Source of the DNA: Thermoplasmatales archaeon
GTDB lineage: Archaea > Thermoplasmatota > Thermoplasmata > Methanomassiliicoccales > Methanomethylophilaceae
Length of the DNA: 34,837 nucleotides
Assembly: GCA_012515075.1 (NCBI GenBank)
Contig: JAAYZC010000025.1
Location: 1 to 34,837, forward strand
Reading direction: 5' to 3'
Part shown: positions 1 to 34,837 of the stretch, one piece after another
Layout: each line of letters starts with the position of its first letter
How positions within the stretch are numbered: the first letter of the stretch is position 1
The notes under the pieces: model-generated
Seen by the model: the letters and a program-made list of their open reading frames with translations, nothing else
What the model was told of the DNA's origin: nothing
Database searches by the model: none
Position numbers and translations under genes: made by a program

Positions 1-241
1 CGTCGGCCTTCGTGTTCCAACCGATGAACGAATGGTGCTCGTATTGGAATATGTTCCCGTCGATGGCTGTTTCGTTGGAGTAGACCGCCTTGTCCTCGCC
101 TTGGGAGGTCTGACCCCCATTGCCGTAGTACGTGACGCCGACGGTTTCCGATTGGTTCAGGGATATGGCCACGGCCACACCGGCTACCGCCAGCACAGCC
201 ACCATGGCAATCGCTATGATCGTGTTCTTCGATATGTTCAT
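1..241 (-). CDS. Secreted or anchored protein with InlB-type repeat, 5' end only
   Basis: The first 80 codons of a gene that runs off the left edge. Residues 7-27 form a hydrophobic segment after a short lysine-containing N-terminus, which reads as a signal peptide or N-terminal anchor. From about residue 36 the chain matches the start of a Listeria-Bacteroides (InlB B-type) repeat: a V-T-Y-Y-G-N-G-G opening and, about 30 residues later, the F-x-G-W-N-T-K-A-D motif. Such beta-grasp repeats occur in cell-surface and adhesin-like proteins, which are often numerous in gut-associated Methanomassiliicoccales. The ATG at 241 has no clear Shine-Dalgarno but a good TATA box 36 nt upstream. A surface role is inferred; the total length and number of repeats cannot be seen. 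Confidence 0.72.
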   Translation of the reverse strand, partial: MNISKNTIIAIAMVAVLAVAGVAVAISLNQSETVGVTYYGNGGQTSQGEDKAVYSNETAIDGNIFQYEHHSFIGWNTKAD

Positions 242-272
242 AGGTCAATCAGGGCGGGAGACCCGGTTTGTG

Positions 273-280
273 TATTTATA
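273..280 (-). promoter_or_regulatory. TATA box for the truncated secreted-protein gene
   Basis: Read on the minus strand this is TATAAATA, centred about 36 nt before the start codon at 241. That spacing predicts a leader of roughly 10 nt. The same TATA-to-start distance recurs at several other first genes here. Confidence 0.55.
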
Positions 281-359
281 CATTGACTGAAATGAAAAAT
301 AGACGGCAGAGTAGGGTTCGCACCGCGCCCGCCGCGGGCGAACTGGAACGGGTCCCCGC

Positions 360-935
360 TCAGAACTCCTTCTCACTGCCCTCCGCCAGACCCAGGAAGA
401 AATCCGCGCCCTCCTCCGGACCTCTGGCTATAAGCGTGTCCCCTGCCTTTATGATGGTGTCCTTGCCGGGCCCGTAGATGTACATGTTGTTGCGCTTTAT
501 CGCGATAACGAACATGCCGCAGTGGGTGCTCAGACGCATCTCCCCCAGGCTTTTCTCCGCCATTATCGAGTCATCCGAGACCTTGGCCATCTCTATGGTG
601 ACCTCGGACTCCTGTATGCTCATCTGTATGACAGGGTGCTGGCCCAGGCCTCTCAGGACCACGTCCGCTATCGATGCGGCCGCGTCCGCTATATCCTCTA
701 TGGCCATCTGGAGCCTCAGTATCACCAGGAACCTTGCTATCTCCTCCGGATTCTCCTTGCCCAGAGACACGGTCATGTCCTGTATCTGCCCGCTGAGCTC
801 ATCCATCCTCTTCTCGAGGAACACCACCTCCTCGGCTATCTCGGAGTTGTTGTAGAGTAAAGATGAGTAGGCGAGATCGATCATGAACTCCGAGGTGTCC
901 TTCAGGTCGAGCAGCATGGATTCTAGACGGTTCAA
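360..935 (-). CDS. PhoU-like / RCK_C (TrkA-C) regulatory protein, paralogue 2
   Basis: A 191-residue soluble protein. Residues 1-100 are helical and PhoU-like, with a D-L-A-Y-S-S-L motif near residue 20. Residues 110-182 form an RCK_C (TrkA-C) domain, seen in the K-S-L-G-E-M-R-L and I-K-A-G-D-T-L-I-A-R-G signatures. RCK_C domains bind small ligands or ions and gate cation channels and transporters. The start is taken as TTG at 935, which overlaps the stop of the upstream paralogue as TTGA, has a GAGGTGAGG ribosome site upstream, and keeps the alignment with that paralogue. An ATG at 917 (185 residues) is the alternative. The divergent neighbour is an MgtE/SLC41-type transporter, so a role in controlling it is inferred. 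There is no membrane segment, so it is not itself a channel. Confidence 0.8.
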   Translation of the reverse strand: MNRLESMLLDLKDTSEFMIDLAYSSLLYNNSEIAEEVVFLEKRMDELSGQIQDMTVSLGKENPEEIARFLVILRLQMAIEDIADAAASIADVVLRGLGQHPVIQMSIQESEVTIEMAKVSDDSIMAEKSLGEMRLSTHCGMFVIAIKRNNMYIYGPGKDTIIKAGDTLIARGPEEGADFFLGLAEGSEKEF

Positions 936-1591
936 AGGTCCTCACCTCTGGCGTATTCCTCGTCATTATCGTTCTCCGGGAACTCCCATGGAAGCTTGCC
1001 GGTCGTGAACTCGAGGAGATGCTCGAAGCCGTCCTGGGTTCCGCGCACGATGATGTCGTCCCCGGTGCGCAGCTTGAGATCGTCCTCGGGATCGTAGACC
1101 CAGCCGTGGCGGTTCCTTACGGCTATTATCTTGACTCCCGTGCACGCCTCCACGGCCAGATCCTCTATCGTGTTCCCGGCCATGTCGGAGGGCGGCATGA
1201 TCTTGGTCATCCGTATCTTCTCCTCTGACTCGTTAAGCATGTTGCTTATGAACGGACGCTTCTCCAGCGGTACGCCCAGAAGCTTGACTATGTCGCCGGC
1301 CGCCTCCGATATGCGGTCTGCGGCGGATGCCACCTGCAGTATCCCGGAAAGCTGCTTGGCATCCTCCCTGGTGCGGGCGGCCAGAAGCAGCTTTATGCGT
1401 ATAGCGTACTTCAGGTCGTCTATCTCCTCCTCCAGCTCCCGCACCTTCTCGGCCATGTCCTGGCTGTTGTACATGAGGGATGCGTAAGCGAGATCGACCA
1501 CGACCTCGGATATGTCCTTCATCTCCGTGAGCAGCTCCCGGACCGTCAGCTCTATGCGGTCCAGATTCACATGCTCCTCGAAGTCGCTCAA
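932..1591 (-). CDS. PhoU-like / RCK_C (TrkA-C) regulatory protein, paralogue 1
   Basis: About 219 residues with the same architecture as the following gene: a PhoU-like helical domain (motif D-L-A-Y-A-S-L-M-Y-N in the first 45 residues) and a C-terminal RCK_C domain (L-R-T-G-D-D-I-I-V-R-G). It ends in an acidic tail. A GTG at 1600 lies inside a perfect GGAGGTG ribosome-binding sequence, so the in-frame TTG at 1591, about 6 nt after that site, is the more likely start. The stop overlaps the start of the second paralogue by 4 nt, so the two are co-translated and may form a heteromer. Function by family: cytosolic sensing and gating of a cation transporter. The ion is unknown; Mg2+ or another divalent cation is inferred from the transporter next door. 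Confidence 0.8.
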   Translation of the reverse strand: MSDFEEHVNLDRIELTVRELLTEMKDISEVVVDLAYASLMYNSQDMAEKVRELEEEIDDLKYAIRIKLLLAARTREDAKQLSGILQVASAADRISEAAGDIVKLLGVPLEKRPFISNMLNESEEKIRMTKIMPPSDMAGNTIEDLAVEACTGVKIIAVRNRHGWVYDPEDDLKLRTGDDIIVRGTQDGFEHLLEFTTGKLPWEFPENDNDEEYARGEDL

Positions 1592-1814
1592 AAAAAGCAC
1601 CTCCCGATGACGGTGGCGCCCCTGCTATTGCTCCCTTCCGGGTCCTCTGAGTTGATCGACAATTCGGTCACCTTAACATCGCGTATATCGCTTCGGTCCC
1701 CTATGTATGGGTGCGGTTCGTTTTTAATGTTTTTGCGGGAGGTGTCGGCGCTAATAAATAGAATCTTGACCTTAACGGCCTTAGATATGTGATGTCGTGA
1801 GGTGAGCGTTTTTA
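1592..1814. promoter_or_regulatory. Divergent intergenic region between RCK_C genes and mgtE-like gene
   Basis: This 223-nt region must hold promoters for both directions. For the transporter, AT-rich candidates lie at 1751-1761 (CTAATAAATAG) and 1781-1789 (TTAGATATG). No single box stands out for the minus-strand genes. A GGTGA ribosome site precedes the transporter ATG at about 1800-1805. No riboswitch-like element such as a Mg2+ sensor was recognised, and no small gene is convincing. Confidence 0.4.
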
Positions 1815-3041
1815 ATGGGGTCCACGAAAACTTCCAGGGGGTTCTTCGCCCGCAACAGGTCGGTGTTCGTGCTAGGACTCTCCGCCCTCATCATAGCCGC
1901 CACCGCCGACCTCTTCGCGGGGCTTTTCCTGAAGAGCATGGAGGCGTACATCCTTGCGGTCCCCGGGATGATGGTGCTGATATACTCGGCCATCGGGATG
2001 AGGGGCAACATATACGGCGCGATGGGCAGCCGCCTTGGAACCTCGATGCACATGGGTACCTTCCGGATGTCCTTCGCGAAGGGGGGCATACTGAGGAACA
2101 ACATGGAGGCGACCCTCGCCCTGACCCTCGTGCTTTCGATATCCATGGGGATAATCGGCTGGGTCATCGTGCGGTTCTTCTTCCAGGGCGACATAGATCC
2201 CCTGGGCTTCATATTCATATCGACCGCCGGAGGCCTACTCGCGGGCCTGGTGGTTATGGTCTTCAACATAATAATAGCCTTCGAGGGGTACAAGCACGAC
2301 TGGGACGTCGACAACATAACCGCCCCGCTCATAGCCGCGGTGGGAGACATTGTGACGGTTCCGATGATCTTCCTGTCCACGTGGCTTTTCTTACACTGGG
2401 ACCCTTTGCTTACCGACGCCTGCTGCCTGGTCCTGATAGCCTTCACCTTCGTGGTGATCGCCAGGATAATAAGGCGCAAGAAGAGCCGCAAGGGACGCAT
2501 GGATGAGTCCAAGAGGATAGTCGTCCAATCGATCCCGGTGCTCATAGTATGCCTTTTCTTCGAGATCGGCGCAGGCATAGTCATACAGGGGCAGGAGGCG
2601 AGGCTGCTGGAGTTCGCGGTTCTGATGATCATGATGCCCGCCTTCCTCAACGAGGGCAACGCCCTCTCGGGGATGCTCACATCCCGGCTGTCCTCCATGC
2701 TGCACCTGGGTACGCTCAGGGTGCAGCCCCTTCCACCCAGGGAGGCTTACGAGAACTTCGGCATAATGTACATAATGGCATTCGTGACCTTCGTCATAAT
2801 AGGTGTCGCGGCGTACATGGTGTCCGGATCGGACAACGTGAGCTTCCTGGCCACGATGTTCATAGTGGTGGCCGCGGGCATGGTCACCACAACCGTGCTG
2901 AACTTCCTGTCGTACTACGTGGCCATATTAGCCGTGCGCTTCAACCTTGATCCTGACGACCACAGCATACCTGTCACCTCGTCCATCATGGACCTGGCGG
3001 GGTCCATGATAATGATCGCCGTGGTGCTCGCAGTCCTTTGA
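1815..3041 (+). CDS. Two-domain MgtE/SLC41-type divalent cation transporter
   Basis: A 408-residue membrane protein built from two MgtE-type transmembrane domains. The first half carries R-G-N-I-Y-G-A-M-G-S-R-L at 63-74 and M-H-M-G-T at 78-82; the second carries E-G-N-A-L-S-G-M-L-T-S-R-L at 280-292 and L-H-L-G-T at 296-300. Each half ends in an Asp- and Pro-containing pore helix (D166-N-I-T-A-P ... G-D and D381-D-H-S-I-P ... D393). Bacterial MgtE has one such domain and works as a dimer, with cytosolic N and CBS sensor domains; both sensors are missing here. Tandem domains in one chain are the layout of eukaryotic SLC41 Mg2+ transporters. A basic loop at 217-232 joins the halves. Regulation by the divergent PhoU-RCK_C proteins is inferred. 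Mg2+ is the likeliest substrate but is not proven. Confidence 0.85.
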   Translation: MGSTKTSRGFFARNRSVFVLGLSALIIAATADLFAGLFLKSMEAYILAVPGMMVLIYSAIGMRGNIYGAMGSRLGTSMHMGTFRMSFAKGGILRNNMEATLALTLVLSISMGIIGWVIVRFFFQGDIDPLGFIFISTAGGLLAGLVVMVFNIIIAFEGYKHDWDVDNITAPLIAAVGDIVTVPMIFLSTWLFLHWDPLLTDACCLVLIAFTFVVIARIIRRKKSRKGRMDESKRIVVQSIPVLIVCLFFEIGAGIVIQGQEARLLEFAVLMIMMPAFLNEGNALSGMLTSRLSSMLHLGTLRVQPLPPREAYENFGIMYIMAFVTFVIIGVAAYMVSGSDNVSFLATMFIVVAAGMVTTTVLNFLSYYVAILAVRFNLDPDDHSIPVTSSIMDLAGSMIMIAVVLAVL

Positions 3042-3045
3042 AAAC

Positions 3046-3057
3046 ATATAATATACG
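3046..3057 (+). promoter_or_regulatory. TATA box upstream of purP
   Basis: A TATAATATA-type element just after the transporter stop, centred about 37 nt before the purP ATG, followed by a GAGGAAGAG ribosome site. It implies purP has its own promoter with a short leader. Confidence 0.5.
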
Positions 3058-3087
3058 AGAACCGTTAATCCCCCCAGAGGAAGAGAG

Positions 3088-4245
3088 ATGATCGACAGAG
3101 AGGAGGTTCTGGGGAACCTTGAGAGATACGACCTGTCAAAGGCGAAGATAGGGGTTGTGGCATCGCATTCCGCCCTTGACACCTGCGACGGGGCCGTTTC
3201 CGAGGGTTTCCGCACAGTTGCGATATGCCAGCAGGGAAGGGAGAGCACATTCTCCAGATACTTCAGGACCCAGAGGGACGACGCAGGAAACGTCGTTCGC
3301 GGTGTCGTGGACGAGCCCATGGTACTGGACCGCTTCAGCAGCATACTCCGGACAGAGAACCAGAATAGGCTCATGGACGATAACGTCATCTTCGTTCCCA
3401 ACCGCTCTTTCGTGTCATACTGCGGCATAGACGCTGTGGAGAACGATTTCCGTGTGCCCATGTTCGGAAGCAGGAACCTCCTGAGGTCCGAGGAGAGGGG
3501 CGACGAGAAGGACTACTACTGGATTCTCGAGAAGGCGGGACTTCCGTACCCCAAGAAGGTCGAGAGGCCGGAGGACATCGACGGTCTGACCATAATAAAG
3601 GTTCACCACAAGGTCAAGAAGCTGGAGAGGGGTTTCTTCACGGCCAAGGACCACGACCAGTTCCTGGAGAAGTCCGCTGAGCTGATAAGGCAGGGCGTGA
3701 TCGAGGAGAACTTCCTGGAGCACGCCAGGATGGAGCAGTACATCATAGGCCCCGTCTTCAACCTGGATTTCTTCCACTCCCCCCTCGAGGAGAAGGGCGA
3801 GAAGACAGAGCTCCTGGGCGTTGACTGGAGGTTCGAGACCTCCCTGGACGGCTACTGCAGGTTGCCCGGGAAGCAGCAGATGGAGCTCGAGGATGACGGG
3901 ATAATACCCGAATACACCGTTTGCGGGCACAACACCGCCACTCTGAGGGAGTCACTTCTGGACAAGGCCTTCGAGATGGCCGAGAAGTACGTGGCGGCAG
4001 CGAAGAAGCACTACGACCCCGGCATAATAGGCCCGTTCTGCCTTCAGACCTGCGTGGACAAGGACCTCAATTTCTACATATACGACGTGGCCCCCCGCAT
4101 AGGCGGAGGGACGAACGTACACATGGCCGTCGGCCATCCCTACGGCAATTCCCTCTGGAGGCGCGAGATGAGCACCGGGAGGAGGGTCTCCATGGAGATA
4201 AGGAGGGCCATCGAACAAGAGCGCGTTGAGGAGATCATAACCTGA
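3088..4245 (+). CDS. purP: FAICAR synthetase (formate-dependent, PurP)
   Basis: A 385-residue ATP-grasp enzyme that makes FAICAR from AICAR, formate and ATP in archaeal purine synthesis, replacing the folate-dependent PurH transformylase step. The match to the PurP family holds over the whole length: an N-terminal G-V-V-A-S-H-S-A-L-D nucleotide/AICAR-binding region near residue 25, S-Y-C-G-I-D-A-V-E-N-D-F and P-M-F-G-S-R in the middle, I-G-P-V-F-N-L-D-F-F, L-L-G-V-D-W-R-F-E-T and the C-terminal I-G-P-F-C-L-Q-T and A-P-R-I-G-G-G-T-N. The length is slightly above the usual ~360. The ATG at 3088 follows a purine-rich ribosome site. Archaeal genomes can hold several PurP paralogues, so another copy elsewhere is possible. 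Confidence 0.92.
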   Translation: MIDREEVLGNLERYDLSKAKIGVVASHSALDTCDGAVSEGFRTVAICQQGRESTFSRYFRTQRDDAGNVVRGVVDEPMVLDRFSSILRTENQNRLMDDNVIFVPNRSFVSYCGIDAVENDFRVPMFGSRNLLRSEERGDEKDYYWILEKAGLPYPKKVERPEDIDGLTIIKVHHKVKKLERGFFTAKDHDQFLEKSAELIRQGVIEENFLEHARMEQYIIGPVFNLDFFHSPLEEKGEKTELLGVDWRFETSLDGYCRLPGKQQMELEDDGIIPEYTVCGHNTATLRESLLDKAFEMAEKYVAAAKKHYDPGIIGPFCLQTCVDKDLNFYIYDVAPRIGGGTNVHMAVGHPYGNSLWRREMSTGRRVSMEIRRAIEQERVEEIIT

Positions 4246-4265
4246 ACGCACTGGGAGACGACAGA

Positions 4266-4898
4266 ATGTCATCATACACGAAATTCATGACGGTCGCGGC
4301 GATACTCGCCATAGTGCTGGTCTCCGCGACGGCAATGGCGCCCTCGGGCGATGCGGATGTGGAGATAACGTCCGACGCCAGGGTCGTTTCTGGCTTCGAC
4401 AACATGACCGCAGGCACAATCTCCGTCAGCTACACCAACACCGGGAGCGACCCGGTGACCGTGGAATTCTACGCGACCTACACATCCGGAGGGGACAGAT
4501 TGGCCGAGGGGACGATCAGCATACCCGCCGGCGAGACGGTCGAGGGGACGCTTACCTTCCTGATAAACTCGGCCGGAGCCCACTATATAACCGTATTCGC
4601 CTCGGCCACCAATCCCGACGGCAGCGAGGCTCTGTTCCCGCATGGCGACAGGACCTCCCTCCTTGTAGACGTAGGTTCATCCGCATGGTCCCAGTGGACA
4701 ACGTATCTGGCGATAGTGGTGGTCGTGCTGCTGATCGTTATAGGCGTCTGGCTCAGAATGCGCAACGCCCCCAAGGTCGAGGCTGACACCACCTTCACCG
4801 AGATGGAGGAGAAGAAGAGCATGTACAGACCCGAAGTTCCTGCGCAGACCAAGACCACCGACAAGCAGAAGTACGTCAGCAAGAGGAAGAAGGGCTGA
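4266..4898 (+). CDS. Signal peptide / beta-sandwich / membrane-anchored protein, unknown function
   Basis: A 210-residue protein of unknown role. Residues 7-24 are a hydrophobic signal segment. Residues 45-118 look like an extracellular immunoglobulin-like (CARDB or DUF11-like) beta-sandwich, with alternating hydrophobic strands, an S-Y-T-N-T-G-S-D-P-V-T-V-E-F strand pair and A-G-E-T-V-E-G-T-L-T-F. Residues 146-164 form a strong transmembrane helix, followed by a 45-residue charged cytosolic tail ending K-R-K-K-G. It starts 20 nt after purP with a GGGAG ribosome site, so it is probably co-transcribed, although no functional link to purines is visible. Topology: outside domain, one C-terminal anchor, positive tail inside. 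Confidence 0.75.
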   Translation: MSSYTKFMTVAAILAIVLVSATAMAPSGDADVEITSDARVVSGFDNMTAGTISVSYTNTGSDPVTVEFYATYTSGGDRLAEGTISIPAGETVEGTLTFLINSAGAHYITVFASATNPDGSEALFPHGDRTSLLVDVGSSAWSQWTTYLAIVVVVLLIVIGVWLRMRNAPKVEADTTFTEMEEKKSMYRPEVPAQTKTTDKQKYVSKRKKG

Positions 4899-4944
4899 TG
4901 GCCTTCTCAAACCCCTTACATCCTTTTACACATTCAGAGGGAAC

Positions 4945-5649
4945 ATGAGGTTCATTGACCTGGGATCGGTCGATCCCGCGTACGGGCTGGCGGCCGACAG
5001 GGCGATATTCGAATCGCGCTCCCGCGGCACGACCGGGGACACTTTGCACATATACACCCGGGACCGCCCTACGGTGTCAGTGGGGAGATTCGGAGACATA
5101 GAGGAGACCGTCCACACGGGGTATGCCCGGGACAGGGGAATCGCCGTCTTGAGAAGGATGAGCGGCGGGAGCAGCATCTACACCGACCGGGCACAGATGA
5201 TATACGGCGTCACGGTGGGAAGATCCGAATACAACGACAGGGAGGGCTCCTTCGCGATGATATGCGAAGCCCTGGTCGCATCTCTGGAGCACCTCGGGGT
5301 AGCCGCGGAGCACAAGCCCCCCAACGACGTCCTGGCGGACGGCAGGAAGATCTCCGGGTCCGCCCAGTACCGCGACAGGGAGGTCGTCGTGCAGCATGGG
5401 ACCCTGATATTGGATCTGGATCCGGCGAACGTCATGGACAAGGTTCTGAGGAACCCGAAGATACGCTCTTACAGCGGCATGACATCCGTCAGGGAACTCA
5501 TCGGAGAGATCCCGGACCGCCCCACGCTGGCTTTCGCCCTTATGTGCGGATTCTCGGAGACCCTGGGGGAATCCGTGGACTTCGGGGAGCTGACCCCCTG
5601 GGAGAAGGAGAGGATACTGGAGCTCACAGCTTCAGTTTCGGATCCGTAA
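4945..5649 (+). CDS. lplA: Lipoate-protein ligase A, catalytic (N-terminal type) domain protein
   Basis: A 234-residue member of the BPL/LplA/LipB fold, which activates lipoate with ATP and attaches it to a lysine of an acceptor protein such as GcvH or E2. Visible motifs: R70-R-M-S-G-G-S-S-I-Y-T-D81 (family form RRxSGGGAVYHD), N127-D-V-L-A-D-G-R-K135-I-S-G-S-A-Q with the key lysine, and H151-G-T-L. The small C-terminal LplA domain is absent. In Thermoplasma the ligase is split into LplA and a separate accessory LplB, and the size here fits that pattern. No lplB or acceptor gene is in the window. An AGAGGG ribosome site precedes the ATG. The 3' end overlaps the convergent acetyltransferase gene by 26 nt. 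Octanoyltransferase or amidotransferase activity cannot be ruled out. Confidence 0.82.
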   Translation: MRFIDLGSVDPAYGLAADRAIFESRSRGTTGDTLHIYTRDRPTVSVGRFGDIEETVHTGYARDRGIAVLRRMSGGSSIYTDRAQMIYGVTVGRSEYNDREGSFAMICEALVASLEHLGVAAEHKPPNDVLADGRKISGSAQYRDREVVVQHGTLILDLDPANVMDKVLRNPKIRSYSGMTSVRELIGEIPDRPTLAFALMCGFSETLGESVDFGELTPWEKERILELTASVSDP

Positions 5650-6121
5650 GGTCCATCAGCGCGACCTCGCGCCTGTCCATGAAGAAACCGATCTTCTTGT
5701 GCAGAAGTATGGATGGGACATTGTCCGGCTGTATGGCGCTGTGGATGACGGTCGCACCCTTATCCTTCGCGGCCCTGGCCAACTCCCGTAGGAGCTTGTA
5801 TCCGATGGCGTTGCGCCTGAAATACGGGTGCACGCCCATGTTCTCGATCCAGACCAGATTCTCCGTGTCGTATACGTGGTGTAGCATTTGGGCGAAGATG
5901 AATCCCACTATCTCGTCATCCTCTGCCGCGACGAAGCTCAGGCCGCTTTCGATGTAGGCCATGAATGACTTCCTGCTGCTGGCGCCGAGGTTCTCCCTCC
6001 AATCGGCGGGCAGATCCTCCCAGCGGTTCTCCAGGATCACCGAGAAATACTCCTTTATGCAGGAGATCTCCAGGTCGCGGACCTTCACAAGGTCCTTGAG
6101 CTTCATCTGGCGGATCTCCAT
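5624..6121 (-). CDS. GNAT-family N-acetyltransferase (RimI-like)
   Basis: A 165-residue GNAT protein. The acetyl-CoA site is seen in I-E-N-M-G-V-H-P-Y-F-R-R-N-A-I-G-Y-K-L-L (motif A, R/Q-x-x-G-x-G/A type), and the C-terminal N-V-P-S-I-L-L-H-K-K-I-G-F is motif B. The ATG at 6121 overlaps the argS stop as TGATG and follows a GGAGGAG ribosome site inside argS, so the longer upstream in-frame reading is rejected. Family members such as RimI acetylate protein N-termini, often of ribosomal proteins. The operon with aRF1 and argS makes a translation-related substrate plausible, but the substrate cannot be read from sequence. Confidence 0.8.
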   Translation of the reverse strand: MEIRQMKLKDLVKVRDLEISCIKEYFSVILENRWEDLPADWRENLGASSRKSFMAYIESGLSFVAAEDDEIVGFIFAQMLHHVYDTENLVWIENMGVHPYFRRNAIGYKLLRELARAAKDKGATVIHSAIQPDNVPSILLHKKIGFFMDRREVALMDLTDPKLKL

Positions 6122-7839
6122 CACATCTCCTCCGGTGCACCCATGCCCAGACAGTCCAGAACGTTCCTGAGAACGATCATAGAGCACTCCACAAGAGTCA
6201 GACGGGCATCCCTCGATGGGCCCGCGGTGAGTACGGGAACAGCGGCGTAGAACTGGTTGAAGGCAGACGCCAGCTCGTGTCCGTAAGCCGGCAGCAGGTG
6301 CACGCGCTTCTCCTGACCGGCGGTCTCGATCACGATCTCGAACCTGGAGAGGACCTTGGCCAGCCTTATCTCGTACTCATCGGTGAGTTTGGAAGGGTCG
6401 GTGTCGTGCGCATAGGCTCCCGCCTTCCTTATCATGCTGCAGGCCCGGGCGTGGGCGTACTGCAGGAAAGGCCCGCTGTTGCCGTCGAAGTTCAGAGCAT
6501 CCTCCCACCGGAAGACCAGCTGCTTCTCCGGCTGAACCCTTACGATGTTGTACCTTATCGCCCCTATCCCGATGACCTTCGCGATCTCCCTCATGCGATC
6601 CTCGGGCAGGTCCGAGCGCCTGGAGGCAATCTCCCCATAGGCCCTGGAGACCGCCTCGTCGATGAGGTCGTCCAGGTATACGACCACGCCCTTCCTGGTG
6701 GACATCTTGCCTTCGGGAAGGGACACGAACGAATAGAACATCGGTTCCGGCATCCTCTCCTTCCCCAGTATACTGAGGGCTGAGCAGAGCTGGGTGCTGC
6801 CCAGTTTCTGGTCCTCGCCGAGTACGTCGATAACGCGATCCGCGCGGGTGAACTTGTCCAGATGGTATGCCAGGTCGCGGGTCGTGTACAGGGTCGTGCC
6901 GTCGGACCTGGTGAATGTGAACTTTGTGTTCTTCCCCTGTATCCCGAAGTCCTTGAGGTCCAGGAACCAGGCACCGTCCTCGGACTGCCCTGCGTATTCG
7001 GACCCCTTCAGCCTGTCAACCACGGATCTGGCCGATCCGTCCGCTATGAAACGGGATTCCCATGTGTAGATGTCCAGACTCACGCCTATGTCGGCCAAGG
7101 TCTCCTTCAGTCCGTCGATCATGACGCCCGCGGTCCTCCTGACCGCTTCTATGACCTCGGCGTCGCCCGCCTCGAACCTCCTGAGCATCTCCGAGATCTG
7201 CTCCCGGACCTCGGGGTCCTCCTCCATCATCTTGTTCGCGACGCGGTAGAAGGCGACAAGCCTGTGATCGGTCTTGTCCCTCTCCCCGTGATCGACGGAA
7301 TCCGCCGGGATGTTCTCCACCCCCCATGTGAGTATGACCACCTGCTTGCCGACATCGTTGACGTAGTACTCGGTGGTGACCCGGTTCCCGCACCTGCGCA
7401 GACATCTGGCCAATGTGTCCCCGATTATCGGGTTCCTCGCCCTCCCCACATGTATGGGCCCGGTAGGATTGGTGGAGGTGTGCTCCACGTTGACCCGCAG
7501 GCCGGTGTCGGGGAGGGAGCCGTAGCCGTCCCTCTCCCTGAGTATCTCCTCCAGGGTCCCCTGCATCAGCCTCTGCCCGTCCATCCTGAAGTTCAGGTAT
7601 CCGTTCAGGGCGGTGACCTCGGAGATCAAACCCGAAGGGGTCATCGAGGCCGCCAGGGCCTCTGCGATGTCCTTCGGCGGCATCCTCATGGCCTTGGACA
7701 TGGTGAAACACGGAACAGCCAGGTCTGCCGCGCCCGTTGGAGGGACCTCGGTTGTGAACGCCGCATCCGATCCCATTCCCGCCAGGGCCCCGGACACTGC
7801 CGAGACCACTTCCTCTTTGAAAGCGTCTACGATACCCAT
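6121..7839 (-). CDS. argS: Arginyl-tRNA synthetase
   Basis: A 572-residue class I synthetase that charges tRNA-Arg. Residues 1-100 match the N-terminal Add1 domain that contacts the tRNA D-loop. The HIGH motif appears as H130-V-G-R within the diagnostic N-V-E-H-T-S-T-N-P-T-G-P-I-H-V-G-R context. The KMSKS loop is K-M-S-T-R-K-G near residue 377. The C-terminal helical anticodon-binding (DALR) domain ends the chain. The ATG at 7839, 4 nt after the aRF1 stop, is preferred over an upstream in-frame start inside aRF1. It sits in an aRF1-argS-GNAT operon. Length and motifs are normal. Confidence 0.95.
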   Translation of the reverse strand: MGIVDAFKEEVVSAVSGALAGMGSDAAFTTEVPPTGAADLAVPCFTMSKAMRMPPKDIAEALAASMTPSGLISEVTALNGYLNFRMDGQRLMQGTLEEILRERDGYGSLPDTGLRVNVEHTSTNPTGPIHVGRARNPIIGDTLARCLRRCGNRVTTEYYVNDVGKQVVILTWGVENIPADSVDHGERDKTDHRLVAFYRVANKMMEEDPEVREQISEMLRRFEAGDAEVIEAVRRTAGVMIDGLKETLADIGVSLDIYTWESRFIADGSARSVVDRLKGSEYAGQSEDGAWFLDLKDFGIQGKNTKFTFTRSDGTTLYTTRDLAYHLDKFTRADRVIDVLGEDQKLGSTQLCSALSILGKERMPEPMFYSFVSLPEGKMSTRKGVVVYLDDLIDEAVSRAYGEIASRRSDLPEDRMREIAKVIGIGAIRYNIVRVQPEKQLVFRWEDALNFDGNSGPFLQYAHARACSMIRKAGAYAHDTDPSKLTDEYEIRLAKVLSRFEIVIETAGQEKRVHLLPAYGHELASAFNQFYAAVPVLTAGPSRDARLTLVECSMIVLRNVLDCLGMGAPEEM

Positions 7840-7843
7840 GCGA

Positions 7844-9079
7844 TCAGGCCACCCTGTATCTGAGTATCGCCGCAATCCCTCCGAAGGCCTTGAGGAGCAT
7901 CTCCCCTTCCTCGGAATCCTCGGTTATTATCTGGACGGTCGTGCTGAAGCTGTCGGCGATTTCGAAGAAATCGTCGACCAGGTCGTTGGATTCCACGACG
8001 GAGACGCTGGATCCGCACTCGGAGCACTTTAATCCGCCCGCGGAATCGTCAGCGGACACCGTCACCTTGTACCTGTGCCCGGACGGGCACTCGACGGTCA
8101 GGCGCTTCTTGTTCAGGCCTTCGGACAGGAGAAGCACCTCCGCGGCGCCGGACTCCGCGGCGGCTCGGACCTCGTCCTCGCCGTATGCGGACAGACCGCC
8201 GTCGGCCTTCCTGATCTCCCTCAGCAGACGCTGCACGTGCTCCTTCTCCTTAGTCAGCTGTATATCCTGTATGGACCCTTTGGCGTTCTCCACCAGCTCC
8301 TTCAGTCCGTACTCGTCGGTGTATCCGGTGTCGAAGGTGTCGATGACCTTCTTCCTCAGCTCGTGGTGGAGGTACTCCTCCTTGACGAAGAAATCCTTGG
8401 TGGCGCCCGGACCCCCTATGAGGATCCCCTGGAGCTCCGGCCTGTCCAGGAACGCGTCCGTGCATGCCTCGGCGACCTTCTTGTAGAACTCGTGGGCGGC
8501 GATCTCGATCAGCCTCTCGAACCTGACCGAGGACTGACCTCCCTGATGGTGCTTGCTGGGAACAAGCGAGTCGAAGTGCTTCAGGACGTTGATCCTGTTG
8601 CCGGAGAGCAGACCTATCGTGGCCTCCTGCCTGTCTATGGTTACCAGACCGTAGGACTTCTTGTCCGCGAGCATTGATACGAGGGGTTCGGTGTAGAACT
8701 GGGAGTCGCATCTGTAGTAGAATGTTGCTATGGGCTCCGGGGGATCGAGAACGAACTGAACCATGCGGGTCTGATCCCCTGCTCGCGGCACCTCGCCGCA
8801 GAATATGACCACGCCCTTCTCAGGAACGGTGTTGAAAGTCCTCAGCCTGGCCATTATGGAGTCTATGGCCCCCTGGACGTTCTTCAGCGTGGACTTGGAT
8901 TTTATGTTGGAAGCCTGGGAGTACTCGTCCCTGAGATATGCCATCACATCGGATATCTGCTTGCTGGGCGGGATGTAGACCGAGATCAGCTCGGTTCCTC
9001 GCCCCTTGTAGTCGACTATCTCCTGCATAGCCTTCTTAAAATCGTACCTGGCCCTCTCTATTGAACTGTTGTCACCCAT
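7844..9079 (-). CDS. prf1: Peptide chain release factor aRF1
   Basis: A 411-residue archaeal/eukaryal class I release factor, which reads all stop codons and triggers peptide release. Domain 1 holds N58-I-K-S61 for stop-codon recognition and the F-C-G-E-V segment corresponding to YxCxxxF. Domain 2 holds the catalytic G180-G-Q182 in H-H-Q-G-G-Q-S-S-V-R-F. Domain 3 includes a C-x-x-C mini-domain near residue 365. The ATG at 9079 is chosen because homologous sequence begins there and a TATA-like box lies about 21 nt upstream, which would give a very short or absent leader. In a UAG-decoding archaeon this factor would compete with tRNA-Pyl; no domain change is visible that would restrict its specificity. 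Confidence 0.94.
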   Translation of the reverse strand: MGDNSSIERARYDFKKAMQEIVDYKGRGTELISVYIPPSKQISDVMAYLRDEYSQASNIKSKSTLKNVQGAIDSIMARLRTFNTVPEKGVVIFCGEVPRAGDQTRMVQFVLDPPEPIATFYYRCDSQFYTEPLVSMLADKKSYGLVTIDRQEATIGLLSGNRINVLKHFDSLVPSKHHQGGQSSVRFERLIEIAAHEFYKKVAEACTDAFLDRPELQGILIGGPGATKDFFVKEEYLHHELRKKVIDTFDTGYTDEYGLKELVENAKGSIQDIQLTKEKEHVQRLLREIRKADGGLSAYGEDEVRAAAESGAAEVLLLSEGLNKKRLTVECPSGHRYKVTVSADDSAGGLKCSECGSSVSVVESNDLVDDFFEIADSFSTTVQIITEDSEEGEMLLKAFGGIAAILRYRVA

Positions 9080-9094
9080 GAGATCCGACCTTAA

Positions 9095-9105
9095 CCTTTT
9101 TATGA
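9095..9105. promoter_or_regulatory. AT-rich element shared by divergent prf1 and pyrH promoters
   Basis: The sequence reads TCATAAAAAGG on the minus strand (towards prf1) and CCTTTTTATGA on the plus strand (towards pyrH). It lies about 21 nt before the prf1 ATG and about 42 nt before the pyrH start. A second plus-strand candidate is TTAAAAAC at 9120-9127. The 62-nt intergenic space leaves room for little else. Confidence 0.4.
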
Positions 9106-9141
9106 CAAATGCTCTTCTGTTAAAAACGTATTGGTGGTCAC

Positions 9142-9822
9142 TTGGACAAAGTAGTTGTTTCGATCGGCGGGTCCATCCTGATACCCGGGAACGGGGATTC
9201 CGCATTCATTAAGGAGCTCGCCGCGATGATAGAGGGGCTTTCAGAAGATGTGCAGATGGTGATCGTCTGCGGTGGAGGGAGGACCGCCAGATACTATGCC
9301 GACACAGGGAGGGCCCTGGGGGGCACCGACTATCAGCTGGACGTGCTCGGCATAGGCGCCACTAGGCTCAACGCCCAGCTCCTGTCGCTGGCCCTGGGAT
9401 CCATGCCGGAGACCGTGCCGGAGACCGCGGAGGACGCCGCCAGGCTCTCCTCGCCGGGGAGGATCGTCGTCATGGGGGGAACCGTCCCCGGGCATACTAC
9501 CGACGCAGTCGCGATGATGGTCGCCCGGGAGCTGGGGGCCGAAAGGGTCGTCAACGCCACCTCGGTGGATGCCGTATACTCGGAGGACCCGAAGAAGAAC
9601 CCCTGTGCCCGCAGGTTCGAATGCATGACCATAGAAGAGCTCGGGGAGGTCGTTTACAAGGACCATCGCGCCTCCGAGTGCTGTGTCTTCGATCCGCTGG
9701 GCGTCAGGATAGCCCGGGAGGGTCGCATAGACATATGCATGGTCGACGGGAGGGATCTCCCGGAGCTGAGGAACGCCATACTCGGGAGACCCATCAGGGG
9801 GACCTACGTCAGGTCCCGCTGA
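9142..9822 (+). CDS. pyrH: UMP kinase, archaeal type
   Basis: A 226-residue amino-acid kinase-fold enzyme that phosphorylates UMP to UDP with ATP. Motifs: V-S-I-G-G-S-I-L-I-P at 6-15, V-C-G-G-G-R-T-A-R-Y-Y at 42-52, the G-G-T-V-P-G-H-T-T-D-A-V-A nucleotide loop and N-A-T-S-V-D-A-V-Y-S-E-D-P. This is the short archaeal form. The start is TTG with a GGTGGT ribosome site just upstream; no in-frame ATG precedes the conserved V-V-V-S-I-G-G. The 3' end overlaps the convergent dtdA gene by 14 nt. Confidence 0.93.
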   Translation: MDKVVVSIGGSILIPGNGDSAFIKELAAMIEGLSEDVQMVIVCGGGRTARYYADTGRALGGTDYQLDVLGIGATRLNAQLLSLALGSMPETVPETAEDAARLSSPGRIVVMGGTVPGHTTDAVAMMVARELGAERVVNATSVDAVYSEDPKKNPCARRFECMTIEELGEVVYKDHRASECCVFDPLGVRIAREGRIDICMVDGRDLPELRNAILGRPIRGTYVRSR

Positions 9823-10648
9823 CGGGATCGAAATCCTTCGAGCTTACGGTCTCGAACCCCGCCGAGGCTATGAGCTCGGCGTAGCGCCCCTCCTCAGACC
9901 TCTTCATGGACTTCCTGTGAATGTATACCATGTCAGTTCCGGTGGCCTCCGCGGCCATGCGGACCATCCTGAGCACTTCCTCGTCATCCCTGCCCTTTAT
10001 CTGGTACGACGGGACCATGTGCCCGAAGTTGACCCGATAGCCAAGGCAAACCTCCGAGAAACGGGGGGCGTAATGGCCGCCGCCGAAGCCCACCGCCGAA
10101 GGGTAGCCGTTACCTGCGTTCTCCAGCAGCACGCGGGCCAGTATGTCCGCCGCATCGACATCGCCCCAGCGCGAGGCGTCGCTTCCTATCTCTATGAAGA
10201 AGGTGGGGGCCTCCAGCCATGGGCCATGGTGCGTTACCTCGAAGGACACGTTGTACACCCCGGTGTCGTCCAGCCTGGAAATCAGCCGCAGGGCGTCGCT
10301 CATCAGGGCGGGGCATGCCCTTACCAGCGCCTCCTGACGGCCACCGTACCTGTTATCATGATAGTTGCCGATGGGGTGCACGGTGAGGGTGGGGATGCCG
10401 CTGGACGCGGTGTGCCTGGACATGAATGTCACGCTGTCCGGGCGTACGCCGAAGGCCCGGGCCCGCTCCTCCACGGTGTCGTCGCGGATATGCAGGACGG
10501 GGGTTGTCATCATGACCATGTCCCCGCAGGAGAGGAAGCGCCCCGAGTCGTCCGAGCCCATGTCCTCCCATTCCCTCAGCGAGAGCAACCTGTCCCTCAT
10601 GTTCGTCGAAGGAAGATCCGGTTCGCTGCATACCAGGAGGCGGGTCAT
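9809..10648 (-). CDS. dtdA: D-aminoacyl-tRNA deacylase, archaeal type (DTD2)
   Basis: A 279-residue enzyme that hydrolyses D-aminoacyl-tRNA and so keeps D-amino acids out of proteins. It belongs to the archaeal/plant DTD2 family, which binds zinc and is unrelated to bacterial DTD. Family signatures: F-M-S-R-H-x-x-x-S-G-I-P-T-L-T-V-H near residue 75, F-E-V-T-H-H-G-P near 137, and G-F-G-G-G-H-Y-A-P-R-F near 188; the histidines are likely metal or catalytic ligands. The gene begins 42 nt after ilvD, in the same direction, so it is probably in that operon. The pairing with ilvD looks positional rather than functional. Confidence 0.92.
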   Translation of the reverse strand: MTRLLVCSEPDLPSTNMRDRLLSLREWEDMGSDDSGRFLSCGDMVMMTTPVLHIRDDTVEERARAFGVRPDSVTFMSRHTASSGIPTLTVHPIGNYHDNRYGGRQEALVRACPALMSDALRLISRLDDTGVYNVSFEVTHHGPWLEAPTFFIEIGSDASRWGDVDAADILARVLLENAGNGYPSAVGFGGGHYAPRFSEVCLGYRVNFGHMVPSYQIKGRDDEEVLRMVRMAAEATGTDMVYIHRKSMKRSEEGRYAELIASAGFETVSSKDFDPVSGT

Positions 10649-10690
10649 GGAGATGCCATGGTGCGGAGCCTATTTCAATCCGACGGGGGA

Positions 10691-12343
10691 TCAGTCGAGG
10701 TGTGCGCCGGAGGCGCCGTTGGTCACGAGCTTCCTGTATTTGCTCTGGACCCCCGTGACCGGCCGGTCGAGTATCTGCACCCTGGAAAGCCTGTCCCTTA
10801 TCTCCTCATCCGTGAGACGGACGTCGATCCTCCTCGCGGGTATGTCGATGTCTATGAGATCGCCATCGGCCAGGGCTGCTATCGGGCCCCTCTCATAGGC
10901 CTCCGGGGATATATGGCCTATCGCCCCGCCCCGGGTGGCGCCGGAGAACCTACCGTCCGTGATCAGTGCCACGGAATCCCCGAGTCCCTTGCCCATGATT
11001 AGGCTGGTGGGCGAGAGCATCTCGGGCATGCCGGGCGCCCCTTTGGGTCCCTCGTACCTTATGACCACGACATCCCCGGGAACGATCCCTCCCGAGAGTA
11101 TGGCCTCGGTGGCCTCCCTCTCTCCGTCGAAGACCCTGGCCGTGCCGGTGAACCTCATCATCCTGGGACTGACGGCCGCCTGTTTGACCACCGAGCCCAG
11201 GGGGGCTATGTTCCCTTTGAGGATGGCTATACCGCCCTGCTCGTGATACGGGTCGTCCATGGGGCGGAGGATGTCCTTCCTGCGCACCTTGGCCTCCCTG
11301 GCTATCTCCAGGACAGACCTGCCGCTTACGGTTGTGGCGTCCTCTAGGTGATCCTGTATCCTGTTGAGGACCGCGGGTATGCCGCCTGCGTTGTCGAGGT
11401 CCCTTATGAAGAAGCTGCCGGCGGGCCTCAGACTGGTTATGTGGGGTATCTGCCGGGAGATCTCGTCGAAGGTCTCCAGGTTAACGCTGCATCCGAAATC
11501 CCTGGATATCGCGGGTATGTGGAGGGCGGTGTTCGTGGACCCCCCTATCGCCATGTCAACACGGACGGCGTTGCGAAGGGACCTTTCTGTGACTATGTCC
11601 CTGGGCCTCAGGCCGGCCCGGACCATCTCGACTATCCTTCTGCCGCTCTCCTTGGCTATCTCTATCTTCTTCGTGTCCACCGCCAGGGAGGTGCCGCAAC
11701 CTGTCAGGCTGAGCCCCATCGCCTCTGTCAGGCAAGCCATCGAGTTAGCGGTGAATAGACCGGAGCAGCTGCCCCTGCCAGGGCAGGCGGTGCACTCGAT
11801 CTCCCTGACGTACTCGTCGTCGGCCGCGCCGACGGAATGTGCGCCAAGGGCCTCGAACACAGACTGGAGGTCCAGGCTGCGGACGTCATCTGCATCCTTG
11901 CCGGCCTCCATCGCTCCTCCTGTCACCATTATCGCCGGGACGTTCATCCTCCCGGCGGCCATCAGCATGCCCGGTGTGACCTTGTCGCAGTTTGTAACTC
12001 CGACCCATCCGTCGAAGGCGTGACCTTCGACCATGACCTCGCAGCAGTCGGAAATGACCTCCCTGGATATCAGCGAGTACCTCATGCCATTGTGGCCCAT
12101 TGCTATGCCGTCGCATATGGCGGGCACTCCGAAGACGAAGGGATACCCTCCGGCCTCCGAGACGCCCATCTTGACGGCTTCGGTGATCTCATTGAGATGA
12201 AGATGCCCCGGAACGATCTCGTTCCAGGAGTTGGCGATGCCTATGAAGGGCTTCTCAAGATCCTCATCCGTCAATCCATCTGCTCTAAGTAGACTCCTAG
12301 CAGGGGCGCTCTCGATACCGTTCCTGAAGACATCGCTTCTCAT
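10691..12343 (-). CDS. ilvD: Dihydroxy-acid dehydratase
   Basis: A 550-residue iron-sulfur dehydratase that converts 2,3-dihydroxy acids to 2-keto acids in valine, isoleucine and pantothenate-precursor synthesis. Signatures: G-I-A-N-S-W-N-E-I-V-P-G-H at 35-47, T-N-C119-D-K-V-T-P-G (cluster cysteine and a metal-binding lysine region) and C-P-G-R-G-S-C193-S-G-L-F-T-A-N. The C-terminal swivel domain has D-G-R-F-S-G-A-T-R-G. The start ATG at 12343 follows a strong GGGGAGG site. A TATA box lies 38 nt upstream. The divergent winged-helix/TPR gene could be a regulator. Length and motifs are those of a normal active enzyme. Confidence 0.96.
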   Translation of the reverse strand: MRSDVFRNGIESAPARSLLRADGLTDEDLEKPFIGIANSWNEIVPGHLHLNEITEAVKMGVSEAGGYPFVFGVPAICDGIAMGHNGMRYSLISREVISDCCEVMVEGHAFDGWVGVTNCDKVTPGMLMAAGRMNVPAIMVTGGAMEAGKDADDVRSLDLQSVFEALGAHSVGAADDEYVREIECTACPGRGSCSGLFTANSMACLTEAMGLSLTGCGTSLAVDTKKIEIAKESGRRIVEMVRAGLRPRDIVTERSLRNAVRVDMAIGGSTNTALHIPAISRDFGCSVNLETFDEISRQIPHITSLRPAGSFFIRDLDNAGGIPAVLNRIQDHLEDATTVSGRSVLEIAREAKVRRKDILRPMDDPYHEQGGIAILKGNIAPLGSVVKQAAVSPRMMRFTGTARVFDGEREATEAILSGGIVPGDVVVIRYEGPKGAPGMPEMLSPTSLIMGKGLGDSVALITDGRFSGATRGGAIGHISPEAYERGPIAALADGDLIDIDIPARRIDVRLTDEEIRDRLSRVQILDRPVTGVQSKYRKLVTNGASGAHLD

Positions 12344-12376
12344 TTCTCGATCCCTCCCCGCGGATGTACCTATTCG

Positions 12377-12386
12377 TATATTTAAC
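12377..12386 (-). promoter_or_regulatory. TATA box for ilvD
   Basis: Minus-strand TTAAATATAC, centred about 38 nt before the ilvD ATG. It lies some 55 nt from the opposing TATA box of the winged-helix gene, so a single bound regulator between them could affect both. Confidence 0.55.
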
Positions 12387-12435
12387 CCCCAGCTTCCGCG
12401 CCCGTGGTTTTAGAAAGCAGGGGAGAGGGGTTCGG

Positions 12436-12444
12436 TTTATATAT
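12436..12444 (+). promoter_or_regulatory. TATA box for the winged-helix/TPR gene
   Basis: TTTATATAT, close to the archaeal TATA consensus, centred about 47 nt before the ATG at 12487. It is flanked by TTCG and CGAA (12431-12434 and 12445-12448), a weak dyad. Confidence 0.55.
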
Positions 12445-12486
12445 CGAAGATACCCATAATATGCCGGGTCGTTCAGGGTGTAATGC

Positions 12487-13707
12487 ATGGACCGTGTCAC
12501 AGTCAAGGATAGGATTTTGCTGCATCTGGGCCGGTTCGAGATGATGAACGGCGACGAGATATACAACGTGCCCTGGGACCTCACCCAGGACGGCATAGCC
12601 AATTCCCTCAGGATATCCAGGGCTCACGCATCGATAGAGCTCAAGAAGATGCGGGAGTCCGGGCTTGTGGATGAACACCACGCACAGATCAAGGGCTCTG
12701 GGAGCTCGAAGAGGAAGGTTTTCTTCCTGACCCCCTCTGGGCGCGGGGAGTGCCACGGGACAAGGAAGAGGATGGATTCCGAGGGTATATTCATAGACGC
12801 CCTCCTGGACCTCAGAAGGTGCGACCCTGTGGTGCTGTGGGAATCCCTGGACCCCGAATGCCAGGAGGTCATGGGCCTGGCCTGTGCCTTCAGGGTACCC
12901 ATCCCCCGGAAGGACCTGCCGCCCACCCGGGTGCAGGTTGTGCCCTTCGACCCTCCGACTGGGATGATAATGATAAGCGACTCCGTCAGGAGCAACTACC
13001 TTTCGGTGGTGGACTCGGACAAGGTCCGTCAGTGGAACAGTTTCGCCGCAGACTATTGGATGGATAACGGCGAGGAGATACAGGAGCAGCTTTATCACCT
13101 GATAGCCGCCGGCCGACGCACGGAGGCGTGCAAGCTCATATCACGGAGGAGGGACGAGTTCTGGAACAACGCCAACGAGGACCTCTACTCCATGATCTGC
13201 GACCTGGGGGAGGTATCGGGGAAGTATGCGGAAGAGCTGTACTCGATGAGGACGGAGGTTGCCCTTCAGAACATGGACGCGGAGGGCATTAGGGCCTCGG
13301 CGGCGATGCTGCTGCCCTATGATCCAGAAGGGGCCGAGCTGTACCTCGCGGACGCGGATCTTGTCGACGGGATGCCGGAGAGGGCGCTGGAGCGTCTGCA
13401 CTCCGTCGTGGGGTCCTCGGGGGCGGACCTCCGCATGGCGGGGGCCCTGCTCGGACTGGGGAGGCTCGAGGAGGCCGAGGGGGCCCTCCTGAGAGCGGAG
13501 GCCGTAATCAACAGGACCGGGAACACCGCCGGACTCGACCGTCTGCTGCTGTGCAAGGCGGAACTGTCGTACCGTCGCGGCAGCCTGGACGATGCCGTGA
13601 AACACCTCTCCAAAGCCAGGATACACGCGTCCGCCAGGGACAAGGGTAGGATAGACCGCCTCACCAAGGACCTGTTGTCGGGCAAGGGTCCTGTCCGCTT
13701 CGCCTGA
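12487..13707 (+). CDS. Winged-helix DNA-binding protein with TPR region, putative regulator
   Basis: A 406-residue protein. Residues 5-88 form a MarR/ArsR-like winged helix: I-A-N-S-L-R-I-S-R-A-H-A-S-I-E-L-K-K-M is the helix-turn-helix, with a wing rich in Ser and Lys after it and F-F-L-T-P-S-G-R closing it. Residues 95-235 are a linker of unknown fold. From about 240 to 395 the chain is regular helical hairpins of TPR type, for example A-L-L-G-L-G-R-L-E-E-A-E-G-A-L and A-E-L-S-Y-R-R-G-S-L-D-D-A-V-K-H-L. It is divergent from ilvD with a 143-nt gap, which suggests it may act on that promoter or on its own. Ligand and targets are unknown. The stop codon abuts the convergent pheS stop. Confidence 0.75.
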   Translation: MDRVTVKDRILLHLGRFEMMNGDEIYNVPWDLTQDGIANSLRISRAHASIELKKMRESGLVDEHHAQIKGSGSSKRKVFFLTPSGRGECHGTRKRMDSEGIFIDALLDLRRCDPVVLWESLDPECQEVMGLACAFRVPIPRKDLPPTRVQVVPFDPPTGMIMISDSVRSNYLSVVDSDKVRQWNSFAADYWMDNGEEIQEQLYHLIAAGRRTEACKLISRRRDEFWNNANEDLYSMICDLGEVSGKYAEELYSMRTEVALQNMDAEGIRASAAMLLPYDPEGAELYLADADLVDGMPERALERLHSVVGSSGADLRMAGALLGLGRLEEAEGALLRAEAVINRTGNTAGLDRLLLCKAELSYRRGSLDDAVKHLSKARIHASARDKGRIDRLTKDLLSGKGPVRFA

Positions 13708-15228
13708 TCACAGGACCTTGATCCTCTTCAGGTCATCCAGGTCCGAGATGTACAGGTCCCGTATATCCGTGATGTTCCACTTCAGCATCGCGAGCCTCTC
13801 GAATCCGAATCCCCATGCCAGCACAGGATGCTTGACGCCGAAGGGGGCAACCACCTCTGGTCTGAATATGCCGGCGCCCCCGAGCTCCATCCATTTGCCG
13901 TTGAAGAAGACCTCCAGCTCGAGAGATGGTTCCGTGTATGGGAAATAAGCGGGCCTTATGCGGATCTGATCGAAACCCATCCTGGAATAGAACTCCCTGA
14001 TGACCGATACGAGCATGTCGAAATTCCCGTTCTCGTCTATTATTATGCCCTCTATCTGTGTGAACTCGGGCAGATGGGTTGAATCTATTGATTCCTTCCT
14101 GAATATCCTGGAGAGCGAGAACATCTTCACCGGCGGGTCCGGATGCTCGGACACGTACCTTATCGAGTTGACGGTCGTATGGGTCCTCAGTAGAGCGGCC
14201 TCGGCCCTCTCACGGGACCACACGCCGCCCCAGCCGGTGGAGCCTGTGTCGCCTCCGTCCTCGTGTATCCGGCGGACCGCATCGACCAGGCCCTCGTCCT
14301 TGATGCGTATAGATGAGGGGCTCTCGAGGTAGAAGGTGTCCTGGAGGTCCCTGGCGGGGTGATCCTGAGGTGTGAACAGAACATCCAGGTTCCAGAAGGC
14401 GGGCTGAACGTACTCGCCGTCGAACTCCGTGAAACCCATGTCGGTGAAAAGCCTCCTGACCTCCGCCCCGAGCCTGGTGAGCGGGTGCTTCTTGGCGGGC
14501 GACACCGCGGGGGCGAAGGTCTGCACATCGTATTTGCGGAATTCCGCGTCCTTCCATCTGCCGCTCTGGATTATGCGGTCGGTTATGTCTGTGATCTCCT
14601 CCTTCAGCTCCATGCCGGAGAGAACCGCCTGGGTGCCTTCGGGAGTCAGGGTTATCCTCCTGTCGGTGACGATCCTGTCCTGTACCATGCCCTGGCGCCC
14701 TTTGAGGTCCTTTATGGCCGAAGCGTCTGCCTCCTCTTCGGGAACGGGGCCCGAGAGCATCCTCTCCAGCAGCTCCTCGTCGGGTGTCCTCTCCTCAAGG
14801 GCCTTTCTGCCCTTGTCGGTCAGGATCAGGACCCTGGAGTCCCCCTCCTTCACCATATCTGCAAGGCCCTTCCTCTTCAGCCAGCCTATGGCTATCTTGT
14901 CGTCGCCTCCAGGCAGGGCCTCCGACAGATCCTTCAGGCTCATACTCCCCCCGGCGGCGTCCAGCGCCCGGATCGCCCGCCTCTCCGGCAGTCCCGCGGA
15001 GACTACGCCCGCGTCGGCCAGCTCATAGAACCTCGATGTACTCTCCTTTATCTCGGCCAGGCCCTTCGATGCCAACCAGGATGCGGAGCCCATTATCTCC
15101 ACCTCAAGATCGAAGCTCTTGGCCGCAATCAGCTCTTCGGGGGTGCTGCAACCGCCTGCTGCATGAAGTGCCAGCATCAGCCTCCTCTCGTTACGGCTCA
15201 AACCCTCAACCGTCTCGGAAATATTCAT
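13708..15228 (-). CDS. pheS: Phenylalanyl-tRNA synthetase alpha subunit
   Basis: A 506-residue class II catalytic subunit; with PheT it charges tRNA-Phe. The first ~200 residues are tandem winged-helix domains of the archaeal/eukaryal type that contact tRNA. The catalytic domain follows: H-P-A-R-D-L-Q-D-T-F-Y with motif 2 in F-S-L-S-R-I-F-R-K-E, and motif 3 is G473-F-G-F-E-R-L-A-M481. The ATG at 15228 overlaps the trpS stop as ATGA and follows a GGAGG site; upstream in-frame codons overlap trpS and are rejected. No pheT is in the window, so the beta subunit is encoded elsewhere, as is common in archaea. Confidence 0.95.
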   Translation of the reverse strand: MNISETVEGLSRNERRLMLALHAAGGCSTPEELIAAKSFDLEVEIMGSASWLASKGLAEIKESTSRFYELADAGVVSAGLPERRAIRALDAAGGSMSLKDLSEALPGGDDKIAIGWLKRKGLADMVKEGDSRVLILTDKGRKALEERTPDEELLERMLSGPVPEEEADASAIKDLKGRQGMVQDRIVTDRRITLTPEGTQAVLSGMELKEEITDITDRIIQSGRWKDAEFRKYDVQTFAPAVSPAKKHPLTRLGAEVRRLFTDMGFTEFDGEYVQPAFWNLDVLFTPQDHPARDLQDTFYLESPSSIRIKDEGLVDAVRRIHEDGGDTGSTGWGGVWSRERAEAALLRTHTTVNSIRYVSEHPDPPVKMFSLSRIFRKESIDSTHLPEFTQIEGIIIDENGNFDMLVSVIREFYSRMGFDQIRIRPAYFPYTEPSLELEVFFNGKWMELGGAGIFRPEVVAPFGVKHPVLAWGFGFERLAMLKWNITDIRDLYISDLDDLKRIKVL

Positions 15229-16364
15229 CTCTTCGCCTCCTTGTTCCATTCGAAACCGCCGAAGGCCATGCTGTCCACGATGTCCCTGGCTTCCTCCCTC
15301 TTGGCCTGATGGTCCTCCAGGAAGACGTTTATCCTCTCGGTTAGGCGCATCTTGCACTCGCCGCAGAGTATCTCGCCTCTCCTGCAGCTGTCAGCAAGCT
15401 CATCCAGCTTGCTGTCGTCCTCCTCGAAAAGATAGTAGAAGTACTTGAAAACGGCGCATACCTCGGGATTGCCGCCCTTCTCCCTCTGCTCCTCCACGGA
15501 CACACAGCCTCCCGTGAAGGCCTTCCCGACCTTCTTCCTCACGGCCTTGGGGCCGTCGGTGGTGTATATGGTGGCATTCTCATCGGAAGACGACATCTTG
15601 TCCCCTCCGGAAAGACCCGGGAACATCTTGCAATATATCAGGGACGGTTTAGGGTAGCCCAGACCCGGCGCCACGTCCCTTGTGACCCTAAAGTGGGGAT
15701 CCTGGTCTATCCCGCAGGGTATAAGGCAGGGTACCGGCCTGCCGCGGATCTCGGACTCCAGGAAGGCAGGTGCCGCCTGTATTGCGGTGAAGAATATCGA
15801 ACCTATGTTCGTGGAGTTGTCGAAACCGAACACCGCCTTCGCCGTGGAAAAGGTCACCTTCTTGGCCACCTTCAGAGCCAGGGGGTAGAGGGTGTCTATG
15901 TTCTCCGTGTCGACGATGATCCTGGTCTTGTCGGGGTCGAACCCCAGGGCGGCGAAGTCCAGGGCGTTCTCGTAGGCCATCCTCTTGGTATCCTCCAGTG
16001 TCAGGTCTTTGAAAAGGAATTTCTCGTCGTCGGTCATCTGGAAATACATGGGCACGTCGAAGGTGTCCTGTATCCACTTGTTGAATATCCAGGGCATGAG
16101 GTGGCCCAGATGGGTGTTCCCCGAGGGGCCTCTACCGGTATAGAGTGTGAATCTCTCACCTTTGTCGTAATCGTCGAGTATGCGCACCATGTCCCTGTGG
16201 GAGTAGAATATGCCCCTTCTGAGCATTGGGTGTATCTCCCCGTACCTGGACATCCTGTCCAGCAGGGCCCCGTCAATGGGCGTGGTCCCGAATCTCTCCT
16301 GTAGAAGGTCGTAATCGATATCTCCCGTGACCTCCCACGGGGTGACCTTGAAATCCTCTGCCAT
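15225..16364 (-). CDS. trpS: Tryptophanyl-tRNA synthetase, archaeal/eukaryal type
   Basis: A 379-residue class I synthetase that charges tRNA-Trp. HIGH is H85-L-G-H88 in G-R-G-P-S-G-N-T-H-L-G-H; KMSKS is K256-M-S-S-S260. The insert and the F-Q-M-T-D-D-E-K segment are typical of the archaeal form. The C-terminus has a C-x-x-x-x-x-x-C-x-x-C-like patch around E-I-L-C-G-E-C. The ATG at 16364 has a GGTGG sequence upstream and a TATA box 36 nt away. It is the first gene of a trpS-pheS pair joined by an ATGA overlap. Motifs and length are normal. Confidence 0.95.
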   Translation of the reverse strand: MAEDFKVTPWEVTGDIDYDLLQERFGTTPIDGALLDRMSRYGEIHPMLRRGIFYSHRDMVRILDDYDKGERFTLYTGRGPSGNTHLGHLMPWIFNKWIQDTFDVPMYFQMTDDEKFLFKDLTLEDTKRMAYENALDFAALGFDPDKTRIIVDTENIDTLYPLALKVAKKVTFSTAKAVFGFDNSTNIGSIFFTAIQAAPAFLESEIRGRPVPCLIPCGIDQDPHFRVTRDVAPGLGYPKPSLIYCKMFPGLSGGDKMSSSDENATIYTTDGPKAVRKKVGKAFTGGCVSVEEQREKGGNPEVCAVFKYFYYLFEEDDSKLDELADSCRRGEILCGECKMRLTERINVFLEDHQAKREEARDIVDSMAFGGFEWNKEAKR

Positions 16365-16394
16365 AAGATTGCCTAGCCACCGTAAGTAAACAAC

Positions 16395-16404
16395 GCTTTT
16401 AAAC
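16395..16404 (-). promoter_or_regulatory. TATA box for trpS
   Basis: Minus-strand GTTTAAAAGC, centred 36 nt before the trpS ATG. Read on the plus strand the same bases (GCTTTTAAAC) could also serve the 142-residue orphan gene at 16463, whose other candidate is TTATCTAC near 16433. Confidence 0.5.
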
Positions 16405-16462
16405 TTTAGAGTCGGGACCGTCTGCGAATCCCTTATCTACTGAACCGCCGTTCGATACTCTC

Positions 16463-16891
16463 ATGTGGAAGGTCCTAGGCAAGGATGCGCTCTACGTCGA
16501 GATCGGCGAAGTCTGGAAACAGAGGATGATGGAGCTTGCGGACGGGATGGGAGAGGGGGGGAGGTTCAGATCCCTGCTGGAGGGCAGAGAGGTCCTGTAC
16601 CTGCTGAACGGGACGACCGAGCAGCACACATTCATGGTCAAGTTCCCCGAGGAAATCACCCCCGAGGAGCTACAGTTCATGGCGGATCAGACCTTGGCGG
16701 TTGCTAGATCCATAGATTTCCCCTACATATCCGTTAAAGGGGTCCCCCAGCACTACTCGGTGGTGTTCACGACCGAGGACGAGCCCGAGCTCCTGGGGTT
16801 GAACAGGACCGAAGGCTACTCCGCAGGCAAGATCTTCATGCAGATCATCCAGGGCTTCGTTGATCCCAAAAGGGGAAACATGATGTTCTGA
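16463..16891 (+). CDS. Conserved-looking small protein of unknown function
   Basis: A 142-residue soluble protein with no recognised domain. It has a mixed alpha/beta pattern: V-L-Y-L-L-N-G-T near residue 45, a predicted strand H-T-F-M-V-K-F, an E-E-I-T-P-E-E-L-Q-F-M-A-D-Q-T helix, and an ordered C-terminus I-F-M-Q-I-I-Q-G-F-V-D-P-K-R-G-N-M-M-F. There is no signal or membrane segment. Codon use matches the neighbours (mostly G or C in third positions), so it is probably a real gene. It is divergent from trpS and its stop is only 4 nt from the convergent last gene of the ribosomal superoperon. No function is offered. Confidence 0.7.
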   Translation: MWKVLGKDALYVEIGEVWKQRMMELADGMGEGGRFRSLLEGREVLYLLNGTTEQHTFMVKFPEEITPEELQFMADQTLAVARSIDFPYISVKGVPQHYSVVFTTEDEPELLGLNRTEGYSAGKIFMQIIQGFVDPKRGNMMF

Positions 16892-16895
16892 GGAC

Positions 16896-17234
16896 TCAGT
16901 CCCGTGACATCGTGACACGGACGGTCACATTGGCCCTGTCCCCGGGATAGAGCCCCAGCACCAGGGCCATGGAGTCGTTCTTCCCTGTGGGGAAGGGCCC
17001 CAGGACGGCTTCGGTCTGGGACTGCCTGAATGCGTTGGTCGACCCGTCGTCGTTGGCCACGGCCACGTCCACGGGACTGTCCGACTCTACATCGACCCGT
17101 ATGCGCCTGTTAGGTCTTACCTTGAAAGGAATGACCTCCACGTTCCGGTAGCATCCCGGCGCGGAGTAATCCAGCTGACCCACCAGAAGAGTTGTTCTGG
17201 GGAGCACTTCCACCGTCCTGTTTAGAATGGACAT
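16896..17234 (-). CDS. Small all-beta protein at the end of the ribosomal superoperon, unknown function
   Basis: A 112-residue protein with no certain family. The chain is almost all predicted strands: T-V-E-V-L-P, T-L-L-V-G-Q-L, I-P-F-K-V, I-R-V-D-V-E-S, V-D-V-A-V-A-N, M-A-L-V-L-G-L and A-N-V-T-V-R-V-T-M. Small beta-sandwich proteins of this kind are sometimes labelled emp24/GOLD-like, but that is a weak resemblance. There is no signal peptide or anchor, so it is cytosolic as read. It starts 3 nt after the cbf5 stop and is therefore the last cistron of the operon that makes ribosomes, SecY and the EMC3-like insertase. A role in RNA modification or membrane biogenesis is a guess from position only. 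Confidence 0.65.
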   Translation of the reverse strand: MSILNRTVEVLPRTTLLVGQLDYSAPGCYRNVEVIPFKVRPNRRIRVDVESDSPVDVAVANDDGSTNAFRQSQTEAVLGPFPTGKNDSMALVLGLYPGDRANVTVRVTMSRD

Positions 17235-17237
17235 CTT

Positions 17238-18233
17238 TCATACCTCGCGATCCGCCGCGTTCGTCTCCCCGAGATCCGTGGAGAAGGCCCACATGCGAGG
17301 GTAGTGGTCCCGGTCCATGAGGACCCTGTCCACGTCCACGGCCTTGCCCTGCTCCGTGGCCATGATCTTCTCCGCGGACATCGCCGCCTTGCCTATGGCT
17401 ATCAGCTCGCCACGGGCCGTCATCAGGGCCACGAGGGCGTTCCTCCTTATCCCCTCGTCCAGCATGTTTATCCCGCGAACGCTGAGATCCGCCCCGTGGC
17501 ACACCGAACTCACGGCCGTGGGTTTCACGATTATCTTCGGCAGGGGATCCACCAGCCTCTCCATGGGCATTACCATGCTCCTGAGCCAGGCCTCCCTGCC
17601 GTCCTGCTGCCAGAACACGTATGCATCAGTCAGGTCGTGAAGGGTCACCGCCTCCTTCTCGGTCATCGCCCCCGAACGGGAACGCCTGAGCTCCAGCATG
17701 TTCGCGCCGCAGCCCAGTGCCTCGCCGGCGTCCGTGCAGATAGTGCGTATGTACGTCCCGGCATCGCAGGACACGCGCATGAGGACGTCTCTTCCCTTTA
17801 TCTCCAGTATCTCCAGCTCGGATACCGTCCTTATCCTGAGCTGACGCTTGACGGAGGACCTTACCGGGGGCATCTGATATATCTTGCCCTGGAACCGACC
17901 CAGGACTTCCCTTATCCGATTCTCTGGACGGTCCCCGTGGAGCCTCATTATGCACATGTACTCCTTGTCGGAGGACAGAACGAGGTCCGTGAGCCTGACG
18001 GCCTTCCCCAGGCAGAGAGGCAGAACGCCGCTGACATAAGGGTCCAGCGTGCCGCCGTGACCCATCTTGTCCGCATGAATGGCCCTCTTGGCCCATGCCG
18101 TCGCCTGGTGGGACGTGGGTCCGGACGGTTTATCCAGGGCTATGACTCCCGCCCCCAGAAGCTCTCCGACAGAACGGTCGGACGGCCTCTTGCCCCATTT
18201 GTCGGGGAGCGTCTTGGGATCCTTTATCAGCAA
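17238..18233 (-). CDS. truB: tRNA/rRNA pseudouridine synthase Cbf5 (TruB family)
   Basis: A 331-residue catalytic subunit of archaeal H/ACA ribonucleoproteins, which can also modify U55 of tRNA. The catalytic aspartate is D64 in H-G-G-T-L-D-P-Y-V-S-G. The N-terminal V-I-A-L-D-K-P-S-G-P-T-S-H is diagnostic, and a PUA RNA-binding domain covers about residues 240-315. The TTG start at 18233 gives M-L-I-K-D, which aligns with the conserved L-I-K-D of Cbf5, and a GGGAAGGAA ribosome site precedes it. It overlaps the end of cmk by 7 nt. Nop10, Gar1 and L7Ae partners are not in the window. Confidence 0.93.
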   Translation of the reverse strand: MLIKDPKTLPDKWGKRPSDRSVGELLGAGVIALDKPSGPTSHQATAWAKRAIHADKMGHGGTLDPYVSGVLPLCLGKAVRLTDLVLSSDKEYMCIMRLHGDRPENRIREVLGRFQGKIYQMPPVRSSVKRQLRIRTVSELEILEIKGRDVLMRVSCDAGTYIRTICTDAGEALGCGANMLELRRSRSGAMTEKEAVTLHDLTDAYVFWQQDGREAWLRSMVMPMERLVDPLPKIIVKPTAVSSVCHGADLSVRGINMLDEGIRRNALVALMTARGELIAIGKAAMSAEKIMATEQGKAVDVDRVLMDRDHYPRMWAFSTDLGETNAADREV

Positions 18234-18763
18234 TTCCTTCCCTCTACGGCTTCCAAGACTTTCTGCAGAACCTCTTCGGGCGTCAGATCGTCCGTTTTGA
18301 CCACAATGTCGTAGACGCTTTTATCATTGATGTCTATGCCGTAGTATTTCTTGTAGCGCCGAGCCTCGCAGGCCTGCCTCTCGGCAGTCTCCCTCTCGGC
18401 CTCTTCTTTGGTCTGATCCTCCCTGAGGCCCACACGGGACACCCGGACATCCGGGCTTGCCTCCAGACGGACCTTGAAGCACGGGATGCAGTCCTTCTCG
18501 AGCATATGGGCGGACAGACGGGATTCGAGGATTATATCCTCGTTTTCCCGTGCGATCTCCAATATGCGGTCGTCTATGGCCCTGTCTATGGAAGGGTCCT
18601 TCTCCGCGAGCTCCCCCAGCTCCGCCACTGTCAGGCCCCTCTCCCGAGCCAGTTCCCGGAAGAGGTTGCCGAATACGACCGCCTCCAGGCCGAGGGACTC
18701 GGAAAGGAGTTTGCATGTGGTGGTCTTCCCGGAACCCGGGGGGCCGCTGATGGTTATCCTCAT
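18227..18763 (-). CDS. cmk: Cytidylate kinase, archaeal type
   Basis: A 178-residue P-loop kinase that phosphorylates CMP and dCMP. Walker A is G7-P-P-G-S-G-K-T14. The R-L-S-A-H and Q-A-C-E-A-R-R-Y-K-K-Y-Y-G-I-D segments are typical of the short archaeal Cmk found between secY and cbf5. The start overlaps the DUF106 gene stop as ATGA. No adenylate kinase accompanies it here, although many archaea have one in this cluster. Length is normal. Confidence 0.92.
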   Translation of the reverse strand: MRITISGPPGSGKTTTCKLLSESLGLEAVVFGNLFRELARERGLTVAELGELAEKDPSIDRAIDDRILEIARENEDIILESRLSAHMLEKDCIPCFKVRLEASPDVRVSRVGLREDQTKEEAERETAERQACEARRYKKYYGIDINDKSVYDIVVKTDDLTPEEVLQKVLEAVEGRNC

Positions 18764-19425
18764 GAGAACTCAGAACCCTCTATCTCTTTGAGGCGCTTCC
18801 TGAACATGTAGTACTTCACCATGCGTCCGATCAGCTGCCCGAGGGGTATGCTAATCAGAGTGTAGATCAATATCCAGTGCGGAAGCGCTGTGGATTGGAG
18901 GAGATCTACGGTGCCCCAGGGTATGTTGACCGTGGTCAGCATCGCCTCCCCGTGCACGAGGAAGTAGTTGACCCACGCGTACAACGGCATGATGATGGCC
19001 ATGGTTATCGGCATGACCTTCATCATGTCGGAGCTCTGCTTCATGCTCCTGGCCATCATCTCGGGCTGCTGGTCGGTCAGCTTCTTCATCTTGTACATGT
19101 TGTTCTCGATGCGAGCCTGACGAAGCTCCTTGTTGAATTCGCTCTGGTACTGCTGGTTCCTGGCCTGCTCGACCGGATCGGACATGAATGTCCTGATCAC
19201 GGTGCTGAGGCCGATCATGACCGCACCTGCAATCATGAGGGTGACGACGGGGACGCTGCCTCCGAAGCCTATGAGCGGGTAGAACACGAAGTTCAGGGCG
19301 AATCCTATCTGATCCCTGAACAGCATGACCACCATCATCACTGCGAGCATCATCAGCATGCCGGTCATCATGCCCTTGGGCATGACGGGCGCCGGCGGCG
19401 CCTGATCTCCTCCTGGTCCTGCCAT
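18760..19425 (-). CDS. DUF106 (EMC3/TMCO1, Oxa1/YidC-like) membrane protein
   Basis: A 221-residue archaeal member of the Oxa1 superfamily, related to EMC3 and TMCO1, thought to help insert membrane proteins. A Met-rich transmembrane helix (19-36) and a second (56-76) precede a charged coiled coil (84-126, E-F-N-K-E-L-R-Q-A-R-I-E-N-N-M-Y-K-M-K-K-L), then helices at 138-156 and 183-204 and a basic tail. The proline- and glycine-rich first 17 residues are unstructured. It lies 1 nt after secY, with a GGAGGAGAG site inside secY, so insertase and translocon are made together. The functional claim rests on family knowledge. Confidence 0.9.
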   Translation of the reverse strand: MAGPGGDQAPPAPVMPKGMMTGMLMMLAVMMVVMLFRDQIGFALNFVFYPLIGFGGSVPVVTLMIAGAVMIGLSTVIRTFMSDPVEQARNQQYQSEFNKELRQARIENNMYKMKKLTDQQPEMMARSMKQSSDMMKVMPITMAIIMPLYAWVNYFLVHGEAMLTTVNIPWGTVDLLQSTALPHWILIYTLISIPLGQLIGRMVKYYMFRKRLKEIEGSEFS

Positions 19426-19426
19426 G

Positions 19427-20965
19427 TCAGTTCTCTCCTCCGAAGAATCCTCTCATTATGGGATTCATTTCCATCATCTGTTCGCGGCCCATCGCTTCGT
19501 AGAAGTGGATCAGTATCCCCACTGTCAGAAGCACACCCGTACCCGAAGCGTTACCCGTTGTCCCCACCAGGTCGGCGAAGGCAGCCAGGCCTCCCACCAG
19601 AGCTCCCGACAGGACGGTGATAGGCGGGATGTACCTATCGAGCACGCGTTTCAGAACGCGCGGATCGCGTCTGAACCCGGGGATCTGCATACCGCTCTTC
19701 TGTATCTGGTTCGCCACGGCTTCGGGCCCCAGATTGGTCGTTGCGACCCAGAACTTGGCGAATAGTATGGATCCCAGCACCATGACGGTGAAGTATATCG
19801 CAACACGCGCGATGTTCTGTATCGCACCGTGGCCGTTGCCGTATGAAGCCGGATCCACGATGGGCATCAGCCAGCCTGTGAGCCCCGATGGGGCGGACAC
19901 ATACCACGCCAGACCCCCGGCCGCGGTCGTGGATCCCGATTCGAAGTACCCTATTGCCGGGTTGCCTCCCAGGAACGGTATCCCGCTCAGGAAATCGTTA
20001 GTGTACAGCAGCAGAGCCACCATGCTCACGTTCGCGAGCAGGGCGGACATCAGTATGACGGGTATGTTGCTGGCATACATCAGCTTGATCGGGTAGCGGC
20101 CCCTGGCCCCCCTGGCGTTGCCGTGGGACAGGGGCAGTTCGATACGACTCGATTCCAGATAGGCCACGATGAAGAATATCACCAGGGTGCCTATCAGAGC
20201 TATCATCGGGTTAGGCTGACCCATGAATATAGCCTCGTATCCCCCTCCGGCCATCTCCGAGCCGGAGGTGTTGAACAGTATGTACAGCGCCTTGGGTATC
20301 GTTCCCGCAGGCGGATTAGCCAGGCTCATGGCGGCAGACGGGTCGACCACGTTCCAGTTCAGCGTACCTGTGAACAGGGACTCGGACACGCCCGCTGCTA
20401 TGAACAGCGAGATGCCGCTCCCGATGCCCCATTTCGAGACCACTTCGTCCATCAGGAACACTATGTACGATCCCACGCACAGCTGAAGCACTATCAGTCC
20501 TTTGGCGCCCCATTCCCCCCACGTGGATGTGAAGGTATCCGAGGGGACCAGGTAACCGAACACCTGGGGTACCGCCTCGAATATGATCATCACGATCACG
20601 AGGAGCTTGAGCACCGACTGGTAGCAAGCCTTGTCATTGCGGTTCGTGAGATCCAGCTTTATTATCTTCGCACCGACGAACAGCTGCATTATGATGGATG
20701 CAGTGACTATCGGGCCGATGCCGAGTTGCAGTATTGTTCCGGAAGCCCCGGCCATGATTGTTCTGTACTGCGCGAACAGGTCCAGTGTCTTCGTCTGATC
20801 AAGACCGTATATGTACACATTGGTCATGACGAAGTACAGGACCAGTATCACGACGACCCACATCATCTTGGTCCTGAAGTGCACATGGCCTTCCGGACGC
20901 CTGACCGATGGTAACCTGTCAGCCAAGGGCTTGAACTTGTACAACAGGCTTACTTGCTCTTCCAT
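19427..20965 (-). CDS. secY: Preprotein translocase subunit SecY (Sec61 alpha homologue)
   Basis: A 512-residue channel protein with about ten transmembrane helices. The N-terminal cytosolic segment (R-L-P-S-V-R-R-P-E-G-H-V-H-F) precedes TM1. Residues 60-91 form the plug and TM2a-2b region (G-A-S-G-T-I-L-Q-L-G-I-G-P-I-V-T-A-S-I). The late R-x-x-Q-x-Q-K-S-G-M-Q-I-P-G-F-R-R-D-P-like stretch ends the cytosolic C-terminal half, and R-V-L-D-R-Y-I-P-P-I-T-V-L-S-G starts TM9. It follows rpl15 by 25 nt, as in most archaea. SecE and SecG (Sec61 beta) are encoded elsewhere. Somewhat long for an archaeal SecY, from extended extracytoplasmic loops. Confidence 0.96.
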   Translation of the reverse strand: MEEQVSLLYKFKPLADRLPSVRRPEGHVHFRTKMMWVVVILVLYFVMTNVYIYGLDQTKTLDLFAQYRTIMAGASGTILQLGIGPIVTASIIMQLFVGAKIIKLDLTNRNDKACYQSVLKLLVIVMIIFEAVPQVFGYLVPSDTFTSTWGEWGAKGLIVLQLCVGSYIVFLMDEVVSKWGIGSGISLFIAAGVSESLFTGTLNWNVVDPSAAMSLANPPAGTIPKALYILFNTSGSEMAGGGYEAIFMGQPNPMIALIGTLVIFFIVAYLESSRIELPLSHGNARGARGRYPIKLMYASNIPVILMSALLANVSMVALLLYTNDFLSGIPFLGGNPAIGYFESGSTTAAGGLAWYVSAPSGLTGWLMPIVDPASYGNGHGAIQNIARVAIYFTVMVLGSILFAKFWVATTNLGPEAVANQIQKSGMQIPGFRRDPRVLKRVLDRYIPPITVLSGALVGGLAAFADLVGTTGNASGTGVLLTVGILIHFYEAMGREQMMEMNPIMRGFFGGEN

Positions 20966-20990
20966 CCCAATCTACTCCTGTCTGCTCCGA

Positions 20991-21413
20991 TCACTCGGCG
21001 ACGCTTCCGCCGGCGGCCTCGATCTTCTCGCGGGCCCTGGCGGACGCCTCGGACACGGTCACGTTGACGGGCACGCCTATGTCGCCGTTTCCCAACAGCT
21101 TGTCGATTCCGGCATCCGTCAGGTTGACGGTGTACGCCTCCCCGTCCTTCGTTGCGAAGCCCAGGTCCACATAGCGTTCGAGCTGCTCCTGCAGCTCGGC
21201 CACGTTGATCGTGCAGTTCGCCCTCACCATGCACTGCGGCCTCTTAAACCCGTGCCTTCCGAAGTGATCCCTGTCGTACTTGAGCATCCCGATCTTGCCC
21301 TGTTTGCTCAGTCCGGCGTTGCCGTGGCCCCCTATGAGACCTGCTCCGCGACCAGCCTTCTTGCCGCGCCCGTGGGTCCTAGATCCTCTTAGTTTCTTGG
21401 TTCTGCTTGGCAT
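20991..21413 (-). CDS. rpl15: Large subunit ribosomal protein uL15
   Basis: A 140-residue archaeal uL15. The N-terminus is Gly- and basic-rich (R-T-H-G-R-G-K-K-A-G-R-G-A-G) and threads into 23S rRNA; the C-terminal globular part ends K-I-E-A-A-G-G-S-V-A-E. The F-G-R-H-G-F-K-R-P segment is typical of archaea. It sits between rpl30 (9 nt upstream) and secY, the conserved order. Product is confident from both sequence and position. Confidence 0.95.
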   Translation of the reverse strand: MPSRTKKLRGSRTHGRGKKAGRGAGLIGGHGNAGLSKQGKIGMLKYDRDHFGRHGFKRPQCMVRANCTINVAELQEQLERYVDLGFATKDGEAYTVNLTDAGIDKLLGNGDIGVPVNVTVSEASARAREKIEAAGGSVAE

Positions 21414-21422
21414 CTCATCACC

Positions 21423-21887
21423 TTACAGCATCCTTGCGATGAGGTCATTGATCGCTTCCCCTCTGTATCCGAGGGCGCCCCCGTTCCTGTAGGAACGTTT
21501 GTTGCCCTCGTACCCCTTTACGGGGGGGTGCATGCGGAAGACGGGTTTGGCGCCTTCGATGTCCTTCATCCTGTGTTCGTTCTCTGTCATGGCCTTGGCG
21601 AGCTCTTCGACCGAGGAGAACCCGGTGTTCTCCTTCAGGTAGTCGTCGGTTATCTCGCGGTCCCCCGAGAGTCTGCCGCGGACGCGGATGACATCTGTCA
21701 GGGTGGCCTCGTTTATCTCTCCCCATGTGACGTAGTCCTTGCAGACCTGGAGCATCCCCTTGGTGACGTCGTCCTCGGGGACGACCACCAGGTGGTTGAC
21801 CCTGGTCAGGTTAAGGAGTCCCATGGTGTACTCTATGTCACGGTTGACATCGGGCTGTCCGCGGACGCGGATGACTGCGTATGCCAT
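21423..21887 (-). CDS. rpl30: Large subunit ribosomal protein uL30
   Basis: A 154-residue uL30 of the long archaeal/eukaryal form (bacterial L30 is about 60). The N-terminal M-A-Y-A-V-I-R-V-R-G-Q-P-D opens the L30 fold, N-H-L-V-V-V-P-E-D-D follows, and the C-terminal extension has H-P-P-V-K-G-Y-E-G and G-G-A-L-G-Y-R-G. The ATG at 21887 is 2 nt after the rps5 TAA and follows an AGGAGG site. A much longer in-frame reading that continues upstream across rps5 is out of frame with that gene and is not real. Confidence 0.95.
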   Translation of the reverse strand: MAYAVIRVRGQPDVNRDIEYTMGLLNLTRVNHLVVVPEDDVTKGMLQVCKDYVTWGEINEATLTDVIRVRGRLSGDREITDDYLKENTGFSSVEELAKAMTENEHRMKDIEGAKPVFRMHPPVKGYEGNKRSYRNGGALGYRGEAINDLIARML

Positions 21888-21889
21888 CT

Positions 21890-22567
21890 TTACTCCTCCT
21901 GGTAGTCGACATCGGTCTCGGAGACCGTGAATCCCACGGGCCCGGGTACGATGTTCAGTCTCTCGGCCTGCTCCTCGGTGACCCTCATGCGGGCCGTCAT
22001 CTTCAGGGCCTCGAAGGTCGCGTATGCGTAGTTGACCTTCGTCTTGGTGTTGCCCCTGGCGAATCCCCAGGCGTCCTGGACACCCGCGAGGGTCAGCATG
22101 CTCTTGGCCACGTCTCCCACCGCCAGCGATATTCCGCGGGGGGCGGGTTTCAGATAGACGGACACGGAGCCCGTGGAACCCGTGACCTCGAAGGGGAGCG
22201 AGTGGGGCTTTCCGCACCCGCACTCCCATGATCCGCACCCGCGCTTTATCTCGATGACGTTGAGCTTGGCGTTGTCGATGGCCTTCCTTATGGAAGGTCC
22301 GACCTCCTTGCCTTTGGCCCTTCCGATTCCGATGAATCCGTCGCCGTTGCCCACGATGCAGGTGACTGCGAACCTGACCCTCCTTCCGGAGTCGGTCATC
22401 CTCTGTACCATGTTGAGGTCGATGACCTCGTCCTTGAGATCGGGGAGCAGTATGTCCACGATCTCGGCCTCCCTCAGGGGGAGCCTGGTGGCCAATGCGT
22501 CGCTCATGGTTGTGATCTCGCCATTGAGGACCATCTGTCCCAACCTTGTCTTCGGGATCCAATCCAT
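21890..22567 (-). CDS. rps5: Small subunit ribosomal protein uS5
   Basis: A 225-residue uS5 with the double-stranded RNA-binding-like domain (V-R-F-A-V-T-C-I-V-G-N-G-D-G-F-I-G-I-G near 64-82) and the C-terminal S5 fold. The archaeal cysteine cluster R-G-C111-G-S-W-E-C116-G-C118-G-K-P-H is present. The protein shapes the mRNA entry region of the 30S subunit and affects decoding accuracy. It begins 1 nt after the rpl18 TAA. Confidence 0.96.
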   Translation of the reverse strand: MDWIPKTRLGQMVLNGEITTMSDALATRLPLREAEIVDILLPDLKDEVIDLNMVQRMTDSGRRVRFAVTCIVGNGDGFIGIGRAKGKEVGPSIRKAIDNAKLNVIEIKRGCGSWECGCGKPHSLPFEVTGSTGSVSVYLKPAPRGISLAVGDVAKSMLTLAGVQDAWGFARGNTKTKVNYAYATFEALKMTARMRVTEEQAERLNIVPGPVGFTVSETDVDYQEE

Positions 22568-22568
22568 T

Positions 22569-23069
22569 TTACTCAGCCTCCATCTTCTCTTTGACGCTTT
22601 CCATCGCGGCCTCTATGCCCTCGTCGATGTGCTTGCCTGCGATCCTGTCCTCTGCGGGGAGTATGCCCTCTCCGTGGGGGATATCGAGTCCCGCGTCGCA
22701 CATGCCCGCCAGGGTGGCGAACAGCACTCCGCCGACCCGGGGGTTCTGCATACCAATGTCCAGGACCGCGTATTCGATCCCGGCCTTCAGCGCTCTCTTC
22801 CCGGCAAGGTATCCCGTGAGGTACGCGGCGGGGGTGTTGGAGCAGGAATGCTCCCACCCCATGTCGCGGAGCTCTTTGGATGTCGCTGAAGCAACGACCC
22901 TGTCGCCATCCATCCCGAATTCCACGAACTGGATGTTCACGTTCTTCTGGGACCTCCTGACTACGGCCCTGGCCTCGTGGCTGGCGAGCAGCTTGCGGCG
23001 GGCGTAGTAGTCGGTGCGGCCCTCTCTTCTCCTGCGGAACGCAACTTTGTATCTAGGTCCTGTTGCCAT
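22569..23069 (-). CDS. rpl18: Large subunit ribosomal protein uL18
   Basis: A 166-residue archaeal uL18, a 5S rRNA-binding protein. The basic N-terminus (Y-K-V-A-F-R-R-R-R-E-G-R-T-D-Y-Y-A-R-R) and T-G-Y-L-A-G-K-R-A-L are characteristic. The ATG at 23069 overlaps the rpl19e stop as TGATG; the longer in-frame reading upstream lies within rpl19e in another frame and is rejected. It works with uL5 in the central protuberance. Confidence 0.95.
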   Translation of the reverse strand: MATGPRYKVAFRRRREGRTDYYARRKLLASHEARAVVRRSQKNVNIQFVEFGMDGDRVVASATSKELRDMGWEHSCSNTPAAYLTGYLAGKRALKAGIEYAVLDIGMQNPRVGGVLFATLAGMCDAGLDIPHGEGILPAEDRIAGKHIDEGIEAAMESVKEKMEAE

Positions 23070-23527
23070 CAGATCTCCTCCTTCAGGTGCCCTGCGGAAG
23101 TCATGTGCATCCTCAGGTTCCTGCGGCTCTTGTACACTCCGCCCTTCGCCTTCCTGTAGTACATCCTGTACACGGACGGCGATATCTTGCCTTCGTCCCT
23201 GAGGGTCTTGAGCTCCTCGCGGATGGGCCTGATTGTGGATATCCATCTCCTCTTGTCGGGCACGCGGGCGTTGTCGGTACCCTTCCTGCTGCCAGGGCCT
23301 TTCCTCTTCCCGGATGCCTTCTGGGCCGCGACGTGTCTAGCCCTTCCCCTGGAGGTTCCCTTCCTGGCCTTGGCCTTTATGAGACCCGAAGCGACGGCCG
23401 TGCGGACATCGGCGCGGGTTATGCACTCGGCGATGTCGTCGGTCTTGTCCGGGTTCAGCCAGACCCTGTTCTCACCGCACTTCAGTATCTCTGCGGCCAT
23501 CCTTCTCTGGTTCTTGAGATCGGTCAT
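23069..23527 (-). CDS. rpl19e: Large subunit ribosomal protein eL19
   Basis: A 152-residue eL19, a protein found only in archaea and eukaryotes. It opens D-L-K-N-Q-R-R-M-A-A-E-I-L-K-C-G, has a long basic helix with R-K-G-T-S-R-G-R-A-R and K-R-K-G-P-G-S-R-K-G, and ends near the subunit interface. Two starts are possible: GTG at 23533, overlapping the eL32 stop as GTGA, or ATG at 23527. The ATG matches homologues and sits after a GGTG site, so it is chosen. The protein is otherwise of normal size. Confidence 0.93.
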   Translation of the reverse strand: MTDLKNQRRMAAEILKCGENRVWLNPDKTDDIAECITRADVRTAVASGLIKAKARKGTSRGRARHVAAQKASGKRKGPGSRKGTDNARVPDKRRWISTIRPIREELKTLRDEGKISPSVYRMYYRKAKGGVYKSRRNLRMHMTSAGHLKEEI

Positions 23528-23529
23528 GG

Positions 23530-24195
23530 TCACACCATCCTGTTGAGGACCCTTATGCCGAGTTCCGCGGCGCGGTCCTCGATCATTATCCTCTTCTTCG
23601 TTCCGACGGTGCCGCCTATGCGGATCGCCTGTACCTTGGGGTCGATGTTCTCAAGACCGTCGACGTTGAATACGATGACCTCTTCGAATCCCGAAGGGTG
23701 GAGGTCCCTGGCCGCCACTGGTCCGCGGAATCCTATGTCCACGACCGGCGGGCGCCTCTTCAGGTTCCTCTTCATCTTGGAGTGTATGCCCTTCGGCCTC
23801 CTCCACTTCTCGCCCAGCTTGGCGTATCTGAACCATTCCTGCCTTTTGAACGCGGGCCTGCGCCCGCTTATCACTGCCCTTTTCGCCAGGGCCTCTGCGA
23901 GCTCCTCGGGGAGTTCGGGCTTGGCCTTGACGACGTACCCCTCCTCCGCGGACTCGGACTCCTCTACGACCTCGACCTCGGAGGCTCCCTCCTCGGAGGC
24001 TCCCTCGAGCTGGGCCTTCCAGGACTCGACGGTCTTGGGACCTATGCCGGACAGGTTCTTGATGACCTGTTTGACGGTCTCCTCGTCCTTGAGGGCAGCG
24101 GAGAGCTCGGAGATGGACGCGATGCCCATCTCTGCGAGCTCCTCGATCTGTGTTTCCTTAAGACCTGTCAGGTCTTTGAGCGTCTTGACGGTCAT
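23530..24195 (-). CDS. rpl32e: Large subunit ribosomal protein eL32 with N-terminal helix-hairpin-helix extension
   Basis: A 221-residue protein; the eL32 core alone is about 120-130. Residues 5-68 form a helix-hairpin-helix pair (D-L-T-G-L-K-E-T-Q-I-E-E-L-A and N-L-S-G-I-G-P-K-T-V-E-S-W). An acidic linker follows (about 69-93), encoded partly by a 15-bp tandem duplication. The eL32 core begins near residue 110 (R-P-A-F-K-R-Q-E-W-F-R) and has K-W-R-R-P-K-G-I-H-S-K-M-K and I-G-F-R-G-P. Similar extensions are known in haloarchaeal L32e. The start overlaps rpl6 as ATGA. What the extra domain binds is unknown; HhH units usually contact nucleic acid non-specifically. Confidence 0.93.
   Translation of the reverse strand: MTVKTLKDLTGLKETQIEELAEMGIASISELSAALKDEETVKQVIKNLSGIGPKTVESWKAQLEGASEEGASEVEVVEESESAEEGYVVKAKPELPEELAEALAKRAVISGRRPAFKRQEWFRYAKLGEKWRRPKGIHSKMKRNLKRRPPVVDIGFRGPVAARDLHPSGFEEVIVFNVDGLENIDPKVQAIRIGGTVGTKKRIMIEDRAAELGIRVLNRMV
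23977..24006 (-). repeat. 15-bp tandem duplication in the eL32 acidic linker
   Basis: Two perfect adjacent copies of a 15-bp unit, 23977-23991 and 23992-24006, encode the repeated pentapeptide E-G-A-S-E in the linker between the HhH domain and the eL32 core. It looks like a recent slippage event in a tolerant, disordered region. Confidence 0.8.
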
Positions 24196-24743
24196 TCTTT
24201 CACCTTGTGTGATTTGTGGACGATGTATATGCCGTCCTGGAAGGTCCTCTTGTCGAATCCTCCCCTGGATGTCGCCTTCTCGATGTTGGCGGCGGTCTGG
24301 CCGCATGCCTCTATGTCTATGCCCTCGATGGTGACGTCGGCACCGTTCACTTTGACGGTGCATCCGCCCAGAATGTCGGCGTAGCGGGGGGCGTGCCCCC
24401 CCATGTAGTTGTTGATCTCCACGCGGCCGCCCTTCACGGCGACCTTCATCGGGAAGTGTGAGAACACGACCTTCATGTGGTAGCTGTACCCTTCCGTCAC
24501 GCCTCTGAACATGTTCCTGACGTGTGCGTGGAGGGTCCCCACCATGGCCTTGTCCTTTATCCTGGGGTACTCGCAGCTGACGCTGACTTTCCCTTCACCG
24601 ATGGCAACTTTTACGCGAGGGTGCGCGAAGTTTCTGCTCAATTCACCCTTAGGTCCTTTGACCTTCATTACGGTGCCGTCCATGGAGACGGACACCCCGC
24701 CGGGGATGGCGATGGTGCTTTCGATTTTCCCTGCTATTGTCAT
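24192..24743 (-). CDS. rpl6: Large subunit ribosomal protein uL6
   Basis: A 183-residue archaeal uL6 with two alpha/beta repeats, located near the factor-binding site of the 50S subunit. Motifs: M-K-V-K-G-P-K-G-E-L-S-R at 26-37, M-V-G-T-L-H-A-H-V-R-N-M-F-R-G-V-T-E-G-Y in the middle, and C-G-Q-T-A-A-N-I-E-K-A-T near the C-terminus. It starts 9 nt after rps8. Confidence 0.95.
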   Translation of the reverse strand: MTIAGKIESTIAIPGGVSVSMDGTVMKVKGPKGELSRNFAHPRVKVAIGEGKVSVSCEYPRIKDKAMVGTLHAHVRNMFRGVTEGYSYHMKVVFSHFPMKVAVKGGRVEINNYMGGHAPRYADILGGCTVKVNGADVTIEGIDIEACGQTAANIEKATSRGGFDKRTFQDGIYIVHKSHKVKE

Positions 24744-24752
24744 CTGAATTCC

Positions 24753-25142
24753 TCAATACACAAACGCTATTAGTTTACCGCCGATGCCAAGCTCCTTGGC
24801 GCGGTCCTGGGTTACCACCCCGGCCGTGGTCGTGATTATAAGGAGCCCGAAATCCTGGGCGGGTAGGAACCTCGCCTCGTACTTCCCGAGATCGTCCTTC
24901 TTGACCGAGTACCTGGGCTTTATCACACCGCAGTTGTTTATCGCTCCCTTGAGCATCACGCGGAATTCGCCTGCCTTTCCGTCCTCCACGTACTCGAACT
25001 GGTTTATGTATCCGTGATCCTGCATAACCTTCAGCACGCGGCCGATCAGCTTGGAGGAGGGTTGGATGACACACTCGCTCTTTCCATTCGAGGAGGCGTT
25101 TTTCATGACAGACATTGCATCATTTAATGGATCGCTCTGCAT
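24753..25142 (-). CDS. rps8: Small subunit ribosomal protein uS8
   Basis: A 129-residue uS8, a primary 16S rRNA-binding protein of the central domain. It opens D-P-L-N-D-A-M-S-V-M-K-N-A and ends G-G-K-L-I-A-F-V-Y, with the conserved T-T-T-A-G-V-V-T rRNA-contact segment. It starts 9 nt after rps14. Confidence 0.95.
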   Translation of the reverse strand: MQSDPLNDAMSVMKNASSNGKSECVIQPSSKLIGRVLKVMQDHGYINQFEYVEDGKAGEFRVMLKGAINNCGVIKPRYSVKKDDLGKYEARFLPAQDFGLLIITTTAGVVTQDRAKELGIGGKLIAFVY

Positions 25143-25151
25143 CTTGTCACC

Positions 25152-25298
25152 TCACGAATACTTCTTGAACCCCAGATCCGGGGCGATTTCCCTGAAGCAC
25201 TGGCGGCAGAGGTGCATTCCGTATCTCCTGATGATACCTCTCCTGCGGCCGCACCTGGTGCAGCCGTTGACCCTTCCGAATTCTTTCTTGGGTTTCAC
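25152..25298 (-). CDS. rps14: Small subunit ribosomal protein uS14, zinc-binding form
   Basis: A 48-residue protein found by reading the gap between rpl5 and rps8. It opens [12 protein letters not shown] and carries two zinc-binding pairs, C13-T-R-C16 and C31-R-Q-C34, then ends D-L-G-F-K-K-Y-S. This is the short archaeal uS14, which binds 16S rRNA in the 30S head. The GTG start at 25298 overlaps the rpl5 stop as GTGA, and a GAGGTGA site lies just upstream. It is in the expected place, and the product is certain despite its size. Confidence 0.95.
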
Positions 25299-25801
25299 TC
25301 AATCACCTCTACCTCGTAGTTCTCTTTCATATACTGGATTGCCTCGTCGCGGGCAACGCGGTGTCCCGCGGGTATCCTCCTGCGGAGGAGGACCCTCTGG
25401 GTTATCCTGTTCCCCATCCTTCTCAGGACGACGCTGACATCCATTCCGAATATGCCTATCTCGGGGTCGTACTTCATGCCGTCGAAGTCCGTGTAGTCCG
25501 GTATGCCGAAGGACATGTTGCCCTCCTTGTCGAAGGAGTATGCCTGGATGCGCCTCTCCCTGATGTTCAGGGCCCTCTTCAGGAACACTTCGGCGACCTC
25601 CCCCCTCAGTGTGACCTTGCATCCCAGCGGCATGCCCACGCGTATCCCCAGGTCCCTGTTGATGGTCCTGGACATGGTCTGGACGGGCTTCTGCCCCGTG
25701 ACCATCCCCAGCACCCTCTGGGCCTTCTCGAGTCTTTCGCCAGCCTCGCCGACCCCTATGTTGACGACGACCTTCTCGACGCGTATGTCCCTGGAGTTCA
25801 T
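25295..25801 (-). CDS. rpl5: Large subunit ribosomal protein uL5
   Basis: A 168-residue archaeal uL5, which binds 5S rRNA and contacts the P-site tRNA. It has [13 protein letters not shown] near the start, [27 protein letters not shown] in the middle and [12 protein letters not shown] later. The start overlaps rps4e as ATGA, and the stop overlaps the rps14 GTG. Confidence 0.95.
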
Positions 25802-26505
25802 TGGCTTGCCTCCGGGAGGGTTATCGCGGGGGACTGCGTGCCCACAACGAAGACATTGTCCTTGACCGTCTCGGATCCGCTGTCGAAACGGATTATGTTG
25901 GGCGACGGGCCCCTTATCTCAACGTAGTCGGAGACGGTGTATGTCTTTCCGGCGTGTACACCGGTTATGACCATCGCCGCCGCTCCCTTGGAGAGATGGT
26001 AGACGTCCATTATGCTCTGGTCCTCCAGCGCGATCTTGAGCACGTCTCCGGTCTTGTATCCGTTCTTGTCCAGGATCATGTTCCTGCCTCCGCTGAGGTT
26101 GAGCTGGATCTTCCCGTCCTTTACCCGGGTCTTGTCCTCGATCCTGCAGAGCTTCCATTTGGCCTCGTCGTCTCCGATCCCGACCATGGTCAGCTTGCCC
26201 TTGTCGTTGAGGAGCATGCGGTAGTTCTTGCCTGTCTTGGGAATCGAGACAACGTCCATGAAACCTATGGGTGCCTTGGGGTTCTTCAGTGGCACCCCGT
26301 CAAGGAGGACCTCACGGTTCCCGATGATCTTCTTGGCCTCTTTGGCGGTGTCACAGACCCCGATCATATCCCTCAGCACGGTGACCGCGGGCATGCTGGA
26401 CTCCACGGAGTGCGCGCCGGGGGACTGTTTCGCGACCCAGGTCGATGCCTTCCTCTTCAGGGGCCAGGATCTGGGTGCGGCTAATCTCTTCATGTGATCG
26501 CTCAT
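25798..26505 (-). CDS. rps4e: Small subunit ribosomal protein eS4
   Basis: A 235-residue eS4, an archaeal/eukaryal protein distinct from uS4. It opens with H-M-K-R-L-A-A-P-R-S-W-P, has an S4-type RNA-binding domain at about 41-80 (A-K-K-I-I-G-N-R-E-V-L-L-D-G) and a C-terminal KOW-like region (G-V-H-A-G-K-T-Y-T-V). The start overlaps the rpl24 stop as ATGA. Position between rpl24 and rpl5 is the archaeal order. Confidence 0.95.
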   Translation of the reverse strand: MSDHMKRLAAPRSWPLKRKASTWVAKQSPGAHSVESSMPAVTVLRDMIGVCDTAKEAKKIIGNREVLLDGVPLKNPKAPIGFMDVVSIPKTGKNYRMLLNDKGKLTMVGIGDDEAKWKLCRIEDKTRVKDGKIQLNLSGGRNMILDKNGYKTGDVLKIALEDQSIMDVYHLSKGAAAMVITGVHAGKTYTVSDYVEIRGPSPNIIRFDSGSETVKDNVFVVGTQSPAITLPEASQ

Positions 26506-26879
26506 TGCTTAGCCTCCTTGTTCTTAGAGAGGGACGCGATCCTCCACTCGTCCGCCGTGTTCAGTTTGGTTATGATCACGTTGGACGCGTGGACTGGACG
26601 GACGGTGGCTGTTCCGTCCGCCTGGTTGATCGTCACGCCCTCTATTGATATGCGGCCGTCCTTGGTGAAGACCTCGAGTACCTTGCCCTCGGTGTTGCGT
26701 ATGTCCTCGTTCCCGCGGACCACCACAACGGTGTCTCCCTTGCACACCCTGGCTGTGCGGACCCCGTACTCTGCACGGAGATCGTTGCTGAGGTGAGCGG
26801 ACAGCATCTTCCTCTTCACGTGAGCCGGAGCGTTGGCCTGTGCCTTCCTCTGTACCCTTGCTTTGCTGCTTCCTGCCAT
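26502..26879 (-). CDS. rpl24: Large subunit ribosomal protein uL24
   Basis: A 125-residue archaeal uL24 with a KOW motif at about 46-72 (C-K-G-D-T-V-V-V-V-R-G-N, then G-K-V-L-E-V-F). It is an early assembly protein of the 50S subunit, near the exit tunnel. The basic N-terminus K-A-R-V-Q-R-K-A is typical. It begins 9 nt after rpl14. Confidence 0.95.
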   Translation of the reverse strand: MAGSSKARVQRKAQANAPAHVKRKMLSAHLSNDLRAEYGVRTARVCKGDTVVVVRGNEDIRNTEGKVLEVFTKDGRISIEGVTINQADGTATVRPVHASNVIITKLNTADEWRIASLSKNKEAKQ

Positions 26880-26888
26880 TTCAATCCC

Positions 26889-27287
26889 TCACACGATCGT
26901 GTTGGCCGTCGCGGATACGCGGGGCCACCTCTCGGCGGCCTCCCTCGCGACCGGCCCTTTGATGTCCGTTCCCTTGGTCTCGCCGGTGTCGGTGGTTATC
27001 ACCGCGGCGTTGTCCTCGAAGTATACCATCGTCCCGTCGGGGCGCCTCATGGGGCGCCTCTGCCTGACGATGACCGCGAAGACTATCTGCCTCCTCATCT
27101 GAGGGGTGCCTTTCTTCACGGATGCTATCACCAGGTCCCCGACCCCTGCGGACGGGACCCTCCTGGCGACTCCGTGGTAGCCGGGCACCGTGATGATCTC
27201 TATCACCTTGGCGCCGGTGTTGTCGACGACGTCGAGGCGGGAGCCGTTCTGGAGTCCCCTGGTCTGTGTGCCGGAAATCCCCTTCAT
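26889..27287 (-). CDS. rpl14: Large subunit ribosomal protein uL14
   Basis: A 132-residue uL14, a beta-barrel protein at the subunit interface. It contains L-D-V-V-D-N-T-G-A-K-V-I-E-I-I, the V-P-S-A-G-V-G-D-L-V-I-A-S-V-K-K-G-T-P signature and V-I-V-R-Q-R-R-P-M-R-R-P-D-G. The start is 1 nt after the rps17 TAA. Confidence 0.96.
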   Translation of the reverse strand: MKGISGTQTRGLQNGSRLDVVDNTGAKVIEIITVPGYHGVARRVPSAGVGDLVIASVKKGTPQMRRQIVFAVIVRQRRPMRRPDGTMVYFEDNAAVITTDTGETKGTDIKGPVAREAAERWPRVSATANTIV

Positions 27288-27288
27288 C

Positions 27289-27621
27289 TTACTCCCTCTT
27301 CTCTACGACCACGAACGATACGGTCTTGCTTATGGGGCGGCACTCCATTATCCTCACCTTGTCGCCGGCCTTAAGCACGAAGCAAGGGGGCGCGTGTGCG
27401 GCGTACTTCCCCGTCCTCTTCTCGTATCTCTCGTATTTGTTCTGATATTTCAGGTATTTGCGCTCTACTACGACCGTCTTGTCCATCTTGACGGTAGTGA
27501 CCGTACCGTCGATGACCTGCCCTCTGACCGAGAGACTGCCGTGGAACGGGCAGTCTGGGTCGCTGCACTCTGAAGTGGGAGGGACGACGTCGATTCCGAT
27601 GTCTCTGATTTTTGCTGTCAT
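27289..27621 (-). CDS. rps17: Small subunit ribosomal protein uS17
   Basis: A 110-residue archaeal uS17 with an OB fold. The N-terminal extension carries C19-x4-C24-P-F-H27-G, an archaeal hallmark. The core reads [14 protein letters not shown]. The ATG at 27621 follows an AGGTGA site at ideal distance; a GTG at 27630 lies inside that site and would overlap rnp1, so it is less likely. Confidence 0.94.
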
Positions 27622-27626
27622 TTGAA

Positions 27627-27881
27627 TCACCTAACCTTCTTTATTCTGTCCTCTGGTCGGTGCAATATCTCTGATCCTCTAATGCTGAACATACTGCCTT
27701 CATATGCGAATCTGAACTCATTGCCTGGTTTGGGTACCATTCTCTCAGTTCCGGCCGAATCGATGGTGAACGTGTTCTTCGTCTCGTCTACCACCTTGCC
27801 GGTGATGCCCGAGTATGGTGCTGACAGCACTTCCACGTCCAATCCAATGAGCTCAGATCTCATGAAATCACTTCTGTTCAT
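27627..27881 (-). CDS. rnp1: RNase P protein component 1 (Rpp29/Pop4 family)
   Basis: An 84-residue archaeal RNase P subunit, needed with the RNA for 5' maturation of tRNA. It shows the family core [25 protein letters not shown] and a closing [13 protein letters not shown]. The ATG at 27881 is 1 nt after the aif1 stop; an internal ATG at 27863 (78 residues) is the alternative. Its place between aif1/rpl29 and rps17 is conserved in euryarchaea. Confidence 0.93.
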
Positions 27882-27882
27882 A

Positions 27883-28182
27883 TTACCTGACTTCCGTACG
27901 GAAGCCCATTTCCTCAAGGACCGCTTTCACTTTCTTCTTGTGATCGCCCTGAAGCTCGATGCGTCCGTCCTTGGCGGTGCCTCCGGCGGCGCATTTGTTC
28001 TTCAGTTGTTTGGCAAGGTCGTTGATGTCGATGTCGTTCTCGTCGATGCCATCGATCACCGTGACGGTCTTGCCGTACCTGCGGCTGTCTATTGAGATCC
28101 TGACGGACTGCTGCTCACGTGCGATCTCCTCGCACATGCACAGTTCCTTAGGTAATCCGCATACGGGGCATATTTCCGCCAT
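27883..28182 (-). CDS. sui1: Translation initiation factor aIF1 (SUI1 family)
   Basis: A 99-residue initiation factor that helps start-codon selection on the 30S subunit. A zinc-type N-terminus (C5-P-V-C8 and C15-M-C17) precedes the SUI1 domain, which has R-R-Y-G-K-T-V-T-V-I-D-G-I and the K-C-A-A-G-G-T basic loop. The start overlaps the rpl29 stop as TAATG. The same gene order, uL29-aIF1-Rpp29-uS17, is usual in archaea. Confidence 0.94.
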   Translation of the reverse strand: MAEICPVCGLPKELCMCEEIAREQQSVRISIDSRRYGKTVTVIDGIDENDIDINDLAKQLKNKCAAGGTAKDGRIELQGDHKKKVKAVLEEMGFRTEVR

Positions 28183-28385
28183 TAGAGTTCTTCCTCCTCC
28201 TTCTGGACGGTCAGGATGCGTGCTATGTCTGTTCTCAGTGCCCTTATGGCGCCGGGGCTCGAGGGGGCGCCTCCCATCGCGGAGACGCCTCTCTCATGCA
28301 TGAGCTCGTTGCGGAGCTCCTTGAGCCTCTGGTTGCGCTCCTCGACGCTCATGTCCCTTATCTCCGAGGTCCTGAGGGAGGTCAT
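28182..28385 (-). CDS. rpl29: Large subunit ribosomal protein uL29
   Basis: A 67-residue helical hairpin protein near the exit tunnel. It reads L-R-T-S-E-I-R-D-M-S-V-E-E-R-N-Q-R-L-K-E-L-R-N-E-L and then I-R-A-L-R-T-D-I-A-R-I-L-T-V. The ATG at 28385 overlaps the rps3 stop as ATGA. A longer in-frame reading upstream lies inside rps3 in another frame and is rejected. Confidence 0.95.
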   Translation of the reverse strand: MTSLRTSEIRDMSVEERNQRLKELRNELMHERGVSAMGGAPSSPGAIRALRTDIARILTVQKEEEEL

Positions 28386-29086
28386 ATCTGCCCCTCCTCT
28401 GCCGCCTCTTCGACCGCCTGGGCCTCGACGTGCTCCTCGACCGCCTGGGCCTCCGCGGCGAACATGTCGGGGAAGAGCTCGGCGACCTGGGTCTTGTTGA
28501 GAACAGTGGTGTCCGAAGGGAGCCTGGAACCGGGTGCCATCACCTCTACGGTGACGCCTATTACACCCATCTTGAGCTTGGCGACCGCGTAACCGCGGTC
28601 TACGAAGTCCTCCCTGGGCTCGCCGCAGAACTTTATGTAGCCCTCTTTGAACTTCTCGGTCCTGTGCCTCTGGCCCGTGAGCTTCCCGGCCAAGATTATG
28701 TGGCATCCCTTGGCGCCTGCGTCCATGACCCTGCGGACCGTGGAGTGTCCCGCCCTGCGGAAGTGCCATCCCCTTTCCAGGGAGAACGCTAGCTTCTCGG
28801 CCATTATCTGGGCGTTGATGCTTGCGTTCTCTACTTCCTGGACCTCGATCTGGGGATTCTCGAAGCCGTACTTCTCCTCTATGACCGTTGTCAGGTTCTT
28901 GATGGTCTGTCCGCGTCTCCCTATGACGAGACCGGGCCTCTCGGTGGTGAGCACGACACGGGTCCCCATAGGGGTCCTCTGAACGTCAAGACCGCCGAAT
29001 CCCGCACGGCTTACCTCTTTCATTAGGTACTCCTTCAGCAGGACCCTGCGGATGTTCTCGGCGACGAACTTTCTCTCTGATGCCAT
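28382..29086 (-). CDS. rps3: Small subunit ribosomal protein uS3
   Basis: A 234-residue uS3 at the mRNA entry channel. The N-terminal KH domain holds the loop G-L-V-I-G-R-R-G-Q-T-I (53-62), and the S3 C-terminal domain has A-G-H-S-T-V-R-R-V-M-D-A-G-A-K-G-C. The last ~25 residues are an acidic tail with a duplicated E-A-Q-A-V-E-E (212-218 and 221-227). The ATG at 29086 lies 2 nt after the rpl22 stop; upstream in-frame codons are inside rpl22. Confidence 0.95.
   Translation of the reverse strand: MASERKFVAENIRRVLLKEYLMKEVSRAGFGGLDVQRTPMGTRVVLTTERPGLVIGRRGQTIKNLTTVIEEKYGFENPQIEVQEVENASINAQIMAEKLAFSLERGWHFRRAGHSTVRRVMDAGAKGCHIILAGKLTGQRHRTEKFKEGYIKFCGEPREDFVDRGYAVAKLKMGVIGVTVEVMAPGSRLPSDTTVLNKTQVAELFPDMFAAEAQAVEEHVEAQAVEEAAEEGQI
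28406..28453 (-). repeat. 27-bp-period direct repeat in the uS3 acidic tail
   Basis: Two 21-bp copies, at 28406-28426 and 28433-28453, differ by one base; 17 bases (28410-28426 and 28437-28453) are identical. The period is 27 bp (9 codons). They encode the doubled E-A-Q-A-V-E-E motif at the uS3 C-terminus and probably arose by local duplication in a disordered tail. Confidence 0.8.
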
Positions 29087-29088
29087 GT

Positions 29089-29538
29089 TCACTCGACCTC
29101 CTCTATTATCACTTCTATGTTGACTGTCTCCTGGTTCCACTGCGTGGCCCTTCCCTGCGCCCTGGGCATGTGACCGGGTATGGTCCTCCCCCTGGATGCG
29201 GTAACGGTCATCACAGCCATGCTGGAGACGTCCAATCCCTTGTACTCCGCGTTGGAGGCGGCGCTGCGGACCACCGTCAGGATGGCTTTAGCGGCCTTCT
29301 TGGGGTATCTTCCCGGACCTACGCCGGCCTTGTGGGAGACACGCTTGTTGTAGCGCTTGAGGGGGACCGCCCTCTCCAGGGCTATGACCTCCTCGAGCAT
29401 CTCTATGGCGCTGTCCACCTTCTTTCCGCGGATCATGCCGCATACCTCGCGGGCGAACTTGGGGGAGACTGGCATCTCCTTGCCGATCGCCTTGGCCGAG
29501 GTGTCCGGATCTGATGTCATTGTATATCCTGAGACCAT
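29089..29538 (-). CDS. rpl22: Large subunit ribosomal protein uL22
   Basis: A 149-residue archaeal uL22 lining the peptide exit tunnel. It has V-S-P-K-F-A-R-E-V-C-G-M-I-R-G-K, P-L-K-R-Y-N-K-R-V-S-H-K and the tunnel beta-hairpin region with G-R-T-I-P-G-H-M-P-R-A-Q-G-R. The ATG at 29538 follows a GAGGTGT site and is 10 nt after rps19; an internal ATG at 29520 is possible but less well placed. Confidence 0.94.
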   Translation of the reverse strand: MVSGYTMTSDPDTSAKAIGKEMPVSPKFAREVCGMIRGKKVDSAIEMLEEVIALERAVPLKRYNKRVSHKAGVGPGRYPKKAAKAILTVVRSAASNAEYKGLDVSSMAVMTVTASRGRTIPGHMPRAQGRATQWNQETVNIEVIIEEVE

Positions 29539-29548
29539 ATCTTACACC

Positions 29549-30019
29549 TCACTTCAGCGGCATGAACTTGGACGACCTTGTAGCACCCACTCCGGGTCCG
29601 GAGTGCTGGGGCTCCCTCCTCGTGAGCACGAACTCACCGAGGTAGCAGCCTATCATCTCGGGCTTTATCTCGACGTCCTTGAATTCTTTCCCGTTGTACA
29701 CGCTGACCGTCTTCCCGACGAACTCGGGTATGACGGGCAGGTCCCTGCGGTGGGTCCTGACGACCTCGCCGGGCTCCGCTGCCTTCAGGTTATCGAAGAG
29801 GAGCTGCTGCTCATAATTGAGGCCACGGAGGTAGGTCCTCCTGGACCTGGAAGGCATTAGTCCAAGCACTTCGTCGAAGGACATCACCAGAAGCTCGTCC
29901 ATTGTGAATCCGCGATAGAGGAACTCCTTCTTCCTCCTTGCCTGGATTGCGGACGCCTTCTTCCTTGACCTTCTCCTCGAAGCCTTGGCCGATCCTGCAA
30001 TAATCTTGCTCTTTGCCAT
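29549..30019 (-). CDS. rps19: Small subunit ribosomal protein uS19
   Basis: A 156-residue archaeal uS19 in the 30S head. A basic N-terminal extension of about 30 residues precedes F-L-Y-R-G-F-T-M-D-E-L, and the core has V-V-R-T-H-R-R-D-L-P-V-I-P-E-F-V-G and I-G-C-Y-L-G-E-F-V-L-T-R. The C-terminus ends G-V-G-A-T-R-S-S-K-F-M-P-L-K. It starts 4 nt after rpl2. Confidence 0.95.
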   Translation of the reverse strand: MAKSKIIAGSAKASRRRSRKKASAIQARRKKEFLYRGFTMDELLVMSFDEVLGLMPSRSRRTYLRGLNYEQQLLFDNLKAAEPGEVVRTHRRDLPVIPEFVGKTVSVYNGKEFKDVEIKPEMIGCYLGEFVLTRREPQHSGPGVGATRSSKFMPLK

Positions 30020-30023
30020 TTTA

Positions 30024-30722
30024 TCACTTCTTCACTTTCTTCTGGGGAGACAGGCGTCCAACCTTCTGACCAGGCGATGCATTCCTCGATTTTGTGCTGG
30101 GTCCTCCGATGTGCGGGTGGCTTCCTCCTCCGTGGGGGTGGTCCACCGCGTTCATCGCTATTCCCTTTACGTGTTTGTTGGCACGGCTCCTGGACCTGAG
30201 GGTCAGGAAGTTCTTTCCTGCCTTGGCCAGGGGCTTCTCCGTCCTTCCTCCGCCTGCGACGACGCCTATCGCGGCGCGGCAGTTGGGGTGGAACTCCTTG
30301 AGAGCTCCCGACGGCATCAGGAGGACGACCTTCTCGCCCCTGCTGACGACCGTTGCGGACGATCCGCCGGCCTTGACGTACTTGCCGCCGTCGCCGGGTT
30401 TCGACTCTATGTTGTGCACCGGGGTACCCTCGGATATCTTGGCGAGGATGGTTATGTTCCCGGGCGACATCGCGGGCGACCCTCCGACGGACAGCTCCTG
30501 TCCGACCTTGGTGCCCTCTGCCGCGAGCTGATAGTCCTTCACCCCGCCGAAGTCCACGACTGCCAGGGGGCATGTCCTCCCGGGCGCGGATATGAGATCC
30601 ATTATGACGCCGGTCCCCTCGGACATCGCCGGGAGACGTACGTCATCTACGTGCCTGTGGCTGGGTGAGCGGTAGTGCGGGCCTCCGCGGCCCCTTCTCT
30701 GTGTTCTCAATCTCTTTCCCAT
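30024..30722 (-). CDS. rpl2: Large subunit ribosomal protein uL2
   Basis: A 232-residue uL2, essential for subunit joining and peptidyl transfer. It opens M-G-K-R-L-R-T-Q-R-R-G-R-G and has G-V-V-A-G-G-G-R-T-E-K-P and the signature M-N-A-V-D-H-P-H-G-G-G-S-H with the conserved histidine near the active centre. The ATG at 30722 sits after an AAGGTGAG site; a GTG at 30728 lies in that site and is less likely. Confidence 0.96.
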   Translation of the reverse strand: MGKRLRTQRRGRGGPHYRSPSHRHVDDVRLPAMSEGTGVIMDLISAPGRTCPLAVVDFGGVKDYQLAAEGTKVGQELSVGGSPAMSPGNITILAKISEGTPVHNIESKPGDGGKYVKAGGSSATVVSRGEKVVLLMPSGALKEFHPNCRAAIGVVAGGGRTEKPLAKAGKNFLTLRSRSRANKHVKGIAMNAVDHPHGGGSHPHIGGPSTKSRNASPGQKVGRLSPQKKVKK

Positions 30723-30734
30723 TTTCACTCACCT

Positions 30735-31016
30735 TCAGAAGACCCCTACTCTCATGCCCACATCCTCTGCGGAGTATCCGTCCGCGAGCTTGATGATGGC
30801 ATGCTTTCCGTCCTTCTGCACCCTTACCCACACCTTGCTGACCTTGACCTCGAAGCGCTCCTCGAATACCGCTTTGATGACAGCCTTGTCCGCATCCATG
30901 TGGACCAGGAACTCTATCCTGTTGCCGTCCTTGAACTTCTGCGTCGGAGTCCCGGAGAGATGGTTCATGGACTTCTCGGTGACGAACGGCCTTATGAGAA
31001 CGTCGCTCGTCTTCAT
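30735..31016 (-). CDS. rpl23: Large subunit ribosomal protein uL23
   Basis: A 93-residue uL23 at the tunnel exit, where SRP and the Sec translocon dock. It has V-L-I-R-P-F-V-T-E-K-S-M, N-R-I-E-F-L-V-H-M-D-A-D-K and V-S-K-V-W-V-R-V-Q-K-D-G-K-H-A-I-I-K. The ATG at 31016 overlaps the rpl4 stop as ATGA; longer in-frame sequence upstream belongs to rpl4 in another frame. Confidence 0.95.
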   Translation of the reverse strand: MKTSDVLIRPFVTEKSMNHLSGTPTQKFKDGNRIEFLVHMDADKAVIKAVFEERFEVKVSKVWVRVQKDGKHAIIKLADGYSAEDVGMRVGVF

Positions 31017-31783
31017 TGCGTCCACGCCCCTATCTTCTCGACTGCGGACTTGGTGTAGACTGTGAGCCTGCCGGCGTCCCCGCCGGGGGCCAGAAGCGTC
31101 GTGTTGAGTGTTCCGACGGATTCTATCTGCACTCCGGGGAGGTTCTTGGCTCCCTTGAACACGGGGAGGTCTCTGTCGGAGACCACTATGAGGACGCTCA
31201 CGGGGGTTCTGTACCTCCTGTTCCTCATCTTGCCCCTTCCGGCGCGGATCTTGCGTCCCTCTTTGGCGCGCTCCAGGTCGTATCCGAGGCCTATCTTGTC
31301 GAGGACCTCGTATATCTCCGAAGTCGCGTAGATGTCCTGGAGGCCGTCCTCGACCACGATGGGGAACGAGACGTTGTCGTCGAACTGGTGGCCGCGGCTC
31401 CTGACGCAATCCGCATCTGCGGTGGCGGCGAGGGCGGACCTGCGGGCGATCGCCAACTCCTTCTTGTTGACCTTCTGCGCCCAGATCTTCTCGGGCCTGG
31501 GCGGGTGGGCCCTCCTTCCGGAGACATTGTTGGGAGACTCGGTGGCCTTCCTGCCGTCGTGGATGCGCTGTACGCGCGCCACTCCGCGACCCTTGCCCCA
31601 GGTGCTGACGGAGTGCCTCATCCCGGATCCTTCGTTGGGTCCGTAGGGCTGCCTCTTGTTAGCAGCTGCGGCGAGTACCGCCTTCTTTATTATGTCGGGT
31701 CTGAAAGGGGTCTCGAATGCCACGGGGACATCGATACTGCCGGAGACCTGTCCGTTAACAGAATAAATATTCGTCTGTGTCAT
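31013..31783 (-). CDS. rpl4: Large subunit ribosomal protein uL4
   Basis: A 256-residue archaeal uL4, whose extended loop reaches the exit tunnel. It has R-Q-P-Y-G-P-N-E-G-S-G-M-R-H-S near residue 45, the R-R-A-H-P-P-R-P loop and V-S-D-R-D-L-P-V-F-K-G-A-K-N-L-P-G-V later. It starts 2 nt after the rpl3 TAA. No autoregulatory binding site could be recognised in the leader. Confidence 0.95.
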   Translation of the reverse strand: MTQTNIYSVNGQVSGSIDVPVAFETPFRPDIIKKAVLAAAANKRQPYGPNEGSGMRHSVSTWGKGRGVARVQRIHDGRKATESPNNVSGRRAHPPRPEKIWAQKVNKKELAIARRSALAATADADCVRSRGHQFDDNVSFPIVVEDGLQDIYATSEIYEVLDKIGLGYDLERAKEGRKIRAGRGKMRNRRYRTPVSVLIVVSDRDLPVFKGAKNLPGVQIESVGTLNTTLLAPGGDAGRLTVYTKSAVEKIGAWTQ

Positions 31784-31785
31784 GT

Positions 31786-32784
31786 TTAGGCCCCCTGCTT
31801 GGACTCTGTGGAAACGAAGGTCACGTTGGGTGCCTCCGCGGTCGCTTTCTTGGGCGCCCTTGACGGGTCCCTGAGCCTGACCAGCCTCTTGGCGGGTCCA
31901 GGAACGGAACCGTGAACGAGGACGTATGCGCTCCTGACCTCTCCGTAGTTGAGGAATCCTCCGTCCGGAGTCACCTCGGTGCCCTCGGCGCCGATCTTCA
32001 TGAGCTTCTTGTTGAATTCGGTCCTCTGATGGTATCCCATCTGACCGGATGCGGGAACCGTCCCCCTGACGTAACCGGGCCTCTTGGGTCCGAGGTTGCC
32101 TATTCCGCGGCGGTGCTTGCTGTTCCTGTGGCTCAGCAGCTTGACCCCCCAGCGCTTTGTGACGCCCTGGAATCCCTTTCCCTTGGTGATGGCGATTACG
32201 TCCACTAAGGAACCCTCGCCGGAGAAGGCGTCTATGCCGACCTCCTTCCCGAGGATGCTCTTGGCGTACGCGACCCTCTCGTCGACAGTGCCGCCGCCGA
32301 TTCTGAGCTCCATTATGTCGGGCACCTTCTTGGGCACGCCGCTGACGAGTTTGGGCTGGGTGTAGGCTATTACACGGACATCCTCGATGTCCAGACCGTC
32401 GTACCTTGCGAACGAGGCCTCGTCATGGCTCTTGGGAACTATCAGGCGCCTGCCGAGGAGCGGGTCGATATCCTGCGCCCAGACCTCCCCTGCGGTGCTG
32501 AGGCCGGTGATGGTGTTCTCGTAGAACCTGACCGCCGCTATCCTCATGGGAGGCACCTCGAGTACCGTAACGGGTACCTGGACCTCCATTCCCGACGTTG
32601 TGCTCTTGGCACGCGTGTCCACTACGAACGCATGCGTCATGCCGGCCTTGTAGCCAGCGAATCCCTGGATCCTGGGGGCTCCGCTGATCTCGGGCCACGA
32701 ATCCAGTCTGGGGGTCTGCGATTTGGCCCTCTTCCTAGGGCCGTATGCTTTGGATCCCCTCTTCGGACGTCTCCTTTGTGACAT
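31786..32784 (-). CDS. rpl3: Large subunit ribosomal protein uL3
   Basis: A 332-residue archaeal uL3, an early 50S assembly protein. It has the basic N-terminus R-R-R-P-K-R-G-S-K-A-Y-G-P-R-K-R-A, then G-F-A-G-Y-K-A-G-M-T-H, and the W-finger and GTV region T-K-G-K-G-F-Q-G-V-T-K-R-W-G-V-K. It is the first recognised ribosomal gene of the superoperon. The preceding space to the predicted promoter is about 200 nt, unusually long for this window. Confidence 0.95.
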   Translation of the reverse strand: MSQRRRPKRGSKAYGPRKRAKSQTPRLDSWPEISGAPRIQGFAGYKAGMTHAFVVDTRAKSTTSGMEVQVPVTVLEVPPMRIAAVRFYENTITGLSTAGEVWAQDIDPLLGRRLIVPKSHDEASFARYDGLDIEDVRVIAYTQPKLVSGVPKKVPDIMELRIGGGTVDERVAYAKSILGKEVGIDAFSGEGSLVDVIAITKGKGFQGVTKRWGVKLLSHRNSKHRRGIGNLGPKRPGYVRGTVPASGQMGYHQRTEFNKKLMKIGAEGTEVTPDGGFLNYGEVRSAYVLVHGSVPGPAKRLVRLRDPSRAPKKATAEAPNVTFVSTESKQGA

Positions 32785-32958
32785 ACTAACACTATCCTGC
32801 GAGAGTGTCTTCGCTAATCTCGCGTTTTCTTCAGATCTAGGACGTCAAACACCCGACCGTGACGCCGTATTCATCCCGATAAGCATCGACATGAGCATGA
32901 ACGAGGGTTGCTTCTGCATTGCCCAGTGCGTCTGGTCGGACATCTAGCATGTCCAATC
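32785..32958 (-). other. Leader of the ribosomal superoperon, with candidate short ORFs
   Basis: From the predicted transcription start near 32958 to the rpl3 ATG there are about 174 nt, while other first genes here have leaders near 10 nt. Two overlapping short minus-strand ORFs begin at once. One starts at the ATG at 32950, 35 nt from the TATA box, and runs 37 codons to a TAG at 32837, with a TGA two codons later. The other starts at the ATG at 32943 and runs 32 codons to a TGA at 32845; it is Met-rich and about 78% G or C in third positions. Neither resembles a known protein. No tRNA or riboswitch was recognised. It could be a short unknown gene, a regulatory leader peptide or plain untranslated RNA. 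Confidence 0.35.
32938..32954. promoter_or_regulatory. 17-nt palindrome GGACAT-N5-ATGTCC at the superoperon start
   Basis: A perfect 6-bp inverted repeat with a 5-nt spacer, lying immediately downstream of the predicted start of transcription. On the minus strand each arm carries one of the two early ATG codons. It could be a repressor operator or a hairpin at the 5' end of the mRNA that hides those starts. Confidence 0.4.
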
Positions 32959-32980
32959 TAAAACTGGAGATAGGAGATGC

Positions 32981-32989
32981 ATATATAAG
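32981..32989 (-). promoter_or_regulatory. TATA box for the ribosomal protein superoperon
   Basis: Minus-strand CTTATATAT, very close to the archaeal consensus, preceded by CGAACAA as a plausible BRE. It is the only strong box between rpl3 and the upstream gene, and the whole 29-gene block below has no other clear promoter in the gaps. Confidence 0.65.
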
Positions 32990-32998
32990 TTGTTCGGT

Positions 32999-33021
32999 CC
33001 CCTCACGTGCAATACGAGGGG
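32999..33021 (-). terminator. Possible hairpin CCCCTC-N11-GAGGGG after the small conserved gene
   Basis: A perfect 6-bp stem about 20 nt past the stop of the 107-residue gene. There is no T-run next to it, and it lies just upstream of the superoperon TATA box, so it may separate the two transcription units or bind a factor. Archaeal terminators are usually T-rich and need no hairpin, hence the low score. Confidence 0.25.
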
Positions 33022-33041
33022 GAAGGGGGGTTCCGGGATGC

Positions 33042-33365
33042 TTAGAGCTTCCCTTCCTTGGCCTTCTTCTGCGCCCTCTTCATGCGGGCCTTGGAATCGA
33101 AACCCGTCGCCCTCTCGGCGAAGGCGTTGAGGCGCCTCTTGCTGTCCAAGACCTCATCGTCACCCAGCGGGCCCTCCCTGCTTACCGTAACTATCTCCAG
33201 CTTGTCCTTGGCCAGAACCCTGACCTCTATGCGGGACAGCACGCCGTAGGACGCCACCAGCGCATCGCCCTCCTGCTCCGTGTCGCCGAAAATCTCCTTC
33301 ATAAGGTCCTTCAGGGCGTCGCCCTCGATGTTCTTGAACCAGCCTTTCTTGATGTCGAAATCCAT
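33042..33365 (-). CDS. Small conserved archaeal protein, DUF5611-like
   Basis: A 107-residue protein. The first 70 residues are a compact alpha/beta domain: Y/F-D-I-K-K-G-W-F-K-N-I-E, L-K-D-L-M-K-E-I-F-G, then three strands V-A-S-Y-G-V-L, I-E-V-R-V-L and L-E-I-V-T-V-S. The last 35 residues form a very basic helix (R-M-K-R-A-Q-K-K-A-K-E-G-K-L), suggesting RNA or ribosome contact. It resembles the archaeal DUF5611 family, from memory and not by search. It starts 4 nt after the archaeosine radical SAM gene with a GTGAGG site, so they form an operon. Function unknown. Confidence 0.65.
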   Translation of the reverse strand: MDFDIKKGWFKNIEGDALKDLMKEIFGDTEQEGDALVASYGVLSRIEVRVLAKDKLEIVTVSREGPLGDDEVLDSKRRLNAFAERATGFDSKARMKRAQKKAKEGKL

Positions 33366-33369
33366 TGCC

Positions 33370-34362
33370 TCACTTCCTTATGGTCAGATCGTTCCCGAAC
33401 CCGCGCTCCAGATCCGCCGGCGTGCCCAGCAATCTCTCAGCTAGCATATAATGCTTCCAGGCCTCCCGGCATTCGCAGCCAACCTCCAGGTCCTTAGGGT
33501 CCTGGGACAGGGAGAACCTCTCCACCGCTTCGAGGGCTTCGCGATCGCACTTCCCGCAGTTGTGCGCCCCCCTCTGCGTCCCGCCGCCCGAAGGGGAGGA
33601 CATCAGTCTGGCATCCACTTCCCCCGACAACCTCGCGAGCACCTCTATCAGCGACCATATCCAGGGGGATCTGAACTCGCCCCTGCGCCACAGCCTCTCC
33701 ACACACGTGGCCCGCTGGATGTTGAGGGGGTTTATGGATATCTCGTCGGAGAACGGGTCGGCGAACCTGGCCGAGGCCACTGTGTCCTCTATCGCTGCGG
33801 ATTCCGTGAGGAAGGGGGGCTTCAGCAGCAGGTACGTGCGTACGTCCAGCCCGGCACCCTTGACGGTGTGTCCCGCCCTCCTGCTGTCCTCCGGTGTGAA
33901 GCCTTTGCGTATGCTCGTCCTGAGGATCTCGGGGTCCGAGCTCTCCAGGCCCAGGGACACCGTTACATTCTTGGGCAGAGATGATACAGAATCCTGGGTG
34001 ACGAACTCCGGCCGGCTCTCGAAGAGTATCCGCCGGCAGCCGGAGAAGGAATCCAGTATCCTCTCCCTGACCGTCTCCGGCACCTCGTTGCCGTCGAGGA
34101 AGCTGCCAGAGGTGTATATCTTGACGAAGGGCTCCCCCTTGTAAGCGCCCATGGCCTGTTCCAGCTGTCTCAGGAGATCCCCTTCGGTGACGTCCTTCAT
34201 GGAGGCTTCCCTGTATCCGCACATGGTGCAGCCGCCGGTCTTCGCCCAGCAGCATCCGTTGGTGCGCATGATCATGACCATGGCATCCACGGGCGTGCCT
34301 TCGGCCATGTCCCTCTCTTTCCAAAGCGCCTCCAGTTGCGAAGGGTTCCTCTCTTTCCTCAT
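33370..34362 (-). CDS. raSEA: Archaeosine biosynthesis radical SAM protein (RaSEA)
   Basis: A 330-residue radical SAM protein. The cluster motif is C37-x7-C45-x2-C48 in N-G-C-C-W-A-K-T-G-G-C-T-M-C-G-Y, as in the RaSEA family. More cysteines lie near the C-terminus (N-C-G-K-C-D and G-C-E-C-R). RaSEA works with ArcS: ArcS adds lysine to preQ0 at G15 of tRNA, and RaSEA cleaves the adduct to leave archaeosine. The ATG at 34362 follows a GGAAGGT site, with a TATA box 37 nt upstream; the upstream in-frame GTG or ATG codons would lie before the predicted transcript start. ArcS is not in the window. Confidence 0.88.
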   Translation of the reverse strand: MRKERNPSQLEALWKERDMAEGTPVDAMVMIMRTNGCCWAKTGGCTMCGYREASMKDVTEGDLLRQLEQAMGAYKGEPFVKIYTSGSFLDGNEVPETVRERILDSFSGCRRILFESRPEFVTQDSVSSLPKNVTVSLGLESSDPEILRTSIRKGFTPEDSRRAGHTVKGAGLDVRTYLLLKPPFLTESAAIEDTVASARFADPFSDEISINPLNIQRATCVERLWRRGEFRSPWIWSLIEVLARLSGEVDARLMSSPSGGGTQRGAHNCGKCDREALEAVERFSLSQDPKDLEVGCECREAWKHYMLAERLLGTPADLERGFGNDLTIRK

Positions 34363-34449
34363 CTTTACCTTCCGAGTCTCCAAAGCGGGTTGCGGATATA
34401 TTCTTTTGCAAGGGACAGGATCCGCTGACGGAGGCCCCACCTCGAAGCA

Positions 34450-34461
34450 GGAACATGTTCC
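34450..34461. promoter_or_regulatory. 12-bp perfect palindrome, possible operator
   Basis: GGAACATGTTCC, lying about 50 nt upstream of the raSEA TATA box and about 130 nt upstream of the oxidoreductase one. It fits a dimeric regulator site, but a 12-bp palindrome can also occur by chance. Confidence 0.3.
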
Positions 34462-34585
34462 AGACTTCGGAATCTCCTATCTAACGGAATTCTCGGCGCC
34501 CGGGACCCCCACCGCCCGGCGAGCAGATTTCGCGGGCGCGAAGAACCCGTCCCCTGCCGTGCGGACGCGGGCTCCCCTAAAGAAA

Positions 34586-34596
34586 GCTTAATATCC
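34586..34596 (+). promoter_or_regulatory. TATA box for the flavin oxidoreductase gene
   Basis: GCTTAATATCC preceded by purine-rich AAAGAAA (a plausible BRE), centred 36 nt before the ATG at 34627. Confidence 0.5.
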
Positions 34597-34626
34597 GACG
34601 GCCCAATCACAAACCCGGTGCGCCAA

Positions 34627-34837
34627 ATGGCCAAGAACATCATTGTCATAGGTTCCGGGGCCGCGGGCATGTCCGCCGCCTCGGCCTCCAGGAAACAGGA
34701 CGGGGACGCCAGGATAACGGTTTTCACCGAGGATTCCGACATAGCGTACTCCCCCTGCGTGATACCCTGGGCCCTGGAAGGGAAGGCCTCCTGGGAATCC
34801 ATCGTCATGCACAGTCCCGGATACTATCTCTCCGAGA
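34627..34837 (+). CDS. FAD-dependent pyridine nucleotide-disulfide oxidoreductase, 5' end only
   Basis: The first 70 codons of a gene that leaves the right edge. Residues 4-20 form the FAD-binding Rossmann start (I-I-V-I-G-S-G-A-A-G-M-S-A-A-S), and A-Y-S-P-C-V-I-P-W-A-L-E-G follows near residue 44. A single cysteine in the S-x-C-x-I-P context is the redox-active residue of the CoA-disulfide reductase / NADH oxidase / NADH peroxidase group. Members reduce CoA disulfides, polysulfide or oxygen. The typical form has C-G-I-P-Y; here it is C-V-I-P-W. Which reaction it does cannot be decided from the part visible. Confidence 0.85.
   Translation, partial: MAKNIIVIGSGAAGMSAASASRKQDGDARITVFTEDSDIAYSPCVIPWALEGKASWESIVMHSPGYYLSE

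Follow-up and report, generated by a model that had tools for sequence, protein, structure and literature searches.

An archaeal two-domain MgtE/SLC41-type transporter and its proposed trans-acting PhoU-RCK_C subunits

Introduction

One of the closest described relatives of the transporter considered here is bacterial MgtE, known from the T. thermophilus structures 2zy9 and 4u9l. Bacterial MgtE is a homodimer in which each chain combines the membrane domain with N and CBS sensor domains and, according to PMC8104411, this cytosolic N/CBS part shuts the pore at high Mg2+. The transporter that we describe, hereafter T, has the same membrane-domain fold and the same P(D/A)X4PX6D pore motif, but it is a two-domain chain without these sensors, and its putative partner proteins, which join a PhoU domain to an RCK_C domain (hereafter PR), are separate. 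With its doubled motifs and no CBS domain, T is like the animal SLC41 proteins and the two-domain archaeal MgtE proteins (PMC9276622). That 2022 review states that archaeal and animal MgtE/SLC41 proteins lack CBS, that they "might be differently regulated" and that structures are lacking; in the portion accessible to us no trans PhoU-RCK_C partner appears and the word PhoU occurs 0 times.

Control of a membrane protein in trans by RCK proteins, as we propose for PR, is described for the gating rings of TrkH-TrkA, KtrB-KtrA and TM1088A/B, and PMC4380455 and PMC6987127 present TM1088 as a two-subunit version of the RCK gating ring. These systems serve K+ transport, and TrkA and KtrA have RCK_N nucleotide domains, whereas in PR a PhoU domain replaces RCK_N and the pairing is with an MgtE/SLC41-type protein rather than with K+ transport. 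A protein with the PhoU-RCK_C arrangement of PR-alpha, the first of our two PR proteins, has been solved. This is PH0236 of P. horikoshii (1vct, 2bkn, 2bko, 2bkp), whose entries are titled "putative potassium channel related protein" or "unknown function" and name no transporter partner in their titles; a search of solved structures brought up 1vct as related to PR-alpha over its full length (E 9.7e-41).

Results

The locus lies in a stretch of 34,837 nucleotides (the window) from a 988 kb metagenome-assembled genome (MAG) that is 78.6% complete. T, of 408 amino acids, is encoded on the plus strand (1815..3041). Divergent from it on the minus strand lie the gene for PR-alpha (932..1600; 222 amino acids), the first gene of a pair, and that for PR-beta (360..935; 191 amino acids), the second, which overlap by 4 nt; their putative starts, GTG and TTG, are uncertain. 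In Pfam, T matched MgtE (PF01769) alone, with E 3e-30 and 105.5 bits against a curated cut-off of 27.6, in two stretches, and with no N or CBS domain. It is the sole source of PF01769 matches in its genome. PR-alpha matched PhoU (1283..1531, minus strand; E 2e-10) and TrkA_C, that is RCK_C (1007..1201, minus strand; E 2.6e-10), and PR-beta likewise matched PhoU (660..911, minus strand; E 7e-11) and TrkA_C (405..587, minus strand; E 2.5e-11). Pfam gave no further domain for either protein and no match to TrkA_N (RCK_N), in whose place PhoU is found. The two PR proteins reached 40.5 and 43.8 bits for RCK_C, above the cut-off of 27, and 31.4 and 22.1 bits for the PhoU equivalog TIGR02135, below its cut-off of 130.25. 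In the 214-nt divergent region between PR-alpha and T (1601..1814) we saw weak repeats at most and no convincing operator, a promoter and terminator scan there stayed at chance level, and positions 1-6500 of the window gave no Rfam match that would indicate an RNA switch. The gene order and domain layout given in the initial annotation, including a transporter with two MgtE domains and neither N nor CBS domain, were thus confirmed by the open reading frames and by Pfam. The arrangement is not a product of chance, for the same three genes are laid out in this way at dozens of related loci.

An AF2 model of T, built from a 68-sequence alignment, had a pLDDT of 94.2 and a pTM of 0.91 and showed membrane helices in a 5+1+5 arrangement. 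MgtE domain 1 (1989..2375, plus strand; 59.6 bits) is joined by a linker membrane helix, residues 197-220 (2403..2474, plus strand), to MgtE domain 2 (2634..3020, plus strand; 67.1 bits). The P(D/A)X4PX6D motif is exact in the second half (P380-D381...P386...D393), and in the first half V replaces the first P (V165-D166...P171...D178). Residues D166, P171 and D178 of domain 1 and P380, D381, P386 and D393 of domain 2 were invariant in the 68 sequences. Sequence search of structures found no solved relative of T. Foldseek ranked MATE transporters above MgtE for the T model, with TM-scores below 0.4; with a second structural aligner, MgtE membrane domains took the top five rows (Z 13.2-15.8), with 4u9l at Z 15.8 (3.6 A over 177) and 2zy9 at Z 14.1. 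Judging from the model, the halves of T would form an MgtE-like intramolecular pseudo-dimer. T has the SLC41-type arrangement of two MgtE domains per chain and no CBS domain, and it scored 16.4 bits against the bacterial MgtE channel model TIGR00400 (cut-off 232.75), again with no CBS match. We also found naturally split transporters, at 24 loci, some of which overlap within one genome. In 23 of the 24 the N half stops where helix 5 does, near window residue 195-196, and the C half begins near residue 198-207, leaving the linker helix missing and nothing else absent. This is what would be expected if the helix merely brings the second half to the orientation of the first.

T and PR were searched for in 415 genomes, in four sets that correspond to four phyla, three archaeal and one bacterial. 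T was sought with a single-sequence query in set 1, the window's own phylum, and with a profile from set 1 relatives in sets 2-4. Both were present in 208 genomes and neither in 202, with T alone in 3 and PR alone in 2; Fisher p values for this co-occurrence ignore shared ancestry. In set 1 (n=116), 48 genomes had both and 64 neither; T alone was seen in G012, G041 and G097, of recorded completeness 64, 72 and 87%, and PR alone in G055, which is 80% complete. The phylum of the Methanosarcinales MAG G117 (set 2, n=80) had both in 60, neither in 19, T alone in 0 and PR alone in 1 (G139). In the phylum of the Methanobrevibacter MAG G119 (set 3, n=70; both in 52, neither in 18) and in that of Rubrobacter taiwanensis G118 (set 4, n=149; both in 48, neither in 101), the T and PR searches returned identical genomes. 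The PR count leaves out G111 (set 1), G135 (set 2) and 12 set 4 genomes, which had only partial matches of ~42-54 bits toward the RCK_C end; the best PR match of each counted genome had at least ~140 bits. Within the window's own family, six genomes had T and PR and three had neither, that is, the two change together even within one family.

Gene neighbourhood was also conserved, though less strictly. In set 1, T and PR lay within ~3.5 kb of each other in 25 of the 48 genomes with both. They were on one contig but at least 31 kb apart in 4 and on different contigs in 19, and these 23 unlinked cases count against the regulation in trans that we propose below. Among 80 T loci, 62 had two PR genes, 11 had a lone PR gene of the single or tandem kind, and 7 had none, a tally that covers the fetched DNA, in which several loci are cut by contig ends. 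In the bacteria a tandem PR adjoined T on the same strand at 29 of 30 T loci, often overlapping it or spaced by a few nucleotides. Most window-type loci have T and PR in divergent orientation and some have them in convergent orientation; in sets 3 and 4 the two share a strand. This persistence of adjacency despite changes of orientation suggests a functional link beyond inherited gene order. The initial annotation had made its reading depend on a conserved neighbourhood, and such a neighbourhood is clearly present; the co-occurrence that it proposed to look for proved near-exact (208 genomes with both, 5 with one, of 415). Its remark that archaea might show the layout more widely was also correct, given T and PR in three archaeal phyla and one bacterial phylum, and the window is therefore one member of a widespread system. 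No natural T-PR fusion was seen, the long frames at some loci being open wrong frames or masked stretches.

In a maximum-likelihood tree of 94 PR units, a single branch with support 100/97 separated alpha from beta. On the alpha side were the first genes of pairs, the single set 3 PR, and the N-terminal halves of archaeal and bacterial tandem proteins; on the beta side were the second genes and the C-terminal halves of tandem proteins. Since this one branch splits all PR units, alpha and beta arose once. Tandem fusions occur in Methanosarcinales-type archaea and Rubrobacter-type bacteria, and their alpha-beta order is that of the operon. The single-PR form was found in all 52 T-containing genomes of the Methanobrevibacter phylum; therefore, a beta subunit is not always needed. 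Two separate PhoU-RCK_C proteins, as first described, are accordingly what the window encodes, but in general they are one of three forms, beside a tandem gene and a single PR gene.

The tandem PR of an ANME-2 archaeon (L101) gave a model with a pLDDT of 87.5 and a pTM of 0.86. 1vct aligned on its alpha half (Z 19.4), and the complete PhoU 4q25 spanned both PhoU halves (Z 19.2, 2.6 A over 195 residues). The alpha and beta halves of this model thus pair as in PhoU, because complete PhoU structures align across both of them. The six-helix PhoU fold was found for this tandem alpha-beta model only; its two PhoU halves match the six-helix body of PhoU, but PR splits that body over two chains or halves, each with its own RCK_C domain. 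The one ancient split, the natural fusions and the PhoU-like pairing in the model support the PhoU-RCK_C heteromer that had been proposed at the outset, and we consider an alpha/beta heteromer very likely.

Discussion

T and PR are almost certainly functional partners, and together they probably constitute one regulated transport system common to many archaea and some bacteria. We suggest that T is an archaeal MgtE/SLC41-type transporter of divalent cations, most likely Mg2+, whose halves would act as a pseudo-dimer and which would have lost, or never had, the N/CBS sensor of bacterial MgtE. Its regulation would be supplied in trans by a dedicated heteromer of PR-alpha and PR-beta, in which the PhoU halves would come together as one complete PhoU-like helical body, with the RCK_C domains paired beside it. 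This heteromer would most likely dock on the cytosolic loops of T, predicted at residues of about 81-91, 161-165, 221-230, 299-308 and 375-380, at the face used by the CBS/plug part in MgtE. Ligand binding to it would alter transport, the ligand plausibly being a divalent cation bound either by the ExxxD motif of PhoU or by RCK_C, and a separate PR protein would in this way do the pore-closing work of the MgtE N/CBS part. That T is a divalent-cation transporter of the MgtE/SLC41 type with dedicated PhoU-RCK_C subunits acting in trans is the reading toward which we lean, and in it we infer the contact, the ligand and the direction of transport. Direct control of transport through contact between PR and T, taken by itself, seems to us fairly likely. 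Several results speak against our reading: the unlinked genomes of set 1, the incomplete replacement of CorA in that phylum, the single-PR form, the Gly found for the PhoU motif Asp in 18/47 beta units, and the Foldseek ranking of MATE transporters above MgtE.

PR could instead be a PhoU-like signalling adaptor that reports the state of the transporter or of the metal to other components of the cell without gating T, their co-occurrence then reflecting a shared regulon. PhoU proteins are known adaptors that act in phosphate signalling, and this, together with the genomes of set 1 in which PR and T are unlinked, speaks for such a role. However, we would not expect an adaptor of this kind to follow one transporter type so nearly exactly in four phyla, or to overlap it or stand a few nucleotides from it in bacteria, and PR has no other domain; we consider an adaptor role unlikely. 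A second question is what T carries and in which direction. Human SLC41A1 is reported to be a Na+/Mg2+ exchanger (PMC9276622), and T, with its doubled SLC41 motifs and without CBS, might similarly be an exchanger, one that carries Mg2+ out of the cell or transports a different divalent metal; PR would then limit that efflux or flux. Against this stands the distribution of CorA. In the window's family CorA was absent from 6/6 genomes with T and present in 3/3 without it, and this replacement suggests a shared uptake role, though few evolutionary events underlie it. Across set 1 (n=116), 13 genomes had both, 38 T only, 34 CorA only and 31 neither, with an odds ratio of 0.31 and a Fisher p of 0.004 that ignores phylogeny, those CorA rows that fell short of the curated cut-off (G002, G023, G048) being excluded; replacement is thus incomplete across the phylum, where 13/116 have both and 31/116 neither. 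In PMC3087415, a Methanothermobacter MgtE is predicted to be the Mg2+ importer. We regard Mg2+ as the likely main substrate of T, and the exporter or other-metal alternative as unlikely.

The nature of the ligand is a further point at which readings divide. The PhoU ExxxD motif binds metal clusters, and both PR proteins of the window carry it, as E32 and D36 in PR-alpha and as E16 and D20 in PR-beta. In alpha units E32 was kept in 41/43 and D36 in 43/43; in beta units E16 was kept in 46/47 and D20 in 29/47, with Gly at D20 in 18/47. Set 3 was tallied separately, and its single PR units had both E and D in 4/4. Such conservation is suggestive only as a sign of metal binding, and we put forward a metal ion as the PR ligand tentatively. 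Another candidate is c-di-AMP, which the RCK_C pair might sense as in KtrA, KhtT and BusR, making T a c-di-AMP-controlled transporter. The RCK_C part of the tandem model does resemble the c-di-AMP-bound RCK_C domains of KhtT and BusR (Z ~13), and a sequence match is given by 4xtt, in which the RCK_C of KtrA is bound to c-di-AMP. However, the diadenylate cyclase (DAC) domain PF02457 was found in 0/12 genomes sampled from the family of the window and from its sister family, 9/12 of which carry T and PR; across the 116 genomes of set 1, PR and DAC were unrelated (odds ratio 1.16, p 0.84); and the three KtrA/KtrC site residues that define c-di-AMP binding by RCK_C, D, R and N, occurred jointly in 0/94 PR units. 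We therefore disfavour c-di-AMP as the PR ligand and consider it highly improbable.

The components themselves are already known, two-domain archaeal MgtE from publications and the PhoU-RCK_C arrangement from a structure in the PDB. No description of the T-PR pairing was found in the open-licence PMC literature, judged by titles and abstract starts. Database neighbourhood views may, we assume, already show the pairing, as COG1824 and COG3273. The T and PR genes are not mentioned in the available part of PMC8305020. Taken at its widest, our proposal is that an obligatory trans PhoU-RCK_C subunit, reading cytosolic divalent cations, controls a major class of Mg2+ transporter in archaea, and that Rubrobacter-type bacteria received this complete unit once. 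We hold this wider proposal to be possible, if somewhat doubtful. If true, it would be a second, CBS-independent way of placing an MgtE/SLC41 pore under Mg2+ feedback, and it would give PhoU domains a direct metal-sensing role outside phosphate control. The archaeal MgtE/SLC41 members gain a concrete, conserved candidate regulator that could be purified, making the review's question about their regulation testable, and the small complex could be of use for structural work on an SLC41-type pore. A role would also be suggested for the PH0236 family, structures of which came out in 2005-2006 with no known function.

The history of the module can be read in part from the two trees. The single set 3 PR sits close to the alpha/beta branch of the PR tree, and it is possible from these sequences that the root lies there, with the single copy coming first. 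In the T tree, all 16 bacterial T sequences fall in one clade beside archaeal T, and the bacterial halves in the PR tree are placed among the set 2 archaeal halves. Both placements fit a single transfer of the entire module to bacteria; we infer that T and PR may have been passed on together, once.

Variant forms of the transporter and PhoU-RCK_C genes

In many Methanosarcinales-type genomes, and in some genomes of the window's own phylum, the transporter is split into two genes of ~185-229 aa each, one per MgtE half (loci L123-L135, L176-L181 and others); these half-genes adjoin a PhoU-RCK_C gene, and the two halves often overlap by a few nucleotides. At locus L262 (genome G375), two full-length transporter genes, at 143-1375 and about 1477-2703, form a tandem pair that is followed by a single fused alpha-beta (tandem) PhoU-RCK_C gene. 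Genome G410 has, in addition to its normal PhoU-RCK_C gene, a second, very divergent tandem one (62-71 bits) on contig C97 that contains one in-frame TAG.

In genome G058, where the transporter and PhoU-RCK_C genes have about 1.4 kb of other DNA between them, the PR-beta match (contig C1, 941567-942133) has an in-frame TAA; this copy may be decaying or frameshifted.

In the window's order, PR-alpha ends in a short acidic C-terminal tail (window about 932-1000; examples L003, L006, L009, L050 and L068), which PR-beta lacks.

Other genes in the window

Positions 3088-4245 encode a PurP-like protein with DUF1246 and DUF1297 domains, which scored 320 bits against a cut-off of 556 for formate-PRAICAR ligase and so counts as a diverged relative. 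The region at 6121-32784 is ordinary core-gene territory, holding arginyl-, phenylalanyl- and W/Y-type tRNA synthetases, an eRF1-type release factor, a D-aminoacyl-tRNA deacylase, dihydroxy-acid dehydratase, SecY and ribosomal proteins L30 and L3.
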